Part shown: positions 1-60,342 of the stretch, piece by piece
How the letters are laid out: the number at the start of each line of letters is the position of its first letter
Position numbering within the stretch: position 1 is the stretch's first letter
Position numbers and translations under genes: made by a program
Notes under the pieces: generated by a model
Seen by the model: the letters and a program-made list of their open reading frames with translations, nothing else
Told to the model about the DNA's origin: nothing
Database searches by the model: none
From: a virus
DNA length: 60,342 nucleotides
Reading direction: 5' to 3' (one strand)
Virus record (IMG/VR): IMGVR_UViG_3300008262_000063
Coordinates: 1 to 60,342 of that record

Positions 1-318
1 TATGTTGCAGGACGTTTTACTTGGGGAACTATTGATGTTTCTTTCAGAGACCCTATCGGACCTTCAGCATCTCAAGCACTTATGGAATGGGTTCGTTTAC
101 ATGCTGAATCTGTAACAGGTAGGATGGGTTACGCTGCTGGATATAAGAAAAACGTAGATTTAGAGATGTTAGATCCGACTGGTGTTGTTGTTGAAAAATG
201 GATTATGGAAGGATGTTTTCTAACCAATGTATCCTTCAATAGTGTTGCTTACAACTCTGATGCAATTATGACTATCAAAGGTACATTACGTCCAGATCGT
301 TGTATTCTTGTTTATTAA
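1..318 (+). CDS. Tail tube protein, C-terminal part (T4 gp19-like)
   Basis: The reading frame is open from base 1, so the gene starts outside the window and only the last 105 residues are seen. The segment reads TWGTIDVSFRDPIG, then a helix-like stretch, then EKWIMEGCFLTNVSFN and ends with DAIMTIKGTLRPDRCILVY. This beta-rich pattern is that of the C-terminal half of T4-type tail tube monomers, which stack as hexamers to form the inner tube of a contractile tail. An internal ATG at 82 gives a shorter frame but is not the true start, because coding sense continues upstream of it. Its position just before hub-assembly, tape-measure and baseplate genes fits. The family call comes from motif resemblance and context. 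Confidence 0.75.
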   Translation, partial: YVAGRFTWGTIDVSFRDPIGPSASQALMEWVRLHAESVTGRMGYAAGYKKNVDLEMLDPTGVVVEKWIMEGCFLTNVSFNSVAYNSDAIMTIKGTLRPDRCILVY

Positions 319-355
319 TTTTGTATATCCTTTACAACCAAAAATAATATCCATA

Positions 356-363
356 TATTTATA
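356..363 (+). promoter_or_regulatory. TATTTATA box upstream of homing endonuclease gene
   Basis: A TATTTATA octamer lies 17 bases before the ATG at 381, in an AT-rich spacer. It is one of about a dozen such boxes found 4-38 bases before gene starts in this window. The promoter role is inferred from recurrence only. Confidence 0.4.
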
Positions 364-380
364 TGTAAAAATATAGATAT

Positions 381-1973
381 ATGGATTTTCAATTTTTTAT
401 AACTAACAATAGTTCTGGATTTAAAACAAAAGAAAAATGGTTATCCTATAACCATCCTGAATTGTATAATAAAATTATTGAATATTCATCTAAAATTAAC
501 TTGGAACTTTCTTTTAAAGAAAAGATTTGGTTCTATTATAATAATTTAAAAGAAAGACCAAAATGTGTTTCTTGTGGGGGTGATATAAAGTTTAGAGAAA
601 GGTTTGATAAACCATATGGTGAATTTTGTTCTTTAACTTGTATTAACACAAATAAAGAAGAAATGGTTAAAAGACAAAGTAAAACATTAAAACAAAAATA
701 TGGTGTTGATTTTTTTCCTCAACATGATGATTTTATTAAAAAACAACGAAAGACAAAACTAGAAAAATATGGGGATGAAAATTTTAATAATCCTCAAAAA
801 AATAAGGAAACTAAATTACTAAAATATGGTAATCCTGTATTTAACAATTTTGAAAAATATAAAGATACTTGTATCTTAAAATATGGGACGGACAACTATA
901 GTAAATCAAACAACTACTCAAAAAAAATAAAAGAAAAATTCAAACATCTTTACCCTGAATTGGAATTTAAAAAGATTGAAAAAGAATTTGTTGAGATAAA
1001 GTGTTGTGATTGTGGAGAGTCTACTGATATATCCAAACAACTATTATATGAGAGATATAAACGTAATTATGTTATATGTACAAAATGTAACCCAATAGGA
1101 CATAAAAGTAGAAGTGGACATGAAAAAGAGATATGTGAATTTCTAGCAGAAAATAATATTGAGTTTGTAACTAACAAAAAATTTAATAATAGTAAAACAG
1201 AAATTGATATTTTTATACCTGACTTCAATTTAGGAATCGAAGTTAATGGTGTGTATTGGCACAATGAGTTATTTAAAAATTCAAATTATCATCTTGATAA
1301 GACATTAAGGTCAGAAAAAGAAAATATAACTTTGATTCATGTTTTTGAGGATGAATGGATATATAAAAAAGATATTGTTAAATCTATTATAAAAAATAGA
1401 TTAAAACTAAATGGTAAAACAATATATGGTAGAAAGTGTGAAATTAGAGAATTAGATACAAAAACTACACAAGATTTTTTAAACCAAAACCATATACAGG
1501 GTAATGTAAATTCTAAATACAGAATAGGATTATTTTATGAAAATCAATTAGTTTCAGTTATGACATTTGGAAATGGTAGAATAATGATGGGTGGTAAAAG
1601 TAATGAGTTTGAATTAACCAGATTTTGTAATTTGATAAATTATAATATTATTGGATCAGCCTCTAAATTACTTAATTTTTTTATTAAAAAATATGTACCA
1701 CAAAAGATTGTATCATATTCTGACGTTAGATTATTTAATGGGGAATTATATAAAAAATTAAATTTTAATAAAATACATCAATCCAAACCGAATTACTGGT
1801 ATGTTATTGATGACATCAGACATAACAGATTTAATTTTAGAAAATCCATATTAGTTAAACATGGATTTGATAAGAATAAAACAGAAAAGGAAATAATGTT
1901 TGAAAGAAAAATATATCGAATATATGATTGTGGTAATATTAGATGGGAATTAACACCAAGTTATGGATTATAG
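381..1973 (+). CDS. Free-standing homing endonuclease, EDxHD/Vsr-like with zinc fingers
   Basis: This is a 530-residue nuclease, likely a selfish intron-less homing endonuclease. An N-terminal Cys4 finger (C62xxC65, C83, C87) is followed by four repeats of a KYG motif about 20 residues apart (near residues 107, 130, 149, 168), which occur in phage homing enzymes. A second CxxC pair follows (C208/C211 with C233/C236). The nuclease core is E274-I-D276, then IPDF, then IEVNGVYWH with E287 and H294, matching the PD-(D/E)XK/Vsr-like EDxHD arrangement. The C-terminal half (residues about 340-530) is probably DNA-binding or acetyltransferase-like, but I do not recognise it firmly. The gene interrupts the tail tube to baseplate order and is even more AT-rich than its neighbours, both expected of a mobile gene. 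Vsr-like repair function is a less likely alternative. Confidence 0.8.
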   Translation: MDFQFFITNNSSGFKTKEKWLSYNHPELYNKIIEYSSKINLELSFKEKIWFYYNNLKERPKCVSCGGDIKFRERFDKPYGEFCSLTCINTNKEEMVKRQSKTLKQKYGVDFFPQHDDFIKKQRKTKLEKYGDENFNNPQKNKETKLLKYGNPVFNNFEKYKDTCILKYGTDNYSKSNNYSKKIKEKFKHLYPELEFKKIEKEFVEIKCCDCGESTDISKQLLYERYKRNYVICTKCNPIGHKSRSGHEKEICEFLAENNIEFVTNKKFNNSKTEIDIFIPDFNLGIEVNGVYWHNELFKNSNYHLDKTLRSEKENITLIHVFEDEWIYKKDIVKSIIKNRLKLNGKTIYGRKCEIRELDTKTTQDFLNQNHIQGNVNSKYRIGLFYENQLVSVMTFGNGRIMMGGKSNEFELTRFCNLINYNIIGSASKLLNFFIKKYVPQKIVSYSDVRLFNGELYKKLNFNKIHQSKPNYWYVIDDIRHNRFNFRKSILVKHGFDKNKTEKEIMFERKIYRIYDCGNIRWELTPSYGL

Positions 1974-1997
1974 TTTAGTTTTTTATAAAACTAACTA
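1971..1997 (+). terminator. Possible weak hairpin after homing endonuclease gene
   Basis: Starting at the stop codon, arms TAGTTTAGTTTT and AAAACTAACTA can pair with one bulged T around a short loop. No clean T tract follows, only an AT-rich spacer. It may isolate transcription of the mobile gene, but the signal is weak. Confidence 0.25.
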
Positions 1998-2016
1998 TTA
2001 TTTAAAATAAAAAACT

Positions 2017-2775
2017 ATGGATTCCAATTTATTTAATGCCGCTACCGAAAACTTTAATCTTCCCCATGATGTAGTCCCATTACCAACTGGAGGTATATTT
2101 TATAAAAATAAAAAAAAATCAGTTAAGGTTGGGTATTTGACCGCACATGATGAAAATATATTAATTGGTGCAACTCAAAACTCAAATCAAAATATTATCT
2201 TAACATTATTAAGAAGTAAAATATATGAACATGATTTAAGACCTGAAGAATTATTGGAAGGTGATATAGAAGCAATTCTTATTTATTTAAGAAATACATC
2301 TTTTGGTCCTGAATATGTGGTTAATGTGATTGACCCAAAAACTAACAAAAGTTTTGAAACAACAATCGTTTTGGACGAACTTAACATTAAAAAAACACAA
2401 TTCACTCCTGATGAAAATGGAATGTTTACAACAATGTTACCTCGTTCAGGAAATACTGTTAAGTTAAGACCATTAACATATTCTGAGATTTTGGACATTG
2501 ATAAGATGTCTGAACAATACCCTGTTGGTAGGGTAGCTCCAACGGTTACGTGGAGATTAAATAAAATGATTCAAGAGGTTGATGGAATTGCTGATAGAGA
2601 AAAAATTGCATCCTTTATTGAAACATTACCAATATTAGATTCAAAATATATTAGAAACTTTGTAAGAGACAATCAACCATCATTAGATTTAGAAAAAACA
2701 GTTATAGCCCCGTCAGGAGAAAAGGTATCTTTCAAGATTACCTTTGGGGTGGAGTTTTTTCGCCCTTTCTTCTAG
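2017..2775 (+). CDS. Baseplate hub / tail assembly chaperone, T4 gp26-like
   Basis: This 252-residue protein resembles the T4 baseplate gp26 family. It begins with DVVPLPTGGIFYKNKKKSV, a hallmark opening of that family (a PLPS/TGG-like turn followed by a basic stretch). It then has helical segments and the TMLPRSGNTVKLRPLTYSEI region. It ends TFGVEFFRPFF followed by TAG, close to where gp26-like proteins end. In T4-type phages gp26 and gp51 help assemble the central baseplate hub. The next short frame at 2786-2923 looks like gp51 and is open upstream to 2708 in the +1 frame, overlapping this gene, so part of the product may be made as a longer +1 fusion. Length fits T4 gp26 (about 210-250 residues). 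Homology is inferred from motifs and the tape measure next door. Confidence 0.65.
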   Translation: MDSNLFNAATENFNLPHDVVPLPTGGIFYKNKKKSVKVGYLTAHDENILIGATQNSNQNIILTLLRSKIYEHDLRPEELLEGDIEAILIYLRNTSFGPEYVVNVIDPKTNKSFETTIVLDELNIKKTQFTPDENGMFTTMLPRSGNTVKLRPLTYSEILDIDKMSEQYPVGRVAPTVTWRLNKMIQEVDGIADREKIASFIETLPILDSKYIRNFVRDNQPSLDLEKTVIAPSGEKVSFKITFGVEFFRPFF

Positions 2776-2785
2776 TTATAGACAG

Positions 2786-2923
2786 ATGATGATAGATGAG
2801 TACTTTGCATTAGGAAAATTTATTGGAACCTCATATTCAGATTTTTTGATAATGCCAACATATTTTAGGAAATATCTGATAAATAAAATAATCGAAGTTA
2901 ATAGTCCCCCTGACAATAAATAA
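2786..2923 (+). CDS. Short gp51-like hub assembly segment, possibly frameshift-expressed
   Basis: A 45-residue frame beginning MMIDEYFALGKFIGTSYSDF and ending SPPDNK. The pattern of a long helix, then SDFLIMP, then YFRKYLINKIIE resembles the C-terminal helices of small phage tail-assembly chaperones (T4 gp51, or the T part of lambda G-T). The frame is open upstream without a stop back to 2708, overlapping the preceding gene by 68 bases in the +1 frame and adding residues such as FFALSSSYRQ. It could be translated from the ATG at 2786 or 2789, or as a +1 frameshift extension of the gp26-like protein. An earlier sequencing indel would also create this picture. It sits directly before the tape measure, the usual place for such chaperones. 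Confidence 0.5.
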   Translation: MMIDEYFALGKFIGTSYSDFLIMPTYFRKYLINKIIEVNSPPDNK

Positions 2924-2943
2924 TTGTTGGGGGTATTTATTTT
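2906..2943 (+). terminator. GC-rich hairpin terminator before tape measure gene
   Basis: CCCCC at 2906-2910 pairs with GGGGG at 2929-2933, extended by ACAA/TTGT with a small asymmetry, and is followed by TATTTATTTTA. In this AT-rich sequence such a GC stem stands out. The stem covers the end of the gp51-like frame. Confidence 0.5.
2934..2941 (+). promoter_or_regulatory. TATTTATT box upstream of tape measure gene
   Basis: TATTTATT lies 20 bases before the ATG at 2962, immediately after the hairpin stem. It belongs to the recurrent set of start-proximal boxes. An ATG at 2952 is out of frame with the gene. Confidence 0.4.
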
Positions 2944-2961
2944 ATATTAAAATGAATCAAA

Positions 2962-4779
2962 ATGGGAAAATCTAGTGGATTAAGTCAGTTAACAAGTGCT
3001 TTACAAGCGGCGTCAAAAGCCGCTGATGGATTTAAAAATTCCATAATGGGAATGGAAGATAATGCTATAGCAATTGCAAAACAATTCGGACAAGGACGAG
3101 AAAATATTACAAATATAAAAGCCGGTTTAGCGGACGCTTCCGATAGTTTGGTTAAAGTTGGGGTTAATATAAAACAAACTATTGAAGAAGCTGGGAAAAT
3201 ACAAGTTTCCTTTTCAAAAGAAATTGGAAGAAACGCACTTCTAACATCAGAATCTTTTGGACAAATCAAAGCGATGACAGATGTAACTGGTGTTGGTGTA
3301 GACAAACTCACTGCAGGTTTTGCGGATGCTGGTATATCAATTTTGAATTCGGGAAAAGAAATGCAAAAAGTTGTTAATGTGTCTCGGTCTTTGGGTTTGG
3401 ATACACAAGCAGTGTCTGGTATGGTGGTTAAAAATTTAGGTGAAACATCTAAATTTAATTTTCAGGGTGGAGTTGAAGGTATGGCTAAGATGGCGGCACA
3501 GGCTGTTAATTTAAGAATAGATATGTCAACAATCCTATCTAAAGCTGAACAGTTATTTGATCCTGAGAATGCTATTAATATGGCGAGTGCTATGCAGAGA
3601 TTAGGTGTTGCTCAAAGTTCTTTATTAGATCCACTTAGATTAATGGATATGGCACAAAATGACCCTGCTGAGTTACAAAACCAAATTGCTGAAATGAGTA
3701 AGGAATTTGTTAGATTAAATGAAAAAGGACAATTTGAAATTATGCCCGGGGCTAAAAGGCAGATGATGGAAATTTCTAAAGAATTATTTGGTAATACGAC
3801 TCAATTAAGTAAAATGGCTTTAGCGGGTGCTGAGTTAGAAGATAAATTAAGTAAAATAAAATTACCTGAAGATACTTTTACCGAAGAACAAAGAAAATTT
3901 ATCGCAAATATGGCAACCATGGGACCTGGTGGTGAGTATAAATTAAAAGTTGATGGTGAAGATGTTGGTTTGGATAAGGCATTAGATTTATTTACTCAAG
4001 ATAAAGGTAAATTAGATAAGTTTATGGAGGCACAAGCTCCAAAAACTATGGAAGAGTTGGCTAAAGAACAAATTGACATATTCACTAGTATGGCTAACGA
4101 CTTAGATTTTCTTAAAAGTATTGATACACGTTTAGGTATGGTATTAGGTTCAAGTAAAACTGCTGAAAGCATGTTAACTGCGGGTAAAGAATTATCAAGT
4201 GAATTACCTAAGATATTCGGAGAAGAAGAACTTAGTACTAAACAGTTAAGGAAAAAAACTGATGAAGGTTTAACGGGGGTAACTAGTGCTTTAAAGGAAG
4301 GTGATATTGCAGGTGCAGGTAAACAACTCTTGGATAATGTTGGTGGATTTTTAACTTCGTCATTTGAAGGTGTTGTTAGAAGAGGAGAATCAGCAATTAA
4401 GGAAATAGGTGAATTAAAAAATGAAAGTATACAAGCAATTAAAGGTGCTGGAACTGAACTAATAAAAGGATTAACAGGTGTTGATTTAAAAGATAAAGAA
4501 CTTATTGAAAGTAATCAAAAATTAAAAGAGGGTACTGTAAAACCTATGGGTAGTACTGAAGAATTAAAAACAAAAGATAAATCTGAATCGATACCTAAAG
4601 AAGCGTCAACAAATGAAATTAAGTTTACACAACCACTTAAATTAGATATATCAGTATCTGGTGTTTCAGGGTTATCTGAGGATCAAATTAAATCACTCAT
4701 CCAACAAGCCAATTGGGACCAATTACTTTATGATGCAGTACAAAGAGCGGAAAAACAAAAAGTTGGTACACCTAAATAA
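2962..4779 (+). CDS. Tape measure protein (T4 gp29-like position)
   Basis: A 605-residue, largely helical, Ala/Gly/Lys/Glu-rich protein with no cysteine-based or catalytic motif. It opens with SGLSQLTSALQAASKAADGFK, typical of tape measures, and continues with long helices (for example GGVEGMAKMAAQ and MASAMQRLGVAQ). A Lys/Glu-rich linker near residues 515-555 precedes a compact C-terminal segment SGVSGLSEDQIKSLIQQ. Tape measure proteins set the length of the tail tube and are expelled during DNA injection. The length is close to T4 gp29 (about 590 residues). Location after the gp26/gp51-like pair and before very large hub proteins supports the call, though no residue-level homology to gp29 is evident by eye. 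Confidence 0.65.
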   Translation: MGKSSGLSQLTSALQAASKAADGFKNSIMGMEDNAIAIAKQFGQGRENITNIKAGLADASDSLVKVGVNIKQTIEEAGKIQVSFSKEIGRNALLTSESFGQIKAMTDVTGVGVDKLTAGFADAGISILNSGKEMQKVVNVSRSLGLDTQAVSGMVVKNLGETSKFNFQGGVEGMAKMAAQAVNLRIDMSTILSKAEQLFDPENAINMASAMQRLGVAQSSLLDPLRLMDMAQNDPAELQNQIAEMSKEFVRLNEKGQFEIMPGAKRQMMEISKELFGNTTQLSKMALAGAELEDKLSKIKLPEDTFTEEQRKFIANMATMGPGGEYKLKVDGEDVGLDKALDLFTQDKGKLDKFMEAQAPKTMEELAKEQIDIFTSMANDLDFLKSIDTRLGMVLGSSKTAESMLTAGKELSSELPKIFGEEELSTKQLRKKTDEGLTGVTSALKEGDIAGAGKQLLDNVGGFLTSSFEGVVRRGESAIKEIGELKNESIQAIKGAGTELIKGLTGVDLKDKELIESNQKLKEGTVKPMGSTEELKTKDKSESIPKEASTNEIKFTQPLKLDISVSGVSGLSEDQIKSLIQQANWDQLLYDAVQRAEKQKVGTPK

Positions 4780-4793
4780 AAATAAAAAATATC

Positions 4794-4801
4794 TATTTAT
4801 T
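4794..4801 (+). promoter_or_regulatory. TATTTATT box upstream of OmpA-domain tail gene
   Basis: TATTTATT is 10 bases before the ATG at 4812 within the 32-base spacer after the tape measure gene. It belongs to the recurrent box set. Confidence 0.35.
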
Positions 4802-4811
4802 ATAAAAAAGT

Positions 4812-7800
4812 ATGTCAGATAGTTCATTATCATTTATATCTACAGCTAGTTTCAGAAACAGTTTAATGTCTCGTAATTTAGCTCCTTATACATTACAAGG
4901 AGTGTATTCACCCCCTGTGTCTAATACTAATTACCCGACAGTCATAGGAGATTTAAATGTTATTGATTCACCAAATAATTTAATTGGTGATAGCCCGTTT
5001 CCTGATAGATTATATCCATTAAACGAATATGGACCTGAAGGTGGGTATTCTAATACTGTTATAAATAACAAATATCCATTAAGACCAAACAAAGGTGAAT
5101 ATGACCCAAATGACACTGAACTTGATTTGGTTAACGAATTTTATATTGACGCAGCTTATATAGAAAACAGATACGGACCTATTGGTGGTTACATGAGTAT
5201 GGTGGTAATTGATTCTTTGGAAAATAAGAATAAGTTATATACCCCATATTGGAATCCACCGACATTTATTCCGTCTTCTTATTCACCTTATCAGATTTTG
5301 TTATCAAATGATCCAACAGGTTCTTCAGGTTTATTATCTCAGGATTCTTTCATCGTTAAGTTGGGCGCTCAAACATTAAAGAATTTATTACAAGATAGAG
5401 TTGATGTTGAAAATGCTCAAATAAATGGAAGTGCTGGTAGTTTGGACACATTTAGTAATCCTTTGAATTCAACTTTGCTTGTATCAGGTAGACTAGATAC
5501 TACTAATAAAAATTACAAAATTACCATACCTGAACAAGGATTAGGAACATCTCAGTCATTATCTTCAAGGTTATCAGACAATTATTTTCCTGCGTCACCA
5601 ATACCCGGAGATTATTTTATCGAGAGTCCATTTAACGGTGGTTCAAGTGCTCAGATTACAAGTGGTGTAAATGCTTTAAATCAATTAACTGGTGGTGCAT
5701 TGGGTGGGATTCTGAATGTTTTAAGAAATCCATCACAAATATTTTTAGCTAATACGGGTAATGGACAACGTTCCATTCTTTTTGCCAATATAGATTATAA
5801 CAGATACCAACCTCCATACGATAGAAACTTGGGAGCCGCAGTTGCCGTAGGACAATTTGCACTTAACGCTCTTGATGTAACGACAGGTGGTTTTTATGTT
5901 GGTAGTAGAAATGCTGACCCATCAACAATTACCTCACCTCCGAATCAAATTCCTGTTGATGCTTTTGGAAGACAGATTCAGACACCTGTTTATGGACCTT
6001 CTGAATTGGGAATTTTATTTGAAGGTAATGAAAATAAAATAAATTTTGGTTTAGCAGGTAAATCATTTACGGATGGTGGAGGTATTGATGGACAATTTGT
6101 TTGGACATCACCAAAATATAAAGGGAACGCTGGATATAAAGCAACACCTGGTGGGGGTGTTGGATCACTTGATACTGAATTCAATCAAATTAGTTCACAA
6201 TATACTAGTAATGAATCAACAAGTATAACATTCAAACCTTCATCAATATTAGATGCTACACAAAGATTAATTGAATCTGCGGATAATGTTGCTGGTATAA
6301 CAAAATTAAAACATGTTGGAAACGCTATAAATCAAGTGAGTAAGGTTTTCAATGATGGGTATAAAGAAATGACTAAAGGTTCAAGGGTTTTATCATATCA
6401 AGATAATACAAATGGGGGAGAAGCGGGTATTGAATATTGTAGGGTATTTACAAAAGATACTCCATATTACACTTATAATGATTTACAAAAAACTGATGGA
6501 ATAACAACATCAGGAAGAAGATTTGTGAATTCAGTTTTTGATAATACATACAACCTAAACATAGCACCACTAAGAAATCCTGGTTCTACAAATATACTAC
6601 CTAATGAAAAAGGACAATTAGTTGCTAAGAAATATATGTTCTCTTTGGAAAATTTGGCTTGGAGAACTTCAAGTAGGCCTGGACTTACTTATGATGATTT
6701 ACCTGTATGTGAGAGAGGACCTAATGGAGGTAGAGTAATGTGGTTTCCACCTTATGATTTAACATTTAGTGATACTAGTACACCAAACTTTCAACAAACC
6801 AATTTCTTAGGTAGACCTGAACCAATATATACATATAATAATACAACTAGATCAGGTTCTATTAGTTGGAAAATAATTGTGGATCATCCATCAGTTATGA
6901 ATACAATAATTGAGAAACAATTAAAAGGACAACAAAAAGAAAGGATTGATTCTATAATTGATTCATTCTTTGCTGGATGTGTTAAATATGATGTATACGA
7001 ACTTGCTAAAAAGTTTAATATGTTAAAACCATCCGATATCTATGAATATCAAGAAATTTTGAATAACCCTAGATTAACTAGAGAGGAATTAGCGGGTGTT
7101 AATTTTGAAATACAAAAAACTGTAACAATACCAGCACCTATAGGTGGAAGTACAAATGGTCAAGGTGGGGATTCAAATATATCAAATGTTGATAAAAAAA
7201 CATATCAAGACGATCCTGAACAGAAAAATTTTGAAGATAGATATAAAGAATTGGCGTTTTATTTCCATGATGATATACCAGGTCCTCAAACAGGAACTGT
7301 ATCAAATCAACCTTATTCACAAACTTTTGATTCTTATAAATCTTTGATGACAACATATGAAAATACATCAAATTCATTATTTGGGGACACATCACCTTTC
7401 TGTAAAAAAACAGGAACAGTTAAAGTAACCGAAAATGGAAGAACTCAAGTTGATACTGGTAAGTCACATCAACAGTATTGTAATGAAGCTAAAAATGTTA
7501 AACAATTCTTTGATACCATAGTTGAATCAAACTATAATGTAATCTCAAAAAATGAGAAAAATTTTATTGTTGATGCTTATAATATTATTAAGAAGGGAGG
7601 TACTGTAACTATCGAAATGATAGGTTCTGCGTCTGCGTTGGGTAATCAAGATTATAATAAAAATCTTTCTTTAAGAAGGATTGATTCAGTTAAGAAATTT
7701 TTTAAAGAAACAACAATAGGTGACGCTAATTTGGGTAATGAAATTGATAAAAAATTTTTTATAAAATCAGCTCAAGGAGATGGTGAGGATATATCAATAC

Positions 7801-9932
7801 CAAAAGCGGGTACTGGTGATACCTTTGGATTTGAGGTAAACTGTAGAAATGATATTAAAGGTGGAAATAATAACATAACCGACAATTCCAAAGCTCAGAT
7901 ATATTCAGTTTATGCAATGGCTTGTAGGAGAGTTAAAATTAAAGAAATTAAAGTTACATTACCACAAGTTGAAGTTGAAAATGAAGTTAAAACCAATCAA
8001 ACTGATATTGCCCCAAAAGAACAAAAGGTAGTTGTAAAATCAACAGTAATACCACCTAGATTACAACCAACTATTAGTGTTACTAAAAAATTGAAAGATG
8101 GTATTAGTAAAAAAATATTAAGAAATCTATTTTCCGAATGTGATTACTTTGATGTAATACAGAAAGAAAATCCGATGATATATCAAACAATTAAGGAAAA
8201 GATTAAATACTTCAACCCAGCGTTCCACTCAATGACACCTGAAGGATTGAATGCTCGTTTAACGTTCTTAAATCAATGTGTTAGACCTGGTGAAACAATT
8301 CCTGTAATAGGTGCTGATGGTAGACCGAAATATAATGATGCAGTTAATACATCATTTGGTGCTCCTCCCATTCTTATTTTAAGGGTAGGTGACTTTTATA
8401 ATACAAAGATTGTTCCTACAAGTTTGGGTTTTACATATGAAAGTAATTTATTGGATATTAATCCTGAAGGTATTGGTATTCAGCCAATGATTGTAAAAGT
8501 ATCTATGGGATTCAATATGATTGGAGGACATGGTTTATCCAAACCTGTTGAACAATTGCAGAACGCATTATCATTTAATTATTATGCAAATACTGAAATA
8601 TATGATGAAAGGGCGACGCCTACTGATGATTCGTATAAGAAGATAGATAAAGAATTAGAACAAGTTATATTAGCTGGTGAAAAACCTGCAACTCTTAATA
8701 ATGTTACTAATAATCCTACAAATGATGGTGGTGATACTATTGGTGAAATTCAGACAAATATACCAATTCCTAGTGGACAAACAGGTGTTACCTCATACCA
8801 AAAAGTTATGGATAAATTCTTTGATGAAACCGTAACATACTTCAACACTGTGGTTAACCAAATGGAAAAAATCACATTGACGTATAATATGGGTATCATG
8901 CAATTAGTGAATGATAAAAGGAAAAATACTAATGGAACCATTTATTTAAGTGGAGCTAGTGTAACACCAAATCCTGAAGTAAAAATAATATGGGGACAAC
9001 CTGATGGTGATAATACAAGATTAACTAAACTATTTACTGATGTAATAAAAGATATTGAAACAAATCAAAATCCATTACTCAATGGCGGATTATTAAAAAA
9101 TAATTTACAAAATGGATATTTTGGTGCTGAACCCGAAATCAAAGAATTTAAGCTTAATTTAATTAACTATATTAAAAAATTAAGTTCAGACTTTTCTAAT
9201 GGTATTGTTACAACTTATACTGATTTAGTAAATTTTGAAGCTAACTATGTTCAGTATTTTAGAAAGATTAATTTAATTGAAACAAAAACCGATGGTAAAA
9301 TTTTAGAAAGTAATGTTCCAAGAGTTTATAATATATCAGGAACCAGTGAAGTTAGTAACTCAAGTAAACCACCAGAAGGACAAGAACCAACAAACAGAGG
9401 TGTACCACAAAATACATTTGAGGAATTAGATTTTGATTATACAGATGTGATTCAATCACTCAAAGAGTATAACAAACTTTTGGATTCAAGTGGTATAACT
9501 ACAAGTAATGAATATCAAGATGGTGAGTTTAGACTGGCTGATACTGAAGCTAATTTTGATCTTGAGAATAAACTTTTCTTCATGGTTATTTCTAGAATTT
9601 TGGATAATAAAAATAAAAGACAAGAATTTGTTTCCGCTTTAACTAAAGGACCTTCAGTAAGTAAAAACAACTTTAAAAATAAATTAGAAAAGGTTGTTGA
9701 AAAGTTACAAAACAAATATTCAAAAGAATTAAGAAAAGAAGAAAAGTTATTTGAGAACTTTAGAAAAAATAAAGAGTTCAAAACATTTGTTAATGAACCA
9801 TTACAAAAATTATTTCCTAAAGGTAAAACAAGAAAATTTGAATACTCAACAGTACCGGGAACTAATGATGTTGCACAGAAGGCTCAAATATTAGCACTAT
9901 ACACAAAAAAAACAAATATATTAGAATTCTAA
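4812..9932 (+). CDS. Giant tail/baseplate protein with OmpA-like peptidoglycan-binding domain
   Basis: This is a 1706-residue structural protein. Residues 1-600 are Gly/Ser/Asn/Pro-rich beta-type sequence. Around residues 885-1045 lies an OmpA-like domain: TVTIEMIGSASALGN followed by YNKNLSLRRIDSVKKFF, matching the NxxLSxxRxxxV signature that binds peptidoglycan. The Asp of the usual GxTD turn is replaced by Ser (GSAS), while the key Arg is kept. Residues about 1165-1260 (ILILRVGDFYNTKIVPTSLG and following) look like a phage baseplate fold. The C-terminus is Lys/Glu-rich and helical. Located between tape measure and gp53, it is probably part of the central baseplate or hub and may anchor the device to the cell wall during injection. 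An exact T4 counterpart is not recognised (gp48/gp54 are possible). Confidence 0.6.
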   Translation: MSDSSLSFISTASFRNSLMSRNLAPYTLQGVYSPPVSNTNYPTVIGDLNVIDSPNNLIGDSPFPDRLYPLNEYGPEGGYSNTVINNKYPLRPNKGEYDPNDTELDLVNEFYIDAAYIENRYGPIGGYMSMVVIDSLENKNKLYTPYWNPPTFIPSSYSPYQILLSNDPTGSSGLLSQDSFIVKLGAQTLKNLLQDRVDVENAQINGSAGSLDTFSNPLNSTLLVSGRLDTTNKNYKITIPEQGLGTSQSLSSRLSDNYFPASPIPGDYFIESPFNGGSSAQITSGVNALNQLTGGALGGILNVLRNPSQIFLANTGNGQRSILFANIDYNRYQPPYDRNLGAAVAVGQFALNALDVTTGGFYVGSRNADPSTITSPPNQIPVDAFGRQIQTPVYGPSELGILFEGNENKINFGLAGKSFTDGGGIDGQFVWTSPKYKGNAGYKATPGGGVGSLDTEFNQISSQYTSNESTSITFKPSSILDATQRLIESADNVAGITKLKHVGNAINQVSKVFNDGYKEMTKGSRVLSYQDNTNGGEAGIEYCRVFTKDTPYYTYNDLQKTDGITTSGRRFVNSVFDNTYNLNIAPLRNPGSTNILPNEKGQLVAKKYMFSLENLAWRTSSRPGLTYDDLPVCERGPNGGRVMWFPPYDLTFSDTSTPNFQQTNFLGRPEPIYTYNNTTRSGSISWKIIVDHPSVMNTIIEKQLKGQQKERIDSIIDSFFAGCVKYDVYELAKKFNMLKPSDIYEYQEILNNPRLTREELAGVNFEIQKTVTIPAPIGGSTNGQGGDSNISNVDKKTYQDDPEQKNFEDRYKELAFYFHDDIPGPQTGTVSNQPYSQTFDSYKSLMTTYENTSNSLFGDTSPFCKKTGTVKVTENGRTQVDTGKSHQQYCNEAKNVKQFFDTIVESNYNVISKNEKNFIVDAYNIIKKGGTVTIEMIGSASALGNQDYNKNLSLRRIDSVKKFFKETTIGDANLGNEIDKKFFIKSAQGDGEDISIPKAGTGDTFGFEVNCRNDIKGGNNNITDNSKAQIYSVYAMACRRVKIKEIKVTLPQVEVENEVKTNQTDIAPKEQKVVVKSTVIPPRLQPTISVTKKLKDGISKKILRNLFSECDYFDVIQKENPMIYQTIKEKIKYFNPAFHSMTPEGLNARLTFLNQCVRPGETIPVIGADGRPKYNDAVNTSFGAPPILILRVGDFYNTKIVPTSLGFTYESNLLDINPEGIGIQPMIVKVSMGFNMIGGHGLSKPVEQLQNALSFNYYANTEIYDERATPTDDSYKKIDKELEQVILAGEKPATLNNVTNNPTNDGGDTIGEIQTNIPIPSGQTGVTSYQKVMDKFFDETVTYFNTVVNQMEKITLTYNMGIMQLVNDKRKNTNGTIYLSGASVTPNPEVKIIWGQPDGDNTRLTKLFTDVIKDIETNQNPLLNGGLLKNNLQNGYFGAEPEIKEFKLNLINYIKKLSSDFSNGIVTTYTDLVNFEANYVQYFRKINLIETKTDGKILESNVPRVYNISGTSEVSNSSKPPEGQEPTNRGVPQNTFEELDFDYTDVIQSLKEYNKLLDSSGITTSNEYQDGEFRLADTEANFDLENKLFFMVISRILDNKNKRQEFVSALTKGPSVSKNNFKNKLEKVVEKLQNKYSKELRKEEKLFENFRKNKEFKTFVNEPLQKLFPKGKTRKFEYSTVPGTNDVAQKAQILALYTKKTNILEF

Positions 9933-9934
9933 TT

Positions 9935-10258
9935 ATGGCTAGACAAATTTATAATCGTTACAATGAATTTCTTGTTGATGGTCAACAAACGGTTGTTCCA
10001 TATATTAACTTGCCCGCCAAGTCAACTGATAAAAGATATATTTACAAAGTCGGAATGACAAGGATGGATAAAGTATCACAACAATATTACGGTAGCCCAA
10101 CATTTGGATGGTTAATTTTGATGGGTAATCCGATTTATGGTGGACTCGAATGGAATATACCCGATGGGGCAATATTAACCATTCCGTATCCATTAGTTTC
10201 ATCCTTGCAAGATTATAAAAACGAGTTAGAAAATTATTTCTTTTATTATGGTAAGTAG
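9935..10258 (+). CDS. Baseplate wedge protein gp53-like, LysM-like fold
   Basis: A 107-residue protein with the gp53/LysM-like core: RYIYKVGMTRMDKVSQQYYG, then SPTFGWLILMGNP and WNIPDGAILTIPYP. The YYG-x-W-LI-NP-IPDG order is characteristic of T4 gp53 and related wedge proteins, which join baseplate wedges around the hub. It starts two bases after the preceding stop and overlaps the next gene by 11 bases, indicating translational coupling within the baseplate operon. T4 gp53 is longer (about 196 residues), so this is a minimal form. Confidence 0.8.
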   Translation: MARQIYNRYNEFLVDGQQTVVPYINLPAKSTDKRYIYKVGMTRMDKVSQQYYGSPTFGWLILMGNPIYGGLEWNIPDGAILTIPYPLVSSLQDYKNELENYFFYYGK

Positions 10259-13200
10259 ACCTGAAAATATATTAGTTGAATTTGATTACAATAACATTAC
10301 AGTTATAGATCCAAATAAAGTTGTTGATGAATTTGGGGTATCAAAAGAAAGATTAATCCGACATGAGGATTTGGTTATGTATGCAAACTTGGAATGTAGT
10401 TTATTACCAAGAACTAAGTTAGCTATCGGAGTTGCAAATAATGATGCAATTCAGACAATATCAATAGCTAGTATTAACTTTTTGAAACCTGGTGGAAAAC
10501 AGTATTTGGATAATTCTTATACTGATGAAATAACAGGTAAAGATACAATCAATGGTGAAGGTGTTAATCAACCTAAAGTTAATTCAATTAAAAATCCTAA
10601 TAAATCAAATGATTATTATACTAGACAAACTATTTTGTCAGGAGGAAAACCAGGACCTACGGACAATGGATTATTGGGTATTAAAAGTATTACAATTAGA
10701 CAGAATACTTCATTCACACCTCAAGTTAAAATAACATTGGAAGATGTTAAAGGTAGAGCTTTGTTTGAATCGGGAGATCAGTCCCCATATGCTGCCTTCT
10801 TCAACTTACCTTATCCAACATTTTATTTAACAATAAAAGGATATTTGGGAAAGGCTGTTAGGTTAGCGTTAATGTTAACTAAATTTGGAGCATCTTATGA
10901 TACAGGTAGTGGTAATTTTAAAATAGATTTGGATTTTGTAACATACAAATATACAATATTGGCTGAGGTTTCAATGGGACATCTGTTAGCCACTCCACAT
11001 ATGTATAAATCTAAATTAAGTATTCAAAGTACTAAAGGTGGTGGAAGTAATTTTACTGATGTGAGTGATGGTGTAGTTGAAAAAGGATATCAAAAAATAC
11101 AAGAGTTATATAGTGAGTATAAGTCGAAAGGTTTAATTCCTGATGATTTTCCTGAGTTAACAATTTTACAACTAAGAGATAGACTTGATTTTTTTATTAA
11201 AAACAAGTTGGAAACTTTCGCTAAACAAAATATGACCCCATTAACAAATTTGGAGACATATAGAACACAGTTATCGGATTATCAAGGTGAGGTATTTCTT
11301 TTTGAAGCGGGAAAAAGATCTTGGTTTAATACCTATATGGATAAAACTAATTTCTATGTGTTAGATGATAAAGTTACCAAAGTATATATTTTCAAAAAAG
11401 AATTTAGTTCATCGGTAGAAAGAGAAAAGGCGTTAACTAAACTTAACGGTATTATTAATGAATATAATAAAAAACTTAATGATAATAAAACTTGTGGAAC
11501 TGTTGCTAATTCTGGGTATGAAATTGGTGGAAAATTTACACCAGCGTCTATACCAAATAGAGTTACCGTTAATGTATTTAATGTTGACATTAAAGTTGAA
11601 GATGTTGACATAACCGAAACTTATATTAAAAGATCTGGAAAAGAACCAACAGAAACACAAAGATTAGGATTGGAGGCAGAACTTAAAAGTTCATTTAGAA
11701 GTGCGACTCAAATGAAATTACAAAATGGTGAATTACTAACTGATACCACTTTTTATATATTTGAGGGTGAAAATAGATTTATGGATTTAACTAAACAGAT
11801 GGAAACTGAAAGGTTAAAAATTAAAGAAACTGTTGAAACTGAAATCACGAATTTATTATCAGAATTGTTAAAAAACAACAATGATGGAGTTGGATTTGTA
11901 CCAAATCTTAGAAATGTACTTGCAGTTATATTTGCAAGTGGGGAAGCATTTATTCGATTAATGGATGATGTTCACACAAAAGCGTGGGAACAAAGAGATA
12001 ATGATATTAGAAAAAATGTTATCTTTAATAAAGAAGTTGCTGGAGCATCTCAAGATAACTTAAATTCGGGAAATAATTTTAATACACCAGTATATCCGTG
12101 GCCTCAAGTAATATTAGCGACGAATGGAGATAAGGGACAAGAGAAATATGAGATTAGATATCCCGGTGATAATTCATTAGTCAAGATTACAAAGGCGGAC
12201 AACTATGTGGCATGGCCGGAAGTTGAATTTGTTGAAGAATTTATAAAAGGTTTTGTTCAAAGAACTAACCCCAAAAAAGAACTAGGACCAACCCAGAACG
12301 AATTATATGATATCAAGAGGGTTACATTCAACGCCATTGAATTCCCTGTCACAAATCAGTTATTTAGTAATAAAGAAGAAGTAAAATATTTTTATGAATT
12401 ATATGAGAGATTAATATTCATTTCAAATTATTCAAAACTATCAAGAGCGTATTTGTCAAATTCTGTGGTTGGACAAATCACTGAGGTAATTGCTGAAACA
12501 GAAAAAATAAATATAGTTAATAGTTTATCTAATGATAATCCTTTTATAATACAAAAACTCAAAAACTATGGAATTAACTCAAGTAATATAACAACAATCT
12601 TGAAACAATTCTCTAATGGTGGAACAGGTATTAGCTGGCAAAATTATATTAGGGGTATATTCAATACCAAATATATTAAAAATATTATTGAAAACAGTCA
12701 ATTTGAATTTATAAGTCCTTCCATATTCAATAATAGATTGTCGCAACCTCAAGTTTCAATATCTGGTGAGGATAAACTTATAAATTACATTACAGGATCA
12801 ACTGATTCAAATAGTATTGATTATACTGATACATTCCCTTTTACTAATTTGGATTGGGTTAAATCAAACTTATCCGATGGAAGTTCAATTTCCGATATCA
12901 AATCAAGTTTTGATACTAGAAAGGTATTAAATTACAGTCAGAGTAGAAAAACAATTACAAACTTTTCTGATACCGCTGAAAAAAATAAAATCAAACCTTT
13001 TACTAATTTTTTAACACAAACACCTCAAGAACCACAACCTGTGGGACAGAATCAGGCGATTAATTTAAAAACTTTTTATGAGGGTAGAATAAATGAATAT
13101 AAGAATCAATTAGTTACTGAGGGAAATATAAGATATAGAAATTATAGTGGATTTGTAAATGCGGAACAGACAACCTCAATGTTGAATACTCCATATTTTA

Positions 13201-16200
13201 TAAATGCAATTCAGGATGGATTAAAAAAATTCAGAGAATATGATAAACATCCATTTGTATCTGCAGCTTATTTATTTTTAAATAGTCTCCCCCTATCAAC
13301 ATTAAGGGAAAAGTATAAATCATTAACTAATAATCAACCTGAAGATTTAGATTATATCTTTGCGTCACTTAAAAAGTTTGGCGCGGTACACAAAATGCCG
13401 TATGCTTGGATATTAAAAATGGGTTCGATATGGCATAGATATAAAAAATATGTTGAGAGTGGTGTTGATATTTTGGATAATTCTTGGAAAAACTTTGACA
13501 GTTTAACTAATTACGATCCAGGTACATCAGCCTTAACCAAAACATATTATTTAACTTATGAAGGTGCTAATATAGATATTATTTTGGAGGATATTAATGT
13601 TTTGGGTTCACAAACATCGGTTATAATTAACACCGGGTTTTACCCAAAATTAATTAATGATTTTAATATATTTTTACAAGGGTTTGAAATTATTAAAACT
13701 AATACCCAAGTTAATGGGGCGTGTTCGATTAACGGTACAACATTAACTGTTAATCAAATTAATGGGGGGTTATTACAAGTTGGTAATATACTTGCCGGAT
13801 TAAATTTAGAACCTAATACAACTATTGTTTCATTTTTAAATGGAGCGACTGGTGGAACGGGTGATTATCAAATTAATATTTCACAAACGGCAACAACCGC
13901 TTTATTTAGTGTTACTAATGTTCCTTTCGGAGGATTTACAAGTGCAAGTATCAATGATGCTTTTGCGTCTGGTTTAACTTTAAATTATGTTGGGGATTCA
14001 ATTATTGATTGGAGTAATACATTAGAGACAAAAAATATTAGGGTAATACCTTGGTCGATTACGGTTAATAGTGGGGATAATAAATTTGCTTATTTATTAC
14101 CATCACATGGTTCGTTATTAAATCAAGCTAAGTATGAAACATTCAAAAACAATGATTTAAAAATTGAACTAACAGGTAATACATCATTACATAATGGTTC
14201 TGTTAGATTATTTTGGACGGCGCCAAATTATGGTTATTATGATAATACTAAAGTTAGTAAACCATCTCCGACTGATTATATTAAAAAAATATTTTCAGAT
14301 AGAGTTAATCAGGAAAATTTCTCAATAAATGGTATATCGGCATATACCAAAATGGATGAAGTTTTATCTGTTTTTGAAAGATCGGTATTGGATGGTTTTG
14401 AGAAAGAGTTCTTAAAATTTTCGAGAACTGTATATGATATTGATGATACTATTGGTTCTTCGGTGGATCCATTACAAATAATGGAATTATCGTCTTCTGC
14501 AGATTTACAGAATCAAATAAATCAGAGTAGTGGAACGGTAAGTGAAAAAAATATTCGTAATTTCCAAGCATTTATGAGGGAAATGATGAAGCTACCTAAA
14601 TTAACTGGAAATACGGGAACTGAAATTGTTACAAAATATCAATCAAAACAGTTTGAAATATTCAACAGTTATATCAATCAATTTTTACAGTTTGATGTTT
14701 ATTTTAAATTTGGTAACCCATCAAATTATGATAGAAAACTATTCTATTCATTTTCAAATGTACCTGTTGTAGATGCTTACGAATGGGATAAATATACTAT
14801 AGTAACTCCTGACGCACTACCTACTAATGGTGGTGGAGTATCACTATTAACATCCAAAACAAATTATCCTGACGCATGGAGAACTTTGGAAACCTATGTT
14901 GGATTCTCAAATATACCTGAATTAAAATACGATAACAACGGTTCATATATTACAGATTTCTTTATTGATTTGAATGTTGCCTTCACCGAGTTTAATATTA
15001 AGCAATTTGCTAAAATTATTAAGATGTATGCAACTCAAAAGTTGAACAAATTTCAGTCGAACCCAATAAGTCCACCAACACCTATCCCAAGTACACCACC
15101 AAATATTGTTGCGATTGCGTTACTTAAAAATCTATATACTATATCAGTAGAACAAAGAGGACCTAAATATAGATCAATTTATAAAAGTCCTGAAGGTGTT
15201 TTATTGTTTGAAAGTGCTTTTACTTTTTATACTATAGTTGGTACAACACCTACTGATATTAAACAAAAATTAATAGATGAGGTTATTATCGGTGCTTACG
15301 GTAGTACAACAACTAATCCGAATGATCCACAGTATATTGTGAGATTAGAAGAAATTGATCCACCAACTTACGATCCGATACCAAGTCCACTTAACAAAAA
15401 TGGTATTAATGCGTTCTTTAATGGTATGACAACATTTTTAAATGGGGTTGAAGATTTTCAAGGTAAGATTATAAATGTGTTAATACCTAAATTACAGAAA
15501 GATTTACCTGATGTTAATAATACTATAGAACCTGCAAAGGCTAATGAATTAAATGGAGAACCACAACCTAAAGTTGAACTATGGGAATCATTTAAAGCTT
15601 TAAATGATAAATGGATTGCAGGTAACGATTTTAAAAACAAGACATTATTCGAGGACGTTCTTTTATTAGATAGAGCCAGTAGAAATATTGGTGATAAAGT
15701 TTTAATAGATATTTTTAAATTAAAAGAAACCTTAAATACCATAGCACCAAAAGTTAACATGTTGTCATTTGTTCAGACAATAATCGTTGAAAATAATTTT
15801 GTTGTTATGAATATCCCATCGTATATTAATTTCTATAATGTACAAGAAGCAACTAAAAATCCTAAACCCAAAGTTGAAGGTAGTGCGGATTTTGCAAACA
15901 CACTATTCGGTACATTTTTGAATGTAGATTATAGAGATTCCACCGCAAAAATGGTTTGTTTTTATGGTGGTAAACCGAGTGAACAATTGGATATTAAAAA
16001 TGTTGATTATAGATTTAGAAATGACGCTTTTGATTTGAGAAGAGCCAGTGACAATCCATTAATTGAAGATTTAACAGGAAAAAAAGATTGGGATAAATCA
16101 AACAAAGTTGTTGGATTTAATGTTGATATTGGACCTCAAAATCAAGGGGTATTTAAAACATTTAGTGTTGGACAAAACTCAGGTTTGGCGACTGCGGAGT

Positions 16201-17234
16201 CGTTAGAAATATTAAATCAAATGGCTAATCAAGGTGGTAACCGTGGAGGGACAACTCAAAACATTTCTTTATATAATTTATATAAAAATAGAAGTTATTC
16301 ATGTTCGGTTAGTATGTTGGGTAATGCTTTGATACAACCAACGATGTACTTTAACCTTAGAAATGTCCCGATGTTTAGTGGACCTTATATGATATTGGAA
16401 GTAAATCACCAAATATCTTCAGGAGAATTTTCAACGGACATTAGAGGAATTCGACAACCAACAGCATCATTACCAAAAATTGATAATTATCTACAATCAC
16501 TTAAGACAAATTTAATTAGTAAAATCAATGAAGTAATTACACAAGAAAAAGATGCGGATACTGCTAAGAATCCAACTAATATTGCGGGACTATCAAGTCA
16601 GGCTCAAACTTTATTGGCGACTAATTCTAATACAATTAATAGTAATCAGACATGTACACCAACGATAACTAGGTACGAAAGATTTACAAATGAATCACCA
16701 AAAAGAAATGAAATAACTGCATTAGATGCTAGAAATATAATTTCTGAAATTATTTTTGTTAATGTAACAGAACAAAATAAAGAGAAAAAATTAATATTGG
16801 CGATTAGTATTTTTGCAAAAATATATATTGGTAGTAGAAGTTCACAATCCTCAAAATTCCAAGCCTATGGTTATAATTTTATGGGGTTAGATTTGAAAGC
16901 TGATTGGGGTGAATTATCACCATATACTGACAATAAATTTTTCTGTTCTAATAATAATACTCCTTATCTTATTTTTGGAAGTTTTAATAAGAATATTGAT
17001 TTCTTAAAAGCAAGATGGGAACCTAGAATGTTGAATAATACCCAAGTTCCAGCAGGACAAGGAACACAAATAGCTATAGATTTTATTACTAAGTTTGTTG
17101 TTGAAAATGGATTTAATAATATTAATGAGGGTGTTGCGTTCTACAATAAAATAAAACAAGATGGAACATTATCAGATTACACTAAAGTTGTTAGTGAAGC
17201 ATTTGTTTTATGGGATTCAATGAGAAATCGATAA
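10248..17234 (+). CDS. Giant baseplate hub-like structural protein
   Basis: A 2328-residue protein, exceptionally large. The N-terminal 280 residues contain the pattern SITIRQNTSFTPQVKITLED, YPTFYLTIKGYLGKAVR and FVTYKYTILAEV, seen in baseplate hub proteins of large T4-like phages. Residues about 1148-1230 form an inserted beta domain with repeated Gly-Thr turns (NGTTLTVNQINGGLLQVGN, NGATGGTGDYQI), a module often inserted in phage tail proteins. Residues about 1960-2110 include YSCSVSMLGNALIQPTMYF and FSTDIRGIRQ, similar to the last hub beta domains. The C-terminal 160 residues (SKFQAYGYNFMGLDLKADWG) weakly suggest a peptidoglycan-hydrolase-like fold, but no catalytic residue can be assigned. 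It probably combines gp27/gp5-like central hub roles. The start overlaps the gp53-like gene. Confidence 0.6.
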   Translation: MVSRPENILVEFDYNNITVIDPNKVVDEFGVSKERLIRHEDLVMYANLECSLLPRTKLAIGVANNDAIQTISIASINFLKPGGKQYLDNSYTDEITGKDTINGEGVNQPKVNSIKNPNKSNDYYTRQTILSGGKPGPTDNGLLGIKSITIRQNTSFTPQVKITLEDVKGRALFESGDQSPYAAFFNLPYPTFYLTIKGYLGKAVRLALMLTKFGASYDTGSGNFKIDLDFVTYKYTILAEVSMGHLLATPHMYKSKLSIQSTKGGGSNFTDVSDGVVEKGYQKIQELYSEYKSKGLIPDDFPELTILQLRDRLDFFIKNKLETFAKQNMTPLTNLETYRTQLSDYQGEVFLFEAGKRSWFNTYMDKTNFYVLDDKVTKVYIFKKEFSSSVEREKALTKLNGIINEYNKKLNDNKTCGTVANSGYEIGGKFTPASIPNRVTVNVFNVDIKVEDVDITETYIKRSGKEPTETQRLGLEAELKSSFRSATQMKLQNGELLTDTTFYIFEGENRFMDLTKQMETERLKIKETVETEITNLLSELLKNNNDGVGFVPNLRNVLAVIFASGEAFIRLMDDVHTKAWEQRDNDIRKNVIFNKEVAGASQDNLNSGNNFNTPVYPWPQVILATNGDKGQEKYEIRYPGDNSLVKITKADNYVAWPEVEFVEEFIKGFVQRTNPKKELGPTQNELYDIKRVTFNAIEFPVTNQLFSNKEEVKYFYELYERLIFISNYSKLSRAYLSNSVVGQITEVIAETEKINIVNSLSNDNPFIIQKLKNYGINSSNITTILKQFSNGGTGISWQNYIRGIFNTKYIKNIIENSQFEFISPSIFNNRLSQPQVSISGEDKLINYITGSTDSNSIDYTDTFPFTNLDWVKSNLSDGSSISDIKSSFDTRKVLNYSQSRKTITNFSDTAEKNKIKPFTNFLTQTPQEPQPVGQNQAINLKTFYEGRINEYKNQLVTEGNIRYRNYSGFVNAEQTTSMLNTPYFINAIQDGLKKFREYDKHPFVSAAYLFLNSLPLSTLREKYKSLTNNQPEDLDYIFASLKKFGAVHKMPYAWILKMGSIWHRYKKYVESGVDILDNSWKNFDSLTNYDPGTSALTKTYYLTYEGANIDIILEDINVLGSQTSVIINTGFYPKLINDFNIFLQGFEIIKTNTQVNGACSINGTTLTVNQINGGLLQVGNILAGLNLEPNTTIVSFLNGATGGTGDYQINISQTATTALFSVTNVPFGGFTSASINDAFASGLTLNYVGDSIIDWSNTLETKNIRVIPWSITVNSGDNKFAYLLPSHGSLLNQAKYETFKNNDLKIELTGNTSLHNGSVRLFWTAPNYGYYDNTKVSKPSPTDYIKKIFSDRVNQENFSINGISAYTKMDEVLSVFERSVLDGFEKEFLKFSRTVYDIDDTIGSSVDPLQIMELSSSADLQNQINQSSGTVSEKNIRNFQAFMREMMKLPKLTGNTGTEIVTKYQSKQFEIFNSYINQFLQFDVYFKFGNPSNYDRKLFYSFSNVPVVDAYEWDKYTIVTPDALPTNGGGVSLLTSKTNYPDAWRTLETYVGFSNIPELKYDNNGSYITDFFIDLNVAFTEFNIKQFAKIIKMYATQKLNKFQSNPISPPTPIPSTPPNIVAIALLKNLYTISVEQRGPKYRSIYKSPEGVLLFESAFTFYTIVGTTPTDIKQKLIDEVIIGAYGSTTTNPNDPQYIVRLEEIDPPTYDPIPSPLNKNGINAFFNGMTTFLNGVEDFQGKIINVLIPKLQKDLPDVNNTIEPAKANELNGEPQPKVELWESFKALNDKWIAGNDFKNKTLFEDVLLLDRASRNIGDKVLIDIFKLKETLNTIAPKVNMLSFVQTIIVENNFVVMNIPSYINFYNVQEATKNPKPKVEGSADFANTLFGTFLNVDYRDSTAKMVCFYGGKPSEQLDIKNVDYRFRNDAFDLRRASDNPLIEDLTGKKDWDKSNKVVGFNVDIGPQNQGVFKTFSVGQNSGLATAESLEILNQMANQGGNRGGTTQNISLYNLYKNRSYSCSVSMLGNALIQPTMYFNLRNVPMFSGPYMILEVNHQISSGEFSTDIRGIRQPTASLPKIDNYLQSLKTNLISKINEVITQEKDADTAKNPTNIAGLSSQAQTLLATNSNTINSNQTCTPTITRYERFTNESPKRNEITALDARNIISEIIFVNVTEQNKEKKLILAISIFAKIYIGSRSSQSSKFQAYGYNFMGLDLKADWGELSPYTDNKFFCSNNNTPYLIFGSFNKNIDFLKARWEPRMLNNTQVPAGQGTQIAIDFITKFVVENGFNNINEGVAFYNKIKQDGTLSDYTKVVSEAFVLWDSMRNR

Positions 17235-17254
17235 TTTTTTTTAATAAACCAATA

Positions 17255-17262
17255 TATTTATA
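17255..17262 (+). promoter_or_regulatory. TATTTATA box upstream of small-gene pair
   Basis: TATTTATA (within TATATTTATATT) lies 14 bases before the ATG at 17277, in the 42-base spacer after the giant hub gene. It belongs to the recurrent start-proximal box set and also fits TAnnTTTA, a one-base variant of the Bacteroidota -7 box. Confidence 0.45.
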
Positions 17263-17276
17263 TTAAAATAAAAACT

Positions 17277-17501
17277 ATGAGCGTAAAATTAATTTTAGAT
17301 AGTTACTTAGGTAAAAATACACGTCATTCTGAAAAAGATATGGGCGATGGAACTAAACAAGTTTGTGACTTGGACACCGGAGAGTGTTACACTGTTAGAA
17401 TGAAAGATGGTTTAATTGAAAGAGTTGATAACACTTTGAAAACTAACAGAAAAATTCAAGTTGAAACCACAACAGGTATAAAACAATTATTAAACGGATA
17501 A
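17277..17501 (+). CDS. Small conserved-looking protein of unknown function
   Basis: 74 residues, acidic and basic residues mixed, no membrane segment. It contains a short hairpin-like core, QVCDLDTGECYTVRMKDGL, with two cysteines seven residues apart, then a Lys/Thr-rich tail. The ATG follows a TATTTATA box and the gene ends eight bases before the Pro-rich gene, so the two are probably co-transcribed. I do not recognise the family. Location between hub and replication genes gives no firm role. Confidence 0.6.
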   Translation: MSVKLILDSYLGKNTRHSEKDMGDGTKQVCDLDTGECYTVRMKDGLIERVDNTLKTNRKIQVETTTGIKQLLNG

Positions 17502-17508
17502 CCCAAAA

Positions 17509-18195
17509 ATGAGAGTTGATTTAAAAATTATTGAAGAAATCAAAAGACATAATCAGATTACTAGATATATCAATGAACAGGAATTACCACCTCCTCCACC
17601 ACCAGGTGATGCAGGGGAATTACCTCCTCCACCTCCAGGTGACGCAGGTGCTCCACCCCCTCCTCCTGCACCTGGTGTAGGTGCTCCACCACCAGCCGCT
17701 CCACCACAACCTGTTGATGTTGCTGCGGATCCTGATGTGGAAAAAATTGGGGATGAAAAGGAAAAGGAAAACAAAGAAGAAATTAAAGTAACTGATTTAG
17801 TTAAAAGTCAAAAATCTGTTGAAGATAAACAAGAAGAATATTTTGAAACATTATTCAACCACCTCAACGATTTGGAACAAAAACTTGGGACTATGGATGA
17901 CATAATTAACAAGTTAAATACACTAGAGACTAAGATAGAAAAATATAGAACAAAAAGTCCTGAAGAAAAAATGGAATTAAGAACATTGGATTCAGGACCA
18001 TTCAATCAGAAATTGAGTCAATTCTTTGAAGATAAAGAAGAAGACTTTGAAAAATCTGGAAAAGAACAATATATTATAACTCCTGACGATGTTGAAGGTT
18101 ACTCACCAAATGAAATCAAAAGAAGTTTTAGAGACTTCGGAGATACGGAAATGACACCTGAAAACGACATGAGCGGATTCAAGAAAATATATTAG
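17509..18195 (+). CDS. Pro-rich linker protein with coiled coil, unknown function
   Basis: 228 residues. A basic N-terminal helix (LKIIEEIKRHNQITRYINEQ) is followed by a proline tract (residues about 26-72) with PPPPPPGDAG-type repeats alternating with Ala/Val-Gly. Next comes a charged region and a predicted coiled coil (residues about 105-150, FNHLNDLEQKLGTMDDIINK). The C-terminal part is acidic, with ITPDDVEGYSPNEIKRSF. The Pro tract probably forms a rigid polyproline spacer. The product could be a minor virion or scaffold-like protein, since T4-type replication proteins do not carry such tracts, but this is a guess. The antisense frame over the Pro tract is a compositional artefact. Confidence 0.6.
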   Translation: MRVDLKIIEEIKRHNQITRYINEQELPPPPPPGDAGELPPPPPGDAGAPPPPPAPGVGAPPPAAPPQPVDVAADPDVEKIGDEKEKENKEEIKVTDLVKSQKSVEDKQEEYFETLFNHLNDLEQKLGTMDDIINKLNTLETKIEKYRTKSPEEKMELRTLDSGPFNQKLSQFFEDKEEDFEKSGKEQYIITPDDVEGYSPNEIKRSFRDFGDTEMTPENDMSGFKKIY

Positions 18196-18202
18196 TACTT
18201 TA

Positions 18203-18234
18203 TTTGACAAACCCACGGCTGACACTTACTATTG
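18203..18234 (+). promoter_or_regulatory. Host-like Bacteroidota promoter upstream of SSB gene
   Basis: TTTG at 18203-18206, a 20-base spacer, then TACTATTG at 18227-18234. This matches the Bacteroidota housekeeping pattern TTTG-N19-21-TAnnTTTG with one mismatch. A start site near 18241 would leave a leader of about 30 bases before the ATG at 18270. It differs from the TATTTATA boxes before structural genes, which suggests early or middle expression by unmodified host polymerase. Confidence 0.5.
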
Positions 18235-18269
18235 TGTATAATATTTCTTAACTTAAAATTTATTAAAAC

Positions 18270-19118
18270 ATGGCGACAAATCCATTAGATGCTATTTTAG
18301 CACAGTACGAACAATCACAAAAATCTGGTAGTAATACCAACAAAATGTCTCAAGATGAAAGAATGAAGAAATACTTCGCAGCTCTTCTTAAAGACAATGA
18401 AAAACAAGGACAAAAAAGACTTAGAATTCTACCAACTAATGATGGAAGTTCCCCCTTTAAAGAGGTGTGGTTTCACGAAATCCAAGTTGATGGTAAATGG
18501 CAAAAATTCTACGATCCAGGTAAGAACTCTAATGAACGTTCACCTTTGAGTGAAGTTTATGAAGAACTTATGGCGACTGGAAGAGAATCCGATAAAGAAC
18601 TCGCAAAACAATATAAACCAAGAAAATTTTACATCGTTAAGGTTATTGATCGTGATAACGAACAAGACGGTGTAAAATTTTGGAGGTTCAAACACAACTA
18701 CAAGAACGAGGGTATATTGGACAAAATAATTCCAATCTTCCGAGCTAAAGGTGATGTTACCGATTCTCAAAAAGGTAGAGACATTATCCTTGAAATGACT
18801 AAAGCAAAAACTCCAAAAGGTGGATTCTATACAATTATACAAACTGTTATGTATGATGATCCATCACCTCTACATGATAATGATGAAACATCAAAATCAT
18901 GGATTAATGATGAATTAACTTGGGAAGATGTTTATTCTAAAAAACCTGTAGAATATTTGGAAGCAATTGCAAAAGGTGAAACGCCAAAATGGGATAGTGA
19001 AAAAGGTGGTTATACTTACGGTGATTCATCAACTGGTGAAGTTTCTATTGGTGGTAAATCAACAACCTATAGTGACCCTCAAGAAGATTTTGATGCTGAC
19101 GGAGACCTTCCATTTTAA
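18270..19118 (+). CDS. Single-stranded DNA-binding protein, gp32-like
   Basis: 282 residues, probably the phage ssDNA-binding protein that coats template strands for UvsX, helicase and polymerase. A basic N-terminal segment (DERMKKYFAALLKDNEKQGQKRL) precedes an OB-fold-like body with aromatic strands (KEVWFHEIQVDGKWQKFYD, RKFYIVKVIDRD, VKFWRFKHNYK). The last 30 residues are acidic and end DFDADGDLPF. It contains no cysteine, so the zinc ribbon of T4 gp32 is absent. The acidic Asp-Leu-Pro-Phe tip resembles the DDDIPF tip of bacterial SSB rather than T4 gp32. The first gene of the replication block, it has a host-like promoter ahead and a terminator behind, so it can be expressed alone at high level, as expected for an SSB. 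Confidence 0.75.
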   Translation: MATNPLDAILAQYEQSQKSGSNTNKMSQDERMKKYFAALLKDNEKQGQKRLRILPTNDGSSPFKEVWFHEIQVDGKWQKFYDPGKNSNERSPLSEVYEELMATGRESDKELAKQYKPRKFYIVKVIDRDNEQDGVKFWRFKHNYKNEGILDKIIPIFRAKGDVTDSQKGRDIILEMTKAKTPKGGFYTIIQTVMYDDPSPLHDNDETSKSWINDELTWEDVYSKKPVEYLEAIAKGETPKWDSEKGGYTYGDSSTGEVSIGGKSTTYSDPQEDFDADGDLPF

Positions 19119-19135
19119 AAATATTTTCTAATCTC

Positions 19136-19166
19136 GAACCCCATTTAATAGGTGGGGTTCATTTTT
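19136..19166 (+). terminator. Intrinsic terminator after SSB gene
   Basis: GAACCCCA (19136-19143) pairs perfectly with TGGGGTTC (19153-19160) around a 9-base loop, followed by ATTTTTA. It lies in the spacer between the SSB and glycosyltransferase genes. Confidence 0.75.
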
Positions 19167-19186
19167 AAATTCACTAAAAATTTTAA

Positions 19187-19951
19187 ATGAATCACCCTTT
19201 CATTTCATGTAAATGTATAACTTATGGTAGAGTAAGTTTGTTAGAGGAAAGTTTATACTCTTTTTTAAATCAAAACTATGATGGAAAAAAAGAAATGATT
19301 ATAGTTAATGACTACCCATTACAAACATTAAAATTCGATCACCCTGACGTTAAGATTTATAATCTGAGTGAAACATTTCAAACTATTGGTGAAAAAGAAA
19401 ATTATGCAGTTTCGTTATGTTCTGGTGAAATTATTGCGGTTTGGGATGATGACGATATTGCATTACCAAATCACCTATCAAACGTTTCAAAATATTTTAT
19501 TAAAGATACCGATTTACTTCATTGGCAAAAAGGAGTATTTTATAACGAACCAAATATTACTGCAATAACAAGTTTGGGAAATTCGGGTATTGTATATAGT
19601 AAACAAATTTGGGAGAAGGTAGGTAAACACCCAATAGAGAATGCCGGATATGATGCAACATTTGTTCATAACATTATGAGAATGTCTAACAAAATTGTTA
19701 AAGCGTCACCACCTGACAATGAAGTATCGTGGTTTTACATGTGGGGAGGAAGAGATTATCATATGAGTGGGATGGGAACTGATTCACCAGAAAGACCTAA
19801 TGTCATTGTAAGACATTCACAATATATTGAAAATGAAAGAAGGAAAGGTAAAATACCAACAGGTGAAATAGAATTAAAACCAAAATGGAAAAAAGATTAT
19901 CAAAAATTATTAAACGATTATAACAATGGCAATAAAGAAAAAAGAAATTAG
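19187..19951 (+). CDS. Family 2 glycosyltransferase (GT-A fold)
   Basis: 254 residues. The N-terminus ISCKCITYGRVSLLEESLYS with FLNQNYDGKKEMIIVND is the nucleotide-sugar-binding start of GT2 enzymes. The metal-binding DxD region is DDDD at residues 87-90 (AVWDDDDIALPNHL). A later GNSGIVYSKQIWEKVG block supplies the acceptor side, and GYDATFVHNIM gives a conserved Asp. No membrane segment is present, so it is soluble. It overlaps uvsX by 26 bases and sits inside the replication block, as the T4 DNA glucosyltransferases are associated with DNA metabolism. Substrates could be modified DNA bases or virion/host glycans. No hydroxymethylase is seen in this window to support base modification. Confidence 0.75.
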   Translation: MNHPFISCKCITYGRVSLLEESLYSFLNQNYDGKKEMIIVNDYPLQTLKFDHPDVKIYNLSETFQTIGEKENYAVSLCSGEIIAVWDDDDIALPNHLSNVSKYFIKDTDLLHWQKGVFYNEPNITAITSLGNSGIVYSKQIWEKVGKHPIENAGYDATFVHNIMRMSNKIVKASPPDNEVSWFYMWGGRDYHMSGMGTDSPERPNVIVRHSQYIENERRKGKIPTGEIELKPKWKKDYQKLLNDYNNGNKEKRN

Positions 19952-20927
19952 TTTGGATTCTATTAAGTCCAAATTTTCAACAAAAACAAAATATAAGACG
20001 GAAAGTTTCTACAATTGTGGAGAATCGTTCATGGATGCTTGTGGATTACCAGGACCTGTTATGGGTGGGATTAACATCTTTTTAGGGCATACGAATACTT
20101 CGAAAACTACTGCAATGATTTTAGCTGCGGCTGATGCACAAAAAAGAGGACATCTTCCTGTGTTTATTATTACCGAAAAAAAGTGGAATTGGCCACACGC
20201 AGTTGAATTAGGATTAGAAGCTGAACAAACAGAAGATGGAACATGGGATGGGGACTTTATATTCAACGATAGTTTTGATTATATTGAACAAGCTACTGAA
20301 TATATAAATAATTTGTTAGACGCTCAAGAAAAAGGTGAGTTACCTTATAACTTACTTATTTTATGGGATAGTGTTGGTTCATTACCATGTCAAATGACTT
20401 TTGAAGGTAAAGGTGGAAAAATGCACAATGCGGCGGCTTTAGCTGATAAGGTTGGAATGGGTATTCATTCAAGAATTACGAAATCAAAGAAAGAAGATTA
20501 TCCGTATTATAATACTATGGTTGTAATCAACCAACCTTGGGTTCAATTACCCTCAAATCCTTTTGGACAACCAAAAATTAAAGCTAAAGGTGGTGAAGCT
20601 TTATGGCTAGCAGCATCATTAGTATTTCTTTTTGGTAATGAAGTGGATAATGGTATTAACCACATTACAGCAACGAAAAATGGAAGAACAGTTTCTTACG
20701 CTGTTAGAACTAAAATTTCTATACTTAAAAATCATGTAAATGGTATTGCTTACAAAGATGGTAAAATCATAGCAGTACCACAAGGTTATATATCCGATAC
20801 AAAGGAAGCGTTGGAGAAATACAAAAAAGAATATTCACAATATTGGAACGCAATATTGAGTGGAACTGGTGAGATTACTTTAGATGAGACTGTATCTGAA
20901 ATCAATGATATTTCTTATGAAGATTAA
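19926..20927 (+). CDS. uvsX: UvsX-type RecA-like recombinase
   Basis: 333 residues with a RecA core. The P-loop is GHTNTSKT (residues 54-61), lacking the usual Gly before Lys. T4 UvsX also has a non-canonical loop of this kind (GPSKSFKS). Other RecA landmarks are the catalytic-Glu region VFIITEKKWNW, the Walker B-like strand LLILWDSVGSLP and the loop-2/Gln area NTMVVINQPWVQ. UvsX forms filaments on ssDNA and drives strand exchange and recombination-dependent replication. It starts within the end of the glycosyltransferase gene and ends 33 bases before the methylase gene. T4 UvsX is 391 residues, so this one is compact. Confidence 0.85.
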   Translation: MAIKKKEISLDSIKSKFSTKTKYKTESFYNCGESFMDACGLPGPVMGGINIFLGHTNTSKTTAMILAAADAQKRGHLPVFIITEKKWNWPHAVELGLEAEQTEDGTWDGDFIFNDSFDYIEQATEYINNLLDAQEKGELPYNLLILWDSVGSLPCQMTFEGKGGKMHNAAALADKVGMGIHSRITKSKKEDYPYYNTMVVINQPWVQLPSNPFGQPKIKAKGGEALWLAASLVFLFGNEVDNGINHITATKNGRTVSYAVRTKISILKNHVNGIAYKDGKIIAVPQGYISDTKEALEKYKKEYSQYWNAILSGTGEITLDETVSEINDISYED

Positions 20928-20938
20928 AAAATTTATAT

Positions 20939-20946
20939 TACATTTG
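20939..20946 (+). promoter_or_regulatory. TAnnTTTG -7 box upstream of adenine methylase gene
   Basis: TACATTTG exactly matches the Bacteroidota -7 consensus TAnnTTTG, 14 bases before the ATG at 20961. No clear TTTG -33 element is visible at the expected distance, so the assignment is tentative. Confidence 0.4.
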
Positions 20947-20960
20947 TAAAAAAAACGCAC

Positions 20961-21800
20961 ATGCTTTCTTATATCGGTGGCAAATCAAAAATCGGAAAAT
21001 GGATTGTACCATTCATTCCAAAAGACACAGAAACGTATGTAGAACCTTTCTCAGGAATGTATTGGGTATTCTTCAACATGGATTTGAAAGAATACCCAAA
21101 CCTGAAGAATGTTGTCTATAACGACTTCAACCCTTTAAATTATAACTTATTTAAATGTATTCAGAACCCATCTGAACTATTGAAACATATTGAATCAATA
21201 CCTTGTCAACAGTTTGGCGTTAGTGACACCCCACAAGTATTTAAAGAACAATTCAACCTGTTCCAATCTGAAATATTCAATGAAGGTTTTAAAGTCGAAA
21301 CACCTGATTATTCAACAGCAGCAAAATATGTCTATGTGTTGACGCAAGTATTCAGTGGTTCTAAACCTGAAACAAGTTCATTCATTGATTTGAAAGGTAA
21401 GTATAAATCAAAGTATCTTACATTCAGAGATAAGTTGAGTAAACCTGATTGGGTTGAACACTTCTTGAAAATCACCAATGTTGAGAATATGGACTTTGCT
21501 GATGTTATCAATAAATACGATTCTCCAAAGACTTATTTCTACACTGACCCTCCTTATTGGAAAACTGAGAATTATTACTCTAATCACGATTTTGACAGAA
21601 ATGACCACGAGAGATTGGCAAATGTTTTAAAAGAAATGGAAGGTAAATTCAGTCTATCTTATTATGACTTTGATTTACTTAGTCAATGGTTTCCTAAAGA
21701 TGAATACAAATGGGAATCAAAAGAATTCGCCAAAGCGGCTGCGGCTAAAAAGGGTAAAGAACAAACGAAAGGAACAGAATTGTTAATCATGAATTATTAA
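20961..21800 (+). CDS. DNA adenine N6-methyltransferase, Dam/D12 class
   Basis: 279 residues. The N-terminal LSYIGGKSKIGKWIVPFIP is the S-adenosylmethionine-binding GGK motif of the D12 class. YVEPFSGMYWVFFNM corresponds to motif I (usually EPFxGsG; the second Gly is replaced here). TDPPYWKTENYY is the catalytic DPPY motif. It methylates adenine in a short DNA target, probably to protect phage DNA from host restriction or to mark it. No restriction enzyme partner lies nearby, so this is an orphan phage methylase. The RNase H gene follows four bases after. Confidence 0.9.
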   Translation: MLSYIGGKSKIGKWIVPFIPKDTETYVEPFSGMYWVFFNMDLKEYPNLKNVVYNDFNPLNYNLFKCIQNPSELLKHIESIPCQQFGVSDTPQVFKEQFNLFQSEIFNEGFKVETPDYSTAAKYVYVLTQVFSGSKPETSSFIDLKGKYKSKYLTFRDKLSKPDWVEHFLKITNVENMDFADVINKYDSPKTYFYTDPPYWKTENYYSNHDFDRNDHERLANVLKEMEGKFSLSYYDFDLLSQWFPKDEYKWESKEFAKAAAAKKGKEQTKGTELLIMNY

Positions 21801-21804
21801 TTAA

Positions 21805-22812
21805 ATGAATAAAACGTTAATAATTGACGCAAACAACCTCCTTAAAATAGGCTTCCATGGTGTAAAAGATTATTACCACAACGGAAAACATATTGGTGGG
21901 ATATGGCATTTCTTGAATACAATTAGACGATTTATTGAGGAACAAAACTTTGATAAGGTAATTGTTTTTTGGGATGGTGAGGGTAACTCATCCGCAAGAA
22001 AATTAATCTATCCACAATATAAAGAAAATCGTAACAAAGTACCTGACGAACCGAAGGACGAATCTTTCAGTTACCAAAAACAAAGAGTCAAACAATATTT
22101 GGAAGAAATGTTTGTAAGACAAGTTGATATTGGAAATAATGAAGCTGATGATTTGATTGCTCATTATTGTCATATAGCGACTAATGAGAAAATAACCATA
22201 TTCTCAGGTGATATGGACTTGACACAACTTATATCGGACAATGTATCGATATACTCACCAAGGATAAAACAAACGTATAAAAAGGGTGATAGAATCAAGG
22301 TACAAGAATACTGGGTACCTCATTACAATATTAAAACCTATAAAGTTTTGGCGGGTGATAAATCAGATAATATTGATGGAATATATTATTTAGGTGATAA
22401 AACCTTATTTAAATTATTTCCGGAGTTATTGGAGGATGAAATTAGTGTTGAACAAGTTTTGAATAAGGCTGAAGAATTATTAAAAGAAGATAAAAACAAT
22501 TCCGTTCTCAAAAACCTTTTATCAGGTAAAACAAAAAGTGGAATTTATGGACAGGAATATTTTGAAATTAATGAAAAAATTGTTAATCTTGATAACCCCT
22601 TGATTAGTAATGAGGGAAAAGAGATTGTAGAATTATATTACAAAGAAACTTTAGACCCTGAAGGTAGAGGACATAGAAACCTAATAAAAATGATGATGGA
22701 AGATGGTTTCTTTAAATTTTTACCGAAAGGTGATGACGCTTGGGTTAACTTTGTAAAACCATTTTTAAAACTAACACGAAAAGAGAAAAAAAATTTTAAA
22801 ACTAAAAATTAA
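21805..22812 (+). CDS. rnh: RNase H / 5'-3' flap exonuclease, T4 Rnh-like
   Basis: 335 residues with the FEN/T4 RNase H fold: LIIDANNLLKIGF (first metal Asp), KVIVFWDGEGNSSARKLIYP with YKENR (second Asp and basic cleft), NNEADDLIAHYC with TIFSGDMDLTQL (acidic cluster EADD and GDMD), and LAGDKSDNIDGIYYLG, the helix-hairpin-helix/GDxSDN site. It removes RNA primers and flaps from lagging-strand fragments, in the same set as SSB, helicase and primase. The length fits T4 RNase H (305 residues) with a slightly longer C-terminus. Confidence 0.88.
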   Translation: MNKTLIIDANNLLKIGFHGVKDYYHNGKHIGGIWHFLNTIRRFIEEQNFDKVIVFWDGEGNSSARKLIYPQYKENRNKVPDEPKDESFSYQKQRVKQYLEEMFVRQVDIGNNEADDLIAHYCHIATNEKITIFSGDMDLTQLISDNVSIYSPRIKQTYKKGDRIKVQEYWVPHYNIKTYKVLAGDKSDNIDGIYYLGDKTLFKLFPELLEDEISVEQVLNKAEELLKEDKNNSVLKNLLSGKTKSGIYGQEYFEINEKIVNLDNPLISNEGKEIVELYYKETLDPEGRGHRNLIKMMMEDGFFKFLPKGDDAWVNFVKPFLKLTRKEKKNFKTKN

Positions 22813-22817
22813 AAAAA

Positions 22818-23273
22818 ATGAGAGAGCAACACGATTTAATGAAACTTGAGTTTCTTATGATGGTAAACGATAATATTATCGTTCAAAGATTTTTCAATGT
22901 AAGAGATTATAACCCCAAAGCCAAAAATTCTGTTGAATTGTTGGAGTATATGAATGGGTTGGTTTCAGACATTCAGTATTCACTTAAAATGAAGTCAGTG
23001 TCGTATTTGTTGGAGAATCAGTATGAGATAACAAATAACCCTTCAATCTTGAATACGTCTTTTATAGACGGTCCTGAGTACTTTAACATTTTCATAAAAC
23101 AAAATGACAAGACAATTTGTCATAGACAAATTGATGCAAAATTGTACCCACCTAAAATAAGATACACCGTAGACATACGCCAGCAAATAAAAAATGTACT
23201 TTACGATCTTACTGACATTTTTTCAGATAAAGATTTAACATTTGAATATTTGGGATATAGCACTTTAGTATAA
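22818..23273 (+). CDS. Conserved-looking replication-block protein of unknown function
   Basis: 151 residues, mixed alpha/beta with no membrane segment or catalytic motif. It starts MREQHDLMKLEFLMMVNDN, has a helical middle (NSVELLEYMNGLVSDIQYS), a beta segment FNIFIKQNDKTICHRQIDAK and ends LGYSTLV. It lies five bases after the RNase H gene and just before the helicase gene. In T4 the helicase loader gp59 and other small accessory proteins lie near these genes, but I see no residue-level similarity to gp59, so no function is claimed. Confidence 0.65.
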   Translation: MREQHDLMKLEFLMMVNDNIIVQRFFNVRDYNPKAKNSVELLEYMNGLVSDIQYSLKMKSVSYLLENQYEITNNPSILNTSFIDGPEYFNIFIKQNDKTICHRQIDAKLYPPKIRYTVDIRQQIKNVLYDLTDIFSDKDLTFEYLGYSTLV

Positions 23274-23281
23274 TATTTATC
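23249..23281 (+). promoter_or_regulatory. TTTG ... TATTTATC promoter-like element upstream of helicase gene
   Basis: TTTG at 23249-23252 is followed 21 bases later by TATTTATC at 23274-23281, 19 bases before the ATG at 23301. It combines a host-like -33 element with the recurrent TATTTAT box. It probably drives the helicase-nrdB-nrdA operon. Confidence 0.4.
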
Positions 23282-23300
23282 TAAAACTCACCTAAAATTT

Positions 23301-24677
23301 ATGACTAATAATAAAAATTTTGATTACTTAGGAAGTTCATTTCAGATACAACTACTTAATCAAATAATTCTAGATAGTAATTTTTCAAGGTCGATTGTTG
23401 ATGTTATAGAACCAAACTATTTCGAAAACAAGTACTTTAAACTCATCATACAGATGATTAAAGAATACAATCAAAAGTGGGACAGTGTTCCCACTTTTGA
23501 TACCTTAGAGCAAATCGCTAAATCGGAATTCCAACAAGAAAATGTTGTTAAGGTTGTTATTGATACAATTAAAAAAATCAAAGAAGCTCAATTGTCTGGT
23601 GGTGAGTTTGTTCAAGAAAAGGCACTTAAATTCTGTAAACAACAAGAATTACAGAAAGCCATTACCAAGGCTCAGAAAGTAATTGATGGGGGTGAATTTG
23701 AAAACTATGACACCCTTGAAGAAATGATTAGAGAAGCTCTACAAGTAGGTGTTAGAGATGATGGGATGTTAAATGTATTCTCCAATTTGGATGATGTATT
23801 GAATGAAGATTTCAGACATCCAATTCCAATGGGTATCCCCGGTATTGATAAATTATTGAAAGGTGGTTTAGCTAAAGGGGAAATTGGTGTGGTACTTGCA
23901 CCAACAGGTGTTGGTAAATCAACATTCCTAACAAAAATAGCAAACCATGGTTTTAATTTGGGATATAATGTTCTACAAATATTTTTTGAGGATAATCCCA
24001 AGGTTATTCAAAGAAAACATTTTACCTTGTGGACTAAAGTTCACCCTGATGATATGTCAAACAAAAAGGATGAAGTTATCAAAAAGGTTAGACATATTGA
24101 AAATACCATGGAAAACCAACTTATCTTGGAAAAACTTCCATCTGATACAATGACAATGAGTCAAATCAAAAATCTTGTTAGAAAGAAGATTGCTGAGGGT
24201 GTTAAAATTGATATGATATTATTGGATTATATTGATTGTGTTGTGCCTGAGAAGAACTTGGGTGACGAATGGAAATCAGAAGGTTCAGTTATGAGAGCAT
24301 TTGAGGCAATGTGTCATGAATTGAGTTTGGCGGGATGGACGGCAACTCAAGGTAACAGAAGTTCAATATCATCTGAGGTGGTAACAACGGATCAAATGGG
24401 TGGTTCTATTAAGAAGGCTCAAGTTGGACATGTTATCATATCAGTCGCTAAAACATTACAACAGAAAGAGATGAAATTAGCAACTATAGCTATAACAAAA
24501 TCAAGGATTGGTGATGATGGTATTATCTTCGAAAATTGTAAGTTTGATAATGGTATGTTGGACATTGATACAGAATCATCGGTTACTTTCTTAGGACATG
24601 AAGAACAAAAAGAAGAAAACAATAGACAGAGAATTAAAGATTTATTAGAAAAAAGAAAACAAAAACAAGGTATTTAA
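23301..24677 (+). CDS. Replicative DNA helicase, DnaB/T4 gp41-like
   Basis: 458 residues. An N-terminal helical domain (YLGSSFQIQLLNQIILD with YFENKYFKLI) corresponds to the DnaB N-domain. The RecA-like motor starts IPMGIPGIDKLLKGGLAKGE, with Walker A APTGVGKST at residues about 200-208 and VLQIFFEDNPKVIQRKH for the catalytic Glu region. Walker B is DMILLDYIDCVVP, and AGWTATQGNRSS is the Gln sensor. It unwinds DNA 5' to 3' as a hexamer on the lagging strand, working with the primase at the right end of the window and the SSB. The nrdB gene follows with only three bases between. Confidence 0.9.
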   Translation: MTNNKNFDYLGSSFQIQLLNQIILDSNFSRSIVDVIEPNYFENKYFKLIIQMIKEYNQKWDSVPTFDTLEQIAKSEFQQENVVKVVIDTIKKIKEAQLSGGEFVQEKALKFCKQQELQKAITKAQKVIDGGEFENYDTLEEMIREALQVGVRDDGMLNVFSNLDDVLNEDFRHPIPMGIPGIDKLLKGGLAKGEIGVVLAPTGVGKSTFLTKIANHGFNLGYNVLQIFFEDNPKVIQRKHFTLWTKVHPDDMSNKKDEVIKKVRHIENTMENQLILEKLPSDTMTMSQIKNLVRKKIAEGVKIDMILLDYIDCVVPEKNLGDEWKSEGSVMRAFEAMCHELSLAGWTATQGNRSSISSEVVTTDQMGGSIKKAQVGHVIISVAKTLQQKEMKLATIAITKSRIGDDGIIFENCKFDNGMLDIDTESSVTFLGHEEQKEENNRQRIKDLLEKRKQKQGI

Positions 24678-24680
24678 ATT

Positions 24681-25631
24681 ATGACTGAAAAAATATTAAC
24701 AGAAAATCCAAATCGTTTTGTGATTTTCCCCATCCAATACAATGACATTTGGGAATACTATAAACAACATCAGGCGGCTTTTTGGACGGCTGAAGAGGTT
24801 GACTTGACAGGTGACATCAGAGAGTGGCAGAACTTGTCTGAGAACGAACAATACTTCATCAAGAACATATTGTCATTCTTCGCAGCATCTGATGGTATTG
24901 TCAATGAGAACTTGGCTGAGAACTTCTACCGTGAAGTACAATACCCTGAAGCAAAATTTTTCTATGGATTTCAATTAATGATGGAAAATATCCATTCTTT
25001 AATGTATTCTTTATTAATTGATACTTATATATCCAGTCCAAAGGAAAAGGACGAATGTTTCAATGCGATTGATAGATTACCTGCGGTTCAGAAAAAAGCC
25101 AAATGGGCTTTGGATTGGATTGAAAAAGCGTCCTTCCAAGAAAGATTGGTAGCGTTTGCTGCGGTTGAGGGGATATTCTTTTCAGGGTCATTTTGTTCAA
25201 TATTTTGGTTGAAATCAAGGGGGGTTATGCAAGGTCTTTGTAATGCTAATTCATTGATTTTCAAAGATGAAAACCTACATTGTGATTTCGCAATTCACTT
25301 GTTGAACAACCACGTTGAGAATAAACCAAGTGAAAAAAGAATAAAGGAAATATTATTGTCAGCTTTGGAAATTGAAAAAGAGTTTATCACAGAATCACTA
25401 CCAGTGTCATTAATCGGAATGAATTCCAATTTAATGAAACAATACTTGGAATTTGTTGTTGATGGTTTGTTGGTTAAATTTGGATGTAGTAAACAATTTA
25501 ATGTTGAACAACCATTCAAGTTTATGGAACAAATTGCAATTGAAACCAAAGGTAACTTCTTCGAATCAAGAACTATGGAGTATCAAAAAGCAAAACTTAA
25601 CGAAACTATTTCATTCACAGACGATTTTTAA
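24681..25631 (+). CDS. nrdB: Ribonucleotide reductase class Ia, beta subunit
   Basis: 316 residues. All di-iron ligands of class I R2 are visible: the Asp in AEEVDLTGD, Glu and His in ENIHS, Glu in VEGIFFSGS, and Glu and His in DENLHCD. The radical Tyr is in MYSLLIDTY, four residues after the ENIHS His. The sequence order is closer to the eukaryote-like R2 group than to E. coli NrdB. The C-terminus SFTDDF matches the short acidic-aromatic tail that docks on the alpha subunit. It supplies the tyrosyl radical for reducing ribonucleotides to deoxyribonucleotides. It is coupled to the helicase (3 bases) and to nrdA (9 bases). Confidence 0.93.
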
Positions 25632-25640
25632 AAATTAATT

Positions 25641-28058
25641 ATGTCATTAAGAATTCAAAAAAGAGATGGGGAGGTTGTCGCCTTTAACCCCACCAAAATA
25701 CAAACAAGAATTAAACGAGCAAGTAAAACCCTAAATGTTAATTCAGATCAGATATTCATTAAGGTAATCACATCAGTTCCAACTGAGGGTATAATCTCAA
25801 CAAAACAATTGGATAAGTTGATTTATGAGATTGCTGCGTCATATACTGGAAGTCATCACGATTATTCAAGGTTGGCTTCCTCTGTTGCAATATCCTCATA
25901 TCACAAAGAAACCAATGAAAGTTTTAGTCAAACAATGAAATCATTGGCTAGTGTTGGAATTGTTAATGAAGAGTTAATAAATACAATTAACCAATATGGT
26001 GAATCAAACATTGATGAGGTTATTAATCACGATAATGATTATAACTTTGATTACTTTGCTTGGCGTTCATTGTATGAAATGTATTTGTTGAAAACTCCTG
26101 AAGGTGTTACAGTTGAAAGACCCCAACATATGTATATGAGGGTTGCTTTATGGGTAACAAAATCATTTGATGATGCTATTGAATACTACAAATCTTTATC
26201 AAATCAACTTATATCTCCGGCAACCCCAATCATGATTAATTCGGGAACAAAGATTCCACAATTAGCGTCATGTGTATTACACTACAATGATGATGATAGT
26301 AGAGAAGGTTTATTGAATACAATGACTGACATATCAACATACTCAGCGGATGCCGCGGGTATCGGACTTTGTATGTCAAATATTCGTAGTAAAGAAAGTA
26401 GATTGAGTACATCTGGTGGATATGCTGGTGGATTGTTAAAATATCTTAAAATTGTTAATGAATCGTTAAGATTTTTTAATCAACAAGGAAGAAGACCAGG
26501 TTCTGCTGCAATATACTTAGAACCTTGGCATAAAGACATATTTGACTTGTTGGACATCAAAAAGAATACTGGTGCTGAAGAACTAAGAGCTAGGGATTTA
26601 TTCACTGCATTATGGATTCCTGACAACTTTATGAGAGCGGTGAAGGAAGATAGTGATTGGTATTTATTTTGTCCCAACGACATCAAGAAATCAGGATTAC
26701 CTGCGTTGCAAGAAGTGTATGGGGATGAATATGAACATGTCTATAACAAAGCGGTTGAATTAGGTATTGGTAAAAAAGTTAGAGCACAAGATGTGTGGAC
26801 TAAGGTAATTGAGGCTCAAATTGAGACTGGTGTTCCTTATCTATGTTCTAAAGATAATGCAAACAAAAAGACAAACCATCAAAACATTGGGGTGATTAGA
26901 CAATCGAACCTTTGTAATGAAATCTATCAATATACGGATGAGAAAACAACGGCAATCTGTACATTATCTTCAATGGTATTAAAGAACTTTGTTAAAGATG
27001 GTACATTTGATTTTGAATTGTTATATAGAGAAACAAGAAAGGTTGTTAGAGCGTTGAACAAGGTTATTGATATTAATAACTACTCAACATCAAAAGGTGA
27101 AAAGGGTGGAAGAGAACAAAGATCAATTGCGATTGGAACACAAGGATTAGCGGATGTATTCTATCTAATGGATTATGAATTTACATCACCTGAGGCAAAA
27201 CAACTTAATAAAGATATCTTTGAAACAATTTATTATGCTGCGATTAAAGAGAGTAATAAATTAGTTAAAAGTGGTGAATACAAAGCGTATGATTTCTTTG
27301 TAGGGTCACCAATGTCAAAAGGTACATTCCAATTTGATATGTGGGGATTGACAGAGGATAACTTATCAGGTAGATGGCCGTGGTTACTATTAAAAGATAG
27401 TGTAATCAAATATGGTGTATGTAATTCATTGTTTACAGCTCAGATGCCAGTTGCAAGTTCCGCCAAGATTACAGGTTCATATGAGATGACTGAACCTGCC
27501 CATTCCGCAATATTCAATAGACGTGTAGTTGGTGGTGAGATTACGATTGTTAACAAGTATCTAATTGCTGACTTTGAGAAACTTGGAATATGGGGTGAAG
27601 ATTTGAAAAATGAAATTATATATAACGAAGGTTCGATACAAAATATTAACTTCAATAACCACCTTGATCCGGAAGATAAAAAGTACAATCAAAAAGTTAA
27701 AAGAATTGAACACTTGATTAAGAAGTACAAAACAATATGGGAGATATCACAGAGGGAATTGATTGATATGGCGGCAGATAGAGGTCCATTTATTGACCAA
27801 TCACAATCAATGAATATCTATATGGGTAATCCCACCTTAACAAAAATAACATCATCACATTTCCACGCTTGGCAGAAAGGATTGAAGACATTATGTTATT
27901 ATATTAGAACTAAGGCAATATCAACTGGTGCCAAACATTTGGCTATGGACATATCTAAGATGGACAAACCAAGGACAACACCAACATTACCTCACGTTGA
28001 TCAAATAAAGACAAAACCTGACGATTCACCATTCGATTGTTTCGGTTGTTCATCGTAA
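25641..28058 (+). CDS. nrdA: Ribonucleotide reductase class Ia, alpha subunit
   Basis: 805 residues. An N-terminal ATP-cone (residues about 1-90, LRIQKRDGEVVAFNPTKI) provides allosteric control. The active site shows Cys in LASCVLHY (about residue 212), NLCNEI (Asn, Cys and Glu near residues 423-427) and Cys in AICTLSS (about 440). The C-terminus DCFGCSS keeps the CxxC pair used for re-reduction by thioredoxin or glutaredoxin. GSAAIYLEPWHKDI is typical of the class I family. It forms the complete enzyme with the preceding NrdB. The operon ends with a strong intrinsic terminator. No glutaredoxin is seen in the window. Confidence 0.95.
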   Translation: MSLRIQKRDGEVVAFNPTKIQTRIKRASKTLNVNSDQIFIKVITSVPTEGIISTKQLDKLIYEIAASYTGSHHDYSRLASSVAISSYHKETNESFSQTMKSLASVGIVNEELINTINQYGESNIDEVINHDNDYNFDYFAWRSLYEMYLLKTPEGVTVERPQHMYMRVALWVTKSFDDAIEYYKSLSNQLISPATPIMINSGTKIPQLASCVLHYNDDDSREGLLNTMTDISTYSADAAGIGLCMSNIRSKESRLSTSGGYAGGLLKYLKIVNESLRFFNQQGRRPGSAAIYLEPWHKDIFDLLDIKKNTGAEELRARDLFTALWIPDNFMRAVKEDSDWYLFCPNDIKKSGLPALQEVYGDEYEHVYNKAVELGIGKKVRAQDVWTKVIEAQIETGVPYLCSKDNANKKTNHQNIGVIRQSNLCNEIYQYTDEKTTAICTLSSMVLKNFVKDGTFDFELLYRETRKVVRALNKVIDINNYSTSKGEKGGREQRSIAIGTQGLADVFYLMDYEFTSPEAKQLNKDIFETIYYAAIKESNKLVKSGEYKAYDFFVGSPMSKGTFQFDMWGLTEDNLSGRWPWLLLKDSVIKYGVCNSLFTAQMPVASSAKITGSYEMTEPAHSAIFNRRVVGGEITIVNKYLIADFEKLGIWGEDLKNEIIYNEGSIQNINFNNHLDPEDKKYNQKVKRIEHLIKKYKTIWEISQRELIDMAADRGPFIDQSQSMNIYMGNPTLTKITSSHFHAWQKGLKTLCYYIRTKAISTGAKHLAMDISKMDKPRTTPTLPHVDQIKTKPDDSPFDCFGCSS

Positions 28059-28066
28059 AAAATAAG

Positions 28067-28098
28067 AATCACGACATTATGTCGTGATTTTTTGTTTT
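28067..28098 (+). terminator. Strong intrinsic terminator after nrdA
   Basis: A perfect 10-base-pair stem, AATCACGACA (28067-28076) with TGTCGTGATT (28080-28089), a 3-base loop, then TTTTGTTTT. It separates the nucleotide-metabolism operon from the baseplate wedge operon. Confidence 0.88.
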
Positions 28099-28102
28099 AT
28101 GG

Positions 28103-28110
28103 TATTTATA
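28103..28110 (+). promoter_or_regulatory. TATTTATA box upstream of gp25-like gene
   Basis: TATTTATA directly follows the nrdA terminator and lies 29 bases before the chosen ATG at 28140. A second TATTTATC (28129-28136) is only three bases from the ATG. The position just after a terminator supports a promoter role. Confidence 0.45.
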
Positions 28111-28139
28111 GAAATAATTCAAACATTATATTTATCAAT

Positions 28140-28598
28140 ATGGCAGATGGATTTACATATGGTATAAACTTTCCATTCCGAGATTCATATCTTGGAAACT
28201 ATTTAAGTTTATCTCAAACAACAGATGAGGAAGTAAGAACTAACTTAATTCACCTTCTCTTAACAAGGAAAGGTACAAGATATTATTTACCTGATTTTGG
28301 TACTAGATTATATGAATACATTTTTGAACCAATGGATGGACCGACTTTCTCTGATTTGGAAGCCGAAATAAGGGATTCAGTTACTGAATATTTACCGGGC
28401 ATTACAGTTACAAATATAACAATAAATCCGGCATCTGAAGGTGAAGAAGATAAGGGTACATATATCAACGACAATAATGAAAGAGTTTTTACAGTACCAG
28501 GAATTAGTCAAGCTGAACATACCGCGAAAATCAAAATAGATTACTTGGTTACCGATACAGCATTTAACTCAAGTGATTTTATAATTATCAATATTTAA
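28140..28598 (+). CDS. Baseplate wedge protein gp25-like
   Basis: 152 residues from the ATG at 28140 (MADGFTYGINFPF). An in-frame ATG at 28092 would add 16 residues, but it lies inside the terminator tail and before the TATTTATA box, so the shorter start is preferred. The core EEVRTNLIHLLLTRKGTRYYLPDFG, then LYEYIFEP, is the signature of the gp25/GPW family, whose members join wedge proteins to the first sheath ring. Length fits T4 gp25 (132 residues). It begins the second baseplate operon, followed four bases later by gp6. Confidence 0.88.
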   Translation: MADGFTYGINFPFRDSYLGNYLSLSQTTDEEVRTNLIHLLLTRKGTRYYLPDFGTRLYEYIFEPMDGPTFSDLEAEIRDSVTEYLPGITVTNITINPASEGEEDKGTYINDNNERVFTVPGISQAEHTAKIKIDYLVTDTAFNSSDFIIINI

Positions 28599-28602
28599 TA
28601 TT

Positions 28603-30441
28603 ATGGCGAATAAAAAAATATCATATACAACCAGGGATTTTCAGTCAATAAGAACTGAATTAATAAACTTTACTCGAACATATTATCCTGATTTAATTGA
28701 TAATTTCAATGATGCTTCGGTTTTCTCCGCATTATTGGATTTAAACGCTGCGGTATCAGATAACTTACAATTTAATATAGATAGAAGTATACAAGAAACT
28801 GTATTACAATTTGCACAACAACGTTCATCTATTTTTAACATAGCTAAAACTTATGGTTTAAAAATCCCCGGACAAAGACCATCAGTTGCGTTAGTTAATT
28901 TCTCGATAACAGTACCAGCATTTGGTGATAGAGAAGATTTAAGATATTGTGGTATATTAAGAAGAGGGGCTCAGATTAATGGTGCGGGACAAGTATTTGA
29001 AACCGTTTATGATATTGATTTTGCTTCGGCAGTAAATGCTGAAGGATTCCCAAATAGGTTAAAAATACCTAATTTTGATTCAGGAAATAGATTGTTAAAC
29101 TACACTATTGTTAAACAAGAAACGGTTGTTAATGGTATCACTAAAGTGTTCAAAAGAGTAATAACACCAAACGATATTAAACCATTCTTTGAATTATTTT
29201 TACCTGAAAGAAATGTTTTAGGGGTGACAAGTGTGTTATTAAAAGATGGTACACAATATGCTAACATACCCTCAGTACAAGAATTTTTGGGATTAGATAA
29301 TAGATGGTACGAAGTAAAGGCTTTGGCGGAAGATAGAGTTTTTGTTGAAGATCCAACTAAAGTTGCGGATAACCCTGGTATAAAGGTTGGAAAATATATT
29401 ACAACCTCAACCAAATTTATAACAGAATACACACCTGAAGGATTCTTTAAAATGACATTCGGAGGTGGAAGTCAATCGGCTGATGAACAATTGAGAGAAT
29501 TCGCAAGAAATGGATATCAGTTAGATTTATACAAGTACTCTAATAACTTTGCTTTAGGTAGTACACTTAAGGCGAATACGACATTATTTGTTCAATATAG
29601 AATAGGTGGAGGAACATCTAGTAATTTAGGTGTTAATGTGATAACTCAAATAGGTACTGTTTCATTCTTTGTTAACGGTCCTTCAGATTCAGTTAATACA
29701 AGTGTGGTTAATTCATTATCTTGTACTAATGTCACTGCAGCTATTGGAGGGGCACCAAATCCAACAACCGAAGAGGTTAGAAACTTGGTGGCATTTAACT
29801 TTGCTGCACAAAACAGGGCGGTAACTGTTAATGATTATGAATCAATAATAAGAACAATGCCGTCTCAATTTGGAGCACCTGCAAAGGTATCAATAACTGA
29901 GGAGAATAACAAAATTAAAATTAAGATTCTATCTTATGATGAGTCAGGAAATCTAACTGAAATCACCTCAAACACACTTAAAAGTAATATTGCGAACTAT
30001 CTATCAAACTATAGAATGATAAATGATTATATATCAATTGAATCTGCAAATGTAATTGACTTATCGTTTACAATTGATGTTGTCTTGGATAATAGTCAGA
30101 ATCAGGGGGCGGTTATCGCTCAAATTGCCGATAGTGTTAGTGAATATATGAGTCCAAAATCAAGAGAAATGGGACAAAATGTTAATGTATCTGAAATCAG
30201 AAGAATAATCCAATCTCAAAATGGAATTATATCAGTTGCCGATATTTTAATTTTTAATAAGGTGGGAGGACAATATTCATCATCTCAAACTTCACAAAGA
30301 TATTTGGATAGTAATACAAAACAGATAGAATTAATTGACGATACCATATTTGCGGAACCGAGTCAAACGTATCAGGTTAGATTTTCTGGTAAGGATATTA
30401 ATGTGAGAGTTAAGAATTTATCTACCGTCAATTTCTCCTAA
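28603..30441 (+). CDS. Baseplate wedge protein gp6-like (J-like)
   Basis: 612 residues. The opening KKISYTTRDFQSIRTELINF with YYPDLIDNFNDASVFSALLDL and a helix starting LNAAVSDNLQFNIDR is characteristic of T4 gp6 and P2 gpJ-like wedge proteins. The middle includes NRAVTVNDYESIIRTMPSQF, the conserved core of that family, followed by beta strands. Gp6 dimers form the inner ring of the baseplate and trigger sheath contraction. T4 gp6 is 660 residues. The gp25-gp6 order is the usual one. Confidence 0.88.
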   Translation: MANKKISYTTRDFQSIRTELINFTRTYYPDLIDNFNDASVFSALLDLNAAVSDNLQFNIDRSIQETVLQFAQQRSSIFNIAKTYGLKIPGQRPSVALVNFSITVPAFGDREDLRYCGILRRGAQINGAGQVFETVYDIDFASAVNAEGFPNRLKIPNFDSGNRLLNYTIVKQETVVNGITKVFKRVITPNDIKPFFELFLPERNVLGVTSVLLKDGTQYANIPSVQEFLGLDNRWYEVKALAEDRVFVEDPTKVADNPGIKVGKYITTSTKFITEYTPEGFFKMTFGGGSQSADEQLREFARNGYQLDLYKYSNNFALGSTLKANTTLFVQYRIGGGTSSNLGVNVITQIGTVSFFVNGPSDSVNTSVVNSLSCTNVTAAIGGAPNPTTEEVRNLVAFNFAAQNRAVTVNDYESIIRTMPSQFGAPAKVSITEENNKIKIKILSYDESGNLTEITSNTLKSNIANYLSNYRMINDYISIESANVIDLSFTIDVVLDNSQNQGAVIAQIADSVSEYMSPKSREMGQNVNVSEIRRIIQSQNGIISVADILIFNKVGGQYSSSQTSQRYLDSNTKQIELIDDTIFAEPSQTYQVRFSGKDINVRVKNLSTVNFS

Positions 30442-30492
30442 TAATTTATTTCCCCCATAATTGATTTATCTTTTTGAAAAAGTCAAATAAAG

Positions 30493-30500
30493 TATTTATT
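30493..30500 (+). promoter_or_regulatory. TATTTATT box upstream of 1840-residue structural gene
   Basis: TATTTATT lies 15 bases before the ATG at 30516, in a 74-base spacer that holds no convincing terminator. Confidence 0.4.
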
Positions 30501-30515
30501 TAAAAAGATAAATTA

Positions 30516-33500
30516 ATGTCAAATACATATAGAATAAGAACCCAAGTTGGGGTTGATAAATCCATTAAATTACTATTAGATCAGGATTTTGAACAGTTAG
30601 AGATACTTTCTCTTAAAATATTATCAAGTCAAGTTTATAATAGACAATGTTCCGATTATGGTGTTATCATTGGTAGAATATCTGCAAATAATGGATTAGG
30701 TTTACCAAATTGTAAGGTATCTCTATTTATTCCACTTTCAAGTGAAGATGAAGAAAATCCTGTAATATCAACTTTATATCCGTATAAATCACTATCTGAT
30801 GTCAACGAGGATGGGTATAGATATAATTTATTACCATACACAAAATCATATAGTGCTCACGTCCCTACAGGTAGTTTTCCTGATAGAGAAGATGCTTTGA
30901 TTGACACCAATGTGATTGAAGTTTATGATAAGTATTATAAGTTCACAACACAAACGAATGACAGTGGTGACTATATGATATTTGGTGTCCCACTTGGTTC
31001 ACAAACGATTCATGTTGACATTGACTTATCAGACATCGGTGAATTCTCATTATCACCACAGGACTTAATTAGAGCTGGTGTTGCGACAGAATCTCAGGTT
31101 GCAGGTGCTTCATTTAAATCATCAAGTAATTTAAATAGTTTACCTCAGATTATATCATTTAACAGAACAATAAATGTTGATCCTTTTTGGGGAGAAACTG
31201 ATGTTTGTAGTATTGGTATAACAAGAACTGACTTCGATATCACTGCGGAATCAAATGTGAATATCACACCAACTGCGATATTCATGGGTTCTATTATTTC
31301 ATCAGGGGATGATCAATCTCAAAAAAGTAATTGTAAAATAAAACCAAAACAAGGTGATTTATGTGGATTAGTTGCTGGACCTGGTGAAATTTTAGCAATT
31401 AGACAAACAATACAACAAGATAATCAAGGTAGACCAATACTTGAAGTTTTTGAATTGGACTCAGGAGGACAAGTTATTGATGATAATGGTACATGGTTAA
31501 TTGATGTACCAATGAATTTGGATTATGTCTTCACTAATGAATTTGGTGAAAGAGTTATATCTAACGATCCAAGTGTTGGTATCCCGACAAGAGGAAAATA
31601 TAGATTTAAAATTAAATGGAATCAATCACCTAAGTTATCTGATCCAATTAAAAGAGCGTATTTCTTAGTTCCAAATATTAGAGAATATGGTTGGACATCA
31701 GGTGGAAATGATCCGGGAGTGTCAAATCCAAATGTTTATAAATCATACGCTTTTAGTTTAGATTGGGATGAATATGTTGATCCTCAAGCCGCTATAGATT
31801 GTGAGGATTATTTTTATTTAATGTCATTTAATAAAGTTTATACTGTAACACAATTAATAGACCAATATAGAAGGGGTTATTTACCTAATAGAACAATTTC
31901 AATAAGAAATATCTTGGACGATGCTTGTGAAAGTGAAAACGTTAAGTTCCCTACTAATGATGCTTTTTATAGATTTGATTCACAATATTTGTTATTTATT
32001 ATTTTGTTATATATCGCTAGACCAATATTATATATATTATTAATAGTTTCACATCTATTGGCGGGATTATTATATGTTTTAACATTTGGTAGTTCACTTT
32101 GGAGAAAAATTGCAAACTTAAGATTACCAAATTTATCTTATCCTGATTGTGATTTGTGTAACTGTAAAGAAGGGGGTGACGCAACAGGTCCGGGTCCTTC
32201 AGCGGCACAAACAGCAATTGACGAGGCATTAACTCAACAAGGATATTTAACACCACTATGGTCTTTCAGTCAATATACACGACCAGCAGGACTTTGGCAA
32301 GATAGACATGGTGAACAGAACCCCAATCCCGCTAGTTTTACATATCCTTATGATCAAATCAGTCAACTAAACGGTGTTTGGTGTGGACAATATAGTCCTT
32401 TTTGTGATCCACAGACTAATTTCTTAGACGAACCCAATTATTTAACATTTTCTGAACAACTTTTATTAACAGGAAAACCATACGATCCCGGATTACCATC
32501 GCCAGGTACATTTGCACCTCAAATGCAAGATTTATTAAACGGTAGAAAGATATTTACAACAAGTATCCCAATTTTCGAGAGATTAAATCTTTTTAATTTA
32601 AAATCAGCATACTATGATGGTAATAGGACTACTGAATGGGATTATTATGTTACTGGTCAGGATGGGGATTGGTTTCCTCAAAATCAAGATGTAAGAAATT
32701 CAACCAATCCTTGGGGTGGTGGAAATAGAATTAGAGTGTCATTCAGACCAACATTAAATGGTTATCCTGATTGGCGTGACGATCCTTTTTCATTCACCGA
32801 CAAATGGATTGTGTTTGGCACTGAAGCACCATATCATTTTGATAATGTATTAGTTTTGATGGTAAAACCTGAAAAATTAGGTGAATTTACATCAGGTAAA
32901 CTAGTAACATTCCAAAATCCTGAATTATCAAGTGATAGAAATCTAACAGGAAATACGACAAATCAATTTGGTAATACTGCCACTACAGGACAAACTATTA
33001 ACACTGGACCTACGAGTATTGATGTTAATTGGGCTAAATTTGATGGGACGGGAGATAATGTAACAACCTATCTAATTAATGATGGGGTTGATGAAGTAGA
33101 ATATAATAAATATCCAATGGATATTGAATATTTTCAAGTTATTACTGCAGACACTATTGCTAATTTTTATAGTTTTCTTTATGGACAACCAGGAAATCCT
33201 GAAAATTATCAATTTGATTATTCATTTCCTTTTTCTGGTAAACATTACCCCAACTATCCTGGTACATTACATCACGCATTGTTTACCCGTACTAATATTG
33301 TTACAATGAGAGTTGATGATAACGATTTTGTTCAAAATCAATATCGAGGTCAATCTAATACTAATAGATTTTATCAAACAGGTACATATCGTGTTAGTCC
33401 TGCACAATCATTTAATAATTTTGAAAATCAAGTTCTTGTATTCTTAGTAAGAGGAGTTGACCCGTATTCCAAGAGAGGTGAAGTTGAGTATGATTTATCA

Positions 33501-36038
33501 GGTGTTATTAATCCATTCTCTTCGCCTATATGGGCTAGAACTCCAGTTCCCCCAACAAACTTGGGAATAAATAACTGGAATAGATTTGATTTTAGTTCAA
33601 ATTGTAATCCTTATTATAATCCTGGATGTATCGATCCCTTACAATCCCCCCTTCCAAGATTTGTAGTTAGAGGTGATAATTTTAAACTAAACATACCAAT
33701 TAATGGAGGTATTAAAAATACTAGACACAATAATAATGTCGATGGGTTTGATTCTGATAGTGGACAATATTTGTATTATCCATCATATCGTTATAAACCA
33801 AATACTGTAGGTACATCTAGTTTTATTGAATTTAATTCAGGATTACCTAAATATTATTCACAATTAGATAAAACAACATTTTATTCTTATTTGGATAATG
33901 CTAGAGATGTTAGTGATGTTACAAATAATAGTAACACAAACCCTACAACACAAGACAATCCAGTATATTTAAAACTGAATAGAGATTATCAGTCAAACAA
34001 CAGAGGTTACCCCCCACGATATACTGAACAATTAAGAAACGCATTTCAAGTTGAATTCAGAAGAATACGTGATCTTCAAGAAGAAAGATATCCTATTTTA
34101 AATGGGGATCAAGATCGTATAGGGCTTGATAGACATAAAAGTCCAAACATATATTATCGTTCATATTGGCCGAATCAAATTGTTGAAGGTGGTACATTTA
34201 TGAATCAAGTATTATGTTTAAATGGTGGGGCTGGACAATGTAGTTTAGGTCCTGATTTAGATCCTAACGATAATAGACCAAAAGGGGTGTCTTATTATTA
34301 CGCCCCATCTTACTTATTATATAATTTATCATATTCATATACCACTACAATGGCGTCTGAGGGTAGAATCGTAATGAGATCGGATAGGTTACCTATCTCA
34401 ACATCATATATTCAAGATTTACAGAATGTTTTCCCATTATTTTCTAACCCATTATTTACGGTATATACCATAAATGAAGATGATGATGGAAGTGGAGGAA
34501 CTGGAGGTTTATTTGGATCTAGTACATCATCACCTCTTAACACACCAAACTTTGGTGATATAGCACAGAATGCTGAGGATAATCCGGAAGGAGTACCAAT
34601 ATTAAATACATTTTCATGCGAATCATTAGTACCATTAGGTTGTTATACTCCAGATGGTAATGAAATTACTGTTTTAGAAAGACCCAATGTTTGTTATGAA
34701 AATGGTGTAAATAACGCACTTATCATCGATAATGGTTGTTATGTACTTATAACAGCACCATTTGCCTCAATAATTAAAGATTTTTCATTATTAAACGAAT
34801 GGACAAATAGGATACAAATTAACTATGCTGCTTGTAGAAATATATGGTCGCATATGTTTACGAATAATTGGATTAATGGTACATTATATGCCTTCTCCTT
34901 CAAAAACGATACATTTTTCGACATTAATAACAACCCTGTACGTAATTATTGTAAAGATACTGTAATACTACATCCGACTAATAACTATTATTATAGAAGT
35001 AGCCCATACATCTCAGGATCAACAACACAATCGGGAACATTTATTGGGGCTAATAGAAGAGCACCTACAGTTGGGACATATAAAGGTAATGAAAGAAATC
35101 TTAAATTCCCAACAACTATTGTTGATTTAGGACCTAGAAATGACTTCACACAAGAATTAGTACTTACTAATGAATATGATGGATATATAATGAACAGATT
35201 ATCCGATACAACATATAAAGATGTATCTGAAATTCTTAATATCCTAATTGTAAGTAGATTAATTAATAACAGCTTTATTCAAAATTTATTAGGTACTGGA
35301 GGAGCAAATGTTAAGAGTTATTTCAATGGTAGAGATGAGTATAAAAACTTTGTTGATGGTGATTATGCTCAAATGATTTCAATAAATTCAGAATTGGGTG
35401 TTGTTGAATTTGATGCTGATAATTATCCACCAATTGGTGGACCAAATGATCAGGATCCAATTTATTTTGTAAGTACTCGAAGTGATGATCCTGTATTTGG
35501 TATATTCTTTTCATCTGATTCACAAACTAGAGACTATCTTTCACCAAAGAGAACAATTATTAATCCGCTAGCATCTCCGAATAGTAGCTGTGCTTTTAGT
35601 AATTTCTTTGTTTATTCACAAGAAGTGCCATTTTACCAGTGGCAAATAAATAACAATGAGAATTCAGCCGGATCACCATACAATAACATATTTGGTTCAC
35701 AGAGTAACACATGGTTCACCACACCGATTTCAACATCGTTCTTTAAAAGAAGATATCAATCATTGGATAGGTTAGATACAAACTCAAGATATTTCAGAAG
35801 TAATAGTTCGTTCTCAAGAGATTCTAAAGGATATATTTATTCGTATGACAGTAATCCATTATCACCAAATTACAATCAATACGACGCATCGCGACCATCT
35901 TGGAATACAAATAGTCCCCAATCGAATGCGGTTACAGTTGGTGCCCCATATTATTTTTATTTTGGGTTGAAAAATGGTAAAACCGCATGGGATAGATTTA
36001 TTAAGAAATGGATAAACTTTGAAAACATAACAGAATAA
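30516..36038 (+). CDS. Giant baseplate/tail structural protein with internal hydrophobic segment
   Basis: 1840 residues. The N-terminus TQVGVDKSIKLLLDQDFEQL with LSLKILSSQVY starts the wedge-like part. It is followed by a carboxypeptidase-regulatory-like beta domain (ANNGLGLPNCKVSLFIPLS and NDSGDYMIFGVPLGSQT, residues about 55-170). Residues about 490-529 are strongly hydrophobic (LLFIILLYIARPILYILLIV and onward), resembling two membrane helices, and are followed by Cys-rich CDLCNCKEGG. The rest is Tyr/Asn/Ser/Pro-rich beta sequence with many FYR/YYR motifs. By position after gp6 it may correspond to T4 gp7, the large peripheral wedge protein (1032 residues), but similarity is not evident. 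The next gene starts immediately after the stop. Confidence 0.6.
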   Translation: MSNTYRIRTQVGVDKSIKLLLDQDFEQLEILSLKILSSQVYNRQCSDYGVIIGRISANNGLGLPNCKVSLFIPLSSEDEENPVISTLYPYKSLSDVNEDGYRYNLLPYTKSYSAHVPTGSFPDREDALIDTNVIEVYDKYYKFTTQTNDSGDYMIFGVPLGSQTIHVDIDLSDIGEFSLSPQDLIRAGVATESQVAGASFKSSSNLNSLPQIISFNRTINVDPFWGETDVCSIGITRTDFDITAESNVNITPTAIFMGSIISSGDDQSQKSNCKIKPKQGDLCGLVAGPGEILAIRQTIQQDNQGRPILEVFELDSGGQVIDDNGTWLIDVPMNLDYVFTNEFGERVISNDPSVGIPTRGKYRFKIKWNQSPKLSDPIKRAYFLVPNIREYGWTSGGNDPGVSNPNVYKSYAFSLDWDEYVDPQAAIDCEDYFYLMSFNKVYTVTQLIDQYRRGYLPNRTISIRNILDDACESENVKFPTNDAFYRFDSQYLLFIILLYIARPILYILLIVSHLLAGLLYVLTFGSSLWRKIANLRLPNLSYPDCDLCNCKEGGDATGPGPSAAQTAIDEALTQQGYLTPLWSFSQYTRPAGLWQDRHGEQNPNPASFTYPYDQISQLNGVWCGQYSPFCDPQTNFLDEPNYLTFSEQLLLTGKPYDPGLPSPGTFAPQMQDLLNGRKIFTTSIPIFERLNLFNLKSAYYDGNRTTEWDYYVTGQDGDWFPQNQDVRNSTNPWGGGNRIRVSFRPTLNGYPDWRDDPFSFTDKWIVFGTEAPYHFDNVLVLMVKPEKLGEFTSGKLVTFQNPELSSDRNLTGNTTNQFGNTATTGQTINTGPTSIDVNWAKFDGTGDNVTTYLINDGVDEVEYNKYPMDIEYFQVITADTIANFYSFLYGQPGNPENYQFDYSFPFSGKHYPNYPGTLHHALFTRTNIVTMRVDDNDFVQNQYRGQSNTNRFYQTGTYRVSPAQSFNNFENQVLVFLVRGVDPYSKRGEVEYDLSGVINPFSSPIWARTPVPPTNLGINNWNRFDFSSNCNPYYNPGCIDPLQSPLPRFVVRGDNFKLNIPINGGIKNTRHNNNVDGFDSDSGQYLYYPSYRYKPNTVGTSSFIEFNSGLPKYYSQLDKTTFYSYLDNARDVSDVTNNSNTNPTTQDNPVYLKLNRDYQSNNRGYPPRYTEQLRNAFQVEFRRIRDLQEERYPILNGDQDRIGLDRHKSPNIYYRSYWPNQIVEGGTFMNQVLCLNGGAGQCSLGPDLDPNDNRPKGVSYYYAPSYLLYNLSYSYTTTMASEGRIVMRSDRLPISTSYIQDLQNVFPLFSNPLFTVYTINEDDDGSGGTGGLFGSSTSSPLNTPNFGDIAQNAEDNPEGVPILNTFSCESLVPLGCYTPDGNEITVLERPNVCYENGVNNALIIDNGCYVLITAPFASIIKDFSLLNEWTNRIQINYAACRNIWSHMFTNNWINGTLYAFSFKNDTFFDINNNPVRNYCKDTVILHPTNNYYYRSSPYISGSTTQSGTFIGANRRAPTVGTYKGNERNLKFPTTIVDLGPRNDFTQELVLTNEYDGYIMNRLSDTTYKDVSEILNILIVSRLINNSFIQNLLGTGGANVKSYFNGRDEYKNFVDGDYAQMISINSELGVVEFDADNYPPIGGPNDQDPIYFVSTRSDDPVFGIFFSSDSQTRDYLSPKRTIINPLASPNSSCAFSNFFVYSQEVPFYQWQINNNENSAGSPYNNIFGSQSNTWFTTPISTSFFKRRYQSLDRLDTNSRYFRSNSSFSRDSKGYIYSYDSNPLSPNYNQYDASRPSWNTNSPQSNAVTVGAPYYFYFGLKNGKTAWDRFIKKWINFENITE

Positions 36039-37877
36039 ATGGGTAATAGAAATGATACAAGAATAGTTTTAGGTTCGTTTAGATATAAAGGATCACCTAA
36101 TACCGATTTATCAATTCCACTTGATTTGGAGGAAACTCAAAAACAAATGGTTGAATATGAAAGAACCGCCAACGTAAATTTGGAAGAAACTTTTTTACAA
36201 GAAAGGGAAAGTTCTAACAAATTCAGACCGGCTTGTAAGTTCTCAATAATATTTAAAAACGCTTATACTGGCTCGACTATTGGAAATCCACCATACCCGC
36301 CTTTTGAACAGAATTTGTATTATGTTAACGCTTTGGAAACAGTTATTCAAAGATGTGACCCAAACTCAAATTTCCCATGGGGTGGATTTCCATTGTATAA
36401 TGAATTTGATTTTATTCGATATGATAATAATGTATCAGGATATACGGCATCATCGGGTTCAACACCTGCTCATGTAAACTTCGCAACTAAAAGTGCATCA
36501 AGTTATAATTGGAACTTTTTCATCAGTTATGCTTATGAGAATGATTATAATAAACAATTACGAGCAACATTCAAAGTACCGAATGAGCCAAATCCTACAT
36601 TCCCAACGGTAAATTGGGGAGTTAGTGATGGTATTCCATTCGTTATTAAACAATCAACATATAATGGAAGAAATATAATTGGATTTAGATGTCCTATTAA
36701 ACACGGGATGAGTGTTGGAGATTTCTTTAAAGTTAGTTCCAATTTCAGATACACTGGAACTAGTGTTAATGATGTTTATCAAGTATATTCATTGGGTGAT
36801 AACATATTTGGTAGTGAAGAATATGTGTTTAATATCATTAATGTAGGATATACTGGTACAACATTTAATGATGGAGGGCAAGGTACTGCTCGAAGAGTTA
36901 TATCAAGAGATAATGTTGATGATACTATCTCAAAATATTATATAAGAAAAAATAAAATATTAACAAATATTGATGATGTTATTGTTACTAAAACAGGATT
37001 CGAACAGACAGCATTTAGAAATGTTAAAAAATTTGAACCAGCAAATTTAACCCCTAATTTAACATCAAGAATATCAGTTAAAGAAGGATCTCAAGCTTAT
37101 TCAGTTACAGTAAATAACATTGTAGATATTAATAATTTGTTGGATAATCAAAAGAGACCTGTTTCTGAATTATTTTTTACCGTTATGTGGAAAGGGTATT
37201 TTGGATGGACATTTGGAGTTAATAATTCTCAGACTGGAAATTATTACCCTATGAAACAAGGATGGGACTTTAATATACCATCATCAGGAACAACAACAGT
37301 TCCTAATCCTTGGTGGGATAATAACAATTCATTATCGAATACCAATTTCACATTTTCAGACTATCAAAAAACGATAAATGGTAATGACTATAATTTCACC
37401 TATTTGAATACATTACAAAAAGATGATGTATTGGATGGTGATTTATGTGAGTGGAATGATTTTGAACAAACTGAAAGAGTAATTTCTCGTGTTTACCATA
37501 AAATAAAATTTAACCCAAATTTATTTAATATAAATCAATCAAACGATACTACAGCCTCCAACCAAAGAGGATATTATTATAATCCATTACACTCAATGAC
37601 AATTAGAGTTTTTTCGGATTATATAGAGGAAGGTGATAAAAAATTGGTTGAAAATATTCCGAACTACGCATATTTCACATCAACAAATGATAAATTCATT
37701 TGGAGAGATTTATACCCTTATGGGTATGTTGACAGTACTGGATTGGGTGTTGATTATCCATTTTTAAACGGTGTTCACTATCCTCATGAAAATTTTATTT
37801 TTAGAATTATTCCTGAAGGAACTAATTATATTGAACAAACCATAACCAGACAACCAATAAGTGACCCTTGTGAATAA
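36039..37877 (+). CDS. Baseplate-associated structural protein, unknown family
   Basis: 612 residues, beginning GNRNDTRIVLGSFRYKGSP. It is Asn/Tyr/Phe/Pro-rich with beta-type composition, containing NLEETFLQERESSNKFRPAC, then NPPYPPFEQNLYY, and ending IIPEGTNYIEQTITRQPISD. No catalytic motif, signal peptide or membrane segment is seen. It starts one base after the preceding stop and overlaps the next gene by 17 bases, so it is translationally coupled inside the wedge operon and is very likely a virion protein. No specific T4 counterpart is recognised. Confidence 0.6.
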   Translation: MGNRNDTRIVLGSFRYKGSPNTDLSIPLDLEETQKQMVEYERTANVNLEETFLQERESSNKFRPACKFSIIFKNAYTGSTIGNPPYPPFEQNLYYVNALETVIQRCDPNSNFPWGGFPLYNEFDFIRYDNNVSGYTASSGSTPAHVNFATKSASSYNWNFFISYAYENDYNKQLRATFKVPNEPNPTFPTVNWGVSDGIPFVIKQSTYNGRNIIGFRCPIKHGMSVGDFFKVSSNFRYTGTSVNDVYQVYSLGDNIFGSEEYVFNIINVGYTGTTFNDGGQGTARRVISRDNVDDTISKYYIRKNKILTNIDDVIVTKTGFEQTAFRNVKKFEPANLTPNLTSRISVKEGSQAYSVTVNNIVDINNLLDNQKRPVSELFFTVMWKGYFGWTFGVNNSQTGNYYPMKQGWDFNIPSSGTTTVPNPWWDNNNSLSNTNFTFSDYQKTINGNDYNFTYLNTLQKDDVLDGDLCEWNDFEQTERVISRVYHKIKFNPNLFNINQSNDTTASNQRGYYYNPLHSMTIRVFSDYIEEGDKKLVENIPNYAYFTSTNDKFIWRDLYPYGYVDSTGLGVDYPFLNGVHYPHENFIFRIIPEGTNYIEQTITRQPISDPCE

Positions 37878-38694
37878 ATTTTATTTAAAACTTTCAGATG
37901 TAAACCAAGGACTTCAATTACCCGTTGAAGTTAATTGGGATTTCCTTGGTAAACAAGATAGTATTGAAGATTACGAATCTACAGTAATTGATGAAATTAT
38001 TGGTACTGCGACGGATTTTGAAGTATCAAGGTTTTATCATGATGAATACAATCCACCAAATGATAATAGAACAAGTGTTCATTATGATTTCAGGTTCTAT
38101 TCAAGTGGGGTTACATCTGTAAGTTCAACAACTGTTGCAAGTACTAACTTATGGGTTAACAGTTATTTGGCGGAAGGATTCTCATCAACAGAGGTTTACT
38201 ACTTCAGTCGACCTTTTAGAAATTCCTTCTTCAAGTTGGACTTCTATGATAGTAATGATGTTAAAAGTCAAACAAATTATTTTACGGTTATTATTCCAAC
38301 CCAACAAGGATTAACTCAAAGTGCGTCAACATCTAGTGTATTAAGTAATGTTAATATAAAAAAACCATATTTCATCTTGGATTTCATTGGAGATCAGGAG
38401 GGATTCTTTTTTTATTGGTTAACCGATTTTGATTATTTACAGATTGACACATTTTATATGTCAGCAAAATTCTTTGATGCTAAATTGGGAGTCTTTATTA
38501 AAATGATGAATACACCTCAAGCATTATTACCAAACAAATTTATTTTTGATGGTGGTAAATATTTCTTTCATAAAGTTGAGTTAAATTATAGTAATAAAAC
38601 ATACAAAATATTTGATGGTGAGTCACCAAATACAAGAATTGGAACAAGTATTAATCCAATGATATGGTATGAATATGTAAATCCGCCTGAATAA
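37861..38694 (+). CDS. Baseplate/tail structural protein, unknown family
   Basis: 277 residues from a GTG at 37861; a second in-frame GTG at 37870 (VNKFYLKLSDVNQG) is equally plausible and reduces the overlap with the previous gene. The sequence reads as beta sandwich: LQLPVEVNWDFLGKQD, FYSSGVTSVSSTTVASTNLW and KKPYFILDFIGDQEGFFF, with many aromatic residues. It contains no cysteine. The tight overlap with the preceding gene and one-base gap to the next indicate a single translational unit of wedge or fibre-attachment proteins. Function unknown. Confidence 0.55.
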   Translation: MTLVNKFYLKLSDVNQGLQLPVEVNWDFLGKQDSIEDYESTVIDEIIGTATDFEVSRFYHDEYNPPNDNRTSVHYDFRFYSSGVTSVSSTTVASTNLWVNSYLAEGFSSTEVYYFSRPFRNSFFKLDFYDSNDVKSQTNYFTVIIPTQQGLTQSASTSSVLSNVNIKKPYFILDFIGDQEGFFFYWLTDFDYLQIDTFYMSAKFFDAKLGVFIKMMNTPQALLPNKFIFDGGKYFFHKVELNYSNKTYKIFDGESPNTRIGTSINPMIWYEYVNPPE

Positions 38695-38695
38695 A

Positions 38696-39871
38696 ATGAG
38701 AACATTAAACAGACATATTAGAATTTCACCTGAAGTTATAAGTAGTGACTTATTCTTGGTTAGATTTAATGCTGGTGGGCAAGTAATTCCATCAGAAATC
38801 GATCCATGCTGTGAAATCACAACAACAACCACAACAAGTAATTTAACAGGGTTGACTTATGTTTATTCATCAATGACACAACTATTGTCAGGTGGGACAA
38901 ATGGAACATCATTATTAACTGGTTTAACAATCCCAATTTTATTAACTGAAACGGCAACTGATATTGGTTACTATTCTGTTTTTGATGGAATGATATTACA
39001 ACAAGATGTAATGAATAATTTCATATTTACAGGGGATTCTGTATTTCCATATTATACAGTTATATTGTATAATACCTCAGAGAATGAGTTGAAAAAATAC
39101 TTAAGTTTCTCAAGTTATGAAATTTCTTGGGGAGATGGACAAACAGAACCAATCTCACCATATACTCCTTTACCAATATCACACACATATGGAAGTGACG
39201 GAGAATACATAATATCAGTAAAAGGAATGAGTCCTTGGGGATTTAATACAATTAAAAAAACTGTGTACATCCCAATTACAGGAGCAACTACCGATAATCC
39301 GAATGGTACTGCTTATTTCACACCATTGGGTGGTAGTTGGTCAGGAACGCCAATTATGTATGATTATATATTCAGCGGAGATGCAAGTTGTGATGCGACA
39401 ATTGATGGATTTGATGATTTCTTATCAGGAAGTCCTTTGGTTATTAGTGGATACACAAAATCATCATTGAGTGACTTACAAGTTTATGGGCCTAAAAATA
39501 CTTTAGTAGGTGGTAAATATAGAGTTGGACCCGTTACAGGTTCAAGTGGGGCTGTTGGAGTATTCTATGGAACTCCATCAAACTCTGATTATACCGCCTA
39601 TACAATAAATAATATTGATTATTATGATTACCCTGATGATATAACAATTTTCATTGTCAGTGGGGTATCTTCGGTTGATTATGTGTGTTCGGCAATAACT
39701 AAAAATGAAGTGTTATTGAATGTAATTTTTGAGCCTGAAGTACAATCAAATGTGTTTATCGAAAGGGGTAAAAATTCTGGACTTGAGAGATTGATTAGAT
39801 TAGGGGAGGTTGATAATATAGGTGACTTAGAAAAGTATGGGTATGGATTTTTCAATATAATAAATACGTAA
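38696..39871 (+). CDS. Tail structural protein with PKD-like domain and Thr6 linker
   Basis: 391 residues. The N-terminal anchor (RTLNRHIRISPEVISSDLFL) ends in a CC pair and a six-threonine tract (residues about 42-47), the same kind of linker that recurs in the minus-strand fibre proteins. Residues about 141-178 form a PKD-like domain: YEISWGDGQTEP, SHTYGSDGEYIISVKG. PKD domains are protein- or glycan-interaction modules common in Bacteroidota surface proteins. The C-terminal half is beta-rich. It is probably a decoration or fibre-attachment protein of the baseplate. It lies one base after the previous stop. Confidence 0.6.
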   Translation: MRTLNRHIRISPEVISSDLFLVRFNAGGQVIPSEIDPCCEITTTTTTSNLTGLTYVYSSMTQLLSGGTNGTSLLTGLTIPILLTETATDIGYYSVFDGMILQQDVMNNFIFTGDSVFPYYTVILYNTSENELKKYLSFSSYEISWGDGQTEPISPYTPLPISHTYGSDGEYIISVKGMSPWGFNTIKKTVYIPITGATTDNPNGTAYFTPLGGSWSGTPIMYDYIFSGDASCDATIDGFDDFLSGSPLVISGYTKSSLSDLQVYGPKNTLVGGKYRVGPVTGSSGAVGVFYGTPSNSDYTAYTINNIDYYDYPDDITIFIVSGVSSVDYVCSAITKNEVLLNVIFEPEVQSNVFIERGKNSGLERLIRLGEVDNIGDLEKYGYGFFNIINT

Positions 39872-39877
39872 CTTCAA

Positions 39878-39885
39878 TATTTATA
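39878..39885 (+). promoter_or_regulatory. TATTTATA box upstream of 302-residue structural gene
   Basis: TATTTATA occurs six bases after the preceding stop and 38 bases before the ATG at 39924, the longest distance in the set. It would start a sub-operon of three large structural genes. Confidence 0.4.
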
Positions 39886-39923
39886 AGAAGTAAGAAATAT
39901 AAACAGATTAAAATTTTAATTAA

Positions 39924-40832
39924 ATGGCGGTAGGTAGCTATGGTACGATTAGACCAGCAGACGTTTCACCTGAAGATGTAGAAATAATATTAAATTATAC
40001 TCCTTCGAGAGATGATACAAATAACTTTGTATTAACCAAATTGGATGCTCAATCAATATTGAGACCTTATTTTAATAACGATCAAACAGGGGGTAATGCA
40101 AATATAGAAATTTTAGGTGGACTTTATAACTTAAAATTACCTGCCGAACAGTTTAACAGAATTGGTATATATACCCTTTATATTAGACCTGTACAAATTA
40201 GAACAACATTATTGGATTGTGGTGTTTTATCGGCACTTCCTAATGTTAGAGGTATAATTATCGACTTAAATGCGGTACCTGTACAATATAGAAATAAATT
40301 TGTTAATCAAGGTTTAGTTGGGTTTAGAATTGAATACTTGAATAGTGATGGAAGTAAAATCCCTAACTTTTTTAGAATAATAACTTCTTCATTTTTCTGT
40401 GAACCAGTAATTCAAAATCTTACAAATACATCACAAAAAGCTATTAGATACCGATATACTGATAGTAGTAGTAATTTAATATTCTGTACATTATCGCCAT
40501 CATCGGCACCAACGAATAAACCGAATGCTATCCCATTTATTGGACAACCAAATCAAAGTGTGATAATTAGTCATACATTCTTCAATCCTTTAAGTTTGGA
40601 CATTGAAATTGCGGAACATGACTTCTCAACATTGGCGATTGCTCTATTTGGTAATCAGACTAAATCAATTGATGACGGTATCTACACCTTATACGATTCT
40701 GATAACAACATTTACAGACAATACAACTTATATGAAATTAGAGATCAGTTTAATGAGTTGTTGTATGAGGTTAGACAGGATAGAGGGGATAATATTGATT
40801 TCAGTAAAAACTTCACAAATATAACTCAATAA
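39924..40832 (+). CDS. Baseplate structural protein, unknown family
   Basis: 302 residues starting AVGSYGTIRPADVSPEDVEI, then a beta-rich body (ILGGLYNLKLPAEQFNRIG, YTLYIRPVQIRTTLLDCG, RGIIIDLNAVPVQYRNKF) and an acidic C-terminus with FNELLYEVRQDRGDN. The even beta pattern and location suggest a gp8-like or wedge-connecting protein, but this is inference from position only. The stop codon overlaps the next ATG by one base (TAATG), indicating reinitiation. Confidence 0.55.
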   Translation: MAVGSYGTIRPADVSPEDVEIILNYTPSRDDTNNFVLTKLDAQSILRPYFNNDQTGGNANIEILGGLYNLKLPAEQFNRIGIYTLYIRPVQIRTTLLDCGVLSALPNVRGIIIDLNAVPVQYRNKFVNQGLVGFRIEYLNSDGSKIPNFFRIITSSFFCEPVIQNLTNTSQKAIRYRYTDSSSNLIFCTLSPSSAPTNKPNAIPFIGQPNQSVIISHTFFNPLSLDIEIAEHDFSTLAIALFGNQTKSIDDGIYTLYDSDNNIYRQYNLYEIRDQFNELLYEVRQDRGDNIDFSKNFTNITQ

Positions 40833-43800
40833 TGGCTAATAAATTTACTTGTCCCCCACAGGCATCAGGTGCTGGTAGTTTCTCTAACAATTTAGTTGGA
40901 CTACAACTTGTTGCGGGTGGTGGATTAACTCAAGGTAATTTTGAATTCACACAATCCGCTAGTGAAAAGGTAAATAGAACCTTTACCACAGGAACATTCT
41001 CAAACCCAATAAATTTAGAATCTTTGGGTTTAGATGGTGTTAATCAATCAAGATTAGTGGTTGAAAATAATTTTAAAGTTTATCCAAATTATGATTTAGC
41101 ACAAATAAGTAACTTTGTTTTATATGGTTCAATGGTAAAACGAATGTCTGCTGCTGTAACAACCATCATTAGTTATTTTCCTGGTGCAATTGAATCAACG
41201 TTTTTGGGTTTAAATTATTTAACAGGTGAAACTGCGTCTAATATAGCATATAATCAAGTTACAAATGTAACCTCATTTGATTTAGATTTAGGTAGAATTA
41301 GAAATCCATTCGGAATAGATTTTACTGTTAACTCAACAAGAAACTTAGAATTAAGAGAAATTCAAGTCTCAACTTTGAGAAATATGTCAATTCAATATGC
41401 TAACTATTCATTATATCTTAATGGTAATGGTTATCAAGTAGTTGGAATTGTGCCCACAACATCATTGACTGATGGAACACTCAACTTAACTGTTCAGGGT
41501 AATCCATTTTCAGGACAATCAACAACATTTGATGACTTGGTTATTCGACCTAATGATACACAAGTTAACAAAGTTTTTAATGAAAATTTAGATGAAGTAG
41601 AGAATTTCCTATTAAATAGAAATATAACACCAAAATATACTGCAACATTTCAGATACCAAGAGAATCTGAAGATGGAACATTCTATATTGAAAATTCTCA
41701 ATTAACTTGGACATTATATGGGAAATGGAATCTTGATATTATAACTGCAGCTTTCACTAATTATTTAACTCAATTAAATGATATAAGTGAACTGTATGAT
41801 GAGTTTAGAACAAACTTAGTCTCAAGGTTTTTAACTACTGGAGCGTTTAAAGAATTCGATACTGATGGACAAAAAGTAGAGAAAATTTTACAAATTTATG
41901 GTAGAAGTTTTGATGAAATAAATAAATACATCACCTCATTGTCATTTATGACTTCAGTAAACTATACTGTAGGTAATGATATTCCAAGTCAACTTCTTAA
42001 GAATTTAGCTCAAACATTGGGTTGGAAGACAAACATCTCACCAATAACCAATGATGAATTTCTTGCTTCAGTATTCGGACAATCAAATCAACAAAAATCG
42101 AATTTTACTGGTTTAGCGGTTTCACAAACCCCTGATGAATTAAATTATCAATTCTATAGAAACATAATTTTAAATTCAGCGTACCTTTTCAAGTCAAAGG
42201 GAACTAGAAAATCAATTGAAATCCTTTTGAAACTTATAGGGGCACCAGATGCTTTGGTTGAATTTAATGAATTTATTTATTTGGCTGATCAAAAAATCAA
42301 CATGAATAAATTCAATACTGAATTTGCAAGTATTTCAGGAGGAACATATGTGCAACAACTTCCTGTTTTAGAACCCGGAAATACGTTTTCTATTTTTGGG
42401 GTTGAATATACTGGATTTACAACTGAGGCAATAATCCAAGATGTAAACATATCAATAAATGAATTCCCAATTGATAATTTGGGTTATCCCGCTTCTCCAA
42501 TAGATTCTGAGGATTTTTATTTCCAAATTGGTAGTGGTTGGTTTGAACAAACTCCACAACATAGATCACCAGAACAAGTTGATTTAACTTTAAGTGTGTT
42601 TACAGGAAACAATCCAAATTTCCAAACATCATTATTACCTTTTTCATATGGACAGGAATATCTTAATAGATTTAGGAGATTCCCATTCATGAATTTGGGA
42701 TATAAATTATCGCCATCTGTTGATAACAATAAGAGTTGGTATGACGATGAAATAAATCTAAGATTAAATTTGGATGGTAACATCAATGCTAGATATTTTG
42801 TTGCTGATGATAAATTAGTTTTAAATGTTAAAAACACTGAAATATTCCTTAATCCTGCTCAAGGATTGGCTTATGATGTATGGTATTTGTCTAGAGAATT
42901 GAATTACCCCATTCCAAATCAAGGAATGAATTTTGGTGGGACTAATCCATGTGACCCATGTCCAATACCAAGATATCCATATAGAGGTGGTGTTGATTGG
43001 ACGGAAATCAATCCAAAACCAAGAAGCAAATCTTTCTTTGAATTTGCTCAAACATTTTGGAGAAACATGATTAATGTTAGAAACCGTCAATACTCATTTA
43101 ATGGTAAAACAGGTGGTTACCCAACATTAGAGTCAATATATTGGAGATATTTGGAATCTGAAAATGTTGATGTGACAAACAATAATTTCACATATCAAAC
43201 AATGTTGGAGTATGTTAATGGATTGGGTGATTATTGGGTTAGATTAATTGAGCAAATGGTTCCTGCAACAACTATCTTCAATACGGGAGTTAAATTAGAA
43301 AATTCAATATTCCATAGACAAAAGTTTGTGTGGAAAAGACAAAGAGGATGTCAAATTATTACGGTAGAAGAAACAAATCCTTGTGAATGTATAGAATTAT
43401 CAATAAAAAGTATATTTACAAGTCAAACCAACGTAATAAAATTAACACCAAATGGTTATTATAATGGAAAACAAACTTTTGTATACGCAGATGGGGGTAA
43501 TACTGTTATAATTTCTTATAATTCATTATTATCAAGGTGGGAATTCTTTATAAATTTAAATTTATTAGCTTATTTAGACTCAACAGATGATTGTCCTATA
43601 GGTAAAGATTGGAAGAGTGATATTTTATCCATATCAACTGTAGGTGTTGATTGTGGACCGACAAAACAAAGACCTCCATTATGTAGACCTTGTGAATTAA
43701 ATGAGAATATCTATCGATTGGATTGTCCTGTGGATTCGGTTGAATGTCCAATATATCCGTGGGATGTTAATCCGACAATAACAAGTTTTGGTTCGGTGTT

Positions 43801-44155
43801 AAGTAATGTATTGAATTCGTATTTAACAACGAATGGACAATCTTTAAGTAATTGTGATTTAAATAGTATGACAACAACATGGTATGTTGATTTACGATTA
43901 AACAATACTACTGTTGTTTCATACCCATTCTTTAATGGTATTGCTTACAATATACCAACATTTAGTACACCGAGTGTTTCTGATTGGGATAATGCGGTAG
44001 TCGCCGCGTTAGAGTTACTTAAAAATTATGGATATAATTATTACTTAACAGAGAGTGATACGGTAGTGGTTTATAGTGAATCATGTGCAATTTCTGAGAC
44101 AATAGTAAACTTTAAAATAAACGTAGGAATAAATTTTCAAATATATTGTAGTTAA
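40832..44155 (+). CDS. Baseplate wedge / tail protein I-like structural protein
   Basis: 1107 residues. Residues about 300-470 are helical with [35 protein letters not shown] and [19 protein letters not shown]. This last motif (KGT followed by a helix and GAP/GVP) is the hallmark of tail-protein-I-like wedge proteins that attach tail fibres to the baseplate. The N-terminal 300 residues are beta-rich. The C-terminal 250 residues are Cys-rich ([33 protein letters not shown]) and may be the docking site for the following adhesin. It starts on TAATG with the previous gene and its stop overlaps the ATG of the adhesin in the same way, so adhesin and attachment protein are co-translated. Confidence 0.65.
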
Positions 44156-47100
44156 TGGCTTGTGATTTAAATGTTATAATAAATGGTATAACTGGAGACT
44201 GTTCAAACAGTAGTTTAGGTGCATTTGACATTAGTATTGTTGGAGACGCCCCTGATTATTCAATCCAATGGATTGAACCCCCATTAGGTACAATTGCGTT
44301 AGGACCTGGGGTTACAGGTTATAGTATAAATTCATTATCCGCTGGAACATATACATTAAATGTTTTAGATAGTTGTCCGTTAGAAAATACGGTTTATTTA
44401 TTTAATATTAATATATCATCAGGAACTTGTGTTTCGATTGAATCAAGTGGAACTACTTGTGGATTAAATAATGGATTAATTACGGCATCTACCACAAATC
44501 TTTATGCTCAAGCAAGCTATATTTTATACGAGACTACAAATGGTTATGTTACATCAGGAACAACACCTATCACTAATTTTGTTTTTGGATCATTATCGGC
44601 AGGAACATATTATGTAATTGCTGATGACGGGGGAGGATGCACAGGTAAAAGCCAAAGTTGTATCATCAAACCTTCAAATCCTTTTACTTTTGGTTTATAT
44701 CAAGTTAATAATTCACCTTGTTTCATAAATACAGGTGCATTATATATCACAGGTTTAACAGGTAATCCGCCTTATACTTATTCATGGTCTAATGGTGGAA
44801 TAGGACAATCAATAACAGGATTAAGTAATGGTAATTATTCTGTTGTAGTTACGGATGGGTTAGGATGTAACGCTGTAGCAACTGCAACAATAGAATCCGT
44901 ACCATCAATAGGAACTTTAATTCTGATAGATAGTGAACCGACATGTTATAGCTCAGATGGAGTTGCAACAGTGTATATTACAGGAGGAACAGGTCCGTAT
45001 CATATTGAAGGTTCTAATGGTGATGTAATTATCACCTTTGACACTTCTTATACATTTACAGGATTATCATCAGGATTCTTTTCCGTTACTGTTACAGATG
45101 CTGGTTTATGTCAATCAACTATAACAACAACATTACAAACACCAAGTGGACTATCACTAGTGAGCGTTGATGTAACAAACTCTACTTGTAACAATAATGG
45201 AGGAGGTATACTAGTTTCCATATTCGGTGGAACTTCACCATATCTATACACCCTAACAGATTCATTATCCAATTCAACAACATTCATACAGCCTGTTCAA
45301 AATGGTGGAGCAAATTTCTTAGGGTTAAGTTCAGGGACTTACTTATTAACCATTGATGATAACTTGGGTATATGCCCTTATTCACAATATGTGACAGTTA
45401 ATAATACCGTATTATATACATTGAGTGTTAGTACCACAGGTACAACATGTGGGAATGATAATGGTTCGGTAACTTTATCTATCACAACTGGTGGTACAGG
45501 TCCTTACAATTATCAAATCAATGGACAAACAGTAATCTCAAATACATTATCATATACATTTACAAATTTACCATCAGGAAGTTATACTGCTTCAGTTACT
45601 GATATTAACCTATGTCAACAAATATCACCATTCACAATTAATAGTTCTCAAGCGGTTAATTTCATTTTGAATGGAACAAGTCCTGTTGGTAATAATGGGA
45701 TAATAGAAACATTCATAACAAGTGGTGAACCTCCATTTACATTAAATTGGAGTCCAAATGTCGGAGCTCAATCTGGATTAACTGTGACAAACTTATCAGC
45801 AGGAACATACTCACTAACTGTTGTTGATATTTCAGGGTGTTCACAAACTAGATCGATTGATTTATTAGGTTATAATTTATATTCATCTTATGAAGTTTAT
45901 AACATTTGTTCTGATGATTTAACAAATAGTGAACAGATTATTAAGAAAGGTTTAAAACAAATGTTACTTGAGGGATTCTTTGATTTAACATCTGGTGATA
46001 CAAATTGTATTTTAAATTCATCAATATTCGAGGCTGTCGTATCGGTTGACGGTATTGTCCAAACTGGAATATTTTATAGTGGAACAGGAGTAAATGATTT
46101 CCCAACTGATTCTGTTTTCTTTGATACTGTTGAAAACTTATTATTAAATTATCCGAATATTGAAACGGTTATTATTGATCCTGTGACTGGGAATTTAAAA
46201 ATAAGTACACTATGTAATCCACCAATAACAATCATGGATGCTACGGTAATCATTGATGTTAAAGTTTATTATAATATAAGTTGTGAAGTATGTGCTCCTC
46301 CTGTTAATACGGAAACGATTATTCGTATTAATACAACATTGATTTCAAGTGGATCAACTCCAACGGATAAGTTCCAATTGGCGACAACGTTGGCGGGGAC
46401 TTATAATTTTGATGTTGATTGGGGTGACGGTGTGGTTGAAACAATCACAACTTGGAATGATCCTAAGACTGAACATACGTATGCAACTGGTGGGGTAAAA
46501 GAAATAAGAATAAGTGGACAATTCAGTGGATGGACATTTAATAACGCTGGGGATAGAAATAAACTTATTGAAATTAAACAATGGGGTATATTAGAATTGG
46601 GTGATACTCCAGGTCATTTCTATGGTTGTAATAATTTGGTATTAACTGGTGTTACAGACTTTATTAATTTGTCAACGACATCAACGTTGGAGAACACCTT
46701 CAGAGATTGTACTTCTTTGACAACAATCAATAATGTTGAGTATTGGGACACATCAAATATTACAAGTTTTGTAAACACATTCAATGGAACTGTCTTTAAT
46801 CAGGATATTACATCTTGGGAAGTTTCAGGTGTAACAGATATGTCATTTATGTTCTTTAATAACACATCATTCAATCAAGATATTGGTTCATGGAATGTAT
46901 CAAATGTTGTTGATATGAGTGGTATGTTTTACAATGCAACATCATTCAACCAAGATATTGGTGGATGGGATGTATCAAATGTTACTAATATGAACGTCAT
47001 GTTTTTTAACGCAACATCATTCAATCAAGATATTGGTTTATGGGATGTATCTAGTGTTACTAATATGGCTGGTATGTTCGAAGATGCAACATCATTCAAT

Positions 47101-47874
47101 CAAGATATTGGTTCATGGAATGTATTAAATGTTACTAATATGTCAGTTATGTTCCAATTTGCAACATCATTCAATCAAGATATTGGTTTATGGGATGTAT
47201 CTAGTGTTACTAATATGGCTGGTATGTTCGAAGATGCAACATCATTCAATCAAGATATTGGTTTATGGGATGTATCAAATGTTACTAATATGGCTGGTAT
47301 GTTTTCCAATGCAACATCATTCAATCAAGATATTGGTTCATGGAATGTATTAAATGTTACTAATATGGATAGTATGTTTTCCAATGCAACATCATTCAAT
47401 CAAGATATTGGTTTATGGGATGTATCGAATGTTACTAATATGTCATTTATGTTCTTTAATAACGCATCATTCAATCAAGATATTGGTTTATGGGATGTGT
47501 CAAATGTTACTGATATGAGTGGAATGTTCCTAAACACAACATCATTCAATCAAGATATTGGTTCATGGAACGTATCAAATGTTACTGATATGACTGGAAT
47601 GTTCCAAGATGCAACATCATTCAATCAAGATATTGGTTTATGGGATGTATCAAATGTTACTAGTATGGTTAGTATGCTTAGGGACTGTGGAATGAATCAA
47701 ACAAATTATGAAAATCTACTCATAGGTTGGGACTCATTACCATCGTTACAAATTGCAGTTAATTTAGGTGCGTTAGGAAGACAATATCAAATAGGAAGTG
47801 CTTCAGATATCGCCAGATCTAATATTATCGCTTCTTACTCTTGGACAATAACAGGAGATATAGCGGTACCATAA
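44155..47874 (+). CDS. Tail fibre adhesin with SprB-like and DUF285 repeats
   Basis: 1239 residues. Residues about 10-575 carry seven SprB-like repeats of about 75-85 residues, each with a Cys, a GGTxPYxYxWSNG-like turn, LxxGxYxVxVTD and often a closing Cys (for example [20 protein letters not shown]). SprB repeats are typical of Bacteroidota gliding adhesins. A unique domain follows (residues about 580-720), then a PKD-like stretch ([25 protein letters not shown]). Twelve 25-residue DUF285/BspA-type repeats ([20 protein letters not shown] pattern, residues about 880-1178) come next, then a short cap. The modular beta repeats make this the likely receptor-binding fibre. A bidirectional terminator follows the gene. 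Confidence 0.8.
46792..47688 (+). repeat. Twelve tandem 75-bp DUF285 repeats
   Basis: In-frame 75-base units each encode FNQDI-x-x-W-(D/N)-V-x-x-V-x-x-M-x-x-MF. Twelve FNQDI copies are countable. Units differ mainly in the variable positions after W and M, so the array could expand or contract by recombination without losing frame. Confidence 0.92.
47011..47263 (+). repeat. 103-bp exact direct repeat inside the DUF285 array
   Basis: Bases 47011-47113 and 47161-47263 are identical, offset by 150 bases (two units). This indicates a recent two-unit duplication. A shorter identical block also occurs at 47101-47142 and 47326-47367. Confidence 0.85.
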
Positions 47875-47877
47875 TAA

Positions 47878-47910
47878 AAAACCCCACCTAAAAAGTGGGG
47901 TTTTATTTTA
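47878..47910. terminator. Bidirectional terminator between convergent genes
   Basis: AAAACCCCAC (47878-47887) pairs with GTGGGGTTTT (47895-47904) around a 7-base loop, with an A tract before and a T tract after. It serves the plus-strand adhesin and the minus-strand RuvC-like gene. Confidence 0.88.
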
Positions 47911-48507
47911 CCATATTTTTTCTTGTTTCATATATCCTAACACACAACAATAAGCGTCACTCATATCAAAATTCTCTTTCTTGAGTGTATTGTTCTTGGT
48001 ATATACCCAATTAATTTGGGGTTCTTTCTTTGCAACCTGTTCCCATATAATTTGTTTCTTATCACAATCTTTTGGGAATCCACCAAATAATACATGTTTA
48101 CCTTTATCATTTTCTCTAACCAACCAAGGAAATGCGTTCTTTCTTGAATTGTAAGTTGAAATGTATTCAGGAACAACACCTAATGTATCATAAATTTCTT
48201 TTGATATAAGAGTATTAAATCTAAGAAGAGTTTGAACGGTATAAACATTATTACTGTTCAATAGAGGTTCTTCAATTACTACTGTAGTTATATTCAAATT
48301 TGAATAATCCTTTAACTTATGTTTAAAGATTTCACTTTTCAATATTAACTCCTTTATTTTATTTTCTTCCTTTGGTTTCGGTCTTGGAGAAATATGAGTT
48401 AGTTCTAATAATTCTTTGGTTTCCAAATCAAAAAGTGCCCAGCCTATTGTACTTGTTGATACATCTAGACCGAGCACCTTTGGGGTTTCTTTAATATCTT
48501 TATTCAT
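47908..48507 (-). CDS. RuvC-like Holliday junction resolvase
   Basis: 199 residues with an RNase H-type RuvC core: VLGLDVSTSTIGWALFD (catalytic D15), TVVIEEPLL (E79/E80) and FDMSDAYCCVLGY (D181 and D184). These four acidic positions match RuvC-like resolvases. T4 uses endonuclease VII (gp49) for branched DNA before packaging; this phage apparently uses a RuvC type. A mid-region (KNAFPWLVREN, KKQIIWEQVAKK) replaces the usual DNA-binding helices. It is the last gene of the minus-strand island, four bases after the large Thr-linker protein. Another RuvC-fold nuclease role is possible, but length and motif order favour a resolvase. Confidence 0.8.
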   Translation of the reverse strand: MNKDIKETPKVLGLDVSTSTIGWALFDLETKELLELTHISPRPKPKEENKIKELILKSEIFKHKLKDYSNLNITTVVIEEPLLNSNNVYTVQTLLRFNTLISKEIYDTLGVVPEYISTYNSRKNAFPWLVRENDKGKHVLFGGFPKDCDKKQIIWEQVAKKEPQINWVYTKNNTLKKENFDMSDAYCCVLGYMKQEKIW

Positions 48508-48511
48508 AAAA

Positions 48512-51500
48512 TTATATATCCAATTTAATCAAAATCTGCTGAATACCCTGTCTTAAAACAGGAGATTGCATTTTCGATATAATCATAAGATTTTTGTCAG
48601 AATCGTAAAGACCAACCTCAGTTATGTAACGATTGTTACTTGATAACCAAGTTGGGTTTGATGGAGTTTGGAATTCCGCTTGACTTAAATTAATCTTATA
48701 TACCATTTCATAAATTGTTGCTTGAATATCAGTTTCAACATTACCATAAAAATAATATTCATCACCAAAGTTAAGTTGATGTCCTGTAAATCCTACAGTT
48801 GTTAAATCAATATAGTCACTTAAATCATAAATGTCAGCATCATCATATAAATCCTGAGTGATTACAAATGTATTTGCGGTTAATGATTGTTGAGTGATAA
48901 ATCCGTTAATCGTTGAACCACTCAATTGATCTGTGAAATCAATTATCTTCCATTCATCTGATTGAGGTCTTCCCGTACCATCAACCTTTTGACAAATTAT
49001 TTCAAATTTATTTGCAAAAAATCCTGGTATTAAATCACAAACTGTTGGACATAATGTTGTCGTAGTTGTAACAGGAAATAAAGTTGTAGTGGTTGTCGTT
49101 ATATTACAAGGATTAATTGTTGTAGTTGTTGTACATACTGATTCACACAAATCAATAGTAAAATCATCTCCTGATATTAAATTAATTACATCTGTTGTCA
49201 CAATACCACTTATTGTAAGTACACAACCAGTGTAAGGTGATAAAGATAAATCGGTAGTTACTTCATTAATCACACCATAACAATCTACATATGTTAGTTC
49301 TGTACTTCCAGCACAAGGACCACAATTTTCAGTTAATGAAACACACTGACAACCAAGGGTAAATACATCCAAGAATGTTGTTGACGAAACTGATGTATAT
49401 GATGGATTGGTTACAGTCCAGTTACCTAATGGAGAGTCCTCGATGGTAAGTCCTGGTAATATCGCGATTTCGGTTGAACCTGAAGAAAATATCCAATTAG
49501 ATCCATTATAAGAAATTAAAGAATTACCTGAACCAATAAAGTCAATATAAACTAATTCTCCTGAAATCAATGATGGATAAAATAATAAATTATTACATAC
49601 TTCATCAAGACCTATCATCTCACAATATTCTAAAACGAATGGTTTGTATTGATCACAAGTTGAAAATCCTGTTATAGTATTTTCACCAATATCATATGAA
49701 AAATCACCAATAGGATTGTCTAACATACTATCAAATGTTAATAGTAGTGGATCTGTTAAATCACTTGGAAGAATAACCCAATTTGTACCATTAAAATAAA
49801 AATTATATATAGTCTCCAAAAATGTAACATAAATTGGTTGTCCATTTAAGAATTTAGTAGTGGGGTATAAATATAAACCAATATAACTTCCTGGTGTTTC
49901 AAATCCATTGTCTATCCATAAAATGATACCATCATACCAACAAGGACAAGGATTAACTGTTGTTGTGGTTGTGGTAACATTGGATAACTGATTTAAACAA
50001 GGAAACTCAGAACCAAAACGAATTGCAACATTCTGTGATGGTATTGGATTACAAGTGACATTTGGTCCTTGAATTCGTGAATAATAATTACAATGTAATG
50101 AATTGGTATAATCAAAAGTATTTGATAATCTGTAAGTTACATAAAGATACTCAGAAGAACCTGTCAATATACCTTCAATAGAATTGTTATCAACCCCACA
50201 AACATTTGGAGTAATCAATGTTACTTTTGGTGCAGGTAATGTCCAGTTTCTGTTTGATTTATATGACATTGATGCTATAATTTCCTCATCATCAAAAATG
50301 ATTATTTTCGAATCTGGGAACACTTTACCAACTCTACTAGGATAACCGTCCAAGTTTGGATTTGTATCCCACAAATGGTAATATCTGATACCAGGCGTAT
50401 TCATGTCAGAGTTTTTGGTTGACTCTAAATGATGTACAGTAAATAAATTCAAATCTTCAAAACCTGGAGGATCAACATAGAAAGATTGTCCATTACAACA
50501 ATTAGGGTTTTTATGCCACATTATCCATGGTAAATCTATTCTGAAATTTCTTGCTTGTCCTGTTGTATCCTCAACACCATCATCAAATGGTTCTAAAGCA
50601 AATTTCTCTCCATAAAACAAATCAACTGTCTGATTGGTATAATGTACAATAGAGATAGCTTTTTGTTGTTCAGGTGTAACTGTTACTTTTTCATCAAATG
50701 AATTATAGTAATAAACAGAACTTGTATCTGTTTGTCCACTACTTGAAGCATAACCGAAATATTCTTTTGAGCCCAAATAGTTTATAGAACCGAATTTAGT
50801 ATAATCTTTATAAGCATTTGGATCGATACCTGCTGGTGTCTCAGACCAAGGAATATTCATATTCCATATCTTCACATCAAATTCATCTGTATAACAAACT
50901 GATTCGTAATTGATAACATTATTAGACCAATGATTACTTGGAGTTATACTATCATAAATTTCGGTAATTACTGGTGGGTAAACTAACACTCTGGCATAAC
51001 ATTCTGAACTGAATGTTGAAAAGTCAGGAGTGGTTCTATCCAAAGTGATTAAGTCATTACAAACATCAATTACTCTATATGTTAAAATTGTATAACAAGA
51101 TGAAACATTAACCAAACAATCAACTGGTGGTGGAGGACAACAAGGATTTATAAATGAACAAGTTGTCGTTGTTGTAGTGGTAGTTGGTATCGGAGTAACA
51201 CAAGGATTTGTTGTTGTTGTGGTTGTTGTTGGGCAAGGATTTGGACTACATTCCCCCAAATTAACAAGATTGTATAAACCAGCACCCTCAACTGTTGGAA
51301 CTGTTGAACTCAATGTACAGAAAGTAAAAGCAGTTGAAGATAATAGGATTGATGAAAAAGATCCACTACAACCTGTATAATTTAATAGTATTGAAGTTTT
51401 ACCAACGGATATTTGATATTCAGTACAAGAAACACACGGAGATGTTGTAGTTGTGGTTGTAGTACCCGTAATACAAATACAATCTGAAATTCCATTCCCA

Positions 51501-52036
51501 TCAAAATATATTGTAACAATATCACCTTTTTGTATGGATCTAACTGAATTATCGTTACAAGAATTGTTAATAAGATTAATTGTATTTGTCCCAATTAATG
51601 TACTCATATCAACAATATAATTAGAATTAATTACGTGAGTGTTATTTGTTTTAGCACTCCAATTAATAACATCACCTACAGTTGTTCCCGTGAAAAAACC
51701 TCTAGGAGATGCTCTATTATAGACTGGTTCAACAATAGAAGCCATAAATGGAATTCCATATGTGTTGCCGGCTGTACCATCAACATAATATGGATATTTT
51801 ACGTTTTCTTTATTTGATTGTGGAACTCCAGCCGAGTTCTGAGCATTGAAACTTGGTTCTAATACGAAACTGTTAAATTGATTATAACTTGATTGAGGTA
51901 ATGCGTTATATGAAACCTCACTATCACCAATTTGGAAATATGATATGTTAAAATTACCTTGAGAAATCTTTAACCTACCTGTATCGGTAATTCTCGTATT
52001 TATTAAACCTGATGTATTTTTTAAAATGTATCCCAT
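48512..52036 (-). CDS. Large fibre-like structural protein with multiple Thr-rich linkers
   Basis: 1174 residues. The N-terminus (MGYILKNTSGLINTRITDTG) resembles virion-anchoring starts of large-phage fibre proteins. The body alternates beta domains with at least six tracts of five to eight threonines, usually bracketed by Cys and Pro (ITG-T6-SPC, CP-T7-NPC, IP-T8-CS, NV-T6-VNPCPC, VC-T5-INPC, IT-T6-LFPV-T5-LCP). Cysteines are abundant. Such tracts resemble mucin-type linkers and are good O-glycosylation acceptors. The Thr codons vary (ACA, ACT, ACC, ACG), so the amino acid and not the DNA repeat is conserved. The C-terminus (residues about 1030-1174) is a separate beta domain. It is probably a tail-fibre or decoration protein. 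Confidence 0.6.
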   Translation of the reverse strand: MGYILKNTSGLINTRITDTGRLKISQGNFNISYFQIGDSEVSYNALPQSSYNQFNSFVLEPSFNAQNSAGVPQSNKENVKYPYYVDGTAGNTYGIPFMASIVEPVYNRASPRGFFTGTTVGDVINWSAKTNNTHVINSNYIVDMSTLIGTNTINLINNSCNDNSVRSIQKGDIVTIYFDGNGISDCICITGTTTTTTTSPCVSCTEYQISVGKTSILLNYTGCSGSFSSILLSSTAFTFCTLSSTVPTVEGAGLYNLVNLGECSPNPCPTTTTTTTNPCVTPIPTTTTTTTTCSFINPCCPPPPVDCLVNVSSCYTILTYRVIDVCNDLITLDRTTPDFSTFSSECYARVLVYPPVITEIYDSITPSNHWSNNVINYESVCYTDEFDVKIWNMNIPWSETPAGIDPNAYKDYTKFGSINYLGSKEYFGYASSSGQTDTSSVYYYNSFDEKVTVTPEQQKAISIVHYTNQTVDLFYGEKFALEPFDDGVEDTTGQARNFRIDLPWIMWHKNPNCCNGQSFYVDPPGFEDLNLFTVHHLESTKNSDMNTPGIRYYHLWDTNPNLDGYPSRVGKVFPDSKIIIFDDEEIIASMSYKSNRNWTLPAPKVTLITPNVCGVDNNSIEGILTGSSEYLYVTYRLSNTFDYTNSLHCNYYSRIQGPNVTCNPIPSQNVAIRFGSEFPCLNQLSNVTTTTTTVNPCPCWYDGIILWIDNGFETPGSYIGLYLYPTTKFLNGQPIYVTFLETIYNFYFNGTNWVILPSDLTDPLLLTFDSMLDNPIGDFSYDIGENTITGFSTCDQYKPFVLEYCEMIGLDEVCNNLLFYPSLISGELVYIDFIGSGNSLISYNGSNWIFSSGSTEIAILPGLTIEDSPLGNWTVTNPSYTSVSSTTFLDVFTLGCQCVSLTENCGPCAGSTELTYVDCYGVINEVTTDLSLSPYTGCVLTISGIVTTDVINLISGDDFTIDLCESVCTTTTTINPCNITTTTTTLFPVTTTTTLCPTVCDLIPGFFANKFEIICQKVDGTGRPQSDEWKIIDFTDQLSGSTINGFITQQSLTANTFVITQDLYDDADIYDLSDYIDLTTVGFTGHQLNFGDEYYFYGNVETDIQATIYEMVYKINLSQAEFQTPSNPTWLSSNNRYITEVGLYDSDKNLMIISKMQSPVLRQGIQQILIKLDI

Positions 52037-52040
52037 AAAA

Positions 52041-52048
52041 TATAAATA
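52041..52048 (-). promoter_or_regulatory. TATTTATA box upstream of 1174-residue structural gene
   Basis: Read on the minus strand, TATTTATA lies four bases before the ATG, the closest in the set. If it is a promoter, the transcript would be nearly leaderless. Confidence 0.35.
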
Positions 52049-52060
52049 TAATGTTTTATA

Positions 52061-52786
52061 TTATGTAGTTGAGACATTGCAACAACTACACCCAAAAATG
52101 TTAAGATTGCTTAAAGAATAAAATTCTTCATTGGTTGTAAAATAACAGTTTATATCAGTATTCTTAACCGAAGAAGTTGTTGTTGTAAGTAAAAAATCTG
52201 TAGAACCACTCAATGTTAAACCATTCCAAGTATCCGTAGATGTATTCACAAACAAGGTTTCTGATTGACATCCAGGGATTAAATTAAACGTTGAACCTGT
52301 GGTTAACCCTGTCGATGAGGGTACAACCGTAATTGAATCAATCACAAGTTGAGAATTGGTTGTTGTGGTTGACGCTGAATACACTGGTGAAACTTTATTA
52401 ACATTCGTATGATTTAAATCGAATGTAATGTAAGTACCATTTGGTAAGGATGGGGTTACAACAATATTTGTTTCGTATTTTTTAGTTAGAGTTACACTGT
52501 TATTTTGTAATACTGAAGTTTTCGTATTTAAATAAACACTGTAAGTTATTGGATCGTTTGGTTTATTTAGAATTACTGTATTTGTACTAGTTGCCGATAG
52601 AGAATCTTTAACAATTACAGTATAAATCCCTGTACACAAATTTATGAATAAAGGTGTGTTTCTAAAAGAAACTCCAGCATCGATAGAATATGAATATGGT
52701 GGAGTTCCGTTCTGAGCTGTGACAGATAAAGAACCATCACATCCACATATTCCTTGATTTAAATTAACTGATGAAAATAGTGCCAT
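52061..52786 (-). CDS. Small SprB-repeat fibre protein
   Basis: 241 residues. The N-terminal part is one SprB-like repeat: CGCDGSLSVTAQNGTPPYSYSI, then LCTGIYTVIVKDS. A beta region with short Thr runs (AS-T4-NSQ, LL-T4-SS) follows, and the end is Cys-rich (FGCSCCNVSTT). There is no signal peptide. It sits between two other fibre-like proteins, eight bases after the preceding gene. It is probably a minor fibre or tip component, sharing its repeat with the plus-strand adhesin. Confidence 0.6.
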   Translation of the reverse strand: MALFSSVNLNQGICGCDGSLSVTAQNGTPPYSYSIDAGVSFRNTPLFINLCTGIYTVIVKDSLSATSTNTVILNKPNDPITYSVYLNTKTSVLQNNSVTLTKKYETNIVVTPSLPNGTYITFDLNHTNVNKVSPVYSASTTTTNSQLVIDSITVVPSSTGLTTGSTFNLIPGCQSETLFVNTSTDTWNGLTLSGSTDFLLTTTTSSVKNTDINCYFTTNEEFYSLSNLNIFGCSCCNVSTT

Positions 52787-52794
52787 TTTTTATT

Positions 52795-53499
52795 TTAAAA
52801 ACATGAGCCTTCAGAGACTGTAATAGTTGATTTTGCTTTAACTCTGTAAAGAATTGTCCAGCCTGTGAAGTTTTGATTGATACCTGGAATAGGTGGATAT
52901 GATGGATTTGAATTAAATGTTGTTATACTATTTGTAGTAAAAATACTTGTTGACGATCCTGAAACTGACCACCCCCCATTATTTGGTATTAATGGATCAT
53001 AATAAACAATTTCTTGTCCCGTTGGGTCGGAAATCCACTTTGGATAACCATTTAACGTCCCATCAGGTACAAAATTAAATGAATATTGTTCTGTTATTGT
53101 TCCATCAATTGACGTTACTGTAATTGTCATACAGAACGAATATACTTCATATGGTGGTAAAGTTGTTGTTGAAGTGGTAGTTGTTGTAGTTGCGGGAGGT
53201 CCTCCGACAGTACAACTGGTAGTCACCATAAAATCACCATAATAATCAGTAATTGATGCTGTGTATGTACCAACAGATAAATTACCTATAGTTTGTCCAC
53301 CCTGAATTGTTTGTCCATTTGGATATGTCCATTTTATAGTATACGGAATTGTACCACCAGTAATACCAAGAGTAATAAAGCCATTGGATAAACTCTCTTT
53401 TCCTGTAACATTTGTTACATTACATTTTACTATCATTGGTGCCACAGTAAAAATACTACAACTATTAACAGGTAAGTATCCAGGATTTTGGTATGCCAT
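52795..53499 (-). CDS. SprB-repeat fibre protein with Thr-rich linker
   Basis: 234 residues. One SprB-like repeat occupies residues about 25-100 (SNGFITLGITGGTIPYTIKW, LSVGTYTASITDYYG), followed by a Thr/Ser linker (GPPA-T6-S-T3-LPP) and a C-terminal beta domain (EVYSFCMTITVTSIDG and onward, ending SEGSCF). The layout of head repeat, Thr linker and second domain repeats the design of the neighbouring proteins. The gene follows the glycosyltransferase gene and has its own TATTTATA box. Confidence 0.6.
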   Translation of the reverse strand: MAYQNPGYLPVNSCSIFTVAPMIVKCNVTNVTGKESLSNGFITLGITGGTIPYTIKWTYPNGQTIQGGQTIGNLSVGTYTASITDYYGDFMVTTSCTVGGPPATTTTTTSTTTLPPYEVYSFCMTITVTSIDGTITEQYSFNFVPDGTLNGYPKWISDPTGQEIVYYDPLIPNNGGWSVSGSSTSIFTTNSITTFNSNPSYPPIPGINQNFTGWTILYRVKAKSTITVSEGSCF

Positions 53500-53512
53500 A
53501 AAATTTATTTTC

Positions 53513-53520
53513 TATAAATA
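53513..53520 (-). promoter_or_regulatory. TATTTATA box upstream of SprB/Thr-linker gene
   Basis: On the minus strand TATTTATA lies 13 bases before the ATG, in the 24-base spacer after the glycosyltransferase gene. Confidence 0.4.
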
Positions 53521-53523
53521 GAT

Positions 53524-54504
53524 TTATTGTTCATTTTTTATGACATTTTTCATTTGTTCAATATATTTTATGGTTGAACTGTTTTTTTCGATATAATCGA
53601 AAAAGTTTGGATTCTCTTTTAGTTTTAATAATGGATTAACATTAATAAATTCGCCTTTATAAAATTTAGAGGGCTTCAAATCTTCGGTAACACCCGCCAT
53701 GTGTAAAATTGGATGTTTTTCATATGTTGCAATTGTATCTGTCGCCCAAGAAAAACTTAAATCATTAACAATCCTTGTTTCATGTCCTGTCCGCCACAAA
53801 TTCCAAAGAACCGCCCACATATCGGCCGTCCATATTTGAAGATCTCCTGATGGAATTCTATGTCTCATATTAAACTCATAAAGTTTACGATATAGAACCT
53901 CACAATCAGTGAAAACCTTTTCCCAAAAAGTATAATCTGTATTTTTTATAAGGTATTGAGCCCCACCAGAATTCTTATTATTTTCTTTTACCACTTCAAC
54001 GGGGATATCAATAATATCGGACATTAATTGAATCAATTGTCCTTTAGATAAGTTTGGATGGTGGGTTTCGTATCTTTGACAACATCCCATGATATAATCA
54101 TAACTGATATAACTAAGAGTGTCTGATAAATATACAACATCATCTTGTAATAATTTATCAAAATCGGGTAGTTGTCTGAAAATTATATCAGAGTCATGAT
54201 AGAAATAATATTTACCTAATTCAGGATATTCTTTTAACCATCTTGAAAGAGCTAATGGTCTTAAACTTGGGATATATTTTTTATCTTTTCTATCATCAAG
54301 ATAATGATGTATATTAATTCCCAAGTCTTTCATTTTCAAAGATTCCTCAGTTGGGGAGGTATTACCATTAACCATCACAAACAAAACGTGAATATTTTCA
54401 GGTTTGATACCTTTTTCTATGAAATTATTAGTATATACTTTGGTTTGCCAATGAAAATAAGGAATGTCTGGATGAGCAGATACAAAAACTAAATTATTCT
54501 CCAT
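53524..54504 (-). CDS. Glycosyltransferase resembling hydroxyproline/serine O-glycosyltransferases
   Basis: 326 residues, soluble, no signal peptide. Landmarks in order: VSAHPDIPYFHWQTKVYTNN (residues 8-27), YIPSLRPLALSRWLKEYPEL, the DxD site FYHDSDIIFRQLPDF (DSD 104-106), NSGGAQYLIKNTDYTFWEKV (178-197), WTADMWAVLWNLW (225-237) and HPILHMAGV (264-272). This order (PYxxWQ near the start, RPxAxxxWL, acidic metal site followed by a PLP/QLP turn, a GaQ/iIS block, an EMxxY/ADMWA block and a final His) resembles plant and algal hydroxyproline O-arabinosyl- and peptidyl-serine galactosyltransferases. The resemblance is recalled, not aligned. It lies within an operon of Thr- and Thr-Pro-rich fibre proteins, which are possible acceptors. 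It could otherwise modify host glycans. Confidence 0.65.
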   Translation of the reverse strand: MENNLVFVSAHPDIPYFHWQTKVYTNNFIEKGIKPENIHVLFVMVNGNTSPTEESLKMKDLGINIHHYLDDRKDKKYIPSLRPLALSRWLKEYPELGKYYFYHDSDIIFRQLPDFDKLLQDDVVYLSDTLSYISYDYIMGCCQRYETHHPNLSKGQLIQLMSDIIDIPVEVVKENNKNSGGAQYLIKNTDYTFWEKVFTDCEVLYRKLYEFNMRHRIPSGDLQIWTADMWAVLWNLWRTGHETRIVNDLSFSWATDTIATYEKHPILHMAGVTEDLKPSKFYKGEFINVNPLLKLKENPNFFDYIEKNSSTIKYIEQMKNVIKNEQ

Positions 54505-54514
54505 AAATTTTTAT

Positions 54515-54522
54515 CAAAAATA
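54515..54522 (-). promoter_or_regulatory. TAnnTTTG -7 box upstream of glycosyltransferase
   Basis: On the minus strand TATTTTTG matches TAnnTTTG exactly, ten bases before the ATG. No clear -33 element is visible. The neighbouring fibre genes carry TATTTATA instead. Confidence 0.3.
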
Positions 54523-54539
54523 TAGAGGATAATTTGACT

Positions 54540-55754
54540 TTATAAATAATATAGAATATCCGCAGTACCAACAAAAGTTGCATTCGCTCCCAATGGGGTT
54601 ATACAAATCCACATTTCATCTCTAGTGCCATCAACATTTTGACCCGGTCTAATTTGATTATCATCAATTTTTGTTGTTGTTAAAGCAGATGTCCCCGCTT
54701 CACCAATTAATGATGTCATTATATGACCTGGTGAAGTTATTGTGGGTGTACCATCACCTAATGAGTACTGAAAAGGTGAGTTTGGTATATCAACCCAAGT
54801 TGGTGTTGACGATAAAGTCGGATTAAATTCCATTGACATTAAGTAATTGTCATTTGATGTGTTTAATATACTTATTGAGTCAAATTGTGATGTAACACCA
54901 ATATACCCCTCCTTTAACCTATAACCAATGTATGGATATTTCGTACCTGATAACAACATAGTGGTTGTCGCAGTATAAGGAACTGACACTGTTGAATACA
55001 GTCCGTTTAAAGCACCTTCTGTTGATGTTTGAGAACAAATCATATCAAAATAACCTGAACCAACCCCAACTTGTCTTATCTCGTATCTTATCGGTTGATT
55101 TGGCGATGACATATATACTGTTGGGATATTATTTGCTGCCGTATAATCAATAAAATATATTGTTTGACCAGATAATACCATACCAAATCTCATTCGACCA
55201 ACACCCAACCATTGATAATCAACTGTCATTAAATTAGATTGAGACCAATCAAAATTATTTGGGTTAAATTCAGTAGTACCCCAAGTTGTTGAATCCGCAC
55301 TAAAACTACAAGAACCACTCAAGTAAATATTAAATGTATGCGCACTTGTAACACCATTACTCTCCAAAAAGAAACCATCGAAAACTGAATTATAGGGAGA
55401 ACCAGTTGTTGATTGAAAACATCCAACTCTTTTAATTACATTAGGTTCTATTTGAAAATTACTAAAACTACCTTCAAATAATTGACTTTTACCTGGTTGA
55501 TAAATTGGATGTGTTTTAGTCTTACGAATAACCAAGTCATTGTTAGCTGAGGTTGACATTCTCACTCTTGCATATTGTTGGTCAAATATTGATGTAGCTG
55601 TACCAGCCGTAACCTCACTAACTTGAAGTGGGTTTTTATCAAATGTATGTTTGATATCCAAAAGATTTTGTACTGCGGCAGTCCTTAAACGACCAAAAGC
55701 GTCCAAGTTAGGACCATCTGAATATTTTACTGAGTTATTAAAAATGTATGCCAT
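54540..55754 (-). CDS. Virion structural protein with FGRLR motif
   Basis: 404 residues. The N-terminal SVKYSDGPNLDAFGRLRTAA followed by NLLDIKHTFDKNPL carries the DAFGRLR-type motif found at the start of many large-phage virion proteins. The rest is beta-rich with Gly/Ser/Thr (RVGCFQSTTGSPYNSVFDGF, GVGRMRFGMVLSGQTIYFID), ending FVGTADILYYL. It contains no poly-Thr linker. It lies two bases after the YadA-like fibre gene and is probably a fibre shaft or decoration protein. Confidence 0.6.
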   Translation of the reverse strand: MAYIFNNSVKYSDGPNLDAFGRLRTAAVQNLLDIKHTFDKNPLQVSEVTAGTATSIFDQQYARVRMSTSANNDLVIRKTKTHPIYQPGKSQLFEGSFSNFQIEPNVIKRVGCFQSTTGSPYNSVFDGFFLESNGVTSAHTFNIYLSGSCSFSADSTTWGTTEFNPNNFDWSQSNLMTVDYQWLGVGRMRFGMVLSGQTIYFIDYTAANNIPTVYMSSPNQPIRYEIRQVGVGSGYFDMICSQTSTEGALNGLYSTVSVPYTATTTMLLSGTKYPYIGYRLKEGYIGVTSQFDSISILNTSNDNYLMSMEFNPTLSSTPTWVDIPNSPFQYSLGDGTPTITSPGHIMTSLIGEAGTSALTTTKIDDNQIRPGQNVDGTRDEMWICITPLGANATFVGTADILYYL

Positions 55755-55755
55755 A

Positions 55756-56775
55756 TTATATTAGCCACCAATTATTATTTCTTGCCACCAATGTAAGTGA
55801 CATATAGTTTATGTTCATATCAACGTAAGAATTTCCATCTATTGTTCCGACTGAGGGTGTTATTCGAATCCTATATGAACCAGCATTTCCCCCCTCATCT
55901 TTTATGATTAATTTTAATCCAGTTAAATTTGTTGGGTCAGGTATAGTAACATCAACATTACCTAAATAATTTATTCCATTATAAGTTATACCTGAACTAA
56001 GAGTTATTGCCGATGTTGTTATACCAGTTGTACTAATGAATTGGGTTGAACCTGTTGAATATACTGTACCTGTAACATTTAAATCACCATATATATTGAA
56101 TTCATTACCTGCGGCAAAAACCAAATTACTTCTATTAACACTAGTTGTACCATTACCAATTATGAATGCTGATTGAGTTGATGCTGTTAAATTATACTGT
56201 CCTTGAGCATGTTGAAAACTACCTACAGTAATAGTGCCTAATCCCTCAGAATGAGATCCTGTCCCAATTGAAATTGTATCACTACCCTCAGAGTGTGAAC
56301 TTCCACCTATTGATTGAGTAGTGTCACCTTCAGCGTGAGAATAAGGACCATATGATATTGAATTGATACCCTCACTATGTGAATATCCCCCATTTGATTC
56401 AGTTGTTCTACCTTCAGAATGAGACCAATTACCTGAAGCAATATTTAATCCACCATTCGAAAAAGAGTAATCACCTGATGAAGTATTGGATTGTCCAAAT
56501 GAAAAACTCAATAATCCTGTCGATGTTGAGCCCGTAGATTGAAATGAGTTTTGTATTGTAATTGGAGAACAACCATATATATTTGTGACATAAAAATCAG
56601 TAATACAGTTACCACTACCACCACTGAATGGTGTGAATAAATTAATAAATTGACCTAAAGTTGCTTTATATGAAGAACCTGCAGGATTTTGTGATGTATC
56701 ACCCGTAATTACAATATGAATTAAATCATTCGGAGTAACACCTGTCGCTAAGGTTCTATCAGTAAGAAATGCCAT
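55756..56775 (-). CDS. Tail fibre protein with YadA-head-like repeats
   Basis: 339 residues. The N-terminal LTDRTLATGVTPNDLIHIVI with YKATLGQFINLF is a common trimeric-fibre attachment segment. Residues about 90-200 contain repeated SHSEG/SHAEG motifs every 14 residues (NWSHSEG, GYSHSEG, PYSHAEG, SSHSEG, GSHSEG, FQHAQG), as in the left-handed beta-roll of YadA-type trimeric adhesins. The C-terminal part (NLTGLKLIIKDEGGNAGSYR and onward) looks like a small fibre tip. Trimeric receptor-binding fibre is the likely role. Confidence 0.75.
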   Translation of the reverse strand: MAFLTDRTLATGVTPNDLIHIVITGDTSQNPAGSSYKATLGQFINLFTPFSGGSGNCITDFYVTNIYGCSPITIQNSFQSTGSTSTGLLSFSFGQSNTSSGDYSFSNGGLNIASGNWSHSEGRTTESNGGYSHSEGINSISYGPYSHAEGDTTQSIGGSSHSEGSDTISIGTGSHSEGLGTITVGSFQHAQGQYNLTASTQSAFIIGNGTTSVNRSNLVFAAGNEFNIYGDLNVTGTVYSTGSTQFISTTGITTSAITLSSGITYNGINYLGNVDVTIPDPTNLTGLKLIIKDEGGNAGSYRIRITPSVGTIDGNSYVDMNINYMSLTLVARNNNWWLI

Positions 56776-56787
56776 TTATTTTTTATT

Positions 56788-56795
56788 TATAAATA
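56788..56795 (-). promoter_or_regulatory. TATTTATA box upstream of YadA-like fibre gene
   Basis: On the minus strand TATTTATA lies 12 bases before the ATG of the fibre gene, in the 21-base spacer after the small 99-residue gene. Confidence 0.4.
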
Positions 56796-56796
56796 G

Positions 56797-57096
56797 TTAG
56801 GACATAAAGAAATAACCAACACCATCCATAAAATAAAAATCTTCCAGATTCATAAACTCTTTGATGTCTGCGCTACAATATAATACTTTGAATCTTTCAC
56901 AACCATCACTTGTAATTACTTTAACCCCAATAGCTGGTGCGGAATTGAATTGTGGTGGAAGAATAATTGTATTTATTGCTGGCACTGTGGTGGAAATGTA
57001 TGCTAATAAAATACATTGATTACCAAATACATCACAAACGTAAACGGTATATGGTTGATTTAAACCGATGATGTTATTGAATACTAATGCTGTCAT
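56797..57096 (-). CDS. Small fibre-cluster protein, paralogue of the 71-residue protein
   Basis: 99 residues. The first half, IIGLNQPYTVYVCDVFGNQC with a following hydrophobic strand, aligns by eye with GVSGATPFDIYLCDDPLTTC of the 71-residue protein at 59170-59385: same spacing of a Pro-aromatic strand, Cys-Asp and second Cys. The last 25 residues (FMNLEDFYFMDGVGYFFMS) are aromatic-rich and unique. It is probably a small capping or bridging beta domain of the fibre complex. It directly precedes the YadA-like gene and follows the Thr-Pro-rich gene without a gap. Confidence 0.55.
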   Translation of the reverse strand: MTALVFNNIIGLNQPYTVYVCDVFGNQCILLAYISTTVPAINTIILPPQFNSAPAIGVKVITSDGCERFKVLYCSADIKEFMNLEDFYFMDGVGYFFMS

Positions 57097-59166
57097 TTAT
57101 AATGGATTACAACACATAAATATTACGTAGTTGCGGAACCCCCAATAATTGAGATACATTCCCAAACTTTGGAACGAATTCCCCGCCAAGAACGATGAAG
57201 AAGAACCCAAAGGTAATGAAGGATAACTTGCAGAATATGAAATATATCGCCAACATTCATTTTCATAAGGGAAATCAGTTAAACTGAACACTTGATTAGG
57301 TATTGATGTCGGACCTAACAATGTTTGAATAACATATTCATTTGTTCCACATCTTTGGAATAAATAATACCCGACAGGAGCTGATGACGTTGGTGTAGGT
57401 GTTAATGTTGGAGTAACCGAAGGTGTTGGTGTCGGAGTTGGTGTTAAAGTAACACTTGGAACACAAACTGAACAATCGGCATCCAAATCTAACGGACCGT
57501 CAACCAAATCAATGTAATTCATTCCATTAATTATTAAATCAATACCAACATATGTAATACATCTTGAAATACCATCAACATTCGCTTTGAATACTGATAA
57601 CTGAGATAATGTCCCACCTGATGGTAAAGGTAATGGATTTGAAGCATAATACAAATTACCATTTTCACAATCAATAAATTTCTTACTACTTGGACAATCA
57701 ATTAAACCAAGAACCGTATTGAATGTTACATTACCTGAAACACTACAAGGTCTTGTAACTTCGGGTGAATTGGATGGTGTAATTGTCGGAGTTGGGGTTG
57801 GAGTTGGGGTATAACCACTTATAGTTACATCAATTGCTCTACCGCCACAAGGATCACTTGGTGATGGTGTTGGTGTCATTGTTGGAGTTGTGGAGATTGT
57901 TGGGGTGATACTTGGTGTGGGTGTAACCTCACAATCAAATATTGCATTAAAATCTAACACAGAACAATTAACAGTTGGGGTTGGAGTAGGAGTGGGACAA
58001 GCACCACTGAATACATAAGTGTCACATAAATCAGGACACAATGAACTACAAGGATATTGTCCTTCCAATAAACAAGTTCCATCTAATATTGTTGATAAAC
58101 ACCAAGTTCCACCAGTTGTATAATAGATAACATAACCATTTGTTTCACCACTCCAATAAGGCTCAGAGTTATGAATTCCACCATATTTGAAATAATCATC
58201 ATAACCCAAACCAGTGTCATTAACGCAATAATTAACAATGGGTTGCCTATCAATTAGAATACAATATGGAGTTCCACTACAAGTGTATAAACTATAACCA
58301 CTTGGACAAGTATAACCTGTATTGGTTGTATCACCACTAGATGATAAAGGTATTTCTTGACCAATAAAATCTAAAGTACTGAATAAAGTATTACCACTTA
58401 ATTGAGAATAACTAGTGTACCCACTTAGGGTTGAAACATCTCCACTATAAATCTCGGCACAAAAAGCTGCAAAATCCCCAGTATTTAAACCTTCTAGTTC
58501 AATAATATTTAACCCTGAGTTTAGTGTTATTGGGAATACGTGGTGATTAATGAAAATAAAACTATAACCTGTCATTGATTGTGTTACAGTAGTAAAATTA
58601 CTACTTCTACAATCTACAAGTGTTTGATTATTAACTTTTAATCTAATGTCATTATCAGCAGATAAACCAAAATAATAAGTTCCACCACTAGCAATATCCA
58701 AACAATATGAAAATCCTATCCATTCATTTAGTGGTGGTGCTGGAGTACCTGTTGACGGCCAAATACCCGCATCATTTAGTCTTCCTGTTATTGTTGAACC
58801 TAAACCCCATAAAGAGTTTTGGATTGAAGTTGGTCCATAAGTTCCATCATTATTAACTCCACTACCGACTCCACCAGCTTGCATGTTTAGGATTCTACCA
58901 CTATTATCTAATAAGAATTCTGTACTAAATAAAGGTGTTCCATTTTCAGTTGTTGTACTTCCTGTTGTTCCTGAGTTTGAAATAGGAAATGATAAATTAG
59001 TAATATCTTCGTAAAAGATTACACCTAATTTATTATAAACGGAAACATTACTTGATGCGAAACCAGTGTAGAAATAAGTTCCACCACTTGTTGCTGCGGT
59101 TGTGGTAAATATACAATCATCTGAATCTATGGTTGGGGTATAACCCGATGGACAAGGACAACTCAT
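57097..59166 (-). CDS. Fibre-like protein with PA14-like domain and Thr-Pro linkers
   Basis: 689 residues. Residues about 25-250 resemble a PA14-like sugar-binding sandwich (GTYYFGLSADNDIRLKVNNQ, NEWIGFSYCLDIASG). Cys-rich beta blocks follow, separated by Thr-Pro repeats: CPTPTPTPTVNC, then TPTPSITPTISTTPTMTPTP with SPSDPC, then TPTPTPTITPSNSP, and near residue 585 VTLTPTPTPTPSVTPTLTPT. These extended linkers are like mucin or plant hydroxyproline-rich glycoprotein segments and are candidate acceptors for the nearby glycosyltransferase. It is probably a receptor-binding or decoration fibre. No enzymatic motif is seen. Confidence 0.6.
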   Translation of the reverse strand: MSCPCPSGYTPTIDSDDCIFTTTAATSGGTYFYTGFASSNVSVYNKLGVIFYEDITNLSFPISNSGTTGSTTTENGTPLFSTEFLLDNSGRILNMQAGGVGSGVNNDGTYGPTSIQNSLWGLGSTITGRLNDAGIWPSTGTPAPPLNEWIGFSYCLDIASGGTYYFGLSADNDIRLKVNNQTLVDCRSSNFTTVTQSMTGYSFIFINHHVFPITLNSGLNIIELEGLNTGDFAAFCAEIYSGDVSTLSGYTSYSQLSGNTLFSTLDFIGQEIPLSSSGDTTNTGYTCPSGYSLYTCSGTPYCILIDRQPIVNYCVNDTGLGYDDYFKYGGIHNSEPYWSGETNGYVIYYTTGGTWCLSTILDGTCLLEGQYPCSSLCPDLCDTYVFSGACPTPTPTPTVNCSVLDFNAIFDCEVTPTPSITPTISTTPTMTPTPSPSDPCGGRAIDVTISGYTPTPTPTPTITPSNSPEVTRPCSVSGNVTFNTVLGLIDCPSSKKFIDCENGNLYYASNPLPLPSGGTLSQLSVFKANVDGISRCITYVGIDLIINGMNYIDLVDGPLDLDADCSVCVPSVTLTPTPTPTPSVTPTLTPTPTSSAPVGYYLFQRCGTNEYVIQTLLGPTSIPNQVFSLTDFPYENECWRYISYSASYPSLPLGSSSSFLAGNSFQSLGMYLNYWGFRNYVIFMCCNPL

Positions 59167-59169
59167 TTG

Positions 59170-59385
59170 TTAAACTACTAAATTTGAGATTATTTCACAA
59201 TTATTATCATCAACAACTTTAATATTATATGATAATTGACCATCCATAATTAATGGTACATCAAATGAGTACGTTCCACCACTATAGGTATCAACATAAA
59301 CACAAGTAGTAAGAGGATCATCACAAAGATAAATGTCAAAAGGTGTTGCACCTGAAACTCCATTTATTGTTATTGTTGTTGGCAT
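59170..59385 (-). CDS. Small fibre-cluster protein, first gene of minus-strand island
   Basis: 71 residues: ITINGVSGATPFDIYLCDDP, LTTCVYVDTYSGGTYSFDVP, ending CEIISNLVV. It has three cysteines and a single predicted beta domain with a SprB-like LxGxYxFxV turn. It is similar to the 99-residue protein two genes downstream. A TATTTATT box lies 17 bases before its ATG and four bases separate it from the next gene, so it starts the island transcript. Confidence 0.55.
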   Translation of the reverse strand: MPTTITINGVSGATPFDIYLCDDPLTTCVYVDTYSGGTYSFDVPLIMDGQLSYNIKVVDDNNCEIISNLVV

Positions 59386-59402
59386 TTGACAAAATTGTTT
59401 TT

Positions 59403-59410
59403 AATAAATA
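59403..59410 (-). promoter_or_regulatory. TATTTATT box upstream of minus-strand island
   Basis: On the minus strand TATTTATT lies 17 bases before the ATG at 59385, in the 44-base divergent spacer shared with the plus-strand primase gene. No clear box for the primase is visible in this spacer. Confidence 0.4.
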
Positions 59411-59429
59411 TATTAGGTAGTAAAACTTT

Positions 59430-60338
59430 GTGAATAATATGTTAGATGATAATGAAATAATAGTGGATTTACTCCGAGACATCTTTGGTAAAGAAAAACA
59501 ACATTATGAATCAAAATGTCAAATTTCACATAATTGTCCTCAGTGTGATGAAGGTAGAAATAAGGGTAATATGGAAATTAACTATTTTAAACATGTGTAT
59601 AAATGTTGGAGTTGTGGTGATACTAATGATATGCACGGATCTTTGGGCAAACTCATAAAGAAATATGGTAAGAAGTCCCACTATAAAACATATTCTTTAT
59701 TAGCACCAGAGGAAATAAAACCAATAAATAAAAAAATACCCAAATTAAAACTACCTGAGAATTTCAAAAAGTTTAATGAAGTTTCAAGTATCTACCCAGT
59801 AAGAAGACAAGCATATAATTATTTAACAAATAGGGGGATAACCGATGAAATGATTGAAAGATATGGAATTGGTTTTTGTGATAATGGAAGTCATGCTGGA
59901 CGAATAATAATCCCCTCCTATGATAAAAAGGATGAATTAAATTATTATATCGCTAGAAGTTGGGATTTACATAGTAGAGCCAAATACAAGAACCCTGAAG
60001 CCGAAAAAGATAAAATCATCTTCTTTGAAAGTTTGATAGATTGGGAAAAAGATATAACTTTGGTTGAAGGAGCGTTTGATTCAATATTCATTCCCAATAG
60101 TATCCCAATGTTAGGAAAACATATGAGTTCATTATTATTTGATACCTTATATGAGAAAGCAAAAGGGGAAATAACGATTGCGTTGGATGGTGATGCTTAT
60201 GAAAATGCGATAAAATTATACCACGAATTAAATGGTGGGAACTTATATGGAAGAATAAGGGTTGTTAAATTACCCCTTGATAAAGATATTGCCGATTTGA
60301 GGGGAAACATTAATGAATATTATATAACAATACGATGA
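59430..60338 (+). CDS. DNA primase, T4 gp61-like
   Basis: 302 residues from GTG at 59430; an in-frame ATG at 59439 (MLDDNEIIVD) is an equally good start. The N-terminal zinc finger has CPQC (C36/C39) and CWSC (C59/C62). The Toprim region shows ITLVEGAFDSIFIPN (metal Glu) and ITIALDGDAYENAIKLY (DGD), then LPLDKDIADL. GRIIIPSYDKKDELNYYIAR is the catalytic core strand. It makes RNA primers with the helicase and SSB in the replication block, although it lies 35 kb away, beyond the fibre island. It is shorter than T4 gp61 (342 residues). The gene ends four bases before the window edge. Confidence 0.88.
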   Translation: MNNMLDDNEIIVDLLRDIFGKEKQHYESKCQISHNCPQCDEGRNKGNMEINYFKHVYKCWSCGDTNDMHGSLGKLIKKYGKKSHYKTYSLLAPEEIKPINKKIPKLKLPENFKKFNEVSSIYPVRRQAYNYLTNRGITDEMIERYGIGFCDNGSHAGRIIIPSYDKKDELNYYIARSWDLHSRAKYKNPEAEKDKIIFFESLIDWEKDITLVEGAFDSIFIPNSIPMLGKHMSSLLFDTLYEKAKGEITIALDGDAYENAIKLYHELNGGNLYGRIRVVKLPLDKDIADLRGNINEYYITIR

Positions 60339-60342
60339 CAGA

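Follow-up and report, generated by a model that had tools for sequence, protein, structure and literature searches.

A conserved hydrophobic module in a very large protein encoded at the T4 gp7 gene position of uncultured T4-related giant phages

Gene context of the 1840-residue protein

The window, by which we mean the whole stretch of DNA that was analyzed, is a viral record of 60,342 bases with 35 main ORFs, among which genes for gp25-like and gp6-like baseplate wedge proteins precede an ORF encoding a protein of 1840 residues (Table 1). Other genes of the window encode gp53-like and hub-like tail proteins, as well as T4-type replication proteins that include UvsX, a DnaB-type helicase, a primase and a single-strand DNA-binding protein. 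Relatives of the 1840-residue protein were found in at least 593 confirmed stretches of IMG/VR, on contigs of up to 322 kb, and the viruses form a widespread, uncultured group of giant phages related to T4, represented by hundreds of viral contigs of which some exceed 300 kb. No isolated relatives were found for the 1840-residue protein or for its homologues L164 and L081. The protein is present as a single copy in each of the long phage records (7/7), and the gene order that runs from gp25 through gp6 and the 1840-residue protein to the genes at 36039, 37861, 38696, 39924 and 40832 is nearly universal among relatives with sufficiently long contigs. The immediate downstream neighbor gave no matches among phage records. 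From the gene order we infer that the 1840-residue protein is a component of the virion.

Several further observations were made around this cluster. In 12 loci (L013, L019, L036, L039, L040, L046, L051, L055, L103, L106, L108 and L109) approximately 1 kb of extra DNA lies between gp6 and the homologue of the 1840-residue protein, and the window has no such insertion. Directly before gp25, the window carries ribonucleotide reductase genes (24681-28058), which comprise the large subunit (25641-28058) and an ORF that, judged by sequence, is probably the small subunit (24681-25631); in the locus L094 the large-subunit ORF is in two pieces. The closest matches to the large subunit come from a Tenacibaculum phage (40.6%) and a Cellulophaga phage (41.0%), and this similarity suggests, indirectly, that the hosts may belong to the Flavobacteriia. 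Elsewhere in the window, a homing/HNH endonuclease-like ORF (381-1973; PHROG 3339, E 2.6e-114) stands just upstream of the hub-like gene, and a protein of 1706 residues (4812-9932) showed a weak, sub-threshold match to OmpA-like domains of the peptidoglycan-binding type (residues 910-970, E 0.0035).

Where the contig of a relative includes upstream sequence, the gene for the 1840-residue protein nearly always comes directly after gp6, as it does in the window; this is the position of the gp7 gene in T4. The protein resembles T4 gp7 (PHROG 964) in this location, in its very large size and in having a hydrophobic segment, although the segment of gp7 is weaker and lies near the C-terminus, whereas that of the 1840-residue protein lies at one quarter of the chain. 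Searches of PHROGs, of Pfam above the cut-off, of PDB sequences and of 50,697 phage records returned no matches to the protein, and PHROG 964 was not found in the 7 long relative records. Profile comparison with T4 gp7 was likewise negative (hhalign of A1: probability 0.3%, E 0.19, 21 columns; no Pfam or PHROG match), profiles did not place the protein with gp10, and the proteins encoded after gp6 in Flavobacterium phage immuto and in the uncultured phage LR756508 showed no similarity to it. Since the position is shared while profile similarity is absent, we claim the gp7 position for this gene and not identity with gp7.

Table 1. Positions of the 1840-residue protein, its predicted parts and its neighbors in the window.
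Feature	Coordinates	Strand	Basis
gp25-like baseplate wedge protein, 168 aa, upstream neighbor	28092..28598	+	Pfam GPW_gp25 45.1 bits (cut-off 27.2); PHROG 261/43 baseplate wedge
gp6-like (Baseplate_J) wedge protein, 612 aa, immediately upstream	28603..30441	+	Pfam Baseplate_J 33.2 bits (cut-off 21.1); PHROG 219 E 5.9e-25
1840-aa protein carrying the hydrophobic module	30516..36038	+	ORF; T4 gp7 gene position
Ig-like/carboxypeptidase-regulatory-like beta domain (predicted), residues 46-249	30651..31262	+	AF2 pLDDT mostly 78-93
Second beta-sandwich domain (predicted), residues 253-446	31272..31853	+	AF2; VIA matches Z ~5 only
Whole module, residues 471-550 (C471 to C550)	31926..32165	+	Cys conservation; length range in relatives
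Hydrophobic helix, residues 489-523	31980..32084	+	AF2 pLDDT 78-88; KD19 2.63; conservation
CDLCNC (C-x2-C-x-C motif), residues 545-550	32148..32165	+	Position in ORF; conservation in homologues
Large region without recognized fold, residues 680-1840	32553..36035	+	AF2 mean pLDDT 70.5
Downstream neighbor, 612 aa, function not assigned	36039..37877	+	Syntenic in nearly all loci extending far enough

A hydrophobic segment conserved throughout the family

We measured hydrophobicity as the Kyte-Doolittle mean over 19 residues (KD19). The maximum for the 1840-residue protein is 2.63, while no other of the window's 35 main ORFs exceeds 1.84. Membrane-grade hydrophobicity is thus confined, among these ORFs, to residues 489-523 of this protein. 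This region contains LLFIILLYIA (residues 492-501, 31989-32018) and ILYILLIVSHLLAGLLYVL (residues 504-522, 32025-32081), with R502-P503 between them. When the protein was shuffled 1000 times, the mean maximum KD19 was 1.65 and the highest was 2.86, which indicates that composition alone seldom yields a value of 2.63, although this test, taken alone, is not absolute.

Conservation of the segment provides the decisive evidence that it is real and not sporadic. Of 74 homologues dereplicated at 85% identity, every one reaches a KD19 of 2.3 or more where it aligns with the segment, and the highest value anywhere outside the module is 2.16. The distant homologue L081 led to a second clade, itself divergent, in which 34/34 distinct complete proteins retain a KD19 of at least 2.14 at or near the same position; here the hydrophobic segment falls at residues ~449-638, C-terminal to the conserved N-terminal part. 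A KD19 of 2.0 was reached by 97% of 153 homologues and by none of the 997 neighboring ORFs in the same loci, although these counts are not all independent because the loci partly overlap. One exception in the module count, L158, is truncated by the end of its contig. Chance hydrophobicity is ruled out by this conservation (74/74, 34/34 and 0/997).

Among close relatives, the ratio pN/pS was 0.10-0.29 for the helix compared to 0.28-0.38 for residues 700-1840, and the helix is thus under purifying selection. These low values, together with an ORF that stays open in the relatives, also rule out a frame or assembly artefact.

A few short, distant homologues do not have the module, namely L081 (747 residues) and L083 (728 residues), whose contigs were binned as Wolfebacteria and Bacteroidota and which can serve as natural module-less controls; a scan that started from the L083 protein found no relatives. 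Another distant homologue, of 2220 residues (9986-16645 in L082), is encoded downstream of gp25 and gp6 homologues and has one hydrophobic segment without the counterpart of C471. Its contig comes from a Mycoplasmatota MAG and is probably a phage that was binned with it.

Architecture of the module and predicted structure

The hydrophobic segment is the core of a module that begins at C471 and ends with the cysteines of CDLCNC. All four of the module's flanking cysteines are highly conserved among the 74 homologues (C471 in 73, C545 in 74, C548 in 73 and C550 in 70), as are P479 (74/74), N481 and D482 (71/74 each) and D488 (66/74) before the helix, P503 (59/73), L508 (65/74) and the mid-helix H513 (72/74) within it, and P538 (71/74) and Y542 (70/74) after it. 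The span from C471 to C550 ranges from 78 to 142 residues and is ~130 residues in most relatives, the clade of the window (L001, L003, L004 and L006) having the shortest module, of ~80 residues. The number of hydrophobic segments per module varies from one to five, with KD19 values of up to 3.49 in relatives.

C471 and the CxxC pair appear to be linked. An automatic count found both in 78 proteins, neither in 31 and a mixed state in 4; on inspection, CxxC was present in L134 and L137, C471 was present in L034, and the match in L194 looked spurious, so that the two elements either co-occur or are jointly absent. This association is not statistically independent, because the two states are largely split by clade. 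The pattern points to a module whose two ends may be tied together, with C471 joined to C545, C548 and C550 by a metal or by disulphide. In the second clade (L164, L159, L191 and their relatives, residues ~530-640), the YPDCxxC motif is often absent, and these members carry other cysteine-rich stretches after the helix instead.

An AF2 model of residues 1-700, built from the 74 homologues without partner chains, had a mean pLDDT of 72.2. In this model, two beta domains precede the module, and both resemble Ig-like, transthyretin-like and carboxypeptidase-regulatory domains with middling Z scores of 5-7, the matches of the first reaching a VIA Z of up to 7.1. The Pfam family CarboxypepD_reg scored 14.1 bits in the window and 24.7 bits in L008, below the gathering threshold of 32.3. 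The model of residues 680-1840 had no match in the PDB or BFVD at E<1, and Foldseek searches with both AF2 halves, which are models of middling confidence, returned no phage baseplate chain among the matches listed.

Residues 489-523 were predicted as a single continuous helix of 35 residues, flanked by linkers with a pLDDT below 50. The initial annotation, which was made from the letters of the DNA, had placed two hydrophobic stretches at residues ~490-529, and this was accurate to within a few residues, but it read them as a membrane-like hairpin. The conserved membrane-like element in a protein of the baseplate region is borne out; the two-helix hairpin of the window's protein is not what the model predicts, since R502-P503 lies in the middle of one helix. 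Hairpins may occur in the longer relatives. The cysteine-rich CDLCNC segment that the initial annotation described as following the stretches is present and conserved, but lies ~20 residues further on. Poorly kept hydrophobicity, which it had named as speaking against its reading, is the opposite of what both clades show. The flanks of the helix have opposite and conserved net charges (mean -1.4 before and +1.6 after), and the helix bears a significant polar stripe (hydrophobic moment test, p<0.001); periodicity of conservation along the helix was not significant (p 0.55).

Possible roles of the module

The best explanation for these data, to which we give close to an even chance of being correct, is that this is a dedicated membrane-active module that would insert into the host envelope at infection and thereby anchor the baseplate. 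In the resting virion, the helix, or the helical bundle of the relatives, would be shielded inside the assembled baseplate, where the module would be held on flexible linkers with its ends joined by the cysteine cluster. Contact of the tail with the cell and rearrangement of the baseplate would then expose the module, which could enter the host envelope to a shallow depth or in the form of a loop and so anchor and seal the baseplate on the membrane. Membrane action is favored by the retention of hydrophobicity despite divergence of the sequence in both clades, by the restriction of the hydrophobic stretch to this gene among its neighbors, and by the multiple, strongly hydrophobic segments of the relatives, which go beyond an ordinary buried helix. 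The low pN/pS of the helix, the opposite charges of its flanks, its low-confidence linkers in the model, the pairing of C471 with CxxC and the constant gene context also speak for this reading. Against insertion, the module amounts in effect to one helix in the clade of the window and in most of the second clade, and it is absent from the distant homologues L081 and L083. Were such a minimal form to cross the membrane fully in a single pass, it would leave more than 480 soluble residues on one side and more than 1000 on the other, which is unlikely; insertion is plausible only if it is shallow, re-entrant or looped.

The segment could instead be a structural helix that packs on wedge partners or about the axis of the baseplate without ever touching lipid, which we consider an unlikely but serious alternative. 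Such packing would fit the polar stripe and the single helix of the minimal form, and comparable single segments occur in T4 gp7 (residues 886-904, KD19 2.07; 'predicted integral membrane domain' in its GenBank annotation) and in T4 gp29 (KD19 2.20). The gp7 chain is part of solved baseplates in spite of its segment, albeit a weaker one, and this calls for caution with the membrane reading; the statement of the initial annotation that one would not expect such a stretch in a soluble protein of the virion was therefore too strong. However, the hydrophobicity of the relatives is far higher and extends over as many as ~80 residues, and the helix was modeled on low-confidence linkers rather than packed into a fold, albeit in a model without partner chains. 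The module might also act before infection, by tethering the protein to the inner membrane of the host in assembly or by being recognized by SRP or a chaperone, and we regard this as less likely again. A nascent chain of such hydrophobicity is a likely substrate of membrane targeting or of chaperones, which counts for a role in assembly. There are also precedents, in that the tape measure protein of TP901-1 has hydrophobic regions that have been tied to chaperone recruitment and assembly, without a clear link to insertion (PMC5099701), and the contractile injection system of Anabaena is anchored to the producer's own thylakoid by a transmembrane helix (PMC8894136). A phage, however, must be released, and a permanent anchor would have to be withdrawn. 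The evidence thus leans towards insertion at infection over packing and assembly without separating the three decisively.

Two further readings are much less probable. The initial annotation proposed that the segment helps to form a channel for DNA, and participation in a translocation channel across the envelope, a role proposed for membrane-active tail-tip segments in RcGTA and R4C, is possible; we do not favor it and treat it as speculation with very little probability, since the gene lies among wedge genes, and in T4 (PMC3004832) the products of such genes occupy a place peripheral to the tube. That the ORF encodes a non-virion membrane protein which happens to lie among structural genes is hardly credible, given that dozens of divergent loci keep it in strict synteny inside the cluster of baseplate genes and that the AF2 model gives it large, beta-rich N-terminal domains.

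Known systems offer partial parallels to insertion into the host envelope. The megatron proteins of RcGTA and roseophage R4C, whose N-termini have been proposed to insert in the outer membrane (PMC7296036, PMC10276861), are likewise large tail proteins with a hydrophobic segment (iris/penetration domain). Nevertheless, their tails are non-contractile, the segment lies at the extreme N-terminus, and the iron-sulphur cysteines belong to a separate hub protein, unlike the cysteines of the module described here. In phi29, a pore-forming loop of the tail serves penetration of the cell membrane, according to Xu et al. 2016 as cited in PMC7296036; a membrane-active tail protein would be common to both, but phi29 is short-tailed, does not contract and has no known relation to the present group. 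The Anabaena thylakoid system, which also has a Cis12 extension, shares a contractile tail whose end protein Cis13 carries a putative transmembrane helix (PMC8894136), whereas Cis13 is a trimeric, tail-fibre-like protein that anchors in the producing cell. Transmembrane-grade regions are also found in the tape measure proteins of TP901-1 and T5 (pb2), but these are different proteins that lie inside the tube, and the membrane role of the TP901-1 protein has itself been doubted (PMC5099701).

We found no description of this phage group or of a membrane-active baseplate in the literature searched, largely that outside subscription journals. The family-wide hydrophobic module is real and, as far as that literature shows, undescribed. 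A bolder proposition, that throughout the group a cysteine-clamped insertion device in the wedge docks the baseplate in the lipid of the envelope during contraction, is in our judgement doubtful. If it is true, contractile phages would have a new mode of engaging the cell, in which the wedge docks into the membrane. How contractile phages pass or seal the envelope after entry of the tube is poorly known, and the module offers a concrete, deletable and positionally fixed element with which this can be tested.

Follow-up and report, generated by a model that had tools for sequence, protein, structure and literature searches.

A phage-encoded glycosyltransferase family linked to threonine tracts of virion proteins: a putative virion O-glycosylation system

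The window analyzed in this study is a whole stretch of viral DNA of 60,342 nucleotides (IMG/VR record IMGVR_UViG_3300008262_000063), which is probably a fragment of a T4-like phage genome because it encodes baseplate-wedge, UvsX-like, DnaB, ribonucleotide reductase and primase families. SprB-type repeats, together with a relative in Chryseobacterium phage MA9V-3 (the nearest named relative from the Bacteroidota, 38.6%), suggest that the host probably belongs to the Bacteroidota. A 1239-amino-acid protein encoded on the plus strand (44155–47874) carries SprB repeats and many DUF285 repeats and is likely to be fibre-like or adhesin-like, and a 530-amino-acid open reading frame, also on the plus strand (381–1973), matches phage homing-endonuclease and HNH families. 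The gene of interest is an intact open reading frame of 326 amino acids with an ATG start at 53524–54504. It lies on the minus strand, which an earlier sequence-only reading had left unstated, within a run of ten minus-strand genes separated by gaps of 0–35 bases; the plus-strand frame across the same interval contains 21 stops. The features considered here are as follows.

38819–38836, plus strand: Thr6 tract in a 391-aa protein (38696–39871), outside the gene run of the glycosyltransferase
48512–52036, minus strand: large protein of 1174 aa with seven Thr5–8 tracts; candidate acceptor
49055–49975, minus strand: additional Thr5–6 tracts in the 1174-aa protein
51161–51463, minus strand: three clustered tracts of the 1174-aa protein (Thr7, Thr7 and Thr8)
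52061–52786, minus strand: 241-aa protein with two Thr4 runs and an SprB-like repeat below the Pfam cut-off; candidate acceptor
52795–53499, minus strand: 234-aa protein, next gene downstream of the glycosyltransferase, with an N-terminal beta domain, a TTTTTTSTTT linker and a second beta region; candidate acceptor
53173–53190, minus strand: Thr6 tract of the 234-aa protein
53524–54504, minus strand: glycosyltransferase of the phrog_4417 family, 326 aa, predicted GT-A fold; DxD at residues 104–106, C-terminal HMAG...K (H268, K283)
54540–55754, minus strand: virion structural protein (phrog_1645) directly upstream of the glycosyltransferase, without a Thr tract
57097–59166, minus strand: 689-aa protein with (TP)3–4 tracts and a PA14-like region below the Pfam cut-off; candidate acceptor
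57421–57993, minus strand: (T/S-P) tracts in the 689-aa protein

The 326-residue protein contains every motif that had been named for it, in the order given: PYFHWQ (residue 15), RPLALSRWL (82), DSD (104), QLP (111), NSGGAQ (178), WTADMW (225) and HM (268). Residues P83, D104, D106, G181, Q183, Q223, W225, M229, W230 and H268 are invariant across 19 homologues. The DxD is also invariant, at equivalent residues, in a second alignment of highly diverged members, and the DxD, a C-terminal HxAG and one Lys are invariant or nearly so across the family. The protein matches the phrog_4417 profile over its full length (E = 5.3e-67, residues 7–321 of 326), a family annotated as being of unknown function under the alias 'prophage pi2 protein 34', a hypothetical protein of Gram-positive phages. 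A tblastn search placed the family in 74 phage records (31–39% identity among the matches listed), mostly from phages of Lactobacillus, Enterococcus, Staphylococcus and Lactococcus but also of Arcanobacterium and Chryseobacterium; the host phyla are Bacillota, Actinomycetota and Bacteroidota. Two pattern scans of IMG/VR found at least 401 and at least 513 contigs with the gene, in overlapping sets, and a pattern-based scan of genome contigs, a search that reaches few members, found two Enterococcus loci. A tree of 54 members comprises a clade of the window type, a clade from Gram-positive phages and a mixed remainder. The reading frame is split in two in phiFL2A (L026:6001–6910) and phiFL1C and is in a single piece in phiFL1A and phiFL2B.

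Sequence comparison with known families gave no match for the window protein in Pfam or NCBIfam, no match to any Pfam glycosyltransferase model at E ≤ 10 for any of the 19 family members, and nothing significant in the PDB with either a single sequence or a profile; PDB sequence matches to GNPTAB (E = 0.65) and NirC (0.23) were taken as chance. An AlphaFold2 model built from 19 sequences has a GT-A fold at high confidence (pLDDT 95.7, pTM 0.92), and Foldseek returned 272 matches in the PDB at E ≤ 0.001, of which the 50 listed are all glycosyltransferases. As judged from this model, the protein looks like a glycosyltransferase of the GT-A superfamily, which agrees with the enzymatic identity proposed earlier. 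Two uncharacterized phage protein models are alike: one viral model with nearly the same fold (TM-score 0.89) and LP65 Orf49 (0.70). Among the matches listed, the nearest solved folds are UGGT (GT24) and glycogenin and XXYLT1 (both GT8), with query-normalized TM-scores of 0.38–0.48, about 10% identity and an r.m.s.d. of about 7–13. GT24 and GT8 enzymes (LARGE1 among the latter) share the GT-A fold and the DxD with the phage protein, and several of them act on proteins or protein-bound glycans; however, the similarity is at the level of the superfamily only, and membership of GT8 or GT24 was rejected on both the Pfam result and the TM-scores. The GT8 motif HxxGxxK presumably has a likeness in the C-terminal His and Lys of the phage protein. 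The description of the enzyme as eukaryote-like holds only in that most of its nearest solved folds are eukaryotic; the family itself is one of phages. The more specific assignment to the hydroxyproline O-arabinosyltransferases and peptidyl-serine galactosyltransferases had to be abandoned, since none of the 19 members matched PF23452 at E values up to 10, a negative that rests on hmmscan of these members because PF23452 (HPAT) matched no control genome either. The Ser/Thr/Hyp-rich acceptors of the plant HPAT/SGT enzymes are nevertheless analogous in type to the Thr tracts of the phage.

The Thr-rich neighbours are real, and their tracts lie far above the expectation from shuffled sequences where this was computed: the 234-aa protein has a T6 run against 0.0045 expected, and in the 1174-aa protein seven runs reach at least T5 against 0.026 expected. 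The 689-aa protein contains (TP)3–4 repeats. Thr codons in the window tracts are mixed (ACA 33, ACT 12, ACC 8 and ACG 3), and identical codons are adjacent at a frequency of 0.32 against 0.42 expected by chance; as this is not above chance, the window tracts are not attributable to microsatellite slippage. The tracts lie downstream of the glycosyltransferase gene and farther off, the gene directly upstream being tract-less, and the predicted model of the 234-aa linker protein is of low confidence (pLDDT 49). For the window, we infer the acceptors from neighbouring genes and not from a matched pair of relatives.

The linkage between the enzyme and Thr tracts was examined across phages after the glycosyltransferases had been clustered by identity and all loci found through Thr runs had been excluded. 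A gene with a tract (Thr5 or (T/S-P)4) lies at most two genes from the glycosyltransferase in 16 of 18 clusters at 60% identity, in 44 of 48 at 80% and in 81 of 87 at 95%, against a background of 13 tract genes in 2963 (0.44%) in control phage contigs. When all frames on the same strand were considered, Thr5 occurred within 3 kb in 17 of the 18 clusters. Random placement of the gene within each locus gave an expectation of 3.7 adjacent clusters against 14 observed, a number reached in none of 1,000,000 simulations. In many phages the gene immediately follows one for a capsid, tail-tube or fibre protein, and these neighbour proteins are unrelated between phages. All of the 80 loci of Lactobacillus/Enterococcus type have at least one C-terminal tail of Thr4 or longer, and 50 have two or more. 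The proposed check of co-occurrence in related phages was thus positive, and the linkage to Thr-tract virion proteins recurs in many unrelated phages. Thr codons are mixed in these loci as well: for most of the 18 listed, adjacent codons are identical as often as expected or less often. Selection therefore acts on the protein, retaining the amino acid. The capsid and tail-tube tails of glycosyltransferase-carrying phages of lactic acid bacteria (L028, L111 and L488–L567) often share the same ending, ..TTTTTSHA, THA, SHG or QA, possibly a docking or stop signal.

The T4 alpha- and beta-glucosyltransferases, which have the GT-B fold, offer a different precedent, in which the phage enzyme would glycosylate hypermodified bases of its DNA. 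The divergent member L016 (L016:6598–8921) is an exception that suits this alternative, since the gene immediately before it is cytosine-methylase-like and no tract lies within 3 kb of it; the GT-A fold of the model and the linkage to Thr-tract virion genes in 16 of the 18 clusters make it very unlikely.

Reverse linkage was also found. Among contigs chosen by a Thr10 codon run together with an open reading frame containing Thr8 or longer, nine of 50 carried the phrog_4417 glycosyltransferase, against none of 50 Asn10 and none of 50 Ala10 contigs. The other 41, in contigs that are themselves fragments, lacked it; poly-Thr can exist without this family, and other glycosyltransferases may act there.

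The strongest evidence comes from the presence and absence of the gene and the tail in related phages, for which absence of the gene was checked over whole records in the matched relatives; elsewhere the contigs are fragments and absence is weak evidence. In Coetzeevirus-type loci, which were fetched by their capsid protein and not by the glycosyltransferase, the capsid has a Thr tail in 18 of 19 loci with the gene and in none of 20 without it (Fisher p = 3e-10, an optimistic value because the loci of one cluster or genus share ancestry and Fisher tests overstate their independence). The capsid ends in, for example, SATTTTSTAAPSTTTTTSHA where the gene is present and AIFTASPKA where it is lacking. 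In phages of Sextaecvirus type, the tail-tube protein of the gene-carrying SA2, RQ1, DH5 and TPWB06 ends in a Thr tail and that of PMBT8 in a Thr16 run, whereas in 6ec and SEP9, which lack the gene, it has an acidic end without a Thr tail. In Sandinevirus CHPC836 the gene lies directly behind the capsid gene, and both the capsid and the tail-tube protein are Thr-tailed; in BK5-T, bIL286, CHPC148 and CHPC1175 the whole record lacks the gene, and neither protein has four or more consecutive Thr in frame. The Sandinevirus-type capsids agree less well: in five loci with short Thr4–5 capsid tails the gene, sought in the flanks only, was lacking. A further exception is one gene-carrying locus that ends in GTTTSK. 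Two loci with tail-less capsids, L625 and L641, were rejected as contradictions since both hold a 52-aa remnant of the glycosyltransferase from which the catalytic middle is missing. The C-terminus of the L605 capsid looks as if it was read out of frame.

Several frame-shifted sequences accompany these genes. An out-of-frame run of five Thr codons follows directly after the tail-tube stop in BK5-T, bIL286 and CHPC148 (L116 and L117, ~6400–6440; L118, ~6330–6350) and is likely to be the relic of a lost tail. A (PTTTTTTT)n open reading frame, in the +1 frame relative to the tail-tube gene, overlaps the end of that gene in SA2, RQ1 and TPWB06 (L574:3551–3814, L576:3815–4126 and L114:6720–6926), and one of similar type, shifted to the −1/+2 frame, lies behind the capsid stop in vipetofem (L115, ~6660–6790). 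These frames are candidates for mucin-like extensions reached by programmed frameshifting.

Three further explanations bear on this comparison. The tracts could be products of microsatellite slippage and their linkage the shared ancestry of a gene block, as the variation from Thr6 to Thr16 between close relatives in Sextaecvirus might suggest; however, the mixed synonymous codons, the unrelated neighbour proteins in different phages and the loss of the tail together with a broken glycosyltransferase reduce this to a negligible probability. Phage-encoded transferases that modify surface glycans (seroconversion genes) are common, and the enzyme might modify a host glycan such as LPS, capsule or teichoic acid and block superinfection, with an incidental position in the structural region. 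This is improbable given that its presence tracks the Thr tail of capsid and tail-tube proteins, that its gene so often directly follows virion genes, and that its peak 19-residue hydropathy is 0.84 and it therefore has no transmembrane helix. Finally, virion proteins might be glycosylated outside the tracts, which would be disordered spacers gained otherwise. The acceptor sites of a glycosyltransferase cannot be read from sequence, and many contigs have Thr tracts without a phrog_4417 enzyme; on the other hand, when relatives carrying the gene are set beside relatives lacking it, the Thr tail is a conspicuous difference between their capsid and tail-tube proteins, and unrelated candidate acceptors have only the tract in common, so that this, too, seems unlikely.

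Glycosylation at the Thr tracts is thus the preferred reading. Considering the family, the predicted fold, the invariant DxD, the hydropathy, the linkage and the joint presence or absence with the tracts, the enzyme would glycosylate proteins of its own virion at Thr tracts with a probability of about 0.83, and glycosylation of virion proteins in general by the phrog_4417 family is more probable still. As in the class of virion glycosyltransferases, the gene is encoded and co-inherited with virion proteins, here candidate acceptors. The enzyme would be a soluble, cytoplasmic, metal-dependent GT-A protein that transfers sugar, before or during virion assembly, to Thr hydroxyls in the poly-Thr, and probably also Thr-Pro, tracts of virion proteins encoded nearby. 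The donor would be a nucleotide sugar of the host: sugar-nucleotide synthesis genes were not identified among the window open reading frames that were profiled, a subset of the whole, so the donor is presumably host-derived and the description of the system as self-contained was too strong. The product would be a particle with clustered mucin-like O-glycans, presumably exposed at its surface, which might shield it against proteases or antibodies or stiffen linkers. In the window phage the tracts would be linkers inside tail or fibre-like proteins, and in many phages of Bacillota the same family would serve poly-Thr tails at the C-termini of the major capsid and tail-tube proteins. A broader reading, which we favour with some reserve, is that a poly-Thr tract and a phrog_4417 glycosyltransferase form a widespread two-part module for mucin-like O-glycan coats in tailed phages whose hosts span at least three bacterial phyla. 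This module would be gained or lost as a unit and would use any available virion protein, be it capsid, tail tube, small decoration-like protein or fibre, with some tracts lengthened by a frameshifted mucin-like extension.

Such a system would work like eukaryotic mucin-type O-glycosylation in placing clustered O-glycans on Thr/Pro-rich low-complexity tracts; however, the phage enzyme has no match to the ppGalNAc-transferase family, and no secretory pathway is involved. Virion glycosylation as such is already known from the mycobacteriophages Che8, Corndog and Myrna (Freeman et al., 2023, cited in PMC12363180 and PMC13313380), and PMC12363180 describes phage-encoded glycosyltransferases that glycosylate the capsid and tail-tube proteins of the phage itself and protect the particles from antibodies, an action on own virion proteins that is proposed likewise for phrog_4417. 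In contrast to the phrog_4417 genes beside virion genes, Che8 gp108–110 lie in a glycosyltransferase cluster towards the far end of the Che8 genome, and they show no sequence relation to phrog_4417 (hhalign probability 0.04–1.65%, from single sequences with limited sensitivity). No connection with poly-Thr tails emerged from the open-licence papers citing the mycobacteriophage work. Open-licence papers, a scope that does not prove novelty, yielded nothing relevant on poly-Thr with phage glycosyltransferases and neither a function nor a poly-Thr link for phrog_4417. The enzyme family, its poly-Thr signature, its spread over hosts of three phyla and its unit-like gain and loss appear to be undescribed in that literature.

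If correct, the reading would assign a function to proteins annotated as no more than hypothetical in many phages of lactococci, enterococci, Lactobacillus and staphylococci, and the Thr tract would become a simple, sequence-readable signature of which virions are O-glycosylated and where. Virion glycosylation is reported to alter how antibodies recognize phages (Freeman et al., 2023, as cited in PMC12363180), so that knowing which phages carry it matters for phage therapy and for the biology of dairy phages. Because nature provides pairs of relatives that differ in having the gene, the question is open to direct testing.

In contigs that have poly-Thr genes and lack the phrog_4417 enzyme, Glycos_transf_2 was found in three of 83 neighbours and in none among the control families shown, which is suggestive of other glycosyltransferase families beside poly-Thr. 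Besides these three proteins, the neighbours in such contigs (loci among L121–L240) include methyltransferases and 2OG-Fe oxygenases, and together they may represent other glycan-modifying sets.
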